NCBI GenBank assembly: GCA_956465555.1
Contig: OY101116.1
Coordinates: 1,860,001 to 1,924,000 of the forward strand
Reading direction: 5' to 3'
DNA from: Nitzschia sp. pyKryTriq1
Lineage: Eukaryota; Bacillariophyta; Bacillariophyceae; Bacillariales; Bacillariaceae
Length of the DNA: 64,000 bases
Below, piece by piece: positions 1 to 64,000 of this stretch. Each line of letters begins with the position of its first letter. Position 1 is the stretch's first letter. Made by a program: the position numbers and the translations under genes. The notes beneath the pieces are model-generated. The model was not told the origin of the DNA and ran no database searches. It worked only from the letters and a program-made list of their open reading frames with translations.

Positions 1-681
1 CTTGTCAGCAGCAGCTCGGACTACTCCTGTACTAACTAGAGAGAGAGATAGGTGGCTGCTGACTACAAGTTCGTACTTGCAAAAGAGATGATGATGGCGA
101 TGATGATGGAGTCGGTAGTTGGTGGTGTGGTTGGGGTGATGTCATCGGTCGAAACACTACCTGGTACCGAATGATGATGGCGATGAATGATGAAGCAGAC
201 AGTGTGATGTGGTGGGAATTCTTGAGATAAAACAAGACACGTCATCACCAATGAGGAAACCCCTAATTATGCTTGCGTCATGTCACTTGGAAATAACGGT
301 CAGCCATATTCGGACTTCAAAAATGATGCAGGCGAGGCGCGCAGTGATTGCTACCGGTACCCGGTACCAGGTACTGTAGACGTACCGTACCAGGTACCTG
401 GTACGGCGAACCGGTACAAGTACCAGTACCGCCGACAACGGCAGCCGCGAGCCGCCACGTCCAACCAGAACAAAGCAGCAGCAGGCTTCTCCAATACTGT
501 AAGTACAGTAAGCTGCCACCCATCACCTGTGCGTGGAACAACGAACACAACAAGCAAAAAACCCGAAGACGGGCCTTCGCAGCTTCATTCATTCTTCCGA
601 TCACCGTGTCATAAAAAGACATCTCCTCTCCTCGTTAAACGACGACAATCAATAAATCTGCGAAGCTAGCTTTTCACCAAG
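1..681. other. Intergenic, 5' flank of REX4 gene
   Basis: I see no convincing gene here. There is a GAT/ATG-rich low-complexity patch near 87-115 and a dense cluster of GGTACC and CCGGTAC palindromes at 351-430, about 250-330 nt before the REX4-type start codon. Open frames over the cluster read as repeats of Val-Pro-Gly-Thr and are not credible proteins. Confidence 0.6.
351..430. repeat. GTAC-palindrome cluster
   Basis: About 80 nt made of overlapping GGTACC, CCGGTAC and CAGGTAC words. Similar clusters lie 5' of many genes in this window. A role in transcription is inference from position only. Confidence 0.5.
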
Positions 682-1616
682 ATGGCAATCACAAACACTC
701 CACGAGAAGTCACGGTAAGTAATCACAACAATTCACTTTGTGGGCTCCAACGCGAAGAACCAGCAGCGATCTAACTTATTTTGTTTTTTCTTGGTGTTCT
801 TCTCGGGTGCAGGTCATTGGTGTCAACGATCTGGCGCAAGAAAATAAAAGAAATGTCTCGCTACTTGAGAGCAGCCACTCCGCTCTGTCTTCCGATGAAA
901 GTACTTGCGCCTCTTCTCTTTCCTCCGATTCCAATTCTCCTCGTCGCCGAAGACGCCGCGCCCCTCGCAAAAAGGCGAAGAAAACAGTATCGCGTTCTTC
1001 CAACAAAGCGGCCGCCGAGGTCGAACTTTCCTTGGAACAGCAAGCCCAGTATGTCGCTTTGGATTGCGAAATGGTAGGCACGGGATACCGGGGCAACAAG
1101 TCCTCTGTAGCTCGCGTCACTTTGGTGGGATGGAACGGCGAGACGATTTACGATGAATTCATTCGCCAAGATCGCGAAGTAACAGACTACCGAACATTTG
1201 TTTCAGGCATTACGGCCGAAGATATGGAATCTGCCGAGCTCACTCTCGAGGAGTGTCGAGAACAAGTTCTTGACCTGTTGGAAGGCAAGTTCTTGATCGG
1301 TCATGCTCTCAAAAATGACCTCAAAGCACTTGACATCCAGCACCCGTGGTTCATGACACGTGATACTGCGAAATACGAACCATTCCAACAAGTCCGATTT
1401 GACGATGGAGTTTTGTGGCCGCGTAAATTGAAGGATCTGGCCAAGGAAAAACTTCATAGGGATATTCAAGTGGAAGGGAAACCACACAGTGCTTACGAAG
1501 ATGCCTTGGCTGCTTTGGACTTGTACCGAATGACACGAACAAAGTGGGACAAGGTTATGCACTACAAAATCCAGAAAACTCTGGCAATGGAACAAAAAGA
1601 GGAAGTTCGTCAATAA
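682..1616 (+). CDS. REX4: REX4-type DEDDh 3'-5' RNA exonuclease
   Basis: Two exons, 682-714 and 813-1616, joined in phase 0 across a 98-nt GTAAGT...CAG intron, give 278 aa. The first exon encodes only 11 residues starting at an ATG in good context. Residues about 13-80 are a basic, Ser-rich tail likely to be nuclear or nucleolar. The exonuclease domain follows: motif I has DCEMVGTG near residue 95 (Asp and Glu metal ligands), motif II GHALKNDLKAL near 174, and motif III HSAYEDALAALDLY near 236 (general-base His and last Asp). This order and spacing match REXO4/Rex4 proteins, which trim pre-rRNA in the nucleolus in yeast. Other DEDDh family members such as ISG20 are shorter; the basic N-terminal tail favours REX4. 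The protein is complete with all catalytic residues. Confidence 0.88.
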
Positions 1617-1805
1617 AAATGTCTCAATAATTTGACTGCTCCCTCCCCAAAAACTCTTGAACGCGTGCGCTACGGAAAATGATCACGATTACGACCAATC
1701 TGGGAACGTTGCGTCGCCATGCATGATTTTGAAACAACGTATCAATGTCTATGTCATCAGTTAAAAGCTAAAGAATAAGATACGAGCTACTCTACTAGTT
1801 ACAGA

Positions 1806-3158
1806 CTAACTTTTAGAACTATCCTTTCTCTCTTCCGTCTGTATTAGATTGATCACCAAGGCACCCAAATCATCAATGGCACACTTCGTGACAAATTCAA
1901 AGTCATTTGGCATTCCTGCACTAAACATGGGAACGCACTTTCCGCGCATATTAAAACATTCCAAGAGTATCTGTCGTAGCATAGGTCGGCGCTTTGAGAG
2001 CTTCCCCGGACGCATGATAAGCTTGACATCTTCCGCCGCTGGCAAGGTCCCACTGTCCAAGTCGCTTCGTATCCGTATCATGGCATCCTGTGTTGTCGCT
2101 CGATTGGCCTGGTATCTGGAGTGCTTGGTTGGGGATGGTCTGGAGATTTTGACGCCCTCTTTTGTTTGAATATTCTCTAGTCGCTTCTGATATAACTTTG
2201 TGGCCCGTTCTGAACGTTTTCGTTGCGCTTCTTTCGATGTCGCTTCGTCCGGTGTAAAGAGAGAGTCCCGAGACTGCTGGTATTTTGTTTGTTCTACGGT
2301 ACTAGTCCCCGTTTCCAGATCTTCCATCTGTTTTCGTAGCATGGCCTTGCGTCCCGCCAGAGTCTTCCTTCGTGACTCGATCGCTTTGTCTGTTGACGTA
2401 AGGTAGGTTTTGATGGCGTCTTGTATTTCTTCCTCCGTCATTCCCGACAGCTCGGGGGACCCGAGAAACCCGGACGGTAAAGCTCGCACTTGATTCTCTA
2501 ATTCCTTTTCCTCTAAAGTGTCTGGATCTTCTATTTGATCTTTATCCCCCCATCGACTTTCATACCACCGCTCTCGAAAGTCGGGATCGGTCCACGTTCG
2601 TTTCGCTGACTGCGATCGACGTGCATGTGTCGGGGAAGGCTCCGTAGGAAAAGAAGTGAATTCTCCCGACCAAACTTCGGCGGTGCTACTACTGCGAGAC
2701 GGTCGCAGTGGAGTCTCTCGATGCTCATCGTCGTCGTCGTCATCATCCTCTTCCTCCTCTATGAATTTGCCCAGCATTTCCTGTTTGACCCGCGCGGCAA
2801 TTTTGGAAAGGTCTTCTTCCCAAAAGAAATGAGGCTGGGCGGCCACCTTCATTCGTTGGCGACGTTCTTTTTGAGTCCAGGTACTATTTTCGAGCCGCAT
2901 GTGTCGTTTCAGATACGCGTAGCACGCCAATAAGGCTTCTGCATCGGAGACTAGCAAATCTTGCACGGGTTCAGAATTTTCATTGCTCGGGGCTGCGTGG
3001 CGATCGATGAGAGAGCACTTTGGATCTTGGAAGGAGGAGGATGCCGATGCCGGATGGACGAAGCGAACATGCAGGGAGCTTCCGAGAAAGCTCTGGCATA
3101 CTGCCAGCATCCATCCCACTACGAGTAGGAAACCCCATGAGAGATGTAATGATCGCAT
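1806..3158 (-). CDS. Unrecognised secretory/plastid-targeted protein, 450 aa
   Basis: A single-exon ORF of 450 aa on the minus strand starting at ATG 3158. Residues 1-23 form a hydrophobic signal peptide, followed by CQSFLG, which could be the aromatic-residue cleavage site of a diatom bipartite plastid presequence. The body is hydrophilic: a Glu/Asp run near residues 135-150, a middle section rich in Lys, Arg and Glu that is probably helical or coiled (about 230-330), and a better-ordered C-terminal block (about 370-440) containing MLRQILLECFNMRG and a CAIDDLGALVINLI helix. I recognise no known family. GTAC-rich repeats lie about 95-145 nt upstream of the start. Plastid localisation is inference; ER or secretion is the alternative. 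Confidence 0.6.
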   Translation of the reverse strand: MRSLHLSWGFLLVVGWMLAVCQSFLGSSLHVRFVHPASASSSFQDPKCSLIDRHAAPSNENSEPVQDLLVSDAEALLACYAYLKRHMRLENSTWTQKERRQRMKVAAQPHFFWEEDLSKIAARVKQEMLGKFIEEEEDDDDDDDEHRETPLRPSRSSSTAEVWSGEFTSFPTEPSPTHARRSQSAKRTWTDPDFRERWYESRWGDKDQIEDPDTLEEKELENQVRALPSGFLGSPELSGMTEEEIQDAIKTYLTSTDKAIESRRKTLAGRKAMLRKQMEDLETGTSTVEQTKYQQSRDSLFTPDEATSKEAQRKRSERATKLYQKRLENIQTKEGVKISRPSPTKHSRYQANRATTQDAMIRIRSDLDSGTLPAAEDVKLIMRPGKLSKRRPMLRQILLECFNMRGKCVPMFSAGMPNDFEFVTKCAIDDLGALVINLIQTEERKDSSKS

Positions 3159-3649
3159 ATGGGGTGACGAGAGGGGCGGTACTGTATGGTTTGTGTATTT
3201 GTGTTGGTTGATGTTGAATGTTGGATGTTGAATTTTTTTTTAAAATTCGTGCTACAGTACCAGGTACTGGTGGTACCAGTACCAAGTACTGGTACCAGTA
3301 CGTTGAGGCACACCCCTCGCCCTGGAACATCCAAAAGGTGCGGGTCACCGCGCACTTAAGCAGCTCATTCCACTAAGCCCTCAGAACCATTTCCATATTG
3401 GCAAGACAACCAAGCAACAAGTAGCACAGACTTATAGCATACCATAGCAGGCTCTCGACTCTCTAGTAGTAGTAGAGTAGAGGCATGTAGCTAGCATAGC
3501 AGATAGATAGAAGCAATTTTTGTCTATTTGGTACTATGACTTCTATGTAACATCACTATTCTATATTGAGTGTAAATGCATACCTATGTGAGGCATATAT
3601 ATATTGTATATGCCCGATGCTACGTCGCTGGCGCATTTTTAATGGGAGC
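3159..3649. other. Intergenic, 5' flank of 1806-3158 gene
   Basis: Contains the GTAC-rich cluster 3252-3301, a CTAG/TAG-rich stretch around 3448-3510, and AT-rich sequence ending in a TATATATATTGTATA patch near 3596-3611. No gene is seen. Confidence 0.55.
3252..3301. repeat. GTAC-palindrome cluster
   Basis: Overlapping CAGTAC, GGTACC and AGTACTGG words, about 95-145 nt upstream of the minus-strand start at 3158. Same motif family as 351-430. Confidence 0.5.
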
Positions 3650-3792
3650 CCCTCAATGCCACCTTTTTGTAGCCGGCCCGGTCCTGTTCAAACCAACTCG
3701 TCCTGGCCTACTCCGACTAAACAGTGGTACTCCGACCGTCCGGCACACTCACCAATCAGGAATTAGGAATCAGAAAATTCAATAGAAAAATC
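3650..3792 (+). repeat. Left terminal inverted repeat
   Basis: 143 nt beginning CCCTCAATGCCACC and ending AATAGAAAAATC. It is the reverse complement of 5077-5218 apart from one base, as compared by eye. Confidence 0.85.
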
Positions 3793-3946
3793 AGATAATT
3801 CCCAAAATTCCGCTTTCGAATTTCCAAGCAACAACATCCAACCATTGCGCCCCGCAAGTTTTGTGTTTATTTTGTGTTCATTCTCTGCATCACTCTCACA
3901 TCACATCATCTCTACATTACTCCATCAAACACACCTCACCATTATC

Positions 3947-4521
3947 ATGTCAACCTATGACGAGCTCCTTTCATCACTGGATGAGGAGAATACTTGGAGG
4001 GCTGATGGTATTTTCCTTGACCTCCATGAGGACCTGACATCAACAGCTACAGTCAGGTATGATGTCGCGTCGACCATTGTTGATTCTGCGTCTAAGTCTG
4101 ACCGTGTAAGTACTGCACTCAGATTGTTCGAATTCGAAAAATAGTATTTTCTCTCGAAAGTTCGAATTTCCCTTACGTTTTTTACCCCGATGTAGGAACA
4201 ACACAAGCTCTGGTTTCCCCCCCAATACAACGAGGATAGCGCTTCCGTCAGAGAACTAGTTGTTGCCCTCTGCGCCAAGGCATGCATCCCTGTGGGCTTT
4301 TCTCTTGTAACGAGGACTGTTGAAAAGCAAGGTGCCTTTAGGAAAATTAGACTTATTTGCAGCAGGGGGTTTCTGCTACGAGAGGTAAGCACTTCGGAAA
4401 TATGAAAATTGAATTCGAAATATCATCACTATCAGAATCGGTTTTTTTTACCTAAAGTGAAAAGTAATAATTAGAAAATTCGAATTCGAATTCGAAATCG
4501 AATTCGCAGGAACGGCAGTAG
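3947..4521 (+). CDS. Element-borne small protein, FAR1-like pattern
   Basis: Three exons are inferred: 3947-4105 (53 codons), 4196-4384 (63 codons) and 4510-4521 (a short tail ending in TAG), all phase 0 with GTAAGT/GTAAGC donors and TAG/CAG acceptors. The product is about 119 aa. Exon 1 is acidic (MSTYDELLSSLDEENTW). Exon 2 reads like the start of a FAR1/WRKY-GCM1-type DNA-binding domain found at the N-terminus of MULE transposases: an alpha-helical ALCAKACIPVGFSLV stretch, then TVEKQGAFRKIRLICSRGF, with the characteristic GF...basic...hydrophobic-C-S-R-G order. That assignment is pattern recognition only. The gene lies wholly inside the inverted-repeat element and converges on the minus-strand gene. 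Confidence 0.5.
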
Positions 4522-4978
4522 AGACACAACACGAACAACTTACCTTTACCTTATCCAACATCAAATTAGTGTTGAGTTTAGGCTTGATTACCAGCCTTGC
4601 CTTACTAGGGACAGCTACAGGGCACTTGTACACGAAGTGTTTCGAAAGGGACTCCATACTCCTTGATGTCTGCAAATGCAAGACGAGATTCGAAATTAAA
4701 TTCGAAAAATAGATCGAAAAATAGATCAGAAAAAAGATCGGAAAAACAGAACAGAAAAATGAATAAGAATTTATGTTGAATACAAAAATACACAGGAATA
4801 AGTTAACTCGAATTAAATTCGACCGGTCGGTCGGCATACTCACGAATCCACACAAGGCACATACTACCATCTGCCCTGGATGAAGGAAGACAAAGAACTT
4901 GCCATCATGCTTGACGATGGCAGGCTGCTGTCTTTTGATGTATTTTTTTGGAAGGGGCTCGAAGTTCGACCTGGACAT
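4353..4978 (-). CDS. Element-borne small zinc-finger protein
   Basis: Minus-strand exons 4978-4844 (45 codons) and 4669-4544 (42 codons) join in phase 0 across a GTGAGT...TTGCAG intron. The join creates a C-x2-C-x12-H-x4-C zinc finger (CALCGF from exon 1, HFVYKC from exon 2) with a Leu three residues before the His, as in classical C2H2 fingers. The N-terminus is basic (PKKYIKRQQ). The 3' end is uncertain: a strong GTAAGT donor at 4543 and a TTTAG acceptor before 4451 would add a 33-codon exon ending at 4353, which overlaps the plus-strand gene's second exon in antisense; without that splice the frame stops at 4448. I chose ATG 4978; an in-frame ATG at 5065 would add 29 residues but lies in leader-like sequence. 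Confidence 0.5.
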
Positions 4979-5076
4979 GTTGTTCCGGCGATGTGATGGG
5001 AAATTGTGTGCCCTTTTTTTATTGTTGTGGAGTGAGTGAGCGCCACCTGCTCCCTCTGCTGACAAGGGAAAAATTC

Positions 5077-5218
5077 GATTTTTCTATTGAATTTTCTGAT
5101 TCCTAATTCCTGATTGGTGAGTGTGCCGGACGGTCGGAGTACCACTGTTTAGTCGGAGTAGGCCAGGACGAGTTGGTTTGAACAGGACCGGCCGGCTACA
5201 AAAAGGTGGCATTGAGGG
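5077..5218 (-). repeat. Right terminal inverted repeat
   Basis: 142 nt that mirror 3650-3792, ending CATTGAGGG next to AATGGGTAC, the candidate second copy of the target duplication. Confidence 0.85.
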
Positions 5219-5609
5219 AATGGGTACCGGTACCAATACACGTACGGGTACAGTAATGTACATGGGCCGGGCGCACGGTCTGCGGTCTGCGGTCTGCGGC
5301 GGTCTGCGGTCGGCCATCTCCTGGCGGGGGTCGTCGGACGGTGCGGAGTGCGGAGCAGGTTGAAGGTGGTACCGGTCTACTGTACCAGGTACGAACCCCG
5401 GTACCGTATAGTAAGTAGGTGGTGTTTACTCGTAACAAAAACAACAACAGAGCAAGAAGTGCTACCGGTACAGTACTGGTACTCGTCGACTCGGACGAGA
5501 TGCAGTACCTTGTACAGGTATTTACCCCAATCCAAAAGCAATCCATAGTAGTCTCTACTCGTACGCTACCGTATATCATTATTGTCTTGTTGATTGTCGA
5601 TTGAGAACA
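5219..5609. other. Intergenic, LEO1 5' flank
   Basis: Holds scattered GTAC palindromes between 5222 and 5520, a short minisatellite of CGGTCTG units at about 5276-5312, and AT-richer sequence just before LEO1. No gene is seen. Confidence 0.55.
5222..5520. repeat. GTAC-palindrome clusters
   Basis: Groups of GGTACC, CCGGTAC and CAGTAC words at 5222-5266, 5368-5410, 5461-5483 and 5503-5520, 90-390 nt upstream of the LEO1 start codon. Same family as 351-430. Confidence 0.5.
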
Positions 5610-7175
5610 ATGTCCGCCGCTGCTATATTTGATGAGGATTCATCCGACGACGAAGAGTTTGACGACAATAAGAACGAGGAAAAGGATGATACGCCCAAAC
5701 GCACCATCAAGATGGACGAGGATGAGGACGAGGATGATGATGATTCGGACGATGACGGTGATGACGACGACGCTGCCGGTGCCAGGGATTCCAGTGATGC
5801 TGCCCCAAAGAAGGAAGAAACCAAGAAAGAGTCCACCGCAGCTGCACTCTTTGGTGATGACAGCGACGACGACGACGATGATGACAGTGACAATGCCAAG
5901 CAAGTAGACAAAGCCAAAGACAGCGGAAGCAAGGACAAAGACGAGGAAGAGAAGAAGAAAGACGCAAAGGAAGCTCCCAAGTCGAAACCTACGACTAGCG
6001 ATCTCTTTGGTGACTCTAGTGATGACGACGATGAGGGCGAAGCCAAGCTGGATGACGTTGTTGGATCCTCAGCTCCGGCGGGGGCCAAAAAGACTGAGGT
6101 GGCACCATCGCAAGACGAGGATGCCCCGGTGCCCTCGTCGGCGGAAGCGGGCAGTGCAGTGGTGGTCAAACCTCCTGAAAAGGCGATGGTTCTGGAATCC
6201 AACCAACCTGGTAAGGACGTCTCCTTGCATATGACCAAACTTCCGAACTTGGTGGCTATTCAGCCGGCAGCCTTTGAAGAAGACTTGTATCTAGAGAAGG
6301 AGGAAGAAGAGCAGTATAAAGGTTATGTACAGAACATGATTCGTTGGCGGTACAAACGCAACAGCGATGGGGAGCTGGAGCGAGGGGAAGACGGTTCGTT
6401 GGTTCGCGAGAGCAACTCTCGGTTGGTTCAATGGAGCGATGGATCCTTCACCTTGCATGTTGGCAATGAAACCTTTGACATTCAAACCACGGACTCGTCC
6501 TCCCAGGGCTTTGCGGGCCTCAATGGCTACATCTATCTCTCACAAAAGGCAGCCTTTAGCAATGAAGGAGCTGAGGATGATGCTCCCGGAGGAACAGTCT
6601 TGGAATGTATGGCCCCAGTGACCAGCAGGTTCGTACCGAAGCCGAGCTCGCTGCAGTCCGAAGCCCACAAGAGTTTGACGGTGGCAGTTCGTCAGAAAAC
6701 AATAAAGAAAGCTCGCATTGCCGAGTATGTTACTCAGGAAGATCCCGAACTGGCCAAAGCAGCGCGTGTTCGGAATAAGGAGGATCTCGAAAAGGCAATG
6801 GCTCGCAAGTCAACAAGTTCTTATCGGCCGTCTGGTGGATCGCGTTCCAGGCCCTCCTCCAGTCGTCGATACATGGACGAGGAAGATGATGATGGGGACT
6901 ATGATACCACCAATATCAAGGCACTCAAGAGAAATGGTATGGAGGATGATATGGATGATTATGGGGACGAAAGTGACGATGATGGATACGACGACACCTT
7001 CCGAAAGGGTCGCGATCGTAAACGCAGAAAGAAGGAAGATGAAGAAGATGAGGACGACGAAGAAGAGCTGGTGTTCGAAGAAGAATCAGATGAAGAGGAG
7101 GGGACACTTATCAAGGCACACAAAAAGACCAATCGTTCTCGCCAAGCCGTGGTGGACGATGACGATGAAGACTAG
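5610..7175 (+). CDS. LEO1: LEO1, Paf1 complex subunit
   Basis: 521 aa, single exon, first ATG at 5610. Residues 1-200 are highly acidic and Ser-rich with repeats of the type LFGD(D/S)S followed by Asp runs, as in Leo1 proteins generally. The conserved Leo1 core spans about 205-400: LPNLVAIQP, a YVQNMIRWRY segment, SNSRLVQWSDGS, FTLHVGNE and the QSEAHKSLTVAVR block. The tail (430-521) is again acidic and basic low complexity. Leo1 is a subunit of the nuclear Paf1 complex, which travels with RNA polymerase II and supports histone H2B ubiquitination and H3 methylation. Length and layout are normal for the family. Long antisense frames over the Asp/Glu runs are composition artefacts. Confidence 0.93.
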   Translation: MSAAAIFDEDSSDDEEFDDNKNEEKDDTPKRTIKMDEDEDEDDDDSDDDGDDDDAAGARDSSDAAPKKEETKKESTAAALFGDDSDDDDDDDSDNAKQVDKAKDSGSKDKDEEEKKKDAKEAPKSKPTTSDLFGDSSDDDDEGEAKLDDVVGSSAPAGAKKTEVAPSQDEDAPVPSSAEAGSAVVVKPPEKAMVLESNQPGKDVSLHMTKLPNLVAIQPAAFEEDLYLEKEEEEQYKGYVQNMIRWRYKRNSDGELERGEDGSLVRESNSRLVQWSDGSFTLHVGNETFDIQTTDSSSQGFAGLNGYIYLSQKAAFSNEGAEDDAPGGTVLECMAPVTSRFVPKPSSLQSEAHKSLTVAVRQKTIKKARIAEYVTQEDPELAKAARVRNKEDLEKAMARKSTSSYRPSGGSRSRPSSSRRYMDEEDDDGDYDTTNIKALKRNGMEDDMDDYGDESDDDGYDDTFRKGRDRKRRKKEDEEDEDDEEELVFEEESDEEEGTLIKAHKKTNRSRQAVVDDDDED

Positions 7176-7719
7176 ACTATTAGTATAGAGCGCACTTTCA
7201 AGCTTTAGGTTGTTGTGATTGTTCGCCAAGAAAAGAATCGGTACGACTTCTACAGGTAGCCATACTCTTTCAATTGCGACTCCTCTCTAGAGGGATAGAA
7301 GTGATGCCTGCTGAACTTAAACCAGCTAGCTCAGTCTCCAGGTAGAAAAGGAAAGTCGTCGGATTGATGATGATGATGATGATGATGCTAAGAAGACAGA
7401 AGACATATGAATATGATGATTATACAACGTCTGGCCGTCTGTTGTTGGTGTTGTTGCTCGCAATGAGACACTGTTCGCAAAGCACAGCTCCAGTACAGGC
7501 GTAAAAGTATTCATACCGGTACTGTATGTACGAGCGCCGAGTAGCAAGCTCATAACCCACAACTGCCGAAACATCGCGCAAACACGCACCAAAAACGAAA
7601 AACCCAAACGCCGGATCTGTCAAAAAATCCATCACCCAACACCCAACTTGAAACTGATATCTCTGTTCAAAGAAAAGAAGTATTAGCGCAATCGTCTCCT
7701 TGGAACTTCGTTGCCTGTC
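7176..7719. other. Intergenic
   Basis: Contains an ATG/GAT microsatellite at 7363-7388 and one short GTAC palindrome group (7512-7531) about 190 nt before the next start codon. No gene is seen. Confidence 0.55.
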
Positions 7720-9081
7720 ATGATATGGCAGTTGGTCCTGAATTGGGTCGCTCTCGTGTTATTGATTGACAGATATGCAGAAGGACTCAGCTCCAGCAGC
7801 AACACGCAAAAATTGACCGCATTGCAGACAAAAATTGCCAACAGCATCGCCAAGGAGGAGCGACGGGCACGGGAGCGGGAGCGGCAGGACTCGCCAAGAA
7901 CTGTGTGTGATGGATGTTATCGACCACCAGTACTATGCCTGTGTAAGGCACTTCCTGACGAGAAATTCCAGACCAACACAACAATTTTGATACTACAGCA
8001 TCCCAATGAATCTCGAAAGAAGACATTTTCGACGGTTCCACTCATTCCATTGGTATTGGAAAACGTTCACGTCAAAGTTGGCTATAGATTTGACATTCGG
8101 GATCTTCCGATAGTAGAGGACTATTTGCATCTCGGGAAGCGTCCCTTGTTACTTTTCCCAAGTGACCATGCCGTTTCTCTGGACAATCTCCACCCATCTG
8201 CTACAGACCTGACGACGAGGGAACTTGCCGACACTCCGACAACCGAAGAGACCACTACCACCAGTGAGAACTTGCTGATTGTACTGGATGGTACTTGGGC
8301 TGAGGCCAAGCGAATGGCGTTGCAGTCTCCGGAATTGGTGGATTCGTTATTGCACGTGACATTTTCGTCTGAGGAACCTTCCCGGTACGACGCCGTTCGG
8401 AAAGAACCAGAGGCACACTGCTATTCGACATTAGAGGCTTGTGCTCAAGCCCTCGTTCTATTGGAGAAACGGTTCGAAGAATCTGAATCCCTTACAAATG
8501 TTCTTGATTTGATGGTTAACACCAAACTGGACATGGATGCGAGCAGAAATGAGGACCCGAGACAAAAAGGAAGAAAACGTATTTCTCGAACAAGACAACG
8601 TGAACGCGTAGAAAGGGCTCTATTGAATAAGCCAAAACCTCGGCTAATCGACGAAAGCGGAGCTGTACTACGCCCATTGACAGTGAAAGACGCAGAAACC
8701 GTGAACAAGAACTGGTACCACCCCTCTCGCAAAAGCATAGCGACAATAGAAAAACGCTTGGATAATGGTTTGGGGTGTTTTGGTATTGAACACAATGGAG
8801 AGCTACGTGCCCATATTGTTCGATGTGAGGATGGTTGTCTTGGAATGCTCCATGTTGACGAGGAAGTACGTCGGAGGGGTTATGGGAAGGCACTCCTTCA
8901 AGAGGCGGCTGCTGCCCTGGATAGGGCCGGTCTTCCACAGATGGCTCTAATCAAAAACGGAAACACTGCCGCGGAATCCTTGTTTCACAGTACTGGGTGG
9001 ACTGTGATAGGCGACAATTTGATAAAACACGAGGGGCGTCCAAGGCGGCGATGGGTTCCAGGAGCCAGCACTGAACAATAA
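7720..9081 (+). CDS. DTW-domain tRNA acp3U transferase fused to a GNAT acetyltransferase
   Basis: 453 aa from ATG 7720, single exon. Residues 1-22 are hydrophobic (signal anchor or organelle presequence). The DTW domain covers about 60-265: a Cys cluster C-x2-C...C-x-C (CDGCYRPPVLCLC, about 64-76), LQHPNESRKKTFST, and the signature DGTW with Asp near residue 190. DTW proteins (bacterial TapT, human DTWD1/2) transfer the 3-amino-3-carboxypropyl group of SAM to uridine in tRNA. After a basic linker (about 280-305) a GNAT domain runs to about 430, with acetyl-CoA motif A EEVRRRGYGKALLQ near 380 and a typical FHSTGW end motif. The C-terminus is basic (GRPRRRW). Both domains look intact. In E. coli tapT (yfiP) neighbours yfiQ, which also carries a GNAT domain, so a functional pairing is conceivable. 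Confidence 0.85.
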   Translation: MIWQLVLNWVALVLLIDRYAEGLSSSSNTQKLTALQTKIANSIAKEERRARERERQDSPRTVCDGCYRPPVLCLCKALPDEKFQTNTTILILQHPNESRKKTFSTVPLIPLVLENVHVKVGYRFDIRDLPIVEDYLHLGKRPLLLFPSDHAVSLDNLHPSATDLTTRELADTPTTEETTTTSENLLIVLDGTWAEAKRMALQSPELVDSLLHVTFSSEEPSRYDAVRKEPEAHCYSTLEACAQALVLLEKRFEESESLTNVLDLMVNTKLDMDASRNEDPRQKGRKRISRTRQRERVERALLNKPKPRLIDESGAVLRPLTVKDAETVNKNWYHPSRKSIATIEKRLDNGLGCFGIEHNGELRAHIVRCEDGCLGMLHVDEEVRRRGYGKALLQEAAAALDRAGLPQMALIKNGNTAAESLFHSTGWTVIGDNLIKHEGRPRRRWVPGASTEQ

Positions 9082-9871
9082 TGAATGATAGTAGTACTGG
9101 TAGTGCATGAGATCTACTGCAAGTCCAAGTAGACTTACTAGCGAGGGCTAGATATCTTACCTTCTGGGGGGGGAGGACGCATCTCGCAATTGAGTAGCCC
9201 CTGCCCTCTCTAGCTAGTAGAGAGCGAACGTATCTCCCATACGAATAGACGAGATGCAGAGTGAGTTGCCGTGTCATTGTCGTTCCTACAGTGCGACTAT
9301 GATACTGTAGTACGAACCTGTAGGGACTTCGAGAAATATTGGACGTCTGTTCGTTGGTTCTTCTATTCTGCTCGTTGTCGGTGTCGTCCCAGTCCGGGTG
9401 ACGTGTCCGTCAGCGTTCTATTCGTATGAGAAAAGTTTTTAAAACTGACTTATTTTGAGAAACTTTTATGCCATCATTTGAAAGCTTCACTTACGCATTG
9501 TTTGTAAATTTTACACCAAAGATTGGTATTTAGTGTGCATTTTCTAAGATTCTTTGCTTGCAACGCCGTTCGGTGTGGCAGACAGTAGCCGCCCAGCCTC
9601 GCCTGCGCTAGCTGCACAAACAAGGCACAAGCTATCATTGAAGATCCAATCAGGATGAACGGCGATGAAAGACAAACAATGCAAGATCAACAATGGTTTA
9701 CATCATCATCTATCAGTCATCAGAAGCAGTCCTTGTCCAGTAAATCCACACTCTACAAACCTCCATCGACAACTTGAAAGCAGAAGACACTTGCTTTCTG
9801 GGATGAACGACACTCCAAGAGGTCAAATTTCTGAGGAATATTTTTACTAGTAGCTAGACTCTCCCGGAACA
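9082..9871. other. Intergenic, VPS13 5' flank
   Basis: About 790 nt with no credible gene. Noted: a CTAGCTAG-containing patch around 9206-9225, a G8 run near 9166, and several short ATG-initiated frames in the 150 nt before the VPS13 ATG that look like ordinary leader sequence. Confidence 0.5.
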
Positions 9872-12800
9872 ATGTTCGAGAGACTGGTACAGCAGGTTCT
9901 CAGCAAGATTCTGTCCAAATATTTTACGGAAGAGAGTTTGGCAAAAAATAGAGTTAATGCATCGACGCAGCTGGGCGTCTGGAGTGGTTATGTGTCTCTC
10001 CAGAATTTGGAATTAAAAAAGGAATATGTCAACGGAAAGCTTCGAAGCAAAGGACAACCTTTCGAGATTGTGCACTGCTCGTTCCGGCAAGTGGAAATCA
10101 CGATCCCATGGGCGAAACTATCCAACCCGATGAGTTCACAGACTCGGCGTAGAGAAGAGGATGCTGTGGTCGTTATAGTCATGGATGGGATCCACCTGCT
10201 GGCCCGCACAAGTTTCGATTTTGATGACTTTGCTCTACGAAAGGAAGCGGTGGAAAAGCGGCGTCGGGTCCTGGCGGATCCTTTGAGAAGAGCTGATACC
10301 GAGTCAGAAGGCAAGAGTTACACTGATATGCTGAAGCAACGTCTAAAGGATGGTATATTACAAGACGTAGCGAGCAAAGTTCATGTGCATCTTCGCGACC
10401 TGCACATACGCCTGGAAGATGTCGAGTCGGCCCCATCGAATCCATATGCTTGCGGTATCACTATGGAAAGCATGCACATACAACACGATGAAGAGGGGGA
10501 GGCTACTGACGGCGTGGTGTCAAAAATGGCACAACTGAATCACCTGGCCGTATACTGGAATGCTCTGGATTATGGAGAGGGGTTGCCCTTGGAAAACTCT
10601 GTTCTTCATCAAATTTGTCGTGACGACCCAGAGAAGATGTCGCGTTCTCTAGATTTTTGCATCGCAAGAAGAGCGAGTCTGATCGCTTCGCCGTCGAGGA
10701 ACCCCTATATCCCCACGCATACTTATCTCCTACTGCCAGTCGATGGAAGATGGCACGGGCGCTTGTCCACGAGTCCCAAAGATCTGTCAACAAAGCCGGC
10801 TGCGGAGCTCATTTTTTCTATTGATCCTGTCTTCGGCCAGCTAAGAGATTTCCACTGCGTTCAGATTCTTCAACTAGCAAGTGAATACAAAAATCACAAG
10901 TATGTCAAGCGTTATCGAAGATTCCGGCCTCTTGTGTCTGTGAAGGAAGACCCCAAAGCCTGGTGGCTTTATGCTGCACGCGTCATTCGGTACCAATTAC
11001 GTGAAACCTTTCTTCGCTGGTCCTGGAGTCGATTTGTTGGTGTTTATATGGTGCGAAATAGATACATGGGCCTCTACGAGCGCAAGATAACATTTCCAGT
11101 CGTCGCTCGGCAAGACGACGCCGCGAACCGTTCGTTCACAGAGTTGGACGAGGCTCTCCTCTCGGAGTCACGGCATCCTACCGGGGCCTCAGATATACCG
11201 CCACAGCCAGCCGTAGCTGTCAATGGAGAAGGGCAGGGAAGCACGACACCTGATGAAGGCGCTGGACCATCGACACCGTTAATACAGGAGAATGGAAATG
11301 GACCCCTGAGTAAAGATGAGCTTTCTGAGCTTCAAGCCCTGGAAGACGGATTATTCGGCGACATATCTATCAATACGATACTCCTTTTTAGGGCTGTGGT
11401 GAACATGCGGCTGGGCAGAACGGCGGCTTCATCCCAGAGTACAAAGCGGAGCTCCATGCTTTGGCCTTCGACAGTTGGGAATGATTTATTACAAGATTCG
11501 GAGGCCAAGGCGGAACTCGCAATGCTTCTAGCTTATTTAGAGAAGTCTTCCGGTGACGACTCTTCCGATATGGATGCTTCAAATCCAGACCTTACAGCAA
11601 TATCAGTGATGATTCGATTCGAAGAATTAAGTCTGTCCCTACTTTCGCCACTCTCGGCTACTGCTGACGAAAGCCAGCTCCGACAAATACACGAAAAATT
11701 CCTCGAATTCTCTATAACAGACTTACGATTTGGATACTCTCTCAAGGGCGATTACCAGTCGAAAGAGTTCCATCTATCAATGCTTGATCTTGTCGGAACC
11801 GAAATTCGAGCGGATAGGAGTCATCACACTGTGGCAAAACGGTTGGAAATGGCGAAAGGAGACGACGAAGCTGGTTCTTTTGACGGCAATGAGCAGCGTC
11901 AGCGAGACCCATTGTTGGTTCTCACGTATGCACAAGATGCAAAGACCAGTTCAGGATCCAATGTTCGGCTTGTGGTTTTTGTAAACACGATCGAGCTAAC
12001 TCTGATACCTGAGTGTGAGTGGATAGCACACACCAGGTCGACGATCGATCAAATCACCAAGGTTCCAAATGTGGCCGACTATTGGTCCACTTTGTCTCTC
12101 GCATATGTCAATTCCCTGGCCCTAGGACGTCTCGGGCTGATTGCGAAAGCTGAATCTGCTGGCACAGAACACAAACATCTAGATGCAGAAATCACCTTAC
12201 AGTGTCCAATCTTGCGAATAGGAGACGGGAAGGGTGGTCACCTCATAATCGATATGGGTAAAGCACACTTCAGGACCGAGAGGCTTGCTGGAGCACCGAG
12301 TGCTCAGACATTGCTCTCGGAGGACAACGACGCGGGGGTTGCTGGTGATGTCTCAGTTGAAACTCCGCAACCACGTGTTGACGACGCTTCTGTAATTGGC
12401 TCTGTCTCTGGTAAAACATGGGGTTCGAGGCCATTATTTGTGACACCTGGTACATTCAAAAGAAGATCGGACCATCATTCAATGTTTTCCTCGGCACACT
12501 CAGTAGACAGCAGAACTCAAGGTGGATTTGCGAACAGATCTACTGCGGGCAGCATATACTTTGACGAAACATTCACAAGGGCAAACGTCGTGGACGAAGA
12601 CATTGAAGAAGAGAGGAAGGACGACGCAAAGAAATGGAATTATCTGTTCTACGACGTATTTTCGTTTCATCTTCAGACTGGAAAGATCACATTTTGTGGG
12701 GAATCTGATGCATTCGACGTCTCCCATGGTTTCGAAGTGTACACGGTGCTCAAAAAGTCTGTCCTTCCCGCTGACCACACGCTATGCAAACTCAGGGCCC

Positions 12801-15800
12801 ACACTGTGATCAAAAGTTTACAGATCGATGTCAACCGAACACTTGTACTTGTTGCTGCAGATGCGTTGAAGACCTGGAAAGCCCTCGTGCGGTCTAGTGT
12901 AAAAACCGAAGGTCGAAGGCATGACAGTGTCTATGAACTACGACGGACCGTACCGGCAGTACAAAACAAAATGCCACTAGACGTCCCGGTACCATTTGAC
13001 GCTCGTTCAATTGGGGGGAGCTCCCTGAGTCAGATAGATGAGAATGAATTCTTCGATGCCAATGAACCAAACGATTCATTTGTCGGCGATGGGTCAGCTG
13101 TCTGGTTTGATGACAATTGGATTTCAGACGCTGAAAGTTTTATCGACGGCGACAGTCGATCAGGTCAGAATTATCGGCGTGGCAAGCGACGTGCGGGCTC
13201 CGTCTCGGACGTTTCATCGGTTTCGGACCAATCAACGAAAGATTCCACAAAAGAATCCTCTTCTGTGAAAGGTCGAAAGGTGGTGCATCCAGGAAATGCA
13301 TATCTGAGCGCAGAAAACCTCGCTCGACTCGAGGAAGGAGCAGGTGAGGACGAATCCATGGGAGACAGTGTGATGGATATGGATGACGCGTCCTTTCATT
13401 CTGTCATGTCGGAGGCGGGGCAACAGCGAGTGGTGCAGGAACTCGAAGAGAGTATCAATCAGTCTAAACGAATTTTGGAAGATTTGGCCTCCAAACTAAA
13501 AGAGTCGAATGACGTTTGCGATGGAGCTATTTCGACAGAACAAGAAGCCCGGAGAAAGGAGAAAGCGTCGCTTCGGCTCCAGGTCGGTCGCGCCAGAGCC
13601 GAATTGAAAGGACTTCTCGCCCTGCATGGGGACATGCAGAAGCTAATGTCTGAAAATGTAAACGGGGAAGGTGGCCAGGAGAAGGCTTTGGTGTCTCGCC
13701 GTACTGCACACGCGAAAAATACTAAGGCTCTTCTTGCTGCAAAAAGGCGACGCGACGCGATGCTAGAATCCAATGGGATGCACAACCTGACTCAAGGCTT
13801 GAATCGCGAGCTTTTCCAGGGATCGATTCTTATCGAACGTTGCAAGATCACTCTGCACCTCTCTGACAACGAAATCGACAATGAGAGGGGTTCGAGTGGT
13901 TCGACCTTTGACTTCGTGGCAAGCCAGACAGGTTTGGCGATATTTCACCAGCTCCAAGACACAAAGTTTTATTTCAGCTCAGACCAAGTATCGGCAGTGA
14001 TGATAGATAAATCTGGTTCGTCGACGCGTTCATATGTGCTTTTTTCGGGAGGAAGCACTGATACATTCCTGCCGTCGCATTTCCCCCATCTGGTGTCGCG
14101 CTCGATGGAAGAAAAGTTTCTACGGGGGGCACTCCATTTGGGGAAGCGGCGAGGCATAGATGCTGGTAGCCAGCAAACTCGAACTCTCAAGGGCCGACTT
14201 GTTGTTGGTGACGTGGAAGTATTTCCCCCCAAACCCGTTTTGTTTCCTCTAAAGAATTTTTTCGCTTCCGGTGTTGGTGATTCTTCGCAAGATTCTGGAA
14301 GCAACCAAACGCCTACTGGTGAAGATTTGGTTGGGTTCAGGATGGCTGAATCAAAGCCTTCGTCGTATCTTGACTTTGCAGTTCGTTTTTCTTCTGTCAG
14401 GGTCGTACTTGGTAGCAATGGTGGAATATCTGGGGCTGCTGCTGCAACTGAGACAGCGTTTCGTTTTGTCCAAGCATCAACCCCGATCCGCCAAAAGGTA
14501 CAACTAGACATGAGATGCACGAACTTGCAGTTGCTCCAAATATCCTCGCTTGAGACGGGCCATGGCTCTGAAATATTGGGAAGACGAGACCCGTATAGTG
14601 CTCTGGTTCAGCTGAGACTGAGAAGCCAACTTGTTCCCGAAAAGGATTGCGGCGGCTGGGTCGTTGGCGTTGAAAGTCGTGACATGGAGGCTCAGGCGAA
14701 GCTCGCAACAGCACTTGCAAGGAATCTTCATATTTCATTAAAAATCAACCCATTGTCTGTGTTAGCAGTACCCAGCGCCATCTCAAATTTTCGAGATACC
14801 GGCGATGAATTGAAGCAGATCTTCTCAAGTGCGAGAAAGGGTGCACAATCGTCTGATCGAGAGAGCGCTCGGAAAAAATCTTTGCTGCGTCGGCATGTGA
14901 GCTCCCATCCCCTAAGGTGGCGAATGGACTTTACGATGAAACGTGTTGCAATCAACTTTCCAGATCACCAGGGGGTCGATTGGAACTTAACTGAAGACTT
15001 CAGCAGTCGACTGAAGGTTTCGTTTTCTGTTGTCTGTTGCCTTCAAGAGTCGGTGACTCGGGCGGGGCATTTCTCTACGCAAATCGCACTGACCGAACTA
15101 TCGGTCCTTCGGTCTAACGATGACTGGCCAATTTTGGAACACTTTACAGTCCTTTGTGATGCTTCAATTGAGAGTAATATTTTCTCAAACGGAGCCAGCG
15201 CTTTGAGACTTGATCTTCAACGTTTGAAGTTGGATCCTGGGTCATCCTTGAACGAAATTGCCGCCGTGATGCACCGTTACGGTTGGGATTCCATATCACT
15301 TCAGCATGACGAATCTGCACAGTACGGCCTCGTCTTATTAGTCACCCCTCTGAAGGCCAACATTACTGCTCCAGTCGTTGGTCTGGTTGCTGAGATTGTG
15401 CAGTCTATGAAGCAATCGTTTTCCAGGAAGCCAAACAAGGTTCTACGCGAGGAAAACGACGACAATGTATCAACACCGAACCAGGTCCATCGACGCAAAC
15501 GATTGGGATTCCATTTTGTATTTGAAGAAGTCGAGCTCGAAGTTATACGTGAAACCGAATCCAAACCGGTTGCCAATGCATCCAAACCGCTTGCCAATGC
15601 AAAGTCTCTGATCTCTTTCACGATGGCCGACACAAGAATCGACTTTGAGCGAGGGGAGCAAATTGCGGCGTCAATCCTCATCCGAAATTCTTCTTTGTTT
15701 GATCTTTCCTCTAGCCGGGGTGTACAAGTGATTGGCGAAAATATCACGGGTCGAGAGAAGGATAGCCCATACTTTGTCCGAGTGAAGTTGTACATGGACA

Positions 15801-18800
15801 AACACTCGGACAGTCCCACCACCGCACGACTCGACATAAACTGGGGGAGCATCCAGTGCCTGGTCATGCCCTCATTCTTGGTTTCTGTACTGTCGTTGAA
15901 AGACGAGGTGCAGTCGATTTTGAAAACCGCTAAACCGGCGAGTCCGCCTAAGGAAAAAATCAATGCGCTTGATCGGTTTATTGGTTTTGGGAATGATGTC
16001 AACCTGCTGCTGTCGGCCCACGCCGACGCGTTTGAATGCATCCTGTCATCGAAGGATATTGTGGAATACCTTCGTCAGGCAGGGACTGAACTTATTGGTG
16101 TTGTCACGCTGAGGTGGAAAGCATCTCTCTCGGTGTGCCTGGCACTCGACACTCTCCAGGGTATCGCAGTGCCATGGTTGACTTTGAATCTTGACGGCAA
16201 GTTTGCGGATGACGACGATGTTGGTCTTTTCAAGGACTTTGTGAATCGATATTTGTCTCAGAGTTCTGGACTTTTAGCTGGGTCGGACGAGACCGGACAA
16301 AAGGTTATGAGTGCGTTTACTGCACGGCTTGGTCTTTTCGTGTCAGATTTTCAAGTGATTCGGACGACGATTTTGGGCGAGCTCCTGAAGCCACCGCCGA
16401 GGCCAGTTTCGTACAAGTCTGCGCATCGAATGTGCTTCGTCGTGTCGCCGCCCGCTGCGGGAGAACAAAGAGTGACAAATCCGATCGACTTGGATGTTGT
16501 GTACAGAGCTGCGGGTGCCGCAATGGCTGATCTGTCTGGTGCTGAGCGATCCCGCCCGAAAATTGAGCTCTCTCAGTTGCTTCAGGTGAAAGCCAGATTC
16601 GTCGATGTTTTACTCTACATTTCACAGACTGCAGGGGGTTTCACGGAATCATTCAAGACGACCGTCAAACCAGTACTTGAAATACTGAAAGGCGACGATT
16701 CAAGGCGAAAACGAAACGATGGGGGTGGGACGAAAGTGCGGCTTGATACTCCTGAGGATGTGGTGGCCAAACGATCACTTGTCGGGTTATTGAAAGAAGC
16801 TACAACGATGTGCACGATTCAGCTCGAAGGGTTTCAGATTACGTGTGTCCCGAGTGGAGCTACTCGTCTAAACGAGTCTCCAATCATCAAGATCGAGCTA
16901 AACCGATTTTCTTCGGGGCTTGCAGCGGCCGCCTTGCCTGTTGAAGGCCGGAATATGCGCTCGCGACCAAGTTCACAAAATTTGCTGGCTGCAACCGATC
17001 TAATGCACACGACTGTAGCGGGATGGGTGGCCTGCGAAATCACGGGGCACTACCACAATCGCAGACTAGTTGCATGGGAGCCTTTTGTCGAGCCATGGGG
17101 CGCAGACATTCGTCTTGGATTTGACGCGGTCGACGCCTTTGGAATGCCACCCATTGTTGGTTCTAGAGCAGGTCACATAAAGTCACCATCAGCTATCCGA
17201 AGCTCATTTGATACCTTCAGCTCATCATCGATGACCGATGGTAAAGGAGATAGACTTCGAGACTTCGGGCGCCTATTCCGCGCGCCGTTTCAAACCTCTC
17301 TATCAGCGAAGCAGACGACAAGCGATAGACTCTTCATTTCGCATTCAGATTTTTGCTATTTGATGCTTGCATCGACTAGCCGCACTACGCTCCTTTCGGT
17401 CATGTACCCAGCCACAGAATCTCTGCAGGAAAGGGAAGCGAGACTTTTTTCTCGGCTCCCCCAAAGAGAAAGGCTAGACTGGCTACGTGGTTTCGGCTCT
17501 CCCGGGCGCGAGAATGACGAATATTTCGCTGCAACATGTGTGCTTTCGGACTCCAAGCCCCTGAACATCAATATCACCGGGGCTCTTCTTGAAAATGTGC
17601 TGGGGTACGTTCTAAGCCTGAAAGATGAGGGTTTTCAGAAAGTTGCCCCCCATTGGATTCGGAACGATACTGGAATGGTAGGTATACTTTTCGTCTCTTG
17701 GTTGGATGGGCCATGTTCCCGCGCTCACAAGTCCGATTGCATTGCTATAGACTGTCCGTTTCCAAGAGGTTCTCGACGGCGACAGAGTTCGACGTGGCGA
17801 AGAAGCTAATAAAGTTACTGTAGTCAATGGAACAGAGGTTCCCCTTACGTTGAAAAGATCACTATCTCAGACCTGTGATCCACATCGGGCATACATATAT
17901 CTGGAAGTTGGGAGTTTTGAAGACACTGTGGGTAGAATCAGGCACGAGGACTTCGACATTCCTAAAGGAGCGCTATCGTCGAGTTTCTTCTTCAAGGCTG
18001 CAGCCAAGATTCCTGTTGACACCGTCGGGGTCCATCGATATCCACTCGACCGAAACAGTCAAACGAGAAGCGAAGGCAATGGGTCGAATGCAGATTCGCG
18101 AGCCTTGGGTTGGATAATTGTTAGGGTCGCTTTGAGAGACGGGGTCAAAGTGGTTTCGGTTGAATCTCCTTTTGTGTTGAAGAGCACGGCAGATGCGAAT
18201 CTGATCTGCGAAATTAGGGACTTCAATGGCCTTTCCCTACTATGGAGGTGCCTGGTGCCGAGAGTTGACTGGGAGGAGGGGAGTCCAAGGAGTCAGGAAG
18301 GGCTTGTCTCTATTCCAGCCGATATCGTTCCTTTTTTGCACGATGGTTCCTACAGCTTTTCAGTCTTCGCGTTACCAAGGGAGTCGTCCGTCGACCACGA
18401 GGCTGAGCTAACATCTTTTGGCGGGAACAGGGCCATCCAATTGACACCTCCACCGCCATTTTCTCCACAATCCTACGGTAGAGGCTTGGTTGGCGAAGAA
18501 GAAATAACCCTCGCAGCACTGCACCCTGATGACGAAGGAGTCTCGTCTGAGGATGTCCATCTAACTGTCTGTTCCTTCAGAATTGGCACTTTCTCCGGGG
18601 TTCGTGCATCGGTTGAAGTTCCCGAGCAACGGATGATGATGTTTAGAGCCCCACTTGCAATCAGAAATTGCCTGGCCCTGCCGATAGCAGTCCAGGTACG
18701 CGTTAAAGTCCAAGGTGCGGCCGATAAGACTCAACACAGTCAGGGCCTTAACAGACTGAAGACATTTTTGTCCGAGTGGGAAGATCTTGGGGTCTTGGAA

Positions 18801-21800
18801 TGTGGGCAATCGGTCAACTGGACAGGGGCAGACTCGAACGAAAAGGTTCAGTTACGTGTGCGCTTCGTTGGAACCGACGGTGACAATTCACGTCGTTTTC
18901 CCGGTTGGAGCTCTGCCATTTACATCCCAGGTCGTGAAAGCAGCGGGGGAGTGAGGGCAAGAATCGCTGATCGCCTCCACAAATCTTTCGCAAGCATGCG
19001 TGTGTTGGATGCAGACAGCATTGCTTTGAGTCTCTCAGTTGCTTTTGACGTTGACAGGAATACTGGAAACATTGACCCTGGAGTAGACAGCAACATCAGA
19101 TCTCTGTCTCAATCACTCTCGGCCGGGACGAGAGCTGTAAGCATTTACGTGCCCTATTGGATTGTGGACAGCACAAACCAAGACCTCGAGTTTTTCTCGG
19201 GAGCCGCGATCGCCGGTCAGTTGGATAAAGAATCGGAGGTCGATCACACAAACGAGTTCAACCACGAGAAAGGGCCTTCTCTCGGCCTGGCCGAGCTGCT
19301 CGACAACGCAAATTTTCTTTTCCCTTCAAATCGTTCGTTTGACATTATGATGCTCGGGGACGAGAGCTCCACGCGGTTGACAATGAGAAAGCGCATCGCG
19401 CGACATAATCGAGACGTGATGAAAAGATTGACGCCTCCATGGTCGGATCCTATTCCACTCCAGGCGGAGCGTGCCTCTCAGTATGACATAACTGTCGTTG
19501 CGCCGAGAATTGAAAACGAAGGGAGAGGACCTGAAGCTGACGACGTCCGCGGTTTCGATCGATACGTTTTACGGTCGAAGGTGGTGTCCGCTCCAGAAAG
19601 ATTTGGGGGCAGACTTGGCACGAAACTTATCCATATCGTGAATCGTTACTCTATTCTGAATGAAACCGGGCGAGACGTCGAAATTGCATCCGACTATGAG
19701 CTCAGTTCAGCTGTTGTTGTACGAGGGACTGGCATCCCGCAGCCTTTTCACTTTGACGACTCAAGCCCTATGCGTCTGCGCTTCAAGGAGTTTGGGTGGA
19801 CCTGGTAAGTATTGGTGACCCCACACACAGATTCGAGTTTGAATTTCTAATATTTTGTGTTGCGTCAGGTCCGGAAAATTCAACATAAGACGAAGTCGAC
19901 CCGAGGTAATCATGAGGCTCCGTCATAAGATGAAGGGCCAGACGGTGATAGTGACAGTCGAACTTGTGGAAAAGAAAGGTTCGACAAATATGCTAGTTTT
20001 TCGTCAGTCGAGCCATCCGCCCTTTCGCCTCGAAAACCACACAATGTTTCCGCTCAATTACGGACAATCTTCGACCAGACTCGGTTCCGAAGACACCGAA
20101 GTCGATGCAATGCTTCTTCCATATCAAAGTGCTGACTTTGCATGGGATGAGCCTGAACTACGTCGGCGTGTACTGGTGGTGAAAACCACAGATACTCCGA
20201 CTTTACCGCAAGGATTCACGCTTGGTAGATTCCAGTTGGACAAGATAGCCCCTGGTACAGTCCTTTCCCTCGATAGCTCCTTGTTTGCTGGCGAAATTGT
20301 CGCTGACGGCCCCACAAGGGTGATGAGAATTACCGATGCATCCATGCCTAGCCTGTCCTCGGCACGCCAAGATGGGTTGGCTGATTTTCAACACCGACCT
20401 GACGACAAAGTAAAGATCACCATGTCCCTTTCAGTGAAGCTATTACACGGAATCGGGATCAGCGTTGTTGATTGGTCCCCACAGGAACTTCTCTATGTGC
20501 GCCTGGAAGATATTCAATTGGAAAGAAAGCTTGATGCTGTTTTCGACGCCGTGAGCGTGTCCGTGGGTAACATCAAGTGGAATAACCAGCTCTGGGTCAC
20601 CCCGTACCCCGTTCTATTGAAGATGGGACGACGAGTGGACACCCTTCACCCGATCAGACGCAAGAACAGACGACACGACGCCATTAGTGTATCTTGGAAG
20701 CGCTCATTGGATGCCAACGGGGGCTACGGAAATGTGACGCTACTTGAACGCGTCGAGGTATCTTCTGAACCGATTTTTGTTAATGTTGACGGACAGGTTG
20801 CGGACCTTCTTTTCAGGATGGTAAAGCAGGTGTCCAGAATCTGGCGCGGGGAAAGACAAAAACATCTCTGGCTCTCGCGAGACGAAGAACTGCAAAAATG
20901 GCTAAAACTTACAGGGGCTACATCGGAGGAGGCGAATACGGCAAGAAAAGGCTACTCCCCCTACCAACAGGGCTCTGATGGCGATCTGATGACAACTGCA
21001 GCGGTTGCTTCGAAGCTCAGAGCGCAACCTTTACCATTTGTAACCGTACAATCAAATACATCTCGTTCGTCGTCGCGACCGATCGGAACCAGAAAGGAAT
21101 CTTCGTCACAGCCTGAGGTGGCGAAACCCAAGCACAAGTACTACATCGAGAAATTGAGGATATCGGCAATGAAGGCCGATCTGAGCTGGTCGGGCCCTCT
21201 CCCGGGACTGGTGTCATCCCTACTGTTACGAGCTCTGACCTTCGAGCGGCTACCAGTGCGACTTCGTCCATATTCCAGTGCTCATGTTTACGGCAACGCC
21301 AAGGATCATCTTCAATCGATGAAATCCCATTATTTGAGTTTCTGGAGAATCTTGGATTTGATGTTTGGGCTCTCCTACAACCCAACGTTTTTGTTCCGAG
21401 CAGTGGTTTATACCACCCGAGAAACATGTGCCTCGATTCTCGATTCATGGGCCGCCGACGGGCGAAAGATAGCGAAAAGCCTCGGTACGTTTGTCAAAAA
21501 GGGAAAAGAAACCTCTCCACCGATTTATGACGACGGGACACCTAGAAAGGAGCTCCCGACTTCCTTTCACCTCGGATGGGCGATCTTGAGCCCGTTCGCG
21601 AAGGGAGGAGTTTCCATTTTCAACTGGTCATCTTCGCTCGCGGCTTTTGTTTCCTCCGTGCTGAAATTCAGGTATCAGGGCAGCAAGCGTCTTGCGGCTC
21701 AAGGACTGGTCAGGTCTCGAAACCCGCGACTCTTTGCTCACATGGATGGCAGAGATCTTCTCGTGGAATATGTTGAAGGGGAAAATGCTGGAAAGGCCCT

Positions 21801-22305
21801 TTTGTCGCGCGTTCGAATGGGAATGCATCTTGGAGAAGGATACATAATCCACTCGGAGGGTGCGCATATTCTGAAAGTCAAAGCCAGGTCTACCACTGAC
21901 CTCGACCCCACTCCTTTGATTGTGATGCTTACCTCGGAACGTGCGTTGCTCCTCAATGGCAAACTAGATTGGGACTTTTGCTCGGTGGTGTGGGAAGCTA
22001 CGTTTACGAATATTGTTCACCTCGAGCTCATCTTGGGGAACGACATGTCCGTGACCAATGCACATGATGAAGTGGTCATTTGGTACCTCTCGGACGCCTT
22101 GTTTGCAGAAGGCAACTCTGACGACAAAGCCGCCCTGCACGCCAGAGCCATTGTTGCCGGGGTCGACGTCCTGCACAGCATCTCAGTCTTTGTCCCGCAC
22201 GGCACGGGTTTTCCGTTGGCGCAAAAGATGAGCCTTATGGACCGACGCTTGGTGGAGGATTGGAAGATGATCACTCGCAGTGGCTCAGAGTCAAAGCAAG
22301 ACTAA
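9872..22305 (+). CDS. VPS13: VPS13-family bridge-like lipid transfer protein
   Basis: Three exons, 9872-17677 (2602 codons), 17751-19804 and 19869-22305, give about 4098 aa; the two introns are only 73 and 64 nt. Intron 1 is phase 0; intron 2 splits the Trp codon of GWTWSG. The chorein N-terminus is clear: MFERLVQQVLSKILSKYF, GVWSGYVSLQNLELKK. A long beta-groove region follows, interrupted near residues 1190-1300 by a predicted coiled coil (VVQELEESINQSKRILEDL). The VAB-type region includes PYWIVDSTNQDLEF near residue 3068. The C-terminal section has VDWSPQELLYVRLEDI (about 3485), a GWAILSPFAKG segment and a PH-like end with LIVMLTSERALLL. VPS13 proteins move bulk phospholipid at membrane contact sites. 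The length is large but within the range of protist VPS13s. Confidence 0.93.
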
Positions 22306-22614
22306 GAAATTGAGGGCTCTTTGTCCACTCAAAATTCATATGATACAAGTAATAGTCGTATACACCATACAGACAGTACCTCTCTACTTCGTAGCTATAG
22401 TAGAAGGTGGTTGGTGCCATGCATCAGAATAGATTGGATAGTATTGTGCGGATGTCGATATTTACTGCTGTACGAATAATGAGTACACGCGAGCATCCGT
22501 CGCTTCAAGATGATTCCACGTGTCGGTCGCAGGGGCCATGGGATCTTCATTCCATTCTAAGTAGTCGAATAGTCTGTTGATTACCGTGCCCCCGCGTTTA
22601 CATACCGGTACCGT
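22306..22614. other. Intergenic
   Basis: Short AT-rich stretch between VPS13 and the deaminase gene. A GTAC palindrome group at 22601-22630 overlaps the first possible start codon of the next gene, which argues that the true start lies further downstream. Confidence 0.5.
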
Positions 22615-25600
22615 ATGTACTGTACGTACAGATACTGGGATGATATGAGATTCATTCGTTTCGCCAAAAACCTCAACACGATCGACGATGATGATGAACG
22701 AAGAATGACGATGAGACATGAGACAATGGCACGACAGAGAGCTTTGGTAGATGATGAACTTCACTGCTGCACCTCATGTCTTTTTGATGCCCCTCATGTC
22801 TTTTTGAATCAACAAGCGGTCAAAGTCTCAATGCTGCCCATCTCTTCCAAAGCAGCAAACCCGTCGGGCTTGTTAGGTCCTAAAATCGGTCTCCTCGGCA
22901 GCATCGCGACTGGTTGTCTTTCCCTCCTCGGGTTGGCGTGTATTTCATCGATATCAACCAGGAATGAGGAGGAGCCAAGAGTGGGGGCTTCCTCCTCTGT
23001 TACCGGTACAAGTACTTCAGCAATTTCACGGCCGACACTACTTTCAAAATTTCCGTTTTCGGACTTCGATTGGACTGTTTGGATTGGATCCGCCTGGATC
23101 CTACTGAGGCAGCAGCATCAACCAGAGCGGATACGCGCGTCAAGCGACAGGTCTCCCAGCAGCACCAACGATGTCTGGCAACTTCTTTCCGATTTCGCCT
23201 TCGTTGGTCTCTTGCTCTTGCTCAGGAAACCACCTACCGGTGGCGGTGGGAATAATGGCACTGGAAGGAGCGAAGAAACCTCTGACGACACAAAGGAGAG
23301 AAGGACGCAACATTTTCTTCAGCAAATAGAGTCCAATCTTGGATTGACACCCAAAATCCATAATCGTTCAGGTGATCCCGAGCTTCCCCTTTCACTTCCA
23401 CTTCCGAGGGTATTGCCACTAGAAGCTGGTGGCTCTACTCTTTCCTCGTTTCCTTCGTCGGCCTCTCTGCAACACCAGCAGCAGCAGCCCACGCAGGCAC
23501 CGCCACCAGTGCACCAGCGCTATCTTGAGCTCATGGTGCACAATGTTTCTCACACCGACCTGGTCTTGAGTTTGGATGCTCCTCCCGCACCCGAAAACTT
23601 GACTTGCAACCAACAACCAGTGATGAGCAACTCCAATCTCCCCTCCGACGACACTACGTATTGTCTCTGCCGGCCACGATTTTCGGCGTTTGATTCTTAC
23701 TCAAGACGCGTTCTTCAAACACTGGCTGCTGAAGATAAAGAAAATTTATCATCACAGTTGATTTCTTTTCCTCGATACGAGCGATCGGATGTCAACAATC
23801 GGAAGATCCAACTATCCACTGACGAACAACTGGAGAAAAACCAATTGCCCATCGGCTTCAACTTAGAAGGTCGTGGTGTTTTCCAAAGCGACCCCCCTGC
23901 CAACTCACTCCTCTCCGTCCTGGCAGAAGAAAAAAGCGACTTGCGCCTCCGAGGTAGAGATGCTGCGCGTCTAGATCATCTCGCCGTACCAACCAAACTG
24001 AACGCGGTCTTTTTCCCCCTCTTGGCTATGCTTTTGCCCCAATGGCAAGCCAGATTGGAAGAGAAGTATGGGAGTATCATGGCAAATATCAGCAATAATG
24101 AAGATCGTTCTAATCCTACAACCGGGTCCAACGCACAGAGCTCCAGGACGTGTAAAAAGGTTGTCATTTTGGTCAGTGGCGTGGGGTCGCCAAGAAATTG
24201 GACGCATAGTATGGATGGTAATTCGACGGAGCAGTGCGCAAAGCTGATGGAACGTTTCATTCGCACACTATATCCAGATTGGGTGGTTGTTCAAGTACAC
24301 TCGAACACGAACATCTTTCGGTATGACGAAAACATTTCTTTCGTCCAAGACGAACTCTTGCCATGTATCCAGAGCTGGCGAGACGCACATGCCACGGGAC
24401 TTGCCTATCCGGACGAAATCTTGTCATCGAGCCATCATCACCAAAACAGGAACATTGGTCAAAACCGAGTCGATCACCTGGCATTCGATCCCGACTGGCA
24501 CAAGACGATGAGCGTCACCTTGAGTTTTGCGGATGGTTCTCCTGCACGCAATCACGCAATCCAAGCAGCCCTTCGACCATACAAGCCGACCTACTTCCAT
24601 TGTTGGCAACTCAAGACCTTTTGGCACGAATCTAAAATTGTTGATTCGGATATTGAAGTTCATTCTTTCGAAGAAATGGAAACTTTACCTCCTATTGATT
24701 TGACAACTTCCATGAGCAACCGACGATTCCAACAGCAACAACCAATGGCTCTTCAAGTCATCGAAGAAATGAAAGCTTTTAAAGTGGAGATGGAGACTAT
24801 ATTGAGACAGGGAGACGAAGCACATGATATTCGAAAATTCTGGCTTCGAAAAACGCGAAAGCCTGTTCTGGCGGTCTTAGCTGTACAAATGACAAAGGAC
24901 GGGCCAGTAAAACTGTACAGAGGAACCAACATGGAAGGTGAGTTTCGCATGAGTTGGTCAGCGTCATTTGGTGATGATTCATCTTCTTAGACATCACCTG
25001 ACCGCTTCGTTCTTTAGTTTCAATGCCCACTGGTTCACTCTGCGCTGAAAGAAACGTCATTGGAACTGCGCTAGCGGCAAATCCGACCCTGAAACGCCAC
25101 CACCTGAAAATCATAGCTGTTTTGAGCGTACCACCTACCAATCCAGACAACATTTCTCGTACCACAAGTACAGCCAGTCTGATATCCATGTCAGGCGGGA
25201 GGGTCAACAGCCGTAGCAACAGTGTGGACATTTCAGACCCACCAGGTGTTAATCCCATGAGCCATCCTCGGCCTTCCGGTCGATCCAATTCAGCTGAATG
25301 GCTCTTGCAGGATGTGGCACCGCCCTTAGGACCCACCATTTCCAGTGTGATAGCAACGGAGGGTCAGGACGAACCCGCGGCTACGGCATTCGAAGACGCT
25401 TCTTCCATCAAGAATAACGCCACCAGCGTCACAGTTTCTCCAAGTACGACACCTGCACGTCACATTTCCCTCTATCAACACAGCGCCACCTCCCACGGCA
25501 ACATAGCCAAGGGCAATGGGACCGATACTAAAGGAAGAGGGAACAGCCATAGCCAACCGAACAAGAGAAGAACAGTCGTCCTCGTACAGTCCCCAGAGGA

Positions 25601-25736
25601 TTTGAATCCATTGCGCCCGTGTGGAGCATGCAATGAATGGTTGAAGAAAATCGCTGAAACCAACCCGTACTTTCAGATTTTGACCTTTACCGATAAAGAA
25701 TGCAATGGGGTCTATTGTACTCCATGCGCAGAGTAA
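22615..25736 (+). CDS. Large protein with C-terminal CDA-type cytidine deaminase domain
   Basis: Two exons, 22615-24937 and 25018-25736, joined in phase 1 over an 80-nt GTGAGT...TTTAG intron, give up to 1013 aa. The splice rebuilds a deaminase active site: RGTNMEVSMPTGSLCAERNV, with the zinc Cys and catalytic Glu of C-A-E, followed by LRPCGACNEW, the PCxxC zinc motif. The two motifs lie about 190 residues apart, against roughly 30-40 in standard CDA enzymes, because a Ser/Thr/Gly-rich insert intervenes. The N-terminus has a hydrophobic segment (about residues 83-107, IGLLGSIATGCLSLLGLACI). A well-ordered block at about 515-690 (KVVILVSGVGSPRNW...) is unfamiliar. The start is uncertain: ATG 22615, later ATGs, or 22831 just before the hydrophobic stretch. 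Substrate unknown. Confidence 0.72.
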
Positions 25737-26006
25737 CTTCTTCGAATGAGCCAAGGCATGTCTGCACGTGCACCACTACTCTCACGATTTCTCTAGAGTA
25801 TGAGGACGGCCGCAAGTCGACAATACGACTTAAATCTAAAGCTTTCATGATCGCTTGCCCGTTTCTTATGCTTCCTCCTCCTCGGTGGGGTGCATGTTCG
25901 TGCCACTTGATGTCAATGTTGACGTCAGATTGTCTGATGCAGGTTCGGAAGCTGCTTCGATGGTCACAGGGATGGCGATGGCTCCCCCCGGGTGAGTCTC
26001 ACTGAT

Positions 26007-26243
26007 TCATTGCATTGACGAGTTCGTTTCGATCTCCTGACGTAGTACCGCCAAAGCCAAGCCACCAATATCAGAGACGGAGCGACGAAAGTGGATACCC
26101 CTATTCTCGGTTCGACGAAGGTATCTGGAGACCTTTTTCAGCATCGCAAAGTGGAGGTCACCACGACAGTGGGCGAATTTACTCAAGGTGCTGATGAGCT
26201 TGGCGTATTCGGCCGGGGTGTAGAACCCATATTCCTCCCTTTG
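26007..26243 (-). mobile_element. Copia-like pol relic (fossil)
   Basis: A minus-strand stretch whose translation resembles the region between reverse transcriptase and RNase H of Ty1/copia Pol: a SKFAH...LHFAMLKKVSRYLR segment followed by NRGIHFRR, matching the common pattern LSKF...HW.ALK.VLRYL.GT...GI.F. Only this piece is visible and no LTRs are seen nearby, so it is a broken, old fragment. The identification rests on pattern memory alone. Confidence 0.45.
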
Positions 26244-26436
26244 CTAGTAGAATGTGACCACCGGTAGTAGCTAATAGCTACTGGTAATTACAAATGGTAG
26301 ACTGCTACCTACTAGCTCTCTAGCTAGTAGCTACTCTCTCTACTCTATGTACTGGTAGAGATGAGAGTAGTAGTCTACAAGAAATACGAAGACGCACGAC
26401 GCACGCACGACGAGTACATCGACTTCTCCGACCCAC

Positions 26437-26495
26437 TACCAGGTACGTACGAGTGAATGAACGTACCGGTACAGTACAGTCAGTACCAGTACCAC
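26437..26495. repeat. GTAC-palindrome cluster
   Basis: Overlapping GGTACGTAC, ACCGGTACAGTAC and CAGTACCAGTACC words about 275-330 nt before the EIF3K start codon. Confidence 0.5.
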
Positions 26496-26768
26496 CGACG
26501 AAATCAGAGCGCGTTGATCGATGACGGTTGCCGAGCAGACGACGGCCCGTTTGGCCGCACAAAAAAAATCAGTGAATGGAAGCAATGAATCCGGACCCCA
26601 CGATAATGCCCGCCATCGATGGCTGGTTCCTGGTTCCGCCGCAATGCATTGAGCATGGAGCATGGAAACTGGAAGCAACACCTGCAGCTTCCCTTGTTAT
26701 AACCTACTTCTCATTACACCCTTTACGTTTGAACGAGATAGAGACGCATCATCGAACAGCAGAAGAGA

Positions 26769-27434
26769 ATGAGTTCCCCATCTAGAGAAACTGTCGAGGC
26801 ATTGCTGAAGAAATCTCCGTACAGTTCATCCAACCAAGCGACATTGGAAGCCTACGTGGATGCGCAATCGGCCGGTTCGGCTCCGTACTACATGGATGCC
26901 AACCGAAGTCTATTGAAGCTGTATCAATTCTTTCCGCAAAATATCAAGGAAGACAAGGTTGCCTCGATCTTATTGTTGGCTCTGTTGGAATTTCCTGCCA
27001 CCGATCTACTGGCGCTTCGATATCTGGTCCCCGATCGAGTACAAAAGGCAGAGTCCTGCAGTGGCATCCTGGCTTGCGCAGGCCTCTTGGATTCTTGTAA
27101 ATTTACAGAATTCTGGCCTGCCTTTTCAGCATTGGGTGGGGATGACTCCGTGAAAGCGCTGGTAGGCGCTTCGAAAGAGAAAATGCAACGTGGTATCGTC
27201 GAGGTCTTGGCGTTGACGTACCGCACAGCGAGCCTTTCAAGAGTCTTGGAAGCTTTGAACATGTCATCGGGCGACGAGCTGTCCAAGTTGAAGCATCCGT
27301 CTATTGAGGCAGTGGACGGTGAAAAGGTTGTCTTCGTCGCTAGTGCGGACAACACCAAGAGGAACCGTGTTTTCCAAGAAGGAATCAACTTTGGTGCCAT
27401 TTCATCCATGATGGCCAAGGTGTCAAGCGAATAA
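26769..27434 (+). CDS. EIF3K: Translation initiation factor eIF3 subunit K
   Basis: 221 aa, single exon. The sequence follows human eIF3k along its length: VEALLKKSPYSSSNQATLEAYV (compare GKLLKGIDRYNPENLATLERYV), a NRSLLKLYQFFP segment, a helical HAM-type repeat section, and a winged-helix-like C-terminus ending in NFGAISSMMAKV. eIF3k is a non-essential peripheral subunit that pairs with eIF3l in the eIF3 scaffold on the 40S ribosome. Size matches the family (about 218 aa). It is convergent with the EAPP gene; the stop codons are 162 nt apart. Confidence 0.93.
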   Translation: MSSPSRETVEALLKKSPYSSSNQATLEAYVDAQSAGSAPYYMDANRSLLKLYQFFPQNIKEDKVASILLLALLEFPATDLLALRYLVPDRVQKAESCSGILACAGLLDSCKFTEFWPAFSALGGDDSVKALVGASKEKMQRGIVEVLALTYRTASLSRVLEALNMSSGDELSKLKHPSIEAVDGEKVVFVASADNTKRNRVFQEGINFGAISSMMAKVSSE

Positions 27435-27596
27435 AGCGAATAATTTAAGTTTTATGTACTGGAAATTAGCCATATGACTGATATTATTTTAAAGTGACTC
27501 GGATAGTCTCTCCCAAGAAACTCAAAATTGGAGTGGAGACCAGAGATTGTTTTTTTAAAGTTGAAATCCCCAAAGGCAGATTTCAGGAACGAAACA

Positions 27597-28397
27597 TTAG
27601 GATGATTCTAGACAGCCATGAAAGTGGTACACTTCTTCCACCATATCCAATGCAGCTACTTGCGTTTGGCAGTTTCCACACAAAACAGGAAAATATTCTC
27701 CTTCCTTGTACTGGATACCTTCGTCTCCCACTTCCCCAAAATCATTCAACGTCGGTGCATTTTCCGGTGGAACTTGATGCGGAAGGTGTCGTGGTTTGGG
27801 TACAAGAATTTGCTGGTCCTCATCATAAATCAATCGAGACTGCCAATCTACAGCGATTCCCATGACAAACATGGCACGAAACTGATGGAGGTATTTTTGA
27901 TGCCGCTGACAATCCATACACACAATATTGAAACAGCACGGGCAGCTCAACACAGCATCGGAATTGCGAGGTTTGAGAACTTTCCTCGGCCTTGACGGCG
28001 TAGAAGAATCCTCGGGATTTGTGTCCAAGGGTTGAGATGAGGAGGTACCTACAGTATTATTTGCAGTGCGCACCATGATGGATTCTTGGATTCCACCTCG
28101 CATATGTTTGTAAACATAGGCTTCGTCTTCGTCATCTAAATTCTGATCGTACAGTTCATCTATCTGTGCTGGATCACCGGGATTGACGCGAAACAAAGCC
28201 TCCCCGTCAGCGGCTTCTGCAGAATATCCACCGGCATCCTCGAAAATATCTTCATCCCCAAATTCTTCGTCTTCGGACGACGACTCATCATCATCTTGCT
28301 CAGAATCCCCCGAGACAATTGCAGAAGCTAGCACGTGTCCTGGCGGTCGACGAAGTTCGGCGTGCCGTCCTTGTTCGGGATTTCCATCTATGTTCAT
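27597..28397 (-). CDS. EAPP: EAPP-like (E2F-associated phosphoprotein) protein
   Basis: 266 aa, single exon, start ATG 28397. The N-terminal 90 residues are acidic and Ser-rich. The diagnostic EAPP block follows: a YDQNLDDEDEAYVYKHMRG segment, then DAVLSCPCCFNIVCMDCQRH, HQFRAMFVMGI, and a second cysteine pair in YFPVLCGNCQTQVAALD, with a C-terminal EEVYHFHG. The four CxxC-type cysteines probably bind zinc. In animals EAPP is a nuclear protein associated with E2F and, in some reports, with snRNP or box C/D assembly; its role in algae is unknown. GTAC repeats lie about 90-250 nt upstream on its 5' side. Confidence 0.88.
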   Translation of the reverse strand: MNIDGNPEQGRHAELRRPPGHVLASAIVSGDSEQDDDESSSEDEEFGDEDIFEDAGGYSAEAADGEALFRVNPGDPAQIDELYDQNLDDEDEAYVYKHMRGGIQESIMVRTANNTVGTSSSQPLDTNPEDSSTPSRPRKVLKPRNSDAVLSCPCCFNIVCMDCQRHQKYLHQFRAMFVMGIAVDWQSRLIYDEDQQILVPKPRHLPHQVPPENAPTLNDFGEVGDEGIQYKEGEYFPVLCGNCQTQVAALDMVEEVYHFHGCLESS

Positions 28398-28648
28398 CTT
28401 GCGCAGTAACAGAAATGGAAATGGATGGAGTACTTGTCAGGGTATCAAATTTTAACGTGGGCTTCGAATCTTTTAATTTTTGCTACAGTACACAGTACTC
28501 GTAGAGCGGTACCGGTACTTCTACTGCGTAATAGACTGCACCACTTCAACACTTCTTACTTCCGCATCTTCTATTGTATACCTAAGGACAGAGTGACAGA
28601 CGAGAAGTCTGACGAGATTGTACAGTACATTACCGGTACGGTACCAGG

Positions 28649-28671
28649 TTGTTGTTGTTGTTGTTGTTGTT
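28649..28671. repeat. (GTT)n microsatellite
   Basis: About eight GTT units directly after a GTAC-rich group. A second, shorter GTT run lies at 28981 facing an AAC run at 29019. Confidence 0.8.
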
Positions 28672-29703
28672 AACTACCTCCGGTGGCGTTGAGCTTGCCC
28701 AGCATGGGATTCCAATCCCGGCAGAGGCTCTCGGGCACCTAGGCTGCTCTGGCTGGACTACCGCTCATTTAGCGTCGTCTGTCATCTCACTACTAGCCGG
28801 GGGCTTGCTTAGTTCGGGATATCGATCGGTACCGTTAGCTTGGTAGTAGCGGAGCAACAGGAAGGAAGGCCAGACGGAACCCGCTGGACGAAAGCATGCG
28901 TGAGTGAGAGAGAGAGGAGCAGCGGAAGCGCAACGGCAAACGACAGCAAGCCGCAAGCCCCTCGCTCCTCTCACTTTCTTGTTGTTGTTGTTACTGAACT
29001 CCGGAATGCCGGTACCAGCAACAACAACAACCTCTCATGAGCGACAAAACGTTGTCGCTTAGTAGAAGTAGAATGTTAAACGATGAAACCGAGCTGGTTG
29101 CGGTAAGGAAGATAGAGCGTTGCTGCCCGAAGCCTCAGGTTCGATACCCTTTCGGCGGTGGCAGCAGCAGTCGTCGAGGAGGATGAGGATGACATTGTCG
29201 ACGGAGAAAGTGTCTAGGAGTAACGAGAGCAAACATGACCGTCATGGTGCAATCACAAGTGGTCAAAATTCCTTGTTTGGAGGTGTTGGGTGGGGGGAAA
29301 GCCTCCGAAAACGACCCTGGGAGAGGCCACAGGAGGCGCTTTTTTTACTTATGGTTGTGACATAGTGTGACGTAGGTTATTAAGTAGAATAAAAGTTGGG
29401 CGCAAGAGAAACTAAAGGCAAGCTAAAGGTTGCGCATGTATGTGTGCGGTGCGTACCAGGTACCGTACAGGTACGGACGTCAAGACGGTGGCTTCCGCAA
29501 CTTCCAACTCTTCGTTCACAACCGCACGATGGAGATTGAAGATCGATGAGATTGGAGGCAAGAGCCAAGAGCCAAGAACCAAAAGATCGACAAGGAAGAA
29601 TCATAATCATCAGCATCATCCATACCGTACTGTATCATTCATATCATTCTATCCAACGTCAGCTAATCCTCAGGAAAGAGACTTGAATCCTACTTTTCGT
29701 CGC

Positions 29704-29749
29704 CATCTATTTCTGCTGTCTGAGCACATCTATTTCTGCTGTCTGAGCA
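29704..29749. repeat. 23-nt perfect tandem duplication
   Basis: Two identical copies of a 23-nt unit beginning CATCTATTTCTGC, at 29704-29726 and 29727-29749. They end 17 nt before the chosen ATG (29767) of the PPR gene, so they fall in its probable 5' UTR. Confidence 0.85.
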
Positions 29750-29766
29750 GGGCACTGAAAGCAAAG

Positions 29767-32700
29767 ATGCAGGGGGTGACTCGAAATCTGCTTAGAAGAA
29801 AGCTTCCGTCCCCATCCTTTTCTCCCATCTGCTCGACAGCACGTTCGCTCTCCGCTCTGGCATCGGTGGAATGGAGCAATTCCGACAAGTGTCAACTTAT
29901 CCCACCGTCATCTATTCGACGAGCTCAGGACCAGCAGATCCGTTTTCGAAGGCACGATCGAGCCTCCGCCTTCACGAAACCCCGACCGAAGACAAAGAAA
30001 CAACGACAGGTCTACAATCGGAAAGTCAAACGGAACGAAGACGAAAAGGCAAAACACAACCCTCCCGGGTTCCGAGCAGGGCCGAGGCGCCAGTTCATCC
30101 GCGAGCGATGGCAGCAATTAATAGACCAGGCATCCGTACCGAATGGCAAGGAACTAGTTGTCAGTGGCGACGACCAAGAAGATGAATATGGCGTGGAGGA
30201 TGCGTTGATGGAAGATCTTTTGGGCAACACGAGCCACCTGACAAGTCAGCCCACCCCCGAACCAGTTTATCTGGGACACCTGCATAAGAAATACTATAAT
30301 ATTGTGGCGGATCAGATGGATCGATATAGAGAAGCCATAGAAGCTCAAGCTCGAGCTCGATTGAAGGAGAACGAATCGGACGGTCAAGCACAGGTATTGG
30401 ATCTTTCCACTGGTGCCGCGGAGTTGCCGTCGGATAAATCCATTTCCAAGGCGCTGCGAGCATATCGAGATCGTCACGGAACCCGCAGCCAACCAATAGG
30501 GATCGCCATGGCCCTTGAGCATTTACTGAAGGATCTTTGCGTACCGATCGTCGCATTTGGAGAGTATACGTTCACAACATTGTTAACATGCTGTCGGACT
30601 CCCGTCGAGGTAAGCGATGTTGTACCGTACTCGCGCTGCCAATCATCAGTTATTACGGTACTCGTATTGGTCTATCCCTTTGATGATACTCACACTCACT
30701 ATTGTCCCTAAATCTTGCATCGTTTCAGGCACGTCGAATTATGAAATTGATGACGGACCAGCAACATCCAATATCGGCGTATAGCTGGTCGATTCTAGTC
30801 GACATCCACGCCAAGCTAGGAGATTTTGAAGGTTGTGCCCACGTGATCAAAGAAATGGCTTTCGAGGGAACCCCCCCAACACAGGCGGCATACACATCTC
30901 TGTTGGCGGCTTGCCATAAGGTCTGCAATGATGGAAGGATACCCCACGCAATCCGAGCCAAGGCAGGCGAAATCGGCTGGGACCATTGGCAAGAAATGAG
31001 AATCGTTGGCATTGACGCTGATGCGATGGCATACGGTGCCATCATTCGTCTTTGTGCTGCTCGTGGACAGGCGGAGAGAGCCATCAATCTCTTAGAAGAA
31101 ATGAATCGATTTGATGTCAAACCGACCACTCTCTGCTTCTCCGGCGCCCTGCGAGCTGTTGCCCGGAGCCACGAAATTGGCGTTAGATTCGAACGAGGCT
31201 CATCCAAAAAGCAGCTTCGTCGGGAATTATTTGCAGCCCATCATGGCAAAATGGCCCGGCAAATTCTCATAATGGCCGAAAATGCAGAAGTCGTACAAGA
31301 CGAGAGCTTTGTGTCCGCGTTAATGCTGTGTGCGGCGGCAGCCGGCGATTCTGCAACAGCCAAGGCGGTGTTTCTAGCAGCAGAAGTACGGAAAATGGAT
31401 CATCTGCGAACCATCGGCCCTGATTCTAGTCTCCAGCTGTTACGAGGGGATTCAAGGCCGATGTCGCTTGGCGGCCGTGCCCGTCACGTCGAACAGCAGC
31501 CAGCATTATTGGCAGGTGTGGCCGAACATGAACACGACGGTACGGAAGGACAAACGAATGTGTCACAGACTTCGTCCCCGGCTCCATTCGTAGAGCCAAG
31601 AGTACCTCAAATTCAAAATCATCGTGAACTCGCTTTGAAGAGTTTCGGCGAACGCGAGTACGGGACTGACACTCGAGCATTGTCTGCTCTTCTGAGGTCT
31701 TGTGGACAGGCAATGAGTGGGAATGGGCTAGGGACTATGTGGGCCGGTCGATCAAACCAGGGATATCTCGACGAAAACTCCTTGCGTTTGATAACAACAC
31801 GAAGGGAACCCAATTATACACAGACCAGTATCCCCGACGAATTAAGCACAAAAGTTGGCGTAAGCTTACTTCGCCGTTTTGACGAGAATGACCACGACGA
31901 ACCCCGAAAAAAGGGAGCCGGAAGACAAAAGTTTCGTGGACTATACCTCGACGATGATGCTGTTGAGACGATCGAAGAATACGCTGATATTTACGACCGT
32001 AGTCGCCATGCTGGGGACGAGGGTGACTTATTGGAATCGAATGGTTCCCACGCAGGATACCTCGCTGGAAATCAAAATGAGCCTTCGTTTCGACCGATTC
32101 AGACTTCTCAAATCTTTGCTGTAAGTCGCCTTTTGGCTTGATCACATCGCCACTTTCTTGCACGTTACCAAAGGACGATTTTCAAAGGCGATTCCCGAGG
32201 CCTCGGCCCTGGTGAACAACCTTGATTTCCAACTCATCCTGTGGATCGAAGGGTGGCTAAATAAACTGGGTATCCTTTTAGAGCGGATCATATCATTGTG
32301 TTTCGATTGAAGGTCTCTCACATCATGTTGCGACTTGCTCCCGCCCCTCCAGACCCACGACAACGTAACAAGAAGTGAAGAAATCATGTCAGAAGCCCAG
32401 AGTCTCGAGGGTTTCAACCTATTTTTCAAAGAGCTCCAAGAAGAGGCAAAGGCCGATGATCTGGAAGAAGATTTGTCCGAGGAGGATGCGCGTGAATTGT
32501 TCCAGATGTTGCAGGAAGAATTCGCTGCAGGCATTGATATTGAAAATTATACTCAGGACGAGAAAAGGGCTTCACAGCACTTACTGCACGAAGAAAGTGA
32601 TGATCTCGTGGGCGATTTCTCGGTGGAGGACACTGTGACACTCCTTGTTCCCGACCTCGATCGAACAGAAGTTTCGGCTGGTACCAGAGACACGAAGGGC

Positions 32701-33593
32701 TCGCTTGTACCCAGCCTCACGGAATTGGACAGAACGAGGAGTGATCGTGGCGACCTAAAAGACAGCTGGTTGGAAAGGATTGAAGATTTACAGTCAGCTT
32801 TACCAGGTATGCCAATCGGTCGAATCAAGAAAGTTGCAAAAGCCTTCGAAAGCACTCTGGGTTATCCTTCTCTTTTGACCCTGGTTCCTATCCTACGGGA
32901 AAGCTTACCAGACCACTTAACTGTGGGATACCTAAAACAAATCAACAAAAGAAACGCTGACTTCGTTCTCCAGAGAGCTGAAGAGGACGGTCTTGTGGAC
33001 CAATCGCTACTCAATGCGATGCTGCAGGTTAAAACCAGCGCGTCATCACTTGACGAGGCCGAACATTTCCACCGAGACGAATTCCGACGCCACAATTTGG
33101 TAAGTTCACTCATGCATCATATTGCATGAGAAAAAAGTACATTGATGTCCCAGAGCAGCACCTAAATCAACTTTCTTTTCAGAACCCAAATGCATACAGC
33201 GATCGTTTGATGCTACAGATGTTCGTTGACAATCATCGGCTTCCAAGAGCCCTTGATTTCAAACATAGAATCGAAAACGAGAAGAGGACCCTGGATCTTC
33301 CATCGTACGGCACGCTAGTAGATTACTATGCCAGACACCAACAGCTAGGTTCGGCGATTAGCCTGTTGAAAGAGTGCTTTGAGGTTCACGGCTCTTCACC
33401 AAGCGAAAAATACATCAGCAGTACCAGACTTCTTGCCCGGCAACTGCAAATGCATGGTGGACTGAGACTGGATGAACTTTTAGGCAAAGACCCGACAGAG
33501 TGGTTGAAGCACGGCGAGCGTCATCTAAAACGAGAAAGATCCCAGAAAGGTCGGCGAAACGTTCAAATGGCTTACAATCGAATTCTCGGTTAG
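29767..33593 (+). CDS. Pentatricopeptide repeat protein, probably mitochondrial
   Basis: Four exons, 29767-30609, 30729-32120, 32353-33099 and 33183-33593, all joined in phase 0, give about 1130 aa. The start ATG 29767 opens an Arg/Ser-rich, acid-free presequence (MQGVTRNLLRRKLPSPSF) typical of mitochondrial import. A basic region precedes a PPR tract from about residue 255 (FGEYTFTTLLTCCRTPVEARRIMKLM-type helices; AYSWSILVDIHAKLGDFEGC; AYGAIIRLCAARGQAERAINLLEEM). A charged, less ordered middle follows, then further PPR-like helices in exon 4 (SYGTLVDYYARHQQLGSAISLLKE). PPR proteins bind organellar RNA. Intron 2 (232 nt) is long for this window, and an alternative acceptor at 32187 would terminate the protein early, so that junction needs transcript support. 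Confidence 0.8.
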
Positions 33594-34572
33594 AGTTCTG
33601 GTGGTTTTATGCAGTTTGAGCTTCAATCATCAACAACAGTCTGGGCTAAATCCCAACATAATATCCTGGAACCTCGTTCGGAAGTTCTAGGCCTTAGACT
33701 TTACTATGCAAGTTCAAAGCTATTTCTTCTTTCTACTCTCTGTTGCTCTACTACCCTACTACTGGTAGGGAGTGTTTCAACGAATGTCAACGAGGGTAGT
33801 CTATCATGATACGGCGGTGGAGTGTGGACGACTCGACTCGATGGCTTGCTACCCTACTGTTGTCCTACTATTGTCTCTGCTCTCTACTAGTAGAGGGCCC
33901 CTACCGAAGTTATCACGTGTTATTTTTTATCGCGCAGGAAGAATCCACCAAATGCGCTACTACCGGTACATACGTCGGTACATTAGCGCACTTCAATATG
34001 TCTGGCCGCGCACCGGTACGTTCCGGTATGGTACAGTACCGGTATTGGTTCGTGCAGCCGCAGAGGCACATCGCGCCCTTTTCGACAGGTGTTGTTGGCG
34101 AGAACTGGCTTCTGATCAGCACTTCTGTCCAAAGAGCGCATCTGATGAGCTGTCAGCGAGTGCCTTGACATAGCAGACATTCAACCTTTACTTAATGGAG
34201 TGATTTCTTGCTAAATGTTGTGTGCCGCGAGCGGATTATTTATGCACGAGGATGTGACGAACGTCCCCCAACCAGGAATTCAATATCTCCGTTCAAAAAT
34301 GTACCAAGGCGCTTGTAAAAAAGACAAAGAAGGCGGAACCGAGGGTCTATGACTTTCCACGGGCGATCGTCGTAGAAATTTTCGGTTCTGGAAAATCCTA
34401 CCAGGCATACGTGGCCGTACGCAGCACACCGCCGCTGTCAATGCAAACCCTTCAAAACCCATCCTATGCGCCTAAATGCATGCTGATTGTGCGTCTTGAT
34501 TTACAACAAAAACACGCATAAATCGCCGAGCAACATCTATTTTACTGTAAAGTTTAAAGCAAACAGTCGACC
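33594..34572. other. Intergenic, repeat-rich
   Basis: About 980 nt. Contains CTAC/CTAG-rich patches (about 33735-33775 and 33875-33902) and two GTAC groups (33960-33983 and 34012-34048). Short frames here are not credible. No gene is seen. Confidence 0.5.
33960..34048. repeat. GTAC-palindrome clusters
   Basis: ACCGGTACATACGTCGGTAC and, 30 nt later, a run of ACCGGTAC, CCGGTATGGTAC and AGTACCGGTA words, 525-610 nt upstream of the next start codon. Confidence 0.5.
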
Positions 34573-36115
34573 ATGTCTTCCAATTCATTTCAAGGGTCCG
34601 GCCCCGACATTGCATCATTGCTAGCAATGATCCAAGGAGGAGGACCACCGAATAGCGGGGGCCAGCAACATCAAAACCAGCCGCAGAACTCTGCTGGTAC
34701 GAACTCCGTAGGAAACTACGTACAGAACGGTACGAACGGCGGCACTGACCCATCGATCATGTCCTCTCTTCTACAAGGCATTCTTAGTCTCGGCCAACAA
34801 CAACAGCAACAGCAGCAGCGAAATCCAAGAAACGGATTGAACGATGTGCTGTCCCTCCTTTCAGCTCAGGCTGGCTCTGGAGGTCAAGGTGTCGACCTAA
34901 GCCGGCTCGCAGCATCCGGTCTCCTTGGCAGCCTCCAAGGAGGCGGAGGCGGCAGCGGCAGCGACTATCAATCAAGTCAACCGCAGAATCTTTCCAGCTA
35001 TCTAAAATCTCAAGGAAACCAGTCGAGTCCGACCCAAGAACAAGCCCTTGCTCTCGCTCTCGCCCGCATGGCCGGAGCCCGTCTCCTATCAGGTGATGAT
35101 GCTTCCAGCTCCGATGCGAATGGAGGCGTCAAAGCGAATACAAGCAGACAAACAAGAAGCGTTGAGTCTGACAACTCATCTCCCTTCTTTGCGCACAGAA
35201 AGAATATCATTTCTGATACCGCATCAGAATCTACCCGAGGTAGAAACCTCGAACCTGGAGCCGTTGCCGTTCCTTGCCGAGCTCGAGGAATGCCCATGGA
35301 CCACAACCCTTTGGTATGTAATCTTGTTCACTGTCCCGGATTGTTCCCTCCAGCAAAAGAAAGCTGTAACTCACCATTGTCTTCCTTTATCACAACAGAC
35401 CGCCTACTTTGTCATCAACAATGGCGTTCAGCACGGTGAAGACGTTGTTTGCTCTCACCCGGCCTGCAGAAACGCTGGTGTAAAATTCCGATACTGCTCC
35501 TTTTGCAAGGCTCCTGTGGCCAAGCGGAATTTCAGAAGGCGACACAACCATGGCGGTGAAACCTCGACGTCTAGTTCTGATGATCTTGACGATGAGAGCG
35601 CCAAAATGTCCACCGTTAGTGCGACAAGCTCCCGTAGACTAATCTCTGCCAGCGAAGAGGAACCAGAGGCGAAGCGGGCAAAGCTGGTGATCTCATCTGA
35701 GGACGATGACGTTGCAACCACAACCGACTCCTCGAAATCTTCCACCGAGAACGGAAGAAATTCATCAAGCAGCAGCGATGAACCGAATTCATCAAGCAGC
35801 AGCGATGAACCCAAGCACACCGAACCGTCTAAGCGTACTGAAAAGGCTGAAGTTGCTAAACCGGCACCTAAGCACGAAGCTCCTATTGCCGCCGGCGAAG
35901 CTGACTCTTCTACTGCTACTATCAAAGCCAGTGGTAAGAGTATAAGTCTTGAACGCCGGGAACAGTGGGCCAAGTTGCTTGAAGAAAGACCTATCACAAA
36001 TGACTCCGAATCCATGTCGGCATGGATCGACAAAATTTTGAAGGTTAGCGACGCTGGTGAGGAAGGCAAACTCCTCAGTGAGGCTATGCGTCAATTGAAC
36101 AACCAGAAAAAGTGA
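34573..36115 (+). CDS. Protein with an unrecognised conserved-looking Cys/His block, 485 aa
   Basis: Two exons, 34573-35313 and 35399-36115, phase 0, 85-nt GTATGT...ACAG intron. Residues 1-180 are Gln/Gly/Ser/Asn-rich with repeated short hydrophobic helices (DIASLLAMIQGG, IMSSLLQGILSL, LNDVLSLLSAQ, ALALALARMAG). The intron lies inside the ordered core, which the splice makes continuous: PCRARGMPMDHNPL + TAYFVINNGVQHGED, then VCSHPACRNAGVKFRYCSFCKAPVAKRNFRRRHNH. This core has five Cys and several His in zinc-ligand spacing. I have an impression of similar blocks in other diatom proteins but cannot verify it. The rest is acidic/Ser-rich with a duplicated 9-residue unit (NSSSSSDEP twice), ending in a short helical block (RREQWAKLLEERP...). 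Nuclear RNA or DNA binding would be a guess. Confidence 0.68.
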
Positions 36116-36891
36116 AACACGGCAACCACAAATGCAGCGGATTCCTTTTCAGGTAACTAGTTCGAGGTAATACCTTGAAACTACTTTCCTTCTCTGGAAA
36201 CACCTTGTGCGGGGCGCACATGGGGTGTTAAGAAGTATCCAAGGCGTGGCTTCTGACTGACTCTTGTTACCAATTCATTTCACTACTGTCACTGGTAGTA
36301 GTTGGTCTTTCAAAAGTACTGGTAGACGAGGATCAATAATTTGTACTTAATATTTACTATGGAAATATTCTCTACTTTGTCTTATCATGATTCATGATGG
36401 TGGATAGTCGATATTCCGTGGAAGGATCACGGCACAGAATTGGTCTACCGTTATCAGAGCTACTCATGTCGCTACGGTCTTGGTTGACCCCATGTGCCTC
36501 TCAGCTCTTCAGAGTACTGATACTGTAGTTGGGAAAACTGCTCCGAGAATGTGCAAGTGGAGCCAACGTATGAGAGGCAAACACGAGGGGAAGCAACAAA
36601 CATATTTCGAGTAGCGCTCTTGTTGGAAGTTGGACTCACTTTGTCGACCCGCGCCAACAAGAAGTTAAGCAGAACAAGAAAAGAGCCCAAACAGGACCGA
36701 GCGCCGATCTTTGGGTAACGCTAAACAAAAAATGATTGTGTGATTCATGCTTTTGCCCTCGTTCTTAACTCTCTCAAATCAGCTACCAGCTAAAGCACAA
36801 TACTCGCCCAAAGATCAAATTTTACAGTCTTTAGATATATTATTATTATTATTATTATTATCATCATACACAACGAACAATGATATCTCGA
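36116..36891. other. Convergent intergenic
   Basis: About 776 nt between two 3' ends. It ends in an ATT microsatellite (about 36839-36862) close to the stop of the SPX gene. No gene is seen. Confidence 0.55.
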
Positions 36892-38091
36892 TTATGCCTT
36901 GAGCTTCAAAACGTTTCCGTTTTCGTCAATAGGCTTGCCATCATAGCGTGTTTTGGCAAATGCGGCCTTTGCTCGGAGGCTCTCATCTTCAGCATGATAG
37001 ATGGTTCGGATGAGAGTGGAGCTGCACGCCTCGGTCCTTGGAACAAAATATACTGGCATGACACTCTCTACCCATTCACGGCCTGGGAAGTTCAACATGT
37101 CATCACCTCGTGCGTAGCAGCATGAGCCGGTAGCAATGTCTTGCTCAGACACCACGCTCTTGATGTATAGAAGAGGGTCAGTGGACGGAATGACGAAGAG
37201 TTGATCCACGAAAGGTTTGACATTCGTCATGCGTGTTTCGAGATTGTCAATGGTGTACTTGTTTTTGAGTTTGAAGTAGCTTTCGTCATCATGGATACCC
37301 GCCACGATGAAATAGCCAAACTCTCGGAGGGAGTGCAGGACGTTTTGGTGGCCTCGGTGGAACAAGTCAAAACAACCGATGGTGTAGACCTTGCGGTTTT
37401 CCCATCCCTCGGGAAGACGGGGCTTGAGAGAGTTCACCTCAACGATGAGTTCATCAACTTCGTCTTTCAACGATTGTAGCTTTTCGCCTTTGAGGTACAA
37501 GTTCCTTTCCATAATTTTCTGCAGACGCTCTCCACGAATAGAAGATCCGCTATGCTTGTCAAATTTCTTGAGGATTTTAGAAAATGCCGTCTTGTTCAGC
37601 TCGATGAACTCAAGAAGAAGTTGCAATTCGCGTTGGAAGGTCACAAGGGACTTCTTGGCATAGACAAAGTCTTGGAAATGCTTCGATTTTCCCATTTTAC
37701 GGTATTCATCCTTCAGCCATTCATACTCTCCGTCGTTGCCCTTGAGCGAAAGTTTCTCCAGACTGATTTTAAAATCAGCAATACCAGTGGGACTGGAGTT
37801 GGTCAAGGAGGACTCCGAGTTGGAGCTCATGCTAGAGGGAGATCCTGGTTCCGAGGCAGAATCGCGCAAGTCTTCAACCCGCTTCTCCAGGGTCGCCATG
37901 TAGTTGATGGCCCAATTTTCCTTATCGGCATAGAACTTGGCCAACTTGGTTTCGGATTGATCAAGAACGGCGAAAAATTCATCATCTTTCGAGTCTTCTG
38001 ACTTGATACATTTTTTGAGAGGCTTGTAGTCCACAGCGTAAAAGCGCCATTCTTTGAGGATGCGATCAGCCAGAGTCTTTCCAAATTTCAT
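36892..38091 (-). CDS. SPX domain - cytidylyltransferase fusion
   Basis: 399 aa from ATG 38091, chosen because SPX domains begin MKFGK; upstream in-frame sequence is leader. Residues 1-190 are an SPX domain: MKFGKTLADRILKEWRFYAV, DYKPLKKCIK with the Lys/Tyr pocket for inositol pyrophosphates, and the closing helix with NKTAFSKILKKFDKHSG. Residues about 245-380 are a nucleotidyltransferase of the glycerol-3-phosphate/choline/ethanolamine cytidylyltransferase type: YTIGCFDLFHRGHQN with the HxGH signature, a conserved acidic loop, and RTEACSSTLIR corresponding to the RTxGxSTT motif. The combination suggests a CDP-alcohol-forming step in phospholipid or cell-surface synthesis that responds to phosphate status through inositol pyrophosphate binding. 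No transmembrane segment is seen. Single exon. Confidence 0.86.
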   Translation of the reverse strand: MKFGKTLADRILKEWRFYAVDYKPLKKCIKSEDSKDDEFFAVLDQSETKLAKFYADKENWAINYMATLEKRVEDLRDSASEPGSPSSMSSNSESSLTNSSPTGIADFKISLEKLSLKGNDGEYEWLKDEYRKMGKSKHFQDFVYAKKSLVTFQRELQLLLEFIELNKTAFSKILKKFDKHSGSSIRGERLQKIMERNLYLKGEKLQSLKDEVDELIVEVNSLKPRLPEGWENRKVYTIGCFDLFHRGHQNVLHSLREFGYFIVAGIHDDESYFKLKNKYTIDNLETRMTNVKPFVDQLFVIPSTDPLLYIKSVVSEQDIATGSCCYARGDDMLNFPGREWVESVMPVYFVPRTEACSSTLIRTIYHAEDESLRAKAAFAKTRYDGKPIDENGNVLKLKA

Positions 38092-38617
38092 TCTTATGCT
38101 ACTAGTCAAATATAGTCCTGGATACACAGAGAGGAAATGGTAGATGTGAGTGCACGTACGGAAACTTGCAAAAAGCTGACCCACCATCAGCGAAACGACA
38201 AGCTTTCGATCAAACACATACGCTCTCCAAAAAATGAGAAACGAATTTCATCATCATCGATCGTCATCCGAGATTGAAGATGATGTGTTTTCGCGAAGAC
38301 ATACATACGGCTAGCGCATCATCGCGCCAATTCATTACATAAGCCCATTTCTACCGTGACATCAGCATGCTTATCGGATCATTCGCGGTTCTCCCATCCA
38401 TGAGCCGGCGGGCCGGCCGAGATAGAGAATAGCTAGTAGCGAATGAACGCGACGATGAGAGAAAAATGAAGTGCGTGCTTCATCAGTCAGAATATTATTA
38501 TCTCAGAAGTTCGCTCTCTTCTTTCTTCCGACCACCGACCATGGACCTCTTGGGTGCTCCACGCCGCGGGTCTCATGAACGGCGACTGATGGTTCGGACA
38601 TACCGGTAGGCAGGCCA
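38092..38617. other. Intergenic, divergent 5' flank
   Basis: Promoter side of the SPX gene. A short CTAG-type patch (about 38428-38442) and palindromic GGCCGGCCG at 38410 are present. A minus-strand open frame over 38503-39012 looks like an antisense shadow of the plus-strand frame described next. Confidence 0.45.
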
Positions 38618-39520
38618 ATGCAATTGTCGCCATCCTCAGCCTTGGTAGAGTCATGCGCTTGCCGTCGAGTTTCTCTGTGGCCTGTTACGAAGAATATTGG
38701 TGAAGTCACTGAAGAAAGTCCATTTGGACGATACATTGACAGCTCGCACAAGTGGAGATCGAGACAGTACGTCCGACAACATTCACAATTCAAGACGCAC
38801 GATCTCACTGGTTCAGAGCCTTGCATTCTTGAACCATTATGTGTTCTCATGGATGGCAAATGGGAACCCTCGCTGGCGGTGGACATGATCGATGCAGACG
38901 ACGAAGCTCGTGCATTTTGATCGAGGAGTGTGGTGCAGAGTGCAGGCAGGCATCTTTCAATCCAACATGCGGACAGAGGAGAGAGACGACGATTCCTTGA
39001 CTTGCGAGACAATGCAATTGAGGATGCTTATCCTCATGATCGTCGTGATGTTCTGCAGAAAAAGGAAGGAATCATCGCCCTTTTGCGTCCGATCAAACCA
39101 TCGGTCCTGCCTGCAACCAAAAATAATTCGGAACTCTTTTTGCTTCGACTCACCTTTCAAATTGTGAGCGCGCGTCGTTTTTACTCTTTTGAAGTTCCCA
39201 ACTCCAAATTCTAAAGTGCGATACCTTGGAGCCACAGACGAGATCTAATTTTTTAGCAAGGCATGCTTTTAGCGAACAAAGAACTAGAACTTCTCCAAAT
39301 ACTGCGTGCTAATTATGGTTTAGAATTAGAAATTTTGCATTTAGTGGAAGATAATTCTGTATGGAACAGAAGCAGAACAGTCAGCGCCCCCCATTCGCTG
39401 CGCTGGTTCAGTACATTTTCTACGCCAACCAAACGCAATGACGTAGATTCTAGAAAGGTCCGAGATATCGTAAGAAATCGACGCATAAAGGGTTCTTCAG
39501 TCGTCGGGCAAGTCTTGTAA
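38618..39520 (+). CDS. Unrecognised ORF with one in-frame TGA and one intron
   Basis: One reading frame is open from ATG 38618 to a donor at 39163|GTGAGC, interrupted only by TGA at 38918-38920. It continues in phase 0 from an acceptor at 39256 to TAA at 39520. Both sides of the TGA read like ordered protein (ESPFGRYIDSSHKW, LCVLMDGKWEPSL before; RRRFLDLRDNAIEDAYPHDRR, LLRPIKPSVLP after), and the last exon continues with helices (ANKELELLQILRANYGLELEIL). Reading across the TGA gives about 270 codons. Possible explanations: a missed 60-nt intron (GTGGAC donor at 38879, CAG acceptor at 38938, phase 0, weak donor), a recently broken gene, a base-call error, or UGA recoding. I recognise no family and see no SECIS element. 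Confidence 0.4.
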
Positions 39521-39834
39521 AGTCATAGTCTTTTCTTCTTCGACGACGGCCGCCAAATTCTTCAAGATCTGGATCTAAAAAGTAAAAAGCATCGACCTCG
39601 AACCTCGACATTCGACATCATTCTCGATCCTGGCGGGAGCGATCTTTCTGAAGTCCACGCTTCTACCGTTCTACCTCTGCCACCTGCCACCATATGGAGC
39701 CTGGAGCCTTCCAGCTTTTATCTTTGGACAAGTGCTCGAAAAAAGAGCCCTACTACTACAGTATAGTACCAACGTAGGAGAAGTTTGCTGTGCTGCTTTC
39801 ATAGTCGAATCCATCAGGAGGAGCAGGCAGAAGA
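39521..39834. other. Intergenic
   Basis: Short stretch between two plus-strand genes. I see no motif beyond a GTAGTACTAC-like patch near 39748-39775 and nothing coding. Confidence 0.5.
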
Positions 39835-42074
39835 ATGACGACAAAGAAAGTGACGGTGATTCACTGTTGGTCAGCACCCCGCTCTCGATCCACAGCGTTG
39901 TTGTACTCATTTGAAGCTCGCGGCGAGGACTGTTGTGCTGCCATCGATGAGCCCCTCTACCGTGAGTGGCTCATTGCCAAGGGTGACACTGTGGCCCGTC
40001 CTTATCTCAAGGAAATGGTGGAAGGTATCCCGCCTCCGGACGAGCAAAGCAGCAGCAGCAGCAGCGCCTCGCCCGAGAAAGTCCGCCAAGTATGGCAACG
40101 CGAACTCTTGTCCTTGAAGGAACGAATCACGGCGGCCGCGGAAAAGCTCAACAGTGACGACCATGGAGTGATCTTTTGCAAGCACATGGCGAAGCATTCC
40201 TTTTTGTATGATTTTGATGAGGAGTTCACCATGGAAGGAACACAATTAATTCACCGCCACTTGCTTCTGATCCGAGATCCGGTAGATGTGCTGTCGTCAT
40301 GGGGTGTCTCGTCGGACGTGCACGGAAATAATCCCACCTCGGATGAAGTTGGCATTGTGCCTCTCTTGTCCATTTATGCAAAGCTAGAAAGTCGGGTGAA
40401 GGACGAACAAAGTCATCATCCTGCTGTCATTCTAGAATCGGATGATCTGGTGGCCGACCCTGAAGGGACTCTCGCTGGTATTTGTGCAGGCCTGGGAATT
40501 CCATACAAGGAATCTATGATGACTTGGAAAAGCGGACCACATGAATGCGACGGACCATGGGCGAAGGTATGCAGAACTTGTCTTGTCTAGTTTTCGGCAT
40601 GCGTGTACATGTTTTTCAATTATTTTGGGGGGCCAGTCTGACTGACACAACAATATTCTTGTTTGCTAATAATAGTGGTGGTATCACAATGTCTGGAAAT
40701 CGGATGGGTGGCATCGAACAACAACTCAAAAAGAGTACTACCCTGAAACAAAAAAATATCGCACTTTGGATCCGGTGCTGATGCATGCTTTGAAAGCCTC
40801 TTTTCCTGCGTATGAATTTTTACGACGGTTGACCATTTCCTACAGCCAACGTGGTCCTCCTCCAAATGAGATATACGAAGACCCACGAAATGAACATCTT
40901 CTGGTGTGGATCGGTGCACCAAATCGGGGACGTCTGATTCCAAGAGATCTGGCAGGAGTTAGTCCCTGGGACTCGTCCGTACAAGGTGGAGATGCTTGCT
41001 GGGAAGGGATTCGAGTGTACAGAGGCAAGATTTTGTCGTTAGAGAAGCATTTGGGACGTCTTTTCCGCTCGGCCAAAGCGTTGGGTTTCAAGAATGTTCA
41101 TTCCAAAGAGGAAATCATTGAGGCTATTTTCAAGACTTTGGCCGCGAATGGAATGCGAGACAATGCTCATATGCGTCTTACACTGACTCGTGGCGAGAAG
41201 TGTACGTCCAGCATGAATCCCAATTTCAATGTGTACGGTACTACACTCATTATTCTGGCAGAATGGAAACCGACAGAAGTAAGTACCAGTACAGTATTCC
41301 TTGAAATGTCTACAGGTAATGAAGGGATCTTTTGTCTTTACTCAATGTTTTCTTTCTATTTAGGGTGCTACCACGTACGACAATACGAAAGGAATCACCC
41401 TCATCACGGCTAGCCAGCGACGGAACCCTCCAGGAACCTGCGATTCCAAAATCGTAAGTGTTACAACCAGCTTTGCAACTCGCTTATCATTACTTTCATT
41501 CTAACGCCCCTCTGTGAAATCTCTGTCTATGTCTCAGCATCACAATAACCTGGTAAGTAACAGGAAGACTGCTATGACTGGAATCCGGTCAGTTTTTTTC
41601 TTTTGACTGACCCCCCGGGCTTTACTTCCGAACCCTTCTTAGATTAACAATATTCTACCGAAAATCCAAGCTAACCTCGCCGGTGCGGCTGACGCTATCA
41701 TGCTGGACATTGATGGATATGTGAGCGAGACCAATGCAACAAACATTTTCATGGTGGACGATGAAGGTTTACTTCTCACTCCCACCGCTGATCATTGCCT
41801 TCCTGGTGTAACGCGGGGAACAGTAATCAAACTCGCCAAGGAGCTTGACATTCCTTGTGAAGTGCGGCGCGTGTCTCTAGCCGAATTCCATGCTGCTGAA
41901 GAAGTGTTTACAACCGGTACAATGGGAGAATTGACACCCGTCACGATGATCGATGGGCGTGTCATTGGCTCGGGCGCTCTAGGGCCTATCACGAAACGCC
42001 TACAAGATGCGTACAAGACGCTACCTGAACGACCTGGTTGGGCCACAGAAATCCCACCCTTTGCTACGTCGTAG
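39835..42074 (+). CDS. P-loop (sulfotransferase-like) + class IV aminotransferase fusion
   Basis: Five exons, 39835-40566, 40676-41278, 41364-41453, 41538-41552 (15 nt) and 41643-42074, all phase 0, give 623 aa. Residues 1-245 resemble P-loop sulfotransferases: HCWSAPRSRSTALLYSFEAR holds the nucleotide-binding loop, followed by IDEPLY and a LLIRDPVDVLSSW segment. Residues about 290-620 are a PLP-dependent class IV (BCAT/D-amino-acid) aminotransferase: DSSVQGGDACWEGIRVYRGK, MRLTLTRGEKC, CDSKIHHNNL with the presumed PLP lysine, and SETNATNIFMV. The same architecture exists in land-plant branched-chain aminotransferase-like proteins (Arabidopsis At3g05190/At5g27410), which it follows closely from memory. 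The microexon encodes HHNNL immediately after the lysine. Substrate unknown. Confidence 0.88.
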
Positions 42075-42310
42075 TGATGAATAAAATAATAGCTAAATTT
42101 CATTACAAGGTATGACAACAATGCCATGGGTCTCTATCAGTCGCCTTAAAAGCGGAAGATACTCGATAGCCTGTTCTTCGGATAGACAAATTACAATGAA
42201 GACTACTTAAAATTATCGCAGGGGTCCATGGTACAGTACGTGCAACAAAAATGTAACATCCATTGTCAATCCACGACGACCAAACCAAAACAGAAAATTG
42301 AAATCTTGTT

Positions 42311-43538
42311 CTAGGCCGCCACCTTTTCTTCTTGCTCGGCCTTGGCACGAGCCTCGGGACCTGGCTTCCCGACAACAAAGTTCATCCAGTTGCTCCACTT
42401 TTTTCGCGTGTCATCAATCTCCAAATTATGCTTGATCGAAGTATCGTAGACTTGTTTTCGATCTCTCTCGAGAATTTCCGCCACGGCTTGGTCACCGCCC
42501 AACCATTCGCCTCGCAAGAATCCCGTCGCCTCATCAAGCTTTCCGTCAGGTCGGTCAAGTGGTTTCAAGTTTTCGTCAAGCCGATAAGCCAACGGTACAG
42601 CTCTGGGAATACAGAGGTTGATAATATCATCCGGGGAAATACCCTCTAATCGCATAATGATTGACCTCAGATTATTCTCATGTCCCACGATGAGTAGCGT
42701 TTTTCCCTCGCGAAGTGCCGGCGCAATGGTCTCGTCCCAATAAACTTTCGAACGCCGCTTTGTGTCCAGCAACGACTCGGACTTTGGAAGTAGGTGCAGC
42801 ATCTAGCGAACGAATAGAAAAAGGAGCTTTGAGTTCATCCAAGGTCAAAAGCAAAAATGAAAGCTCAAACGACGAATGGTGGGAACTTACATGCCGGTAG
42901 CGCGGATCCCGAGCTGGATGGTATTCATGGTTGTCAGACATTGGTGGGGGAGGCTCATCGTACGATCGACGCCAGCGTTTCACTTGGTCCTTGCCAAAAA
43001 TCTCCACCGTCTCCTTCTTATTCTTTCCCACGAGGTCTCCGTATGAGCGCTCATTCAAGCGCCAATGCTTGTGCACAGGAAGATATTCTTGTTCCAACTC
43101 CATAAGCACAAGATTAACTGTGCGAATACAACGTCGGAGCAATGAAGTATGAACTTCGTCGAATTTCAAGCCGCTGTTGGCTAACATTTGACCCGCCACA
43201 CGAGCCTCCAAAACACCATCGTCTGTTAGTGGAGTATCAGTCCACCCGATGAATCTGTTATCCCGATTCCAAGTACTTTGACCGTGGCGAAGAAAACAAA
43301 GATTGTAGGGTGTATCTTCGTTGATACTCGTAAAATTTCGTTGCTGTCCTCTCGTCTCTCGTTGATTTTTACTGCCAAGCAGCGTCGACGCCGATGAGGG
43401 TGCCGATTGATATCCTCGGCATGAGTCTGGCGAAATTCTATGACGTCTCATGACACAGTGAAATCGAACGCCCATTGTTCTGCCCTCGCTCAACGGCAAT
43501 CTGACTGATCTGCTTGCAATAGGAGTAATTGGCAACAT
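42311..43538 (-). CDS. PGAM: Phosphoglycerate mutase (2,3-BPG dependent), mitochondrial-looking
   Basis: Two minus-strand exons, 43538-42891 and 42802-42311, phase 0 with an 88-nt GTAAGT...CTAG intron, give 379 aa. The first 75 residues are rich in Arg and Ser and nearly free of acids (MLPITPIASRSVRLPL...), a mitochondrial-type presequence. The histidine-phosphatase fold follows: CFLRHGQSTWN with the phosphorylated His, WTDTPLTDDG, LNERSYGDL, and IVGHENNLR with the second His. The insertion region and C-terminal tail fit dPGM rather than other histidine phosphatases. The enzyme interconverts 3- and 2-phosphoglycerate. Diatoms run the lower half of glycolysis in mitochondria, which agrees with the presequence. 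Later in-frame ATGs (for example before GVRFHC) could also start the protein. Confidence 0.88.
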
Positions 43539-43540
43539 GA

Positions 43541-43825
43541 TCAGTACTTCTTTATTATGACAAAAACAATATGATTGATGTGTTGACGATGATCGATGAT
43601 GTGACTATTGACAAGATGCTCTGCCTTCTCGCTCTTTCGTTTGCTGGTTGTCAATGTTTGAGACAAAACGATGTCAACAACTTCTTTGCCACCTGCTTTG
43701 GATGGAAGAATTTTTCCACCTTTGGGTGGATGGTCGGTGGGCGAGGTTCTCACAAGCGTTGGGCCGGCGTCCTCGATAAATCTCGACAAAAAAGCTGCAA
43801 TGCTTCGGCACCGACCGCCGGCCAT
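43541..43825 (-). CDS. Small hypothetical ORF just upstream of PGAM
   Basis: 94 aa on the same strand as PGAM; its stop codon ends 2 nt before the PGAM ATG, in a different frame. The N-terminal half looks like an organelle-targeted or small ordered protein (GGRCRSIAAFLSRFIEDAGPTL, then TDHPPKGGKILPSKAGG); the C-terminal half is less convincing and overlaps AATAAAG, a possible poly(A) signal. The ATG directly follows CTTCACAG, which could instead be a splice acceptor with coding sequence further upstream (open minus frame around 43864-44022). I recognise no family. It may be a small gene, an upstream ORF or an exon. Confidence 0.3.
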   Translation of the reverse strand: MAGGRCRSIAAFLSRFIEDAGPTLVRTSPTDHPPKGGKILPSKAGGKEVVDIVLSQTLTTSKRKSEKAEHLVNSHIIDHRQHINHIVFVIIKKY

Positions 43826-44374
43826 CTGTGAAGATGCCAATCCATCCGCGATACCCGCATTTGATTGGCAAGTTCGAACTCAGCGAAGAGGAAAGAAGGT
43901 TCATCATCGTTCTTTCTGACCGAGTGAGGCCACCACGTCAGAAAACTTTCTCGGTTTTCCTGTGGAAAAAAATCGCTGACATCTCGCTGACGTAGACGGC
44001 TTCTCATGAGCTTCGTAATCATGTGCCCATGTCAAAATAGAGATATGCCCCCATCTCGACTCAATTTGGTACTTCTATAGGCCTAAAAATATGGTACGGA
44101 GCGAGGATCCGCCTCCCCTTGGATCTCCACAACGACGAACGACGACCGAAAACAAAAAGGACATCCGACATCCGACATCTTCATCACATTCCCATTACCA
44201 ATCATTCATTCCATCCGCCCACCATCATCAGCACCACTCACCCGCAATATCCGGCTTAGACGCACGTAACAATTTGTCCAGATTATTTGGTGACAAAGCA
44301 AATCCGCCGGTGGAATCAATCATCCTCGAAGTAGTCAGCGTGGTGGAAAATCATCTCTTCCCGTCCAAGTCAAA
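43826..44374. other. Divergent intergenic between PGAM/small ORF and thioredoxin
   Basis: Contains a 95-codon plus-strand frame (44091-44378) that ends in an ATGA overlap with the thioredoxin start. It is most simply an upstream ORF in the leader. Nothing else is supported. Confidence 0.45.
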
Positions 44375-44707
44375 ATGACTTTTACCGAGCTTGCGACACC
44401 AGAAGAATTGACGGAATTTCTCAATTCAAACAGTGATGCATCTTTGATTACATTCAGTGCGACATGGTGCGGTCCATGCAAGGCAAGCAAGCCGAAACTA
44501 AAAGAACTTGCTGAAAAGTCCCCAATACCCATTGCCTACGTTCATGAAGAAGACTTGGAAGATTTTCTGGACGTCGTTGTCCAAATCAAGGCCTTCCCTA
44601 CATATATTGTATTTCAGAATGGTACAGAAAAAGCGCGAGTGGAAGGTGTCGACTTCGAAGCGCTCGAGAAAATGATTCAAGACAACGCCCCTTCACAGTC
44701 GTCGTGA
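44375..44707 (+). CDS. TRX: Thioredoxin, cytosolic type
   Basis: 110 aa, single exon from ATG 44375. The redox motif is intact: SATWCGPCKASKPKL, with the usual Trp before the CGPC. The cis-proline loop is FPTYIVF and the C-terminal Gly-Val-Asp segment precedes the last helix. The length is that of a free thioredoxin h-type domain and no presequence is present, so it probably acts in the cytosol as a dithiol reductant. An upstream ORF ends in the same ATGA tetranucleotide as its start codon. It is divergent from PGAM. Confidence 0.92.
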   Translation: MTFTELATPEELTEFLNSNSDASLITFSATWCGPCKASKPKLKELAEKSPIPIAYVHEEDLEDFLDVVVQIKAFPTYIVFQNGTEKARVEGVDFEALEKMIQDNAPSQSS

Positions 44708-45564
44708 GGTTAAGAGTTTTTGGCTTGTTGGCAGATGGGCTCAAGACAACCCAGAACCCACCATTGAAATCATCATCTCTGAGAGCACGCGGGTCAGTTT
44801 TCATTATAATGCCCTGGTATTCACGGAAAATCATATCATATCGTATGAATAGAAGCTTGTGCTGCTGCTTTTCGATTATAATTTATTGCAACAAGGATGA
44901 GGCCGAAAACGAATGAATCGCTCAATAAGTCTGCTCCGTTCTTCGAAAAATATTTTTTTATGGTTTATTTCCCTCGATTGTCCCGACTCGTACTCCTATG
45001 AAATAATTTAATATCCCGAGATGACCATCGAACGAAGAGGTCCTCTCGTTTACCCTGTCCTCGAACACTCTATACTCAGCTATCAAGACCAAGAAGAGGG
45101 CTACAATCGAACTTGCGGATAGCCGATCAGAGGTCGCTAGTAATATCTGTATGGTCTCTAGTACTAGAGCTACTCCCAGAGTCACTTCCCAAAAGCCTAC
45201 TCTCTAGTCTGCTCTCTTTAAAAGTCCAGCCTTTCTCTCTACTAGAGAGTAGAGAGTCGAGATCTGAGCTCATACAGTACAGCATCATATTGTATGACAG
45301 AGGGGACATGGGACACGCGTCCTTTCATATTACCCCTATGTGGAAATACCCCTCCCAGTCTTTTCTTGCAAAGTTGGTCATCGTCACCTGTTAGCTTGGG
45401 GGTCTCCAACTTTTTGCGCGGCACTCGCCCACGTACAACGGCCGCCCACTGTACAGTACTGCTGTAGGTACATACCGTCTACAGAAAGATGAAGAAGGCG
45501 GAAACAGTTTGACGCGAGACGATCGACGATCTAAACATAATTCTCTCGTCACTGTTGTCAACCA
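44708..45564. other. Intergenic with CTAG-type repeats
   Basis: About 857 nt. A CTAGTAG/CTCTAG-rich region spans about 45130-45260 and GTAC words occur at 45432-45479, 85-130 nt before the next start codon. No gene is seen. Confidence 0.5.
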
Positions 45565-46404
45565 ATGGTTGCAATGGGTCTTTCGAACTGTAATGTATCG
45601 CCTGAAATTCCTGAACAGGATCGAGTCTCCTACTTTCAGAAGAACGGCTGCCTTTTGATCCGTGGAATTATTGATGAATCATCTTTGATCCAGCGTCTCG
45701 CCGATGAAATCGACCATCACGTAGCGAATGATTTGTCGCCTCGAGCGGATATCATGAAGAAAGATTCGGAAGAGGGGCAATACATTATGGATTTTTGCAA
45801 TTACCATGAGCGCCCTGTGTATCGCGAGGTGGCCAAGATTGTCGCACCCATCGTGGCAGATTTGATGGAGTCGGATACCGTGCGAGTCTACCAGGATCAA
45901 ATCATCGTCAAGGAAGCCGGCACGCATGGCTGGAACACATTTTGGCATACCGACCAGTCCTACTATGATATCGAGGGGTCGAAAACATGCAGCATTTGGA
46001 TTCCCGTCGATTATGTTCCCAGAGAATCCTCCTTGGAGTTTCTGGCTGGATCACACAAGGATGGGCCGTTCAAACCCAAGTCCGTTTCTTCAGGCGGTGC
46101 CACAGACTTTGATAAAGCAGACCAAGAATTCAAGCCTATTCCTCCAATCAATGAGAATAGGGACAATTTTGATATCCGCGGTTGGGATGCAAATCCAGGT
46201 GATGCACTTTTGCACAACCTCAAGTGTTTGCACGCGTCCCCAGTAGGAAGTGCTGACGGCCGACGGGTCCTCTCTATTCGATTTATCGGGGACGATGTGA
46301 AAGTAGTCAAGAGGCAAACCAGAGTACCAACGAGCTTGGCCAATAATGCGAACGAGGGTAAAGAATTTCCGCTGGTTTTTACAAGAAGGGGATCCTCCTC
46401 ATAA
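45565..46404 (+). CDS. Phytanoyl-CoA dioxygenase (PhyH) family protein
   Basis: 279 aa, single exon, ATG 45565 with a second ATG three codons later. Fe(II)/2-oxoglutarate dioxygenase of the PhyH family: the N-terminal VSYFQKNGCLLIRGIID segment, the facial triad start FWHTDQSYY (His and Asp), the IWIPVDYVPRESSLEFLAGSH strand-loop, and the distal ligands LLHNLKCLHASPVG (His) and RRVLSIRF (Arg for 2-oxoglutarate). All metal ligands are present, so it should be active. No targeting signal is obvious. The substrate cannot be told from sequence; family members hydroxylate lipids, small metabolites and halogenated compounds. Confidence 0.87.
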   Translation: MVAMGLSNCNVSPEIPEQDRVSYFQKNGCLLIRGIIDESSLIQRLADEIDHHVANDLSPRADIMKKDSEEGQYIMDFCNYHERPVYREVAKIVAPIVADLMESDTVRVYQDQIIVKEAGTHGWNTFWHTDQSYYDIEGSKTCSIWIPVDYVPRESSLEFLAGSHKDGPFKPKSVSSGGATDFDKADQEFKPIPPINENRDNFDIRGWDANPGDALLHNLKCLHASPVGSADGRRVLSIRFIGDDVKVVKRQTRVPTSLANNANEGKEFPLVFTRRGSSS

Positions 46405-46918
46405 AACGTGAGGACGAAGGACTGGCTCGCTCAGCACTCAGCCTATGGCTTCTATCTTGCTAGAGAGCAGGGAGAACTACTAGAGAGTAGATCCAATCTT
46501 ATAGTGATGAGTATATGGTCTCTACTCTAGAGAGAGAGGAGAGACCTTCAAATATCTAACTAATGTTCTTCATATGTAGTTCCGACCTGTCGTGGTGCGA
46601 GCATCGAGGCATGATGCGCGATACCGTACCAGGTACTGTGTACGCATAATACGCATGCACATGCATCACGGGATTGTGAGTCACGGTTGGGTTCACGTAC
46701 GACGTAAAGACGTGGCCCTCAAACCAACCATCTCGATCCAGATCCGTTTTCGATTTCGAGGCCCCAAAAGAAATAAACGACGGAAGGATTTCATCACCGA
46801 CCTCATCATTTCATTCACTTCACTTTGTTGGACCACCACAAAGTGAATCAGATCATCGATTGATTTGATCACTTCTACAACGATTGCCAGCCAAACTGTT
46901 GGTGGCACCGTACACGAA
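46405..46918. other. Intergenic
   Basis: Contains a CTAG/AGAG-rich patch (about 46457-46540) after the dioxygenase and a GTAC group at 46621-46647, about 270-300 nt before the KRI1 start. No gene is seen. Confidence 0.5.
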
Positions 46919-49204
46919 ATGAATCCAAAGATGAAACCAGCTTCGAAGAAGAATCTCTTTGACGACGAGGGAGAATCTTCCACCGACTCCTCCTCCTCGT
47001 CCTCGGCTTCCTCGTCGTCTGTAGCGGATACCGGAAAGAATGTCGACAAGATGAAGACGAAAAAGGAGTCGTCGTCCAGCAGCTCCTCCTCATCAGACGA
47101 GGAGGAGGAAGAAACAAAACTCACTGTCAACAAGAAGTTCGCTAAAGAATACCAAAATCGGAAGGAGGCTGAAGAGTTACGGCAGATCGCCCAACAACGT
47201 CGTGACGCTGGACTCGGTTCTGATGACGACGGTGACGACGACGATGATAGCTCTGACGAAGACGAGGATGAAGAAGGAAAGCTTCTCACAGACTCGCTTA
47301 ACTTACAGTTCCTGAAGACTATCCAAGCCCTGAAGAAGAAGGACTCTGCTATCTACGACCCGAACTCTCGATTCTTCGACGAGAATGATCGTGACGAAGA
47401 TAGCGACGAAGAGGAAGGCGCCGAGAAGAAGCGGAAACCTCGAAAATTCAAGGATGTGTTGAGAGATCAGATTTTGGAAGATATGGAGGCTGAAGACCAG
47501 GATAATGGGAAAACAGATACAGCGAAGGCTGACGTGTCCAATTCCAAGCTTGCTTACGATGAGGAGCAAGAGAAATTACGGAAAGCATTCTTGAAGGATT
47601 CGAATGACGACGAGGAAGAAGATGACTGGATGATTATGAAGCAAAAGAGTGCTACCTCCAAGGATGATCCTAAAACAACGAAAATCCAAGAAGAATTCAA
47701 AGCGCTGGAACAATTGTCTGGCAAAAAGAAGGATAGCGATACCTTCGCGGACCCACGTGGCGAAGTAGACGACGGTGAACAATATCTTATCGACTTTATG
47801 AAGAACAAGAAATGGATTGACAAGGACGCAACTGAACAGGATAACCTCGACGAAGAGTCGTCTGTCGAGGATCTTGATCGTGTTGACGATTTTGAAGCGA
47901 AGTATAACTTTCGATTTGAGCAGGCAGAGGCTGCAACCGCAGCGTCTGGTGCTTCTTTGTCCATTCAAACCTACGCTCGTGGCCAGACGATGAATACTGT
48001 GCGAAGGCAAGATGCAGTAAGGAAAGACAAGCGTCTAGCAAGGAAGGAACGTAAAGAAGCCGAGCGAAAAGCGAAAGAAGAGCAGCTGAAGCGCTTGAAA
48101 AATGCGAAGCGTCAGGAAGTTCAGCAGAAAATGTCTCAAGTTAAGGCTGTCCTTGGATCAATGGATGAAGCGGAGGTTGATGAAGCTGCAATTATGAAGA
48201 TGCTAGAAGGTGACTATGATCCCGAGCAGTTTGAAAAGGCAATGCAAACCGCCTATGGGGATGAATACTATGAAAAGGAAGATGCCGAGTGGAAAAGTGA
48301 CCTTGATGTTCGAAAGTCGCTGAAGGCCGACGAGGAGGGAGAGGGTGTTGTTGGGCAAGACGATCCCGATGGAGGCTTGTACGACAACTACGACGGAGAC
48401 AATGACGACGAGGAGAATGCGAGCAACTGGGAGGATGAAGAGGACAACGAGGAGTATGTTGGTGGCGACGATCCAGAAGAGTCTCAGCTTGAGAAGAAAA
48501 TCAAAACCAAGTTACAAGATGAGCTCTACAAGCTCGACTACGAGGATATTGTCGCTGGAATGCCAACGCGTTTCAAGTATCGTCAAGTAGAACCAAACGA
48601 TTATGGTGTGACAACGCAAGAGATCCTTCTAGCCCGCGACAATACGTTGAAGCAATTTGTTTCGTTGAAGAAGATGGCGCCCTACAACGAGACTGGCGAG
48701 TACCATGTCGGCAGCAAGAAGCGTCGAAGATTCCGTGAAATGCTGAAGCACGACCTAGAAGAAGAAATGGGTGCAGAGGAAGCGAATGACAATGAGATGA
48801 AAGAACATAACGACCCACCCGAAGAGGATGGACAAGGGAAGAAGAAACGAAGGAGACTCAAGAAAGGAAAGAAGAAAAGCAAGGAGGATGCTGCAGATGA
48901 TGTCAATGAAGAGGAATGCGCCTTGGAACCTTCAGCGAAAGCTGATAGAATTGTTTTAGAGACGGAGAAATCGAAAAAACGTAGAAAGAAGAATAAGGAC
49001 GGAAAGGTCGCCGATACTTCTGACGACGGTATCCTACCCGTGAATGAGAACTCTGATCCTACCAACAAACAGAAGATGTCGGAGGAAGCCGTCCATGACA
49101 AAGGCGGAAGTAATCCAGAGAATACGAAGCGAAGAAAGAAGAAAAGCAAAAAGAAGGCTGTCGCTTCTCTCCCAAAATCTCGCCTTGCATCCTATGGTTT
49201 GTAG
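46919..49204 (+). CDS. KRI1: KRI1, ribosome biogenesis factor
   Basis: 761 aa, single exon, first ATG 46919. The layout is that of Kri1: an N-terminal acidic/Ser region, a KKFAKEYQNRKEAEELRQ helix, a charged middle, a coiled basic stretch (RRQDAVRKDKRLARKERKEAERKAKEEQ), and the conserved C-terminal block with YKLDYEDIVAGMPTRFKYR, VEPNDYGVTTQEILLA and FVSLKKMAPYNE. The last 150 residues are Lys-rich low complexity, a nucleolar-type tail. Kri1 works with Krr1 in early 40S/pre-rRNA assembly in the nucleolus. Length and domain order are normal, and antisense Ser-rich frames are artefacts. Confidence 0.93.
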   Translation: MNPKMKPASKKNLFDDEGESSTDSSSSSSASSSSVADTGKNVDKMKTKKESSSSSSSSSDEEEEETKLTVNKKFAKEYQNRKEAEELRQIAQQRRDAGLGSDDDGDDDDDSSDEDEDEEGKLLTDSLNLQFLKTIQALKKKDSAIYDPNSRFFDENDRDEDSDEEEGAEKKRKPRKFKDVLRDQILEDMEAEDQDNGKTDTAKADVSNSKLAYDEEQEKLRKAFLKDSNDDEEEDDWMIMKQKSATSKDDPKTTKIQEEFKALEQLSGKKKDSDTFADPRGEVDDGEQYLIDFMKNKKWIDKDATEQDNLDEESSVEDLDRVDDFEAKYNFRFEQAEAATAASGASLSIQTYARGQTMNTVRRQDAVRKDKRLARKERKEAERKAKEEQLKRLKNAKRQEVQQKMSQVKAVLGSMDEAEVDEAAIMKMLEGDYDPEQFEKAMQTAYGDEYYEKEDAEWKSDLDVRKSLKADEEGEGVVGQDDPDGGLYDNYDGDNDDEENASNWEDEEDNEEYVGGDDPEESQLEKKIKTKLQDELYKLDYEDIVAGMPTRFKYRQVEPNDYGVTTQEILLARDNTLKQFVSLKKMAPYNETGEYHVGSKKRRRFREMLKHDLEEEMGAEEANDNEMKEHNDPPEEDGQGKKKRRRLKKGKKKSKEDAADDVNEEECALEPSAKADRIVLETEKSKKRRKKNKDGKVADTSDDGILPVNENSDPTNKQKMSEEAVHDKGGSNPENTKRRKKKSKKKAVASLPKSRLASYGL

Positions 49205-50154
49205 TAACACCTCTATCGATAGTTCAACCGATGACTTGGAAATCAATAATTCAGCAACACGGTTGTACATAGTACGACTTTCTGCTAATTTGTTCTTCTT
49301 TGAGCGAGGAGACTGACGACTGACTCCTCCTCCTCCCCTCCTGAATTCGTGTTAAAGATGAAACAAAAGAAGTGCTACTATTTACGACTCTCTACTCTCT
49401 AGTCTCTGTACTCTCTCTAGTCTCTAGTAGAGTCTCTAGTCTCTAGAGTCTCTAGTAGAGTCTCTCTCTAGAGTCTCTAGTCTCTAGTCTCTCTAGTCTC
49501 TCTAGCTCTCTAGTAGTCTCGCTAGTAGTCTCTCTAGTAGTCTCTCTAGTCTCTAGTCTCTAAAGTCTCTAGAGTCTCTACTCTCTACTAGTAGTCTCTA
49601 GCTAGTCTCTACCCTCTAGACCTTGCTCTAGAGTATAGAGTCTCTACCCTCTCTAGTCTCTACTCTCGTAGACACCGACTCCTCAACTAACCCGTTAAAA
49701 ACGATGATTCATGTACTCGTATGGACTCGTACGACCCCGTCTTATTTTATGTTCAGGGTTAAATAAGAGTCGTTGTTGCAATGGGATGAGATGTTCGGGT
49801 ACATACAGGTATCGACGGACTTTTGTATCTCTAGCTAGTAGACTACCAATAGATTTATTCTATGTAAAATCTGCCTCCCTCTCTCGCGATGTCATTATGT
49901 AAAATGGGCCAAGCTCTGAAATGATCATAAACAGATCTGAAGGTTATAACCTGCTTGCACAGCACACTCTACCTAAACATACTTAGACCATGATTTGTAT
50001 CTAAAGTCAGTCGTCGTTTATTGGTTGGTGATACCAATATAGCAGTGATCCATTGCGGATACAAACTGGTGAAGTTTGAACAAGGCGCCCGTGGGGTGCA
50101 TGGAAGTGGCAAAAGGGACCCGGAGGATTCACACACGTACAGTCTCGTTAGCGG
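49205..50154. other. Intergenic with simple-sequence array
   Basis: KRI1 3' flank. Contains the CTCTAG-type array (49387-49677) and then about 475 nt of unique sequence with no credible gene, up to the copia element. Confidence 0.55.
49387..49677. repeat. CTCTAG/AGTCTCT simple-sequence array
   Basis: About 290 nt made almost entirely of imperfect CTCTAGT, AGTCTCT and CTAGTAG words. It is the longest example of a CTAG-rich motif seen in shorter form at about 3448, 9206, 26250, 33735, 38428, 45130 and 46457. Confidence 0.85.
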
Positions 50155-50460
50155 TGTAAGAATAATCAGGTAATGGGCTCTGAGGATTCGAGTCACTCTC
50201 ACGACTCCGAGTGGGATTAACCGGAGTATTCCGAATACGAATGGTGCACGTTTGGAGAACTCTTCGGAGGCTTTCGAAGAACCCCTTCGTTATGAAAAGA
50301 GGCTCGAAGAATATCGGAGGAGATCCATGGGAGAATGAAAAGAATCCATTCCCCTCAGAATACCCATAACGAAAAGCTCACAATTTTAATAATTCCATTT
50401 TAGGAAACGTTAAAACACTATTCGCCCAAATACTAGGCTCATTACCTCAGTATTTTAACA
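50155..50460 (+). repeat. 5' LTR
   Basis: 306 nt, TG...CA ends, apparently identical to 51301-51606. Confidence 0.85.
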
Positions 50461-51300
50461 CGCTTCCTCTGCGCTAAGAACTGATCAACAGTAACTATAA
50501 ACATGGTTGGAGTGTCTACACGACGCAACTGCCCTATGCACGAGGTAGTCGACAAGAATGATTGAAAGTGTAAATTATGAGCTAGAAATGAATGGTTATT
50601 TTGGAACTACTTGTTTCAAAATCAATTGTTGAGAAAAGATATTGCGCTGACTTCCGGACTGTACCCGAAACGTTTGGGGTTACCGTCGCGGTCGACGAGG
50701 TTGAGCTCTTGCAGTATGTGATGAGCTATTTTCGGTGCCTGTTTGGCAGTTGCAGTCTAGTGCATAGACTTGTAGTTTCTGTTGAGTCTTAGCAACGGAC
50801 GGGGGCCAGTCGTACGTCGCGCGTCTCACACGCACCCGAGTCATTACGGGCCGACCACGTCATCGACTGGTCGTGGCTAGGGCGTCTGCGCATGCACGGC
50901 GCGCACTAGCGTGGAGATCCACGATCGCGCGGAGTTCCGAGCAGCGATGGAGAAGGAGTGGAAGGATCAGATCGAGAACGGAAACTTTTCCATTATCCAC
51001 AAATCCAAAGCTCCAAGGGACGCCACTATTCTGCCCGCAGTATGGCAAATGAAAAGAAAACGCGATATCAAGTCTCGAGCCGTCAAGAAATACAAGGCGC
51101 GGTTGAACATTGATGGGTCACGAATGAAACACGGGATTCACTATGGAAAGGATCCACAGATCACAATCCACAAAATTGCGACTGAAGATCAGCCTGCCGA
51201 CATTCTGACGAAACCATTGAATGAAGAGCTCCTAGTTCGACATCGAAAGGAGATCATGGGATGGTAGCCTGAGCCGACTCGAGCAACCCGAAAGAGGGAG

Positions 51301-51606
51301 TGTAAGAATAATCAGGTAATGGGCTCTGAGGATTCGAGTCACTCTCACGACTCCGAGTGGGATTAACCGGAGTATTCCGAATACGAATGGTGCACGTTTG
51401 GAGAACTCTTCGGAGGCTTTCGAAGAACCCCTTCGTTATGAAAAGAGGCTCGAAGAATATCGGAGGAGATCCATGGGAGAATGAAAAGAATCCATTCCCC
51501 TCAGAATACCCATAACGAAAAGCTCACAATTTTAATAATTCCATTTTAGGAAACGTTAAAACACTATTCGCCCAAATACTAGGCTCATTACCTCAGTATT
51601 TTAACA
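51301..51606 (+). repeat. 3' LTR
   Basis: 306 nt, followed by TAGCGG, which also precedes the 5' LTR. Confidence 0.85.
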
Positions 51607-51907
51607 TAGCGGTGCACGTACATGCAGAGTATTTTAGACAGCTGTACGAGGTACCAGGTACCGCCGCCGGTAGCTGAGAGCGGCAATCTCGGTCCGTCAG
51701 CTCACCTCGTAACTCCGCTCTTTTGCTTCTCTTCACTCTTCACTCTCATTCGCCCTTTTCCTCGTTCCCACTGACACCAGACACCAACAGCATCAAGCAC
51801 CGCAAAGAGCACAAACGATCGCTTATCCAACAAGTTCAATTGTGTCGACTTGAGAGTGTCCGGCAATAATTTTCTCGCCATTTTCCTTGGAGAATTATAT
51901 ATCAACG
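51607..51907. other. Intergenic, permease 5' flank
   Basis: A GTAC group (51644-51662) and a pyrimidine-rich leader lie between the copia element and the permease gene. No gene is seen. Confidence 0.5.
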
Positions 51908-53574
51908 ATGACACAGGCGAACGAGAAGACGCCTTTGGTGGCCTCGTCTTCTGCATCCGAGTCGAAAGATTCTGTGGTAAACGGCAAGCCACGATTTTCT
52001 CTGTCGCATTCCATGAGCGTCTTCGCCGCTGAACACATGGGAAAGATCGGAATGCTTGGTTCCATGTCGATTGCCGTGAATTCATTGACCGGGCCGGCGA
52101 TGCTGACGTTGCCCGATCAATATCAACGCTCTGGGCTCATTCCAACTACGCTGACAGTCATCTTTGTCTGCATTTTATCGGCGCTGTGCTGCCTACATAT
52201 GGCAAACACAATCTCGAAGGTTCGAGGCAATGCGGATTTTAAACGCGAGGTGTGTAAGGAATGTGTTCTATTCTGGAGTTTGTCAACGGATTATGCAAAT
52301 GTGACTTTTTCTTCCATTCTTTCTCACTCACGCACTTATTCTTTAGATCGAATACAGTGAAACTTTTGAACGATTTTGGGGGCACAGAAGCTTCGTCGTG
52401 ACACAAATTCTCTTTTTTTGTTGCATCACGTGCCTCAATGTGTCTTCCATTGTGGATACTGCACAAGTTATCGATACGTTTCTGGGGCATTGGTCGCCGA
52501 GCGGATCGGGAGCTGTCAACTTTTACTATAACGACGACGGGAAGTGGGATATTGACTTGGTGCAATGGGATTATTCCTTGTGCGACGAGGAAATGCTTGT
52601 GCAAGGAGACTGCCTTCCGTTCCTTCAGACGAGTGGTATCGTTTTTACAGCTGGTTACGCCTTGACACTTGTAATATTTGTTCCAATGGCCTTGATGGAT
52701 CTGAAGGTAAGAGAATAAAACCAGCGTGACCTTTTCTGTCGGAACAAAACCCGGGTGCTCACGTCATTTCGGGCCACAGGAAAATGCCACATGGCAAATT
52801 ATGGGCTTTCTTGTGTTGCTTGTCGCCTCTGTGATCTTCGTTGTTCTTTTCGCAAGGGAGGGAGTGAACCTCGAGAACCTCAGTTTGTGGGGCGATTCAT
52901 GGGATACACTGTTTGGCGTCGTACTCTTCAATTTCGCTCTGGTCATTGCAGTTCCTTGCTGGTTGTACGAAAAAGAAGCACACGTTGACGTCCCAACGGT
53001 GATTCATGGGGCTTCCATTCTTTCGGCTGTACTTTACATTTTGATTGGAGCCCTCGGAGCGATGACTATCCCTCACGTCTCTCCCAATATGCTCGAGTCC
53101 ATGATGTCAGGTGTCTATGGCGTAACGATGCAACTCAACGCATCTGTTTTTGCATTTTTCATTATCGGACTGGGTTGCCCTCTCTTTAGTGTGCTGACGA
53201 GAATGAATTTAACCGGGAGCGGTTTGTTCTCGAAGCCCGTCGCCAACGTTCTCGCGGTGTACATGCCCTTCTTCAGCTCGTGGCTTTTCTACCAAGGAGA
53301 TTCCATCACTCAACTTCTCTCTTGGGGCGGTATCATTTTCACAAGCGTGGTAGCATTCATTCTACCCATATGGATAGCTTTGCATACATTGGATACTTCC
53401 GACGAACAAGGCGTGATTGACGTCTATGGGCGATACACCGTTTCGTCAAAGGAGACACAAAAGTTCTTACTACAAATCCTCCTTGGTCTCTCGATTCTTT
53501 CCATCGCGGTCGCTATATTGGGAAACTTTGTCGCGGATAATGAAGGGGAAGGTATTATTTTTGACGAAGAATGA
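51908..53574 (+). CDS. Amino-acid permease-like membrane transporter
   Basis: Three exons, 51908-52249, 52347-52706 and 52780-53574, phase 0, give 498 aa with about 11 hydrophobic segments. The first membrane helix includes IAVNSLTGPAMLTLPDQYQRSG, the unwound Gly-rich helix typical of AAAP/APC amino-acid carriers, and helix pairs follow through FFIIGLGCPLF and IIFTSVVAFILPIWIAL. The N-terminus is cytosolic-type and Ser-rich. A large hydrophilic loop with several Cys (YSLCDEEMLVQGDCLPF) lies between the third and fourth hydrophobic blocks. The family resembles SLC36/SLC38 or tryptophan/tyrosine permease-like transporters, but substrate and membrane cannot be assigned. Confidence 0.72.
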
Positions 53575-53632
53575 TTTTGATAAGCTTCTAGTAACATACG
53601 GTATGTGTAGTTCGTACGAACCTGGACTACTA

Positions 53633-54790
53633 TTATTTCGTGGCATTTCGTCGACCAAATTCTTGAATGCCCAGTACCTCCATCGTACGTTGCCATAACA
53701 ATTCCTCTTCAAAGAGTGGAGAGTAGTGGAAAGGAAACTTGGACTGTTCGATAGGTCCGAGGTGAATCGGCTTTCCGAAAAGCCACCATCTGGGTCCAAC
53801 GTAAGAGCCACTAGGAACCTTTTGTCTATCGAGTGCAGCCCACAGCTGAGTTAGGGCCCCTTCCGAAGAAGCCATGCTGAAAAGAGGGTTCCATTCAATC
53901 AACTTTGCGCAAAAGGAAGGGAAAACCTTGGCTCCATTTGTCCAAATTTCTGACCTTGTATAACCAGGATGGCTAGCGACGGACGACACGCCCGCGCCGA
54001 CAGCACCACCTGATGCCTTTGATGCTCGCCGATGAAGTTCATTGGCAAAACTCAAATTGGCTCGTTTAGATCGGAAATAACGGAAAAGGCCACTACTCAA
54101 TGATAAAGAGTCTGACCACTCCTTCTTTGATGGGAACCAGCCAGCAAGTGGATTGCTCGGAATGAGAGCAGAAATCGAAGAGATGGACACAATCCTTGCA
54201 TTGGAGCGTTCCAATGTAGGCCAGAGAAGATGAGTCATGAAGACGTGGCCCAAATAGTTGATGAGCATATGCTCCTCTATACCGTCAATATAAATACTCT
54301 CCACTGAACTTGCAAATATCCCAGCATTATTGATGAGGACATCTATGATCGGCTCCTTATTCGTAGGAACACTGTCGTGGTCGTTTCTTTCTCGTGGCGC
54401 CAACAACATCGGCAGTTGATCGGCGAATGCTTCAATAGATGCCCGACTTGCCAGGTCCAAATCAGCAGTAACAAGCCGAGTCTTACTCTGTTGAGGCAGC
54501 AAAGAAGTTGCCTTCCTCTTGGCATTTTCACACTTGGCGTTGTTTCGACATGCTAGTACAACCATCCTGGCCGTCCCTGCGCGGGCTAAATGTTCCACCG
54601 TCCCGTATCCAAGTCCTGAATTAGCACCAGTGACCACAATTGTCAAATTGCTAGCGAGATCCTTGGGATCGAAACTGTCGAAGGGTCTCGTGGAGGGGAC
54701 CAGTTGGGCAATCACCACTGCCACGAACACAACTGTGATCATGCTGGCTGCCTTGGAACGACTAGGAGTTTTCGAAGTCGTCGTGGACAT
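53633..54790 (-). CDS. Short-chain dehydrogenase/reductase, membrane-anchored
   Basis: 385 aa from ATG 54790, single exon. A signal anchor (MITVVFVAVVIAQLV) precedes the Rossmann domain. Cofactor motif TGANSGLGYGTVEHLA near residue 62, a DLDLAS acidic loop, NNAG near residue 160, and the catalytic Ser (SISS) and YFRSK (Y-x3-K) are all in order. The layout resembles retinol dehydrogenase/WW-domain oxidoreductase-like SDRs and protochlorophyllide-reductase relatives. The substrate is unknown. It converges with the permease gene, the stop codons being only about 58 nt apart. Confidence 0.85.
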   Translation of the reverse strand: MSTTTSKTPSRSKAASMITVVFVAVVIAQLVPSTRPFDSFDPKDLASNLTIVVTGANSGLGYGTVEHLARAGTARMVVLACRNNAKCENAKRKATSLLPQQSKTRLVTADLDLASRASIEAFADQLPMLLAPRERNDHDSVPTNKEPIIDVLINNAGIFASSVESIYIDGIEEHMLINYLGHVFMTHLLWPTLERSNARIVSISSISALIPSNPLAGWFPSKKEWSDSLSLSSGLFRYFRSKRANLSFANELHRRASKASGGAVGAGVSSVASHPGYTRSEIWTNGAKVFPSFCAKLIEWNPLFSMASSEGALTQLWAALDRQKVPSGSYVGPRWWLFGKPIHLGPIEQSKFPFHYSPLFEEELLWQRTMEVLGIQEFGRRNATK

Positions 54791-55368
54791 TGTTGCGTTG
54801 AGACCAGAAACAAGCTTCACCGAGCTCTGCGTACCAGCGCTCGCTTTAGTTAGAGACAGTACTGTAAATGCTGTTCTCTCGATTGGAGAAACTAGGTAGT
54901 AGACTAGTAGATAAAAAAGACGAAATAATCGTCATCATCTTGCCTCTGTCGTTGGTCGTTGGTCGTTTGTCGTTGGTCTTGGCCTGTTCTGCTTTTCGTT
55001 TTGATGCGATTTGTTGGCCGGGGGCGGTTTTGCTCTTAGTGCTGACGTGGAAAAATGAGGGAGCGGGGGAATGCATGCGCGTGATGCGCACAAGCAACCC
55101 TGCCTGGCATGCAATGGCCCGACGGACGGACGGTGTCAATCCATGCGCGCGAATTGTGCGTGCGTTCGCTTCTCCTTATTTTCTGTCGTCCTTGAATTTT
55201 CGTCGTCAGTCGTTCGAGATGATTCTTCTTCGCCCTTTTTCATACGCACAACTCTCACTCTTCGTTCTTCTTCTTCCAACGACTTCCATTTCGAGAAGAT
55301 ACCATACCGGTCCGAACAGCCATCACAAATCACAACACAACGCATCGCATCATAGAAAGAAGTGAACT
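54791..55368. other. Divergent intergenic between SDR and plastid thioredoxin
   Basis: Contains TCGTTGG-type short repeats (about 54943-54980) and a pyrimidine-rich leader before the thioredoxin ATG. No gene is seen. Confidence 0.5.
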
Positions 55369-56311
55369 ATGAAGTTCTCGTTTGCTATTTTGTGCGTGCC
55401 ACTCGCTTCGGCCAACGGCTTTGCCATTGTTGGACGACAAGCCCAACGATGGAATTGTCGTGCGACAACAACGAACACAGCCCTGTTTTACGCGGCCCCC
55501 GAAATGGAAACCATGAAGTTGCGTGAGATTCAAGCGGAATTGAAGGATCTTGGAGTTCCATTCGGTGACTGTTTCGACAGAGATTCTCTTCTCTGCAGAT
55601 TGCGAGATGCCCGGGAGGGAAAGATCGAGACGAAGCCTTCTGCTGCTGCTGCTGCTGCCGCCGCTAGCGATGAAAAAGCTTCTACGGATTCCGCAAAACC
55701 AACCGTGCAGCTTGACGCCGATGCGATTTTAGCAGACCTCCGATCGCAACCTTTGAAGGAATTAAAAATACAATGTTCCCAACGAAACTTACGGTATGCC
55801 ACCTTTCTGGAAAAGGAAGACTTTGTGCAAGCAATTTGGAAAGATATGCAGGCAGTGGCTTCCTTTTCAGTTTCGGGTGCGTTGCGGCCAGGGAAAGTAT
55901 CTGACATTACAGGAGAGCAGTTGGACCGGGAAATCAGCTCTCATGAGACTCCCATCTTGCTTGATGTGTACGCCACGTGGTGTAAGTCTGTTCTTCTTCT
56001 ATGCCTATATCTTTTAATTTCAGCCTACGGCAATACTCACCGACCGTCGTGCTTTCTCTCTCCCTCGAACCCCCCCCCCAGGCGGCCCTTGCAAAATGAT
56101 GGCACCGGAAATGGACAAGGTAGCCGAAGAACTTGGTTCGAAATGCCGTGTCGCAAAATTGGATTCAGATAAGCACCCCGAATGGGCTGGTCGTTACAAA
56201 GTGCAAGGTCTTCCGACAACGCTGCTCATTCATAAAGGTCAAGTTCAAGGCCGATTGGAAGGGGCATTCATGAAGGACAAGCTATTGGAACTTGCTCAAC
56301 CACACATATGA
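55369..56311 (+). CDS. Plastid-targeted thioredoxin with SAP-like N-terminal helices
   Basis: Two exons, 55369-55981 and 56082-56311, phase 1, give 280 aa; the splice falls inside the redox motif and rebuilds WCGPCK. The N-terminus is a signal peptide (MKFSFAILCVPLASANG) followed by FAIVGR, consistent with a diatom ASAF-type plastid presequence. Residues about 50-80 (MKLREIQAELKDLGVPF...LLCRLRDAR) and about 120-155 (LKELKIQCSQRNLRY...FVQAI) look like two SAP/ARMET-type helix-turn-helix units, separated by an Ala-rich linker. The thioredoxin fold then runs to the end with the cis-Pro loop LPTTLL. It probably reduces stromal targets; the SAP-like helices could bind nucleic acid or a partner. 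Confidence 0.8.
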
Positions 56312-56382
56312 AATCATCATCTTTGAATCTGTAACTATTTCATATATCATTCCATTAGAGTTTTAGAGCAGAGTCGTGCAAG

Positions 56383-57066
56383 TTACTTCAACTCGTCTAC
56401 ATCCGCGAAAAGATCAACTCCAAAGTAATCGTCTGGAGAGATGATTGAGGCGCCACCAAAGTAATCAATGAGCCACACATCTTGTACGTCGATTTTGAAA
56501 GCCAACCAATTGTGATCCTTCGGCCAGTTCGCCATGGTGGCGTGTCGTTCAAATAGCGAGGTTGTCGCCAGTTCGTATTCCGTGGAATCTTCGTCCAGTA
56601 CAACAAGCTCTCCCGTAATTGTCAGCCGGGCACAAACAGGGCTTTCTGGGTCTCCATATTTACTAACAAGAGAGCATGCGGATAGGCCGTCCTTGTTTCC
56701 ACACACCGAGGAGAGGGAGGCCTCGCTTAAAGAAAGCGAAACCATTGGATTTTCCATAGAATCGATGAGCGACTGATCCAAGTACGTGCCGTAAAAGTAT
56801 GGGATACCAGTAGAATTGGTGCAAGTTCCATCAACAAACGAGTAAATGTTTCCGAAAGAAATTTCCCCACCGCCCAGGCGGGTTGAGATTGTTGTAAGCG
56901 TGCCCCAGTCAAGGGAGTGGACCATCCATCGGGCAGTCATTGCCTTGTTTCCCGTTGCAGGGCGTTGTGTCAGGGTGCAAGGACATTCTTTTTCTGTGGA
57001 AGCCGTAGCCACCATTGCCAAGGCAAGGAGGCAGAAAACCAGTAAAGTGGAGCAATTTGCCAGCAT
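56383..57066 (-). CDS. CREG-type secreted glycoprotein (PNPOx-like fold)
   Basis: 227 aa, single exon, with a signal peptide (MLANCSTLLVFCLLALAMVATAS). The body matches the cellular repressor of E1A-stimulated genes family: ARWMVHSLDWGTLTTIS, GNIYSFVDG, a GIPYFYGTYLDQSLIDSMENP segment, PESPVCARLTITGEL, and the ATMANWPKDHNWLAFKIDVQDVWLIDYFGG end block. CREG has a pyridoxamine-phosphate-oxidase split barrel but normally lacks cofactor activity and acts in the secretory or lysosomal compartment. One Asn-x-Ser/Thr site (NSTG) is present. Confidence 0.85.
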   Translation of the reverse strand: MLANCSTLLVFCLLALAMVATASTEKECPCTLTQRPATGNKAMTARWMVHSLDWGTLTTISTRLGGGEISFGNIYSFVDGTCTNSTGIPYFYGTYLDQSLIDSMENPMVSLSLSEASLSSVCGNKDGLSACSLVSKYGDPESPVCARLTITGELVVLDEDSTEYELATTSLFERHATMANWPKDHNWLAFKIDVQDVWLIDYFGGASIISPDDYFGVDLFADVDELK

Positions 57067-57553
57067 CTTCGTCGCCGTCGTCGTTGAAAGTGGATATGGT
57101 TTATGGTGAGGAATAGAAATAATGATCTATCATGGATCATGGGGCAAGAACGTTTGTTGAAGATGCACTTATGTCGGAAGAGTCAAACACGGAGAGACCC
57201 GCGTCTTTTGCATATCCAATGGATAAGCGAACATTCAGGATTCTCCATATCCGAATACTTTTTATGATATATCCAATGGTTAGTGTCTGTCGTGTCTGCG
57301 GCGTCTGTTTGTTCTTCTCCTCCCTTTTCGTCCTTTTTCCGTCTGTCATCCCTTTCTTCGGTAAAATGTGACCGATCCGATCACTTCTCATCCGAGCGGG
57401 GTAATGCAATAAAATGCGATCAACAAAATTCATGCCAAAACAGAAAATATTCCATCCGCTTCACAAAATCCATTGTATGTATACTCATGAAGTGCTAAAG
57501 AAAAAGTAAAGTAAAAGTAAAGTAACAACGCAGCTCTAGTAATCCTTAGTTAT
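57067..57553. other. Intergenic
   Basis: CREG 5' flank and the 3' side of the dioxygenase fragment. Low-complexity AAAGTAAAGTAA near 57505-57525. No gene is seen. Confidence 0.5.
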
Positions 57554-57901
57554 TTACACTTCGACCAACCAGTTTAGCGTCCATCTTGTCGCATCAGTCA
57601 TGTTCGGCATTGACTGATGCAGACAGCGACTATCAAACACCAGTAGCGTCCCAGATTTTGCGGTGATTTTCTCCATCTCTATCTTCGCAGCCTTCATCTT
57701 TTCGAACAATCTACCACCGTCCCTCTCGTACGCCGGCATTCCACAGGAATCTCGGTAGAGTTCAATGTTCCCGTTGTTTTCGTTTGTTTCATCGATAAAA
57801 AAAATAAATGTATACTGTCGGGGCGCTTCCGATATGAAGTGCAGACGATGAGAAACGGTTCGATAACGGAAACAAAATGCCAACTTGAAGTGTACGGGCA
57901 C
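57554..57901 (-). pseudogene. C-terminal fragment of a 2-oxoglutarate dioxygenase-like gene
   Basis: The minus-strand frame has no credible ATG near its 5' end. It encodes the C-terminal part of a double-stranded beta-helix oxygenase of PhyH type: YTFIFFIDETNENNGNIEL, a GGRLFEKMKAAKIEMEKI helix, then SGTLLVFDSRCLHQSMPN with the distal His and TRWTLNWLV with the 2-oxoglutarate-type Arg. The N-terminal half with the HxD motif is not found upstream, where repeat-derived sequence begins. It may be a truncated gene or the last exon of a gene whose other exons I cannot see. Confidence 0.45.
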
Positions 57902-58858
57902 TACTCGCTAACTCATCTAAATGAATTGATTGGTCCTAACGCGAGATGGGCGAAGTTCGGATTGATGTATGATTAGACAATGAGCGAGGTCGGATGGCAT
58001 CCGACCGGGCGTATCAAACGAGTCATACAATATACTGGAGATTCACTCGGGACTTGAATCTACTGATTTAATCGATTCGGATGCTATGATCAAGATATAT
58101 GAACTAAACTGATTGTGATCTTGGAATACAAAAGTAAGACCGGATTGGAAACAAAGTAAGATCAGATCGACGATATGTGTTGGAGAGATATATGGGAAAG
58201 GAGATAAAGTGAACTGAAGATCTATGACAAGTTAGTCTTGGATGATCTTATTCTATTCGTGAAGTCAGGATGAAACGACAAAAGGTAGAATAGAATTAAT
58301 TTACTTTAGCTCACAATTCGAAAAGGGATATACTGACGAGCGTATTCTGGATTGTGCCTGCTGTATTTGATCACACAGTAGTAGTAACAAGTATAAGTAT
58401 ATCTGAGCGGAGATATTGAGTTGAGACACGTGACGAGTCACGAGTGGTATCAGAACTTTAACAAACGTTTTGGCCGCCATTTTGTCCATGGTCAAAAGTC
58501 GAAGATATTGGCGACATTTTGAGGGAGGAACCAAGTAAAATAGTGGTAAAATTGATTTCCCACAAATATTTAGGCATTTAGAAGGAAACGATGGAAATCG
58601 AACGACCAATTCGAGCGAATTCGATAAAAATGATCTGTTTGAACGTTGGGAATGCCGAATTTTACGGCACTGACGTGTTATTTGACTGGAACGAAATCTG
58701 ATACGATCCAGACAGCACAATGCACAATCATGCGGCCAGCACGATGATGAATAATGCGAGAAGCAAGAAGCAAGAACTCAGCCTCCCTTCGGTGTTGTCA
58801 TTATCTGCTACCCTCATTAACATTACGTTACATCGCAATCGAGACAAAGAAGACAACA
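57902..58858. other. Repeat-derived and intergenic sequence
   Basis: AT-rich sequence holding the copia LTR fossil (58178-58440, leader to about 58690) and, after it, the leader of the MsrB-like gene. A minus-strand open frame over 58301-58720 crosses the LTR and is not a credible gene. Confidence 0.5.
58178..58690 (+). mobile_element. Copia-type LTR with primer-binding site (fossil)
   Basis: 58178-58440 has LTR features (TGTTGG start, CA end). It is followed four bases later by TGGTATCAGAAC, close to the TGGTATCAGAGC primer-binding site complementary to initiator tRNA-Met that copia elements use. Leader-like sequence continues to about 58690. No coding region or second LTR is seen, so the element is broken and incomplete. 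Age cannot be estimated without a second LTR. The left and right limits are approximate. Confidence 0.6.
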
Positions 58859-59597
58859 ATGAAAGTGTTCAACCTTGCCCTCCTCGCGGTAGCATCCGCA
58901 ACAACAGCCTCGGCATTTGTGGCACCATCTGTGGCCAAGTCGGTGGCAGGAAGATCCTCTTCTGGGACTGCTGGCGTTCCCCGCAATTTGTTCAACAAAC
59001 TTTTCAGCAGTTCCGCCAACACGGGAAAGTATCCCATCATGGCAGAAGAAGCCGCGATGAGTCAAAAGGGACACGGTACCAGTGAAAAGCCTGTGATGAA
59101 GGATCTTCGTTGGAACTGCGATTTTGATACCTCCGACAGAATCTGCGTAAGTGCTCTACTAGACGTTTCCACTCCATTTGTCTTCAAACAGTGGCGTGTG
59201 ACTAATCATGATATTCCCTATACTGACTATTCGCTTCGATCTACAGAATTTCAACAGACACTACGCTGAGTACGCTGGCTACTGGCAAACCACGGATTTT
59301 TTGAAAAATCTTGACAATGAAGAAAAGCCAATCAAGTTCTATGACAGTGTTACTGGCAAGCACTTGTTCACTGCCCCTGTTGGACGCACCATGGAAGACT
59401 TTGTCAAGGAGTCTCTCAGCCACGGCTGGCCTTCTTTCCGCGACCAAGAGGTCAACTGGGACTACGTTCGCTGCCTGAAAGATGGCGAGTGCATTTCGAG
59501 CACGGGAACCCACTTGGGACACAATCTTCCCGATGGCTCTGGTAACCGATATTGCATAAACCTTGTCAGTGTGGCTGGTCAACCGGTAGAGGAGTAA
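58859..59597 (+). CDS. Plastid-targeted MsrB-like protein
   Basis: Two exons, 58859-59146 and 59247-59597, phase 0, 100-nt intron, give 212 aa. The N-terminus is a textbook diatom plastid presequence: signal peptide then ASAFVAPS. The C-terminal half resembles methionine-R-sulfoxide reductase (SelR/MsrB): GKHLFTAPVG, HGWPSF, GTHLGHNLPDG and NRYCIN, where Cys is the catalytic position. The two CxxC zinc pairs of standard MsrB are missing: the first is replaced by a Cys-free YDSVTGKHLF loop, and only a wider Cys-x6-Cys (CLKDGEC) remains near the second. A preceding segment (MKDLRWNCDFDTSDRIC, FNRHYAEYAGYW) is not typical of MsrB. It could be a divergent, zinc-free MsrB or a related binding protein. 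Confidence 0.78.
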
Positions 59598-59636
59598 GTT
59601 ATAAAAATCCCTGCGAATCGATAACAGACCTTGGTT

Positions 59637-60653
59637 TCAACTGGTGCCATCCATGGGTGGTTTGACAAGGCGGGCCTGTACCCAAACTCGCCGACGAATC
59701 TCACCCGAAGCTTTGTTTCCGTAAGCTCGGCGTAAATAGTAGAGCTCTAGAACTTTTAGACCCGCATCAACGAAAAGTCTCTCCAAATCGTCCAGTGAAA
59801 AATAGTAGCACTTGGTTCCATCATGTTTCCGGTAGTAGTTGTCTTTGATCCGTTTGTTTCGTGAGACGCCCAACTTCATCTGGGCCTCGTCGTATCTTCC
59901 ATAGTCTCGAAAAATCAGGATGCCACCAGGTTTGAGAGATGATGCTACATGGCGTGCCGCTCTCGGCATATCATCTGGATCCAATGCCGACAGGCAAAAG
60001 ATCAACGTAGATACGTCCGCCACACCGATACAAGGTTCTGGGAAGAAAGCTGAAATGTCGCAAACGTGACCGTGAATACTACGACCAGTGCGATCTGTAG
60101 AGTCGTTACACGCCACGAAACGCGGATCTTCTTTCATCAACGATACTCCCTCAGCGCTAATATCGAGAGCGTGGATCGTCTTCCAAGGACTGTCGTCGTC
60201 TTCTAGTAACGGCAAACAGGCGTTTCCGACGCCACAACCAATCTCGACCAATGTCTTTTGAGAATTCGTATCATCTTTCCCGAATTCGCTTGGAAAGGCC
60301 TTTTCGAAGTAGTGTCGATCTTTGAAGAATCTTGTTCCGTTGTCCTGGTAAAACTTGTCCCAAGCTTCACCGTCATCGTCATTGATATGGGTGTCCAGGG
60401 TGGAAATTGTGGATTTCTCCAGGTGACACTGAAGTAAGGCCTCGGCCTCTCTCTCATCTTCCTTGGTCCAATTGTCAACTTCCCAGTTCCCTTCTTCTCT
60501 CGACGAGGAATGGACGAACTTGCTTGTAGGGTTACCTGAAGATGATGGCTCTTGCTGCTGCTGGTGACAGGTCTCCGACCCGTCTGATTTCTTCTGCTGC
60601 TGGTTCAAGAACAACACGTAGTATGAAGCGGCAGTGCTGAGTTCACTTGCCAT
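59637..60653 (-). CDS. METTL2/6/8-type tRNA m3C methyltransferase
   Basis: 338 aa, single exon, ATG 60653. After a Gln/Ser-rich N-terminal 65 residues and a WDKFYQDNGTRFFKDRHYF segment characteristic of the METTL2/6/8 family, the SAM-binding motif I is LVEIGCGVGNACLPLL. A short VADVSTLIFCLSALDPDDMPRA motif follows, then LKPGGILIFRDYGRYDEAQMKLG, which is diagnostic. The end block KCYYFSLDDLERLFVDAGL closes the Rossmann-like domain. The family makes 3-methylcytidine at position 32 of tRNA-Ser/Thr/Arg. Lack of a presequence favours a cytosolic METTL2/6-like enzyme. It shares a divergent promoter region with the PPR gene on the plus strand. Confidence 0.88.
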   Translation of the reverse strand: MASELSTAASYYVLFLNQQQKKSDGSETCHQQQQEPSSSGNPTSKFVHSSSREEGNWEVDNWTKEDEREAEALLQCHLEKSTISTLDTHINDDDGEAWDKFYQDNGTRFFKDRHYFEKAFPSEFGKDDTNSQKTLVEIGCGVGNACLPLLEDDDSPWKTIHALDISAEGVSLMKEDPRFVACNDSTDRTGRSIHGHVCDISAFFPEPCIGVADVSTLIFCLSALDPDDMPRAARHVASSLKPGGILIFRDYGRYDEAQMKLGVSRNKRIKDNYYRKHDGTKCYYFSLDDLERLFVDAGLKVLELYYLRRAYGNKASGEIRRRVWVQARLVKPPMDGTS

Positions 60654-61146
60654 CCCCAGATTTCACTAGTATTTATTGTCAATACTATTACTTTCCTTCC
60701 ACCATTTGACCGGGAGGAGAAGTTGTCAAAGTAGTTGTTTGGGTAAGTGGAAAGAATCAAAGTGTGAATGTGAAAATGAAAGATCGTTTTTTTTTTTTTT
60801 GCGGTTTGCGCTCATCGCGAGACCTGGAGTAAAATACAGGACCGGCGGTATACCGGTAAGCCGGTACGCCGGTACGGTAGTACACGGCATGGACGCCTGC
60901 CAGACCGTCGCGCGCTTTTCGACAATAGTTGTTGTTGTTTGAAGTTGCGTTGACACGCTGACACGTGGAAGCTCCTTCCATTCAAGGATCCAACTGTTCC
61001 AAATAAAGCAAGTTCCAAGTTGAACATTATTTCATTTTATTCTTCATCCGGCCTTTCTACCGCTAAGGGTACTTGTACCTGGTAGTCTAGCTAGAGAGAG
61101 GGGTTCCAAGCAAGACAGATTGCTCGAGATAGCTTGTTAGAGCAGG
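60654..61146. other. Divergent intergenic (METTL6-type / PPR)
   Basis: Contains a T-run of about 14 (near 60787-60800), a GTAC cluster (60839-60887) and a short CTAG patch (61085-61099). No gene is seen. Confidence 0.5.
60839..60887. repeat. GTAC-palindrome cluster
   Basis: Five overlapping units of the type TACCGGTA and CCGGTACGCCGGTAC in the divergent intergenic, about 190-230 nt upstream of the METTL6-type start and 260-310 nt upstream of the PPR start. Confidence 0.5.
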
Positions 61147-64000
61147 ATGCAACCCAAAGCTCTTGTTCGAAGGAAACGAAGAGCCAAGCTCATGAGCAAG
61201 CTGTTCCTGTCGTTCGTTTCGAATTTAGCCCTGCTATGTTTGCCAATCAGCAGCGACTTCGACGGTGGATCAAGCATGTGCGTTACAGCCTTCCAGAACT
61301 GGCCTTCCTTTGCTTTTCATCATCGGGTAAACATACTAGCAGACTCGGCTAGTGTCGGTAGGCATTCAAGAAGAATTGTCCGGGCTGTTACCAGATCCTC
61401 TGATCTTCCCCCCAAAAGTGGACCTGACTCGACAACAAGGCGACAACTGAACACTGCCCGAGCAATCAAGACGGCAGAGAAAAACAAGAGTCCAAATAAT
61501 GAAAAGCGTCCGTTTAGAAAAAATAATGATGCGAACAGTCTGAATAGCGACATCTTTCGACTACGAAAGCAGAAGAATGGGGTAGAGCTGGCGGAACAAA
61601 GACTCCAGAAAGCGATTGACGAAATGCTAGAGAATTCCGAAACGGTGAAAGAATTATTACAGAGCAAGAATAACACCAAAAAACTTCAGAGATATCCTGA
61701 TGAGGTCAGTTTCAACTCCATTTTAAGCTCTCACGCCAAAAATGCGAGGCGGGATTCCATGGCGGCTGCCAAGGCAGGGCAACTGGTGGACAGAATGGTC
61801 GAGCTTGCTGACGAGTTTCCACATCTACGACCAAGCATCTTCACGTACAATGCGCTTCTGGAAGCCTACACCAAAAATTGCAATTCGAACAACCCGAAAC
61901 GAGCGCAGCAATCTCGGTTGGCCGTATTACGAATTTTCCGGAAGGTGCAGCGAGATCCCCAGTTGGAGGCCAACTCTTTTACCAATAATCTTTTATTGAC
62001 GTCAAACGCAATAACCTCCCCGGAATGGTATGCTGTGGAGCGCTGGGCGCTTGATTATTTAGACAATCCGACATATACCGCACCGATCCCCGACCGAAAT
62101 ACATACAATCAGTTGCTGCAGTGCTACGCCAGTCAAGGAGATGCGGACAAGGCTGAAGACCTACTTCAAAAGATCATCAATTCGACAGAATCAAAGCGAA
62201 TTACTGACGATAGCTTGAAAGTATGCCCCGTCTGGTTCAATTTAGTCTTCAAGGCACTCGCGTCGTCATCAACAGGAAACATCGACGGACACATTATGGC
62301 CGGGGATCGAGCCGACCGCCTGTTGCGCCAAATGTACGATCTTTACAAGAGCGGATATGATGACAAAATCCTTCCAGGCACGTCAACCTATAACCATGTT
62401 TTGAATGTTCACACTCTCTCAGGGAATACTGAACGCGCTGAGTGCCTTGTGGCAGAGTTGGAAAATGCCTTTTTGACAAATGCCCTGGACGACATTGTCT
62501 TGCAGCCAGATCGAATTACCTTCACTACTCTGATAAAGACCTACGCGACGAAACAAAGAAATCTAGGCAGCAGCTCTTCGAAGGTGTCCTATGATATTGC
62601 AGTCAATGCCACACGAGTGTTTGAGACAATGGAGTCCCTCTCTAATGCTGGATGGAAGGACATGTCACCGACTGATGTCACTTGTAAGTCTGTCAGTGCA
62701 GTATCAAACTCTGCGGTTTCGAGAATCCTCTAATACGCTACTCTCTGTCTCTTTGCAGATAATACCTTGATAAGTATTTGGGCAAATGTTGGAACACGAG
62801 AGTCCCTGCGTGTGGCAGCTAAATTTTTCCAGCAGATGTGCGCAGATCCCGAAAACCCTCCTGATTCGGTGACTTACACAACATTAATTCATGGATGGGC
62901 CCGAGGAGTCCGACATTTGGCGCGCTTGCCTGAGGCGGGATATCGCACAGAACAGCTCTTACAGCAATTGGAGCAGTTGCCACCGAGTCGGCAACGAAAA
63001 GACTTTTCTGCCATCACAGTATACAACTCTGTCATTACCGCTTGGTCTCGGAGTGGGGAAAGTGTTGCCGCTGAAAAAGTAGAATCCTTACTATCACGGC
63101 TTGAGGGAAAGTACTTCAACGGCCTTCAGAGTGCACGGCCGAATAAGACTACCTTTCTCTGTATGATTGGTACCTACGCCAAGGCCCGTATCCCTGATGC
63201 CGCAGTGCGGTGCGATGCTTTATTGCAACGTATGATGCACTACAGAGACAATCTTCACTTTCACGACTTGGAGCCCGACCAAGCTGTGTACAATGCTGTT
63301 CTCAACGCGCTTGCGAAAAGCTACCAATCCACTGCTGTCGAAGCAGCGGAAGAGATCTTGACTATGATGCAGACCTCTCCTGACAAGAAGTTGCGACCTG
63401 ACATTGTGACGTACGCTACCGTCATTGATTGTCACACAAAATGTGGGGAAGGTTCTTCCGACCGAGCTCAAGAATTGCTCCGATTTGTAGAGGGTACGTA
63501 TCGGAACGGCGACAAGACGCTCGAACCGAATGCTGTCTTCTATTCTGCGATTTTGCAAGCCTGGGCCAAAACTGCGACTATTGAGGGGGCGACCAAAGCC
63601 GAAGAACTCCTTCGTCGGAATATCGCCTTGTACGAAGAGGGATATGCCTACGCCAAGCCACACGCAATCATGTACAATGCCGTCATGGATGCTATTGCGA
63701 GAAGTGGGGATCCAACCTCTGGAATTCGTGCCGAAGAACTCTTGAACGAGATGGAATCGTTATATCAAGGTGGAGACGAAGAACTAAGACCTACTCGTCG
63801 GAGTTTGAACGCGGTCATTCTGGCCTATCGCAATGCTGGTGACGGCGGCAAGAAGGCAGAAGAATTACTCTGTCGTATGGAAGACCTAGCTGAATCTGGT
63901 CGTCCTGAGCTGACCCCCGATGTGGTCAGTTACAACTGCGCAATTTCGGCCATTGTCGAAAACGGATGCCGCGGTGGTGACGATGACAATGGTGCGGCAG
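61147..64000 (+). CDS. Pentatricopeptide repeat protein (runs off the window)
   Basis: Exons 61147-62683 and 62759 to the window end, joined in phase 1 across a 75-nt GTAAGT...GCAG intron, give over 925 codons with no stop. The splice restores a repeat: DVT + YNTLISIWANVG. Many 35-residue repeats are visible: EVSFNSILSSHAKN, SIFTYNALLEAYTK, NTYNQLLQCYASQGDADKAEDLLQK, STYNHVLNVHTLSGNTERAECL, ITFTTLIKTYATK, AVYNAVLNALAKS and IMYNAVMDAIARSGD. P-type spacing, no DYW domain in the visible part. The N-terminus has a basic start, a hydrophobic stretch (LFLSFVSNLALLCLPI) and a VTAFQN motif, so either mitochondrial import or a plastid-type bipartite signal is possible. Organellar RNA binding is expected. 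Confidence 0.85.

Follow-up and report, generated by a model that had tools for sequence, protein, structure and literature searches.

A single open reading frame in the diatom Nitzschia sp. pyKryTriq1 joins an SPX domain to a cytidylyltransferase-like domain

A minus-strand open reading frame of Nitzschia sp. pyKryTriq1 encodes an N-terminal SPX domain followed, after a short linker, by a domain of the cytidylyltransferase (CT) fold. The encoded protein, referred to here as SPX-CT, brings two known domains together in an unusual pairing that is new as far as the open-access papers covered here go, and we regard it as a variant of the SPX-regulated enzyme and not as a system of a novel type. 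The gene lies at positions 36892..38091 of the stretch of contig OY101116.1 that was analyzed, a region of 64,000 nucleotides that we call the window. A sequence-only reading of this DNA had proposed a one-frame fusion at these positions without giving a strand; the fusion is borne out, and its strand can now be given as minus. Computational analysis of this frame located both domains, the residues corresponding to known SPX ligands, and the catalytic motif of the CT half.

RESULTS

The SPX-CT coding sequence (36892..38091, minus strand) specifies 399 amino acids plus a stop in a single open frame, with the start ATG at 38091-38089 and the stop TAA at 36894-36892. The frame remains open upstream to 38247 and contains one extra in-frame Met, 32 codons 5' of the MKFGK start, and the latter was chosen as the start because the SPX chains of the PDB begin there. 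Five other ORFs of the window served to train a codon-usage score, which was applied in forty-codon blocks with all six frames compared. The score of the SPX-CT frame was positive in each of the 10 blocks, even if only 0.1 in block 321-360, and was the highest of the six frames in 9 of them, the exception being block 241-280, in which an antisense frame scored 16.8 versus 5.5 for the SPX-CT frame. The two domains lie approximately 40 codons apart, and this linker (residues 191-231; 37399..37521, minus strand) is mostly predicted helix, to residue 221 in the structure model, which makes a separate promoter or gene for the CT half unlikely. That the frame is open and the linker short suggests that SPX-CT is produced from one mRNA. 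All of the motifs that the sequence-only reading had quoted are present: MKFGK at residues 1-5, KKFDKHSG at 175-182, FHRGHQN at 244-250, and RTEACSST at 352-359. An Rfam scan of the whole window returned zero matches at gathering scores. A scan for the P1BS-type motif GNATATNC found no site at the SPX-CT gene, with 11 sites in the window versus 9.2 expected; the absence of such a site provides no support for PSR1-type control and is neutral on post-translational control.

The window also encodes VPS13, KRI1, and PPR proteins, genes that by themselves make a eukaryotic source very probable. On the plus strand, a Sulfotransfer_5 ORF (39805-40590) precedes one for a class IV aminotransferase (40676-41413) and then an ORF at 41643-42074 that by eye resembles the C-terminal part of a class IV aminotransferase, and the ORFs across 39805-42074 are possibly one intron-split fusion gene. 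Two further plus-strand ORFs were also observed: a single ORF at 7687-9081 in which a DTW domain (E 1.5e-44) is combined with an acetyltransferase domain of the GNAT type, FR47 (E 1.6e-12), and a long ORF at 22573-24990, the end of which matches a family of CDD/CDA-like deaminases, LmjF365940 (E 6.5e-10), and which is followed by a separate ORF at 25002-25736.

A single-sequence fold of SPX-CT was poor (mean pLDDT 48.3) and was replaced by an AlphaFold model built with an alignment, A1, consisting of SPX-CT and 78 virus CT domains, which were left of 130 listed virus CT stretches once redundant and low-scoring ones had been filtered out. The mean pLDDT of this model was 74.5 and its pTM 0.55, and at that pTM the interface between the SPX and CT halves is not fixed by the model. 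By ten-residue blocks, pLDDT was 86-97 for residues 231-310, 75, 51, and 75 for blocks 311-340, and 83-84 for residues 341-370. A helix at 358-380 closes the CT domain in the model, and the C-terminal tail (residues 367-399; 36895..36993, minus strand) consists of the end of this helix, to residue 380, and then mostly coil. When the PDB was searched by fold, the best 50 of the 854 matches were all of the CT type, with no SPX chain among them.

The SPX domain (residues 1-190; 37522..38091, minus strand) was identified by Pfam, by PDB SPX chains, and by the model. The profile search suggested alongside the sequence-only reading gave a significant match to PF03105 (E 9.6e-26; 92 bits versus a cut-off of 27.8), and the PDB sequence matches of this half were SPX domain-containing proteins 1 and 2, VTC4, XPR1, and PHO1-type chains. 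The AlphaFold model predicts a helical hairpin (7-18 and 22-30) and two long helices (36-79 and 137-180), with a Ser-rich loop at approximately 87-132 that has low model confidence and with a pLDDT of 46 for residues 1-10 and 62 for residues 11-20. The InsP6 ligands of rice OsSPX1 named in passages of PMC8639918 are Y25, K29, K147, and K151. In a sequence alignment with 7e40_B, a chain whose numbering is one ahead of that of the OsSPX1 protein, all four are kept in SPX-CT as Y22, K26, K172, and K176. The stretch from Y22 to K26 (38014..38028, minus strand) supplies the first half of the pocket predicted for inositol pyrophosphates, and K172 and K176 belong to KILKKFDK (residues 172-179; 37555..37578, minus strand), in which K175 and K179 are likewise lysine. 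Passages of PMC10167327 name N123 and K129 of Vtc4 and also yeast VTC Y19; the first two correspond to N166 and K172 of SPX-CT (residues 141-184 matched to 98-141 of Vtc4), and the place of Y19, by numbering from the start alone, is occupied by A19. The earlier description of a complete-looking SPX domain with a Lys-rich ligand helix agrees with the PF03105 match and with the presence, by alignment, of the four OsSPX1-type residues, and we infer from these residues that the SPX half binds inositol pyrophosphates.

The CT-like domain (residues 232-366; 36994..37398, minus strand) was identified by Pfam and by PDB sequence and fold. The corresponding profile search, of PF01467 (CTP_transf_like), was also significant (E 1.4e-10; 41.9 bits versus a cut-off of 21; residues 236-363). 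The HxGH catalytic motif is present as HRGH (residues 245-248; 37348..37359, minus strand), and H245, G247, and H248 are invariant in 79 of the 79 rows of A1, as are G239, D242, and R287, giving six invariant columns. RTEACSST (residues 352-359; 37015..37038, minus strand) aligned with RTEGISTT of Bacillus subtilis GCT (PDB 1coz) and is a variant of RTxGISTT. RTxGIS(T/S)(T/S) is the signature of CTP-using cytidylyltransferases, of which RTEACSST retains RT, S, and T and has AC in place of GI; we take its ..SST ending to resemble adenylyltransferases as well. The residues aligned with GCT also include K276, K278, R287, GDD at 329-331, and, as a whole, RTExxS(S/T)T, residues to which functional roles are ascribed in GCT. 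For GDD, which sits where model confidence drops (blocks 311-340), the phmmer alignments were preferred since MAFFT shifted this stretch in A1. Two departures from GCT were found: the conserved Arg of RYVDEV, presumably R63 in B. subtilis GCT numbering, is absent, its place being P293 by phmmer and falling by MAFFT into a gap of two residues; and in the phmmer alignment the Trp of GDDW has given way to M332. Judged by its profile and PDB matches and by the model, the CT half is a cytidylyltransferase-fold enzyme; it is plausibly active, its parts, like those of the SPX half, looking for the most part intact.

The closest PDB sequence was human PCYT2 (3elb), narrowly so: its E value of 1e-15 is summed over two CT domains, and the best single-match scores were 33.6 bits for PCYT2 versus 31.4 bits for GCT (E 7.4e-07). 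PCYT2 differs in having two tandem CT domains, each of which was matched by the single one of SPX-CT, and in lacking SPX; SPX-CT holds one PF01467 stretch and not the tandem CT pair of ethanolamine-phosphate cytidylyltransferase. By fold, the top PDB match among the best 50 of 854 was B. subtilis GCT (TagD, 1coz; E 5.5e-06, TM 0.82 on target), which has a single CT domain and an RTE..ST. signature that is aligned from end to end, followed by HldC and then mammalian CCT. TagD differs in having no sensor domain, and SPX-CT fails the NCBIfam equivalog model for GCT, TIGR01518 (25.6 versus 165.4 bits). It likewise fails TIGR02199, for heptose-1-phosphate adenylyltransferase (36.9 versus 181.5 bits, residues 231-307 only), and its match in PHROGs bears a heptose adenylyltransferase name. 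In choline-phosphate cytidylyltransferase, an amphipathic membrane-binding helix follows the catalytic domain; in the SPX-CT model, the domain closes with the helix at 358-380. In a tree, the branch of SPX-CT measured 5.26 changes per column and its placement was unsure. The CT domain is thus a very divergent, long-branch outlier, and for this reason its substrate, and also the use of CTP rather than ATP, stays putative. The label "CDP-alcohol-type" in the sequence-only reading holds as far as the cytidylyltransferase fold is concerned; as a subtype it stays provisional, given the length of the branch, the failed NCBIfam cut-offs, and the ..SST ending.

Relatives of SPX-CT were sought in viral contigs (3 pattern matches, 0 confirmed) and in prokaryote genome contigs (8 pattern matches, 0 confirmed), and tblastn against phages and plasmids gave none at E 1e-5. 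For a eukaryotic gene, the lack of a fusion relative in the viral, phage, plasmid, and prokaryote sets comes as no surprise, and it is silent on other algae. One DNA pattern for SPX motifs gave 24 loci in viral contigs, with SPX-CT matches in 0 of 1014 ORFs, another gave 0 loci in viral contigs, and a bacterial search gave 19 loci, with SPX-CT matches in 0 of 297 ORFs; 17 bacterial loci with an SPX-motif ORF look like one unrelated bacterial family and were rejected. Patterns for CT motifs gave at least 120, at least 120, 94, and 20 loci. When SPX-CT was compared by phmmer with the ORFs of the first loci, the 24 SPX-motif loci included, at least 231 domain rows were obtained, and among the matches listed no alignment begins before residue 150. 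Later new CT-motif loci gave 90 rows for 90 loci, and the last CT-motif loci together with L314 gave 19 rows (L378 gave none), the lowest alignment starts in these two sets being residues 215 and 209. A match in the viral locus L052 (residues 172-314, accuracy 0.65) reaches the last SPX helix, and that part of L052 looks by eye like another domain. No virus-borne SPX-CT fusion was seen among the matches listed. Within the best 50 of 566 BFVD matches, the Yasminevirus protein A0A5K0U9B1 ("ethanolamine-phosphate cytidylyltransferase," 420 aa) aligned over 378 columns with an rmsd of 28, and it could be a viral fusion candidate; its other half may be a further CT domain or of another kind. The CT-motif patterns aimed at viral genes of this type (94 + 20 loci) gave none with SPX. 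A separate virus-contig ORF, L317:10012-11085, has approximately 220 residues that are glycosyltransferase-like by eye and then a CT domain.

DISCUSSION

SPX domains control enzymes to which they are attached or with which they associate. VTC, compared with SPX-CT, is a membrane complex with an unrelated catalytic fold. The likeness lies in its control, since passages of PMC10167327 describe SPX gating a nucleotide-dependent polyphosphate polymerase via inositol pyrophosphates, which activate VTC. The nearest precedent for SPX-CT is Gde1 of fission yeast, in which SPX is joined to a glycerophosphodiesterase. According to passages of PMC8749416, this is an SPX domain on a phospholipid-headgroup enzyme whose SPX ligand residues matter in vivo: mutants of the inositol-pyrophosphate site phenocopy the deletion in relieving inositol-pyrophosphate toxicity, and SPX-site and catalytic mutants both provide this relief. 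The same passages report residual function in the Gde1 SPX-site mutant, a Gde1 activity that may not strictly need contact between SPX and ligand, and a Vtc4 ligand-site mutant that did not behave like the deletion. Gde1 differs from SPX-CT in that its enzyme half breaks glycerophosphodiesters, whereas that of SPX-CT is a nucleotidyltransferase.

SPX fusions with lineage-specific partners are, like SPX-CT, found in algae and basal plants, and the partners given in passages of PMC8717665 and PMC12388464 are VTC, CitMHS, Na_sulph_symp, EIN3, S6PP_C, Kelch, and DUF202. None of those named is a cytidylyltransferase, and the string "cytidyl" occurs 0 times in the main texts of these two papers. For Phaeodactylum tricornutum, passages of PMC8233357 report six SPX genes, five of them with further domains, and name Vpt1 and Vtc4; "cytidyl" is absent from the main text of that paper, and a counterpart of SPX-CT could be among the remaining P. 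tricornutum SPX proteins. The string also occurs 0 times in PMC7283521, PMC13153306, and PMC12396336, and passages of PMC12168105 mention a cytidylyltransferase only as an enzyme of the MEP pathway. The remark in the sequence-only reading that its author knew of no such enzyme is consistent with the open-access literature: among the papers listed, we found no description of an SPX-cytidylyltransferase in titles, abstract starts, or passages. As the material covered is open-access papers, databases may well already carry automatic annotations of this architecture.

The reading that we favor, to which we give about an even chance, is that SPX-CT is a CMP transferase for a small phospho-alcohol that senses phosphate through SPX and is active when phosphate is plentiful. 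The protein would be a soluble nucleotidyltransferase that uses CTP, most likely, to place CMP on a small phospho-alcohol, with phosphoethanolamine as our first guess and phosphocholine or glycerol 3-phosphate next, and the N-terminal SPX domain would serve as its built-in sensor of phosphate status. With plentiful phosphate, inositol pyrophosphates would bind Y22, K26, K172, and K176 and the neighboring lysines, and this binding would shift the SPX bundle and the helix at 185-221 against the transferase in a way that favors activity. With scarce phosphate, the ligand would be lost and the cell would cease to spend phosphate on CDP-activated headgroups. Ligand-gated activity is proposed here by analogy with VTC and Gde1; what the enzyme acts on, the sign of its control, and its function in the cell are likewise proposals, as are the phosphate-status control and the part in phospholipid remodeling put forward in the sequence-only reading.

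The direction of control could instead be reversed, with the loss of ligand in phosphate scarcity turning the enzyme on to salvage headgroups from degraded phospholipids. Such a scheme differs from the favored reading in sign alone. Loss of SPX raises phospholipid-degradation genes in P. tricornutum, according to passages of PMC8233357, and headgroups would thus need handling in scarcity; the SPX ligand activates VTC rather than inhibiting it, however, as passages of PMC10167327 describe, and we consider the reversed sign unlikely. A somewhat stronger possibility, although still a minor one, is that the CT half uses ATP or another nucleotide, in the manner of HldE/HldC, FAD synthase, and the NMN adenylyltransferases, or that it acts on a less usual compound, for example a phosphonate or a sugar phosphate. 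SPX could still exert control here, and to that extent this alternative overlaps the others. The higher score of TIGR02199 than of the GCT model, though over residues 231-307 only, the heptose adenylyltransferase name of the PHROGs match, the position of HldC as second fold match (best 50 of 854), and a motif that ends in ACSSTLIR and not GISTT all point in this direction. The top PDB matches, PCYT2 by sequence and GCT by fold (best 50 of 854), argue for a cytidylyltransferase instead, as do the RTE ahead of the motif and the GDD, both the same as in GCT. The very long branch and the loss of the RYVDEV Arg and the GDDW Trp would also fit a CT half that has become a weak or dead scaffold, in which case SPX-CT would be a regulatory SPX protein, for example a partner of a MYB-type phosphate regulator or of a canonical cytidylyltransferase. 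We find this quite improbable, as drift is unlikely to have spared HxGH, the two Lys residues, R287, and RTExxSST.

More tentative than the favored reading itself, and with a chance that we place clearly below even, is the proposal that an inositol pyrophosphate directly gates the activation of CDP-headgroups, which would make SPX-CT the member of an enzyme class not previously described. The swap of phospholipids for non-phosphorus lipids by algae under low phosphate is usually explained by transcription. If the proposal is true, a post-translational switch would couple phosphate supply to the membrane lipids of algae without transcription. With an SPX-gated transferase, the enzyme would carry its own sensor, and the outputs of SPX domains would gain the making of nucleotide-activated intermediates.
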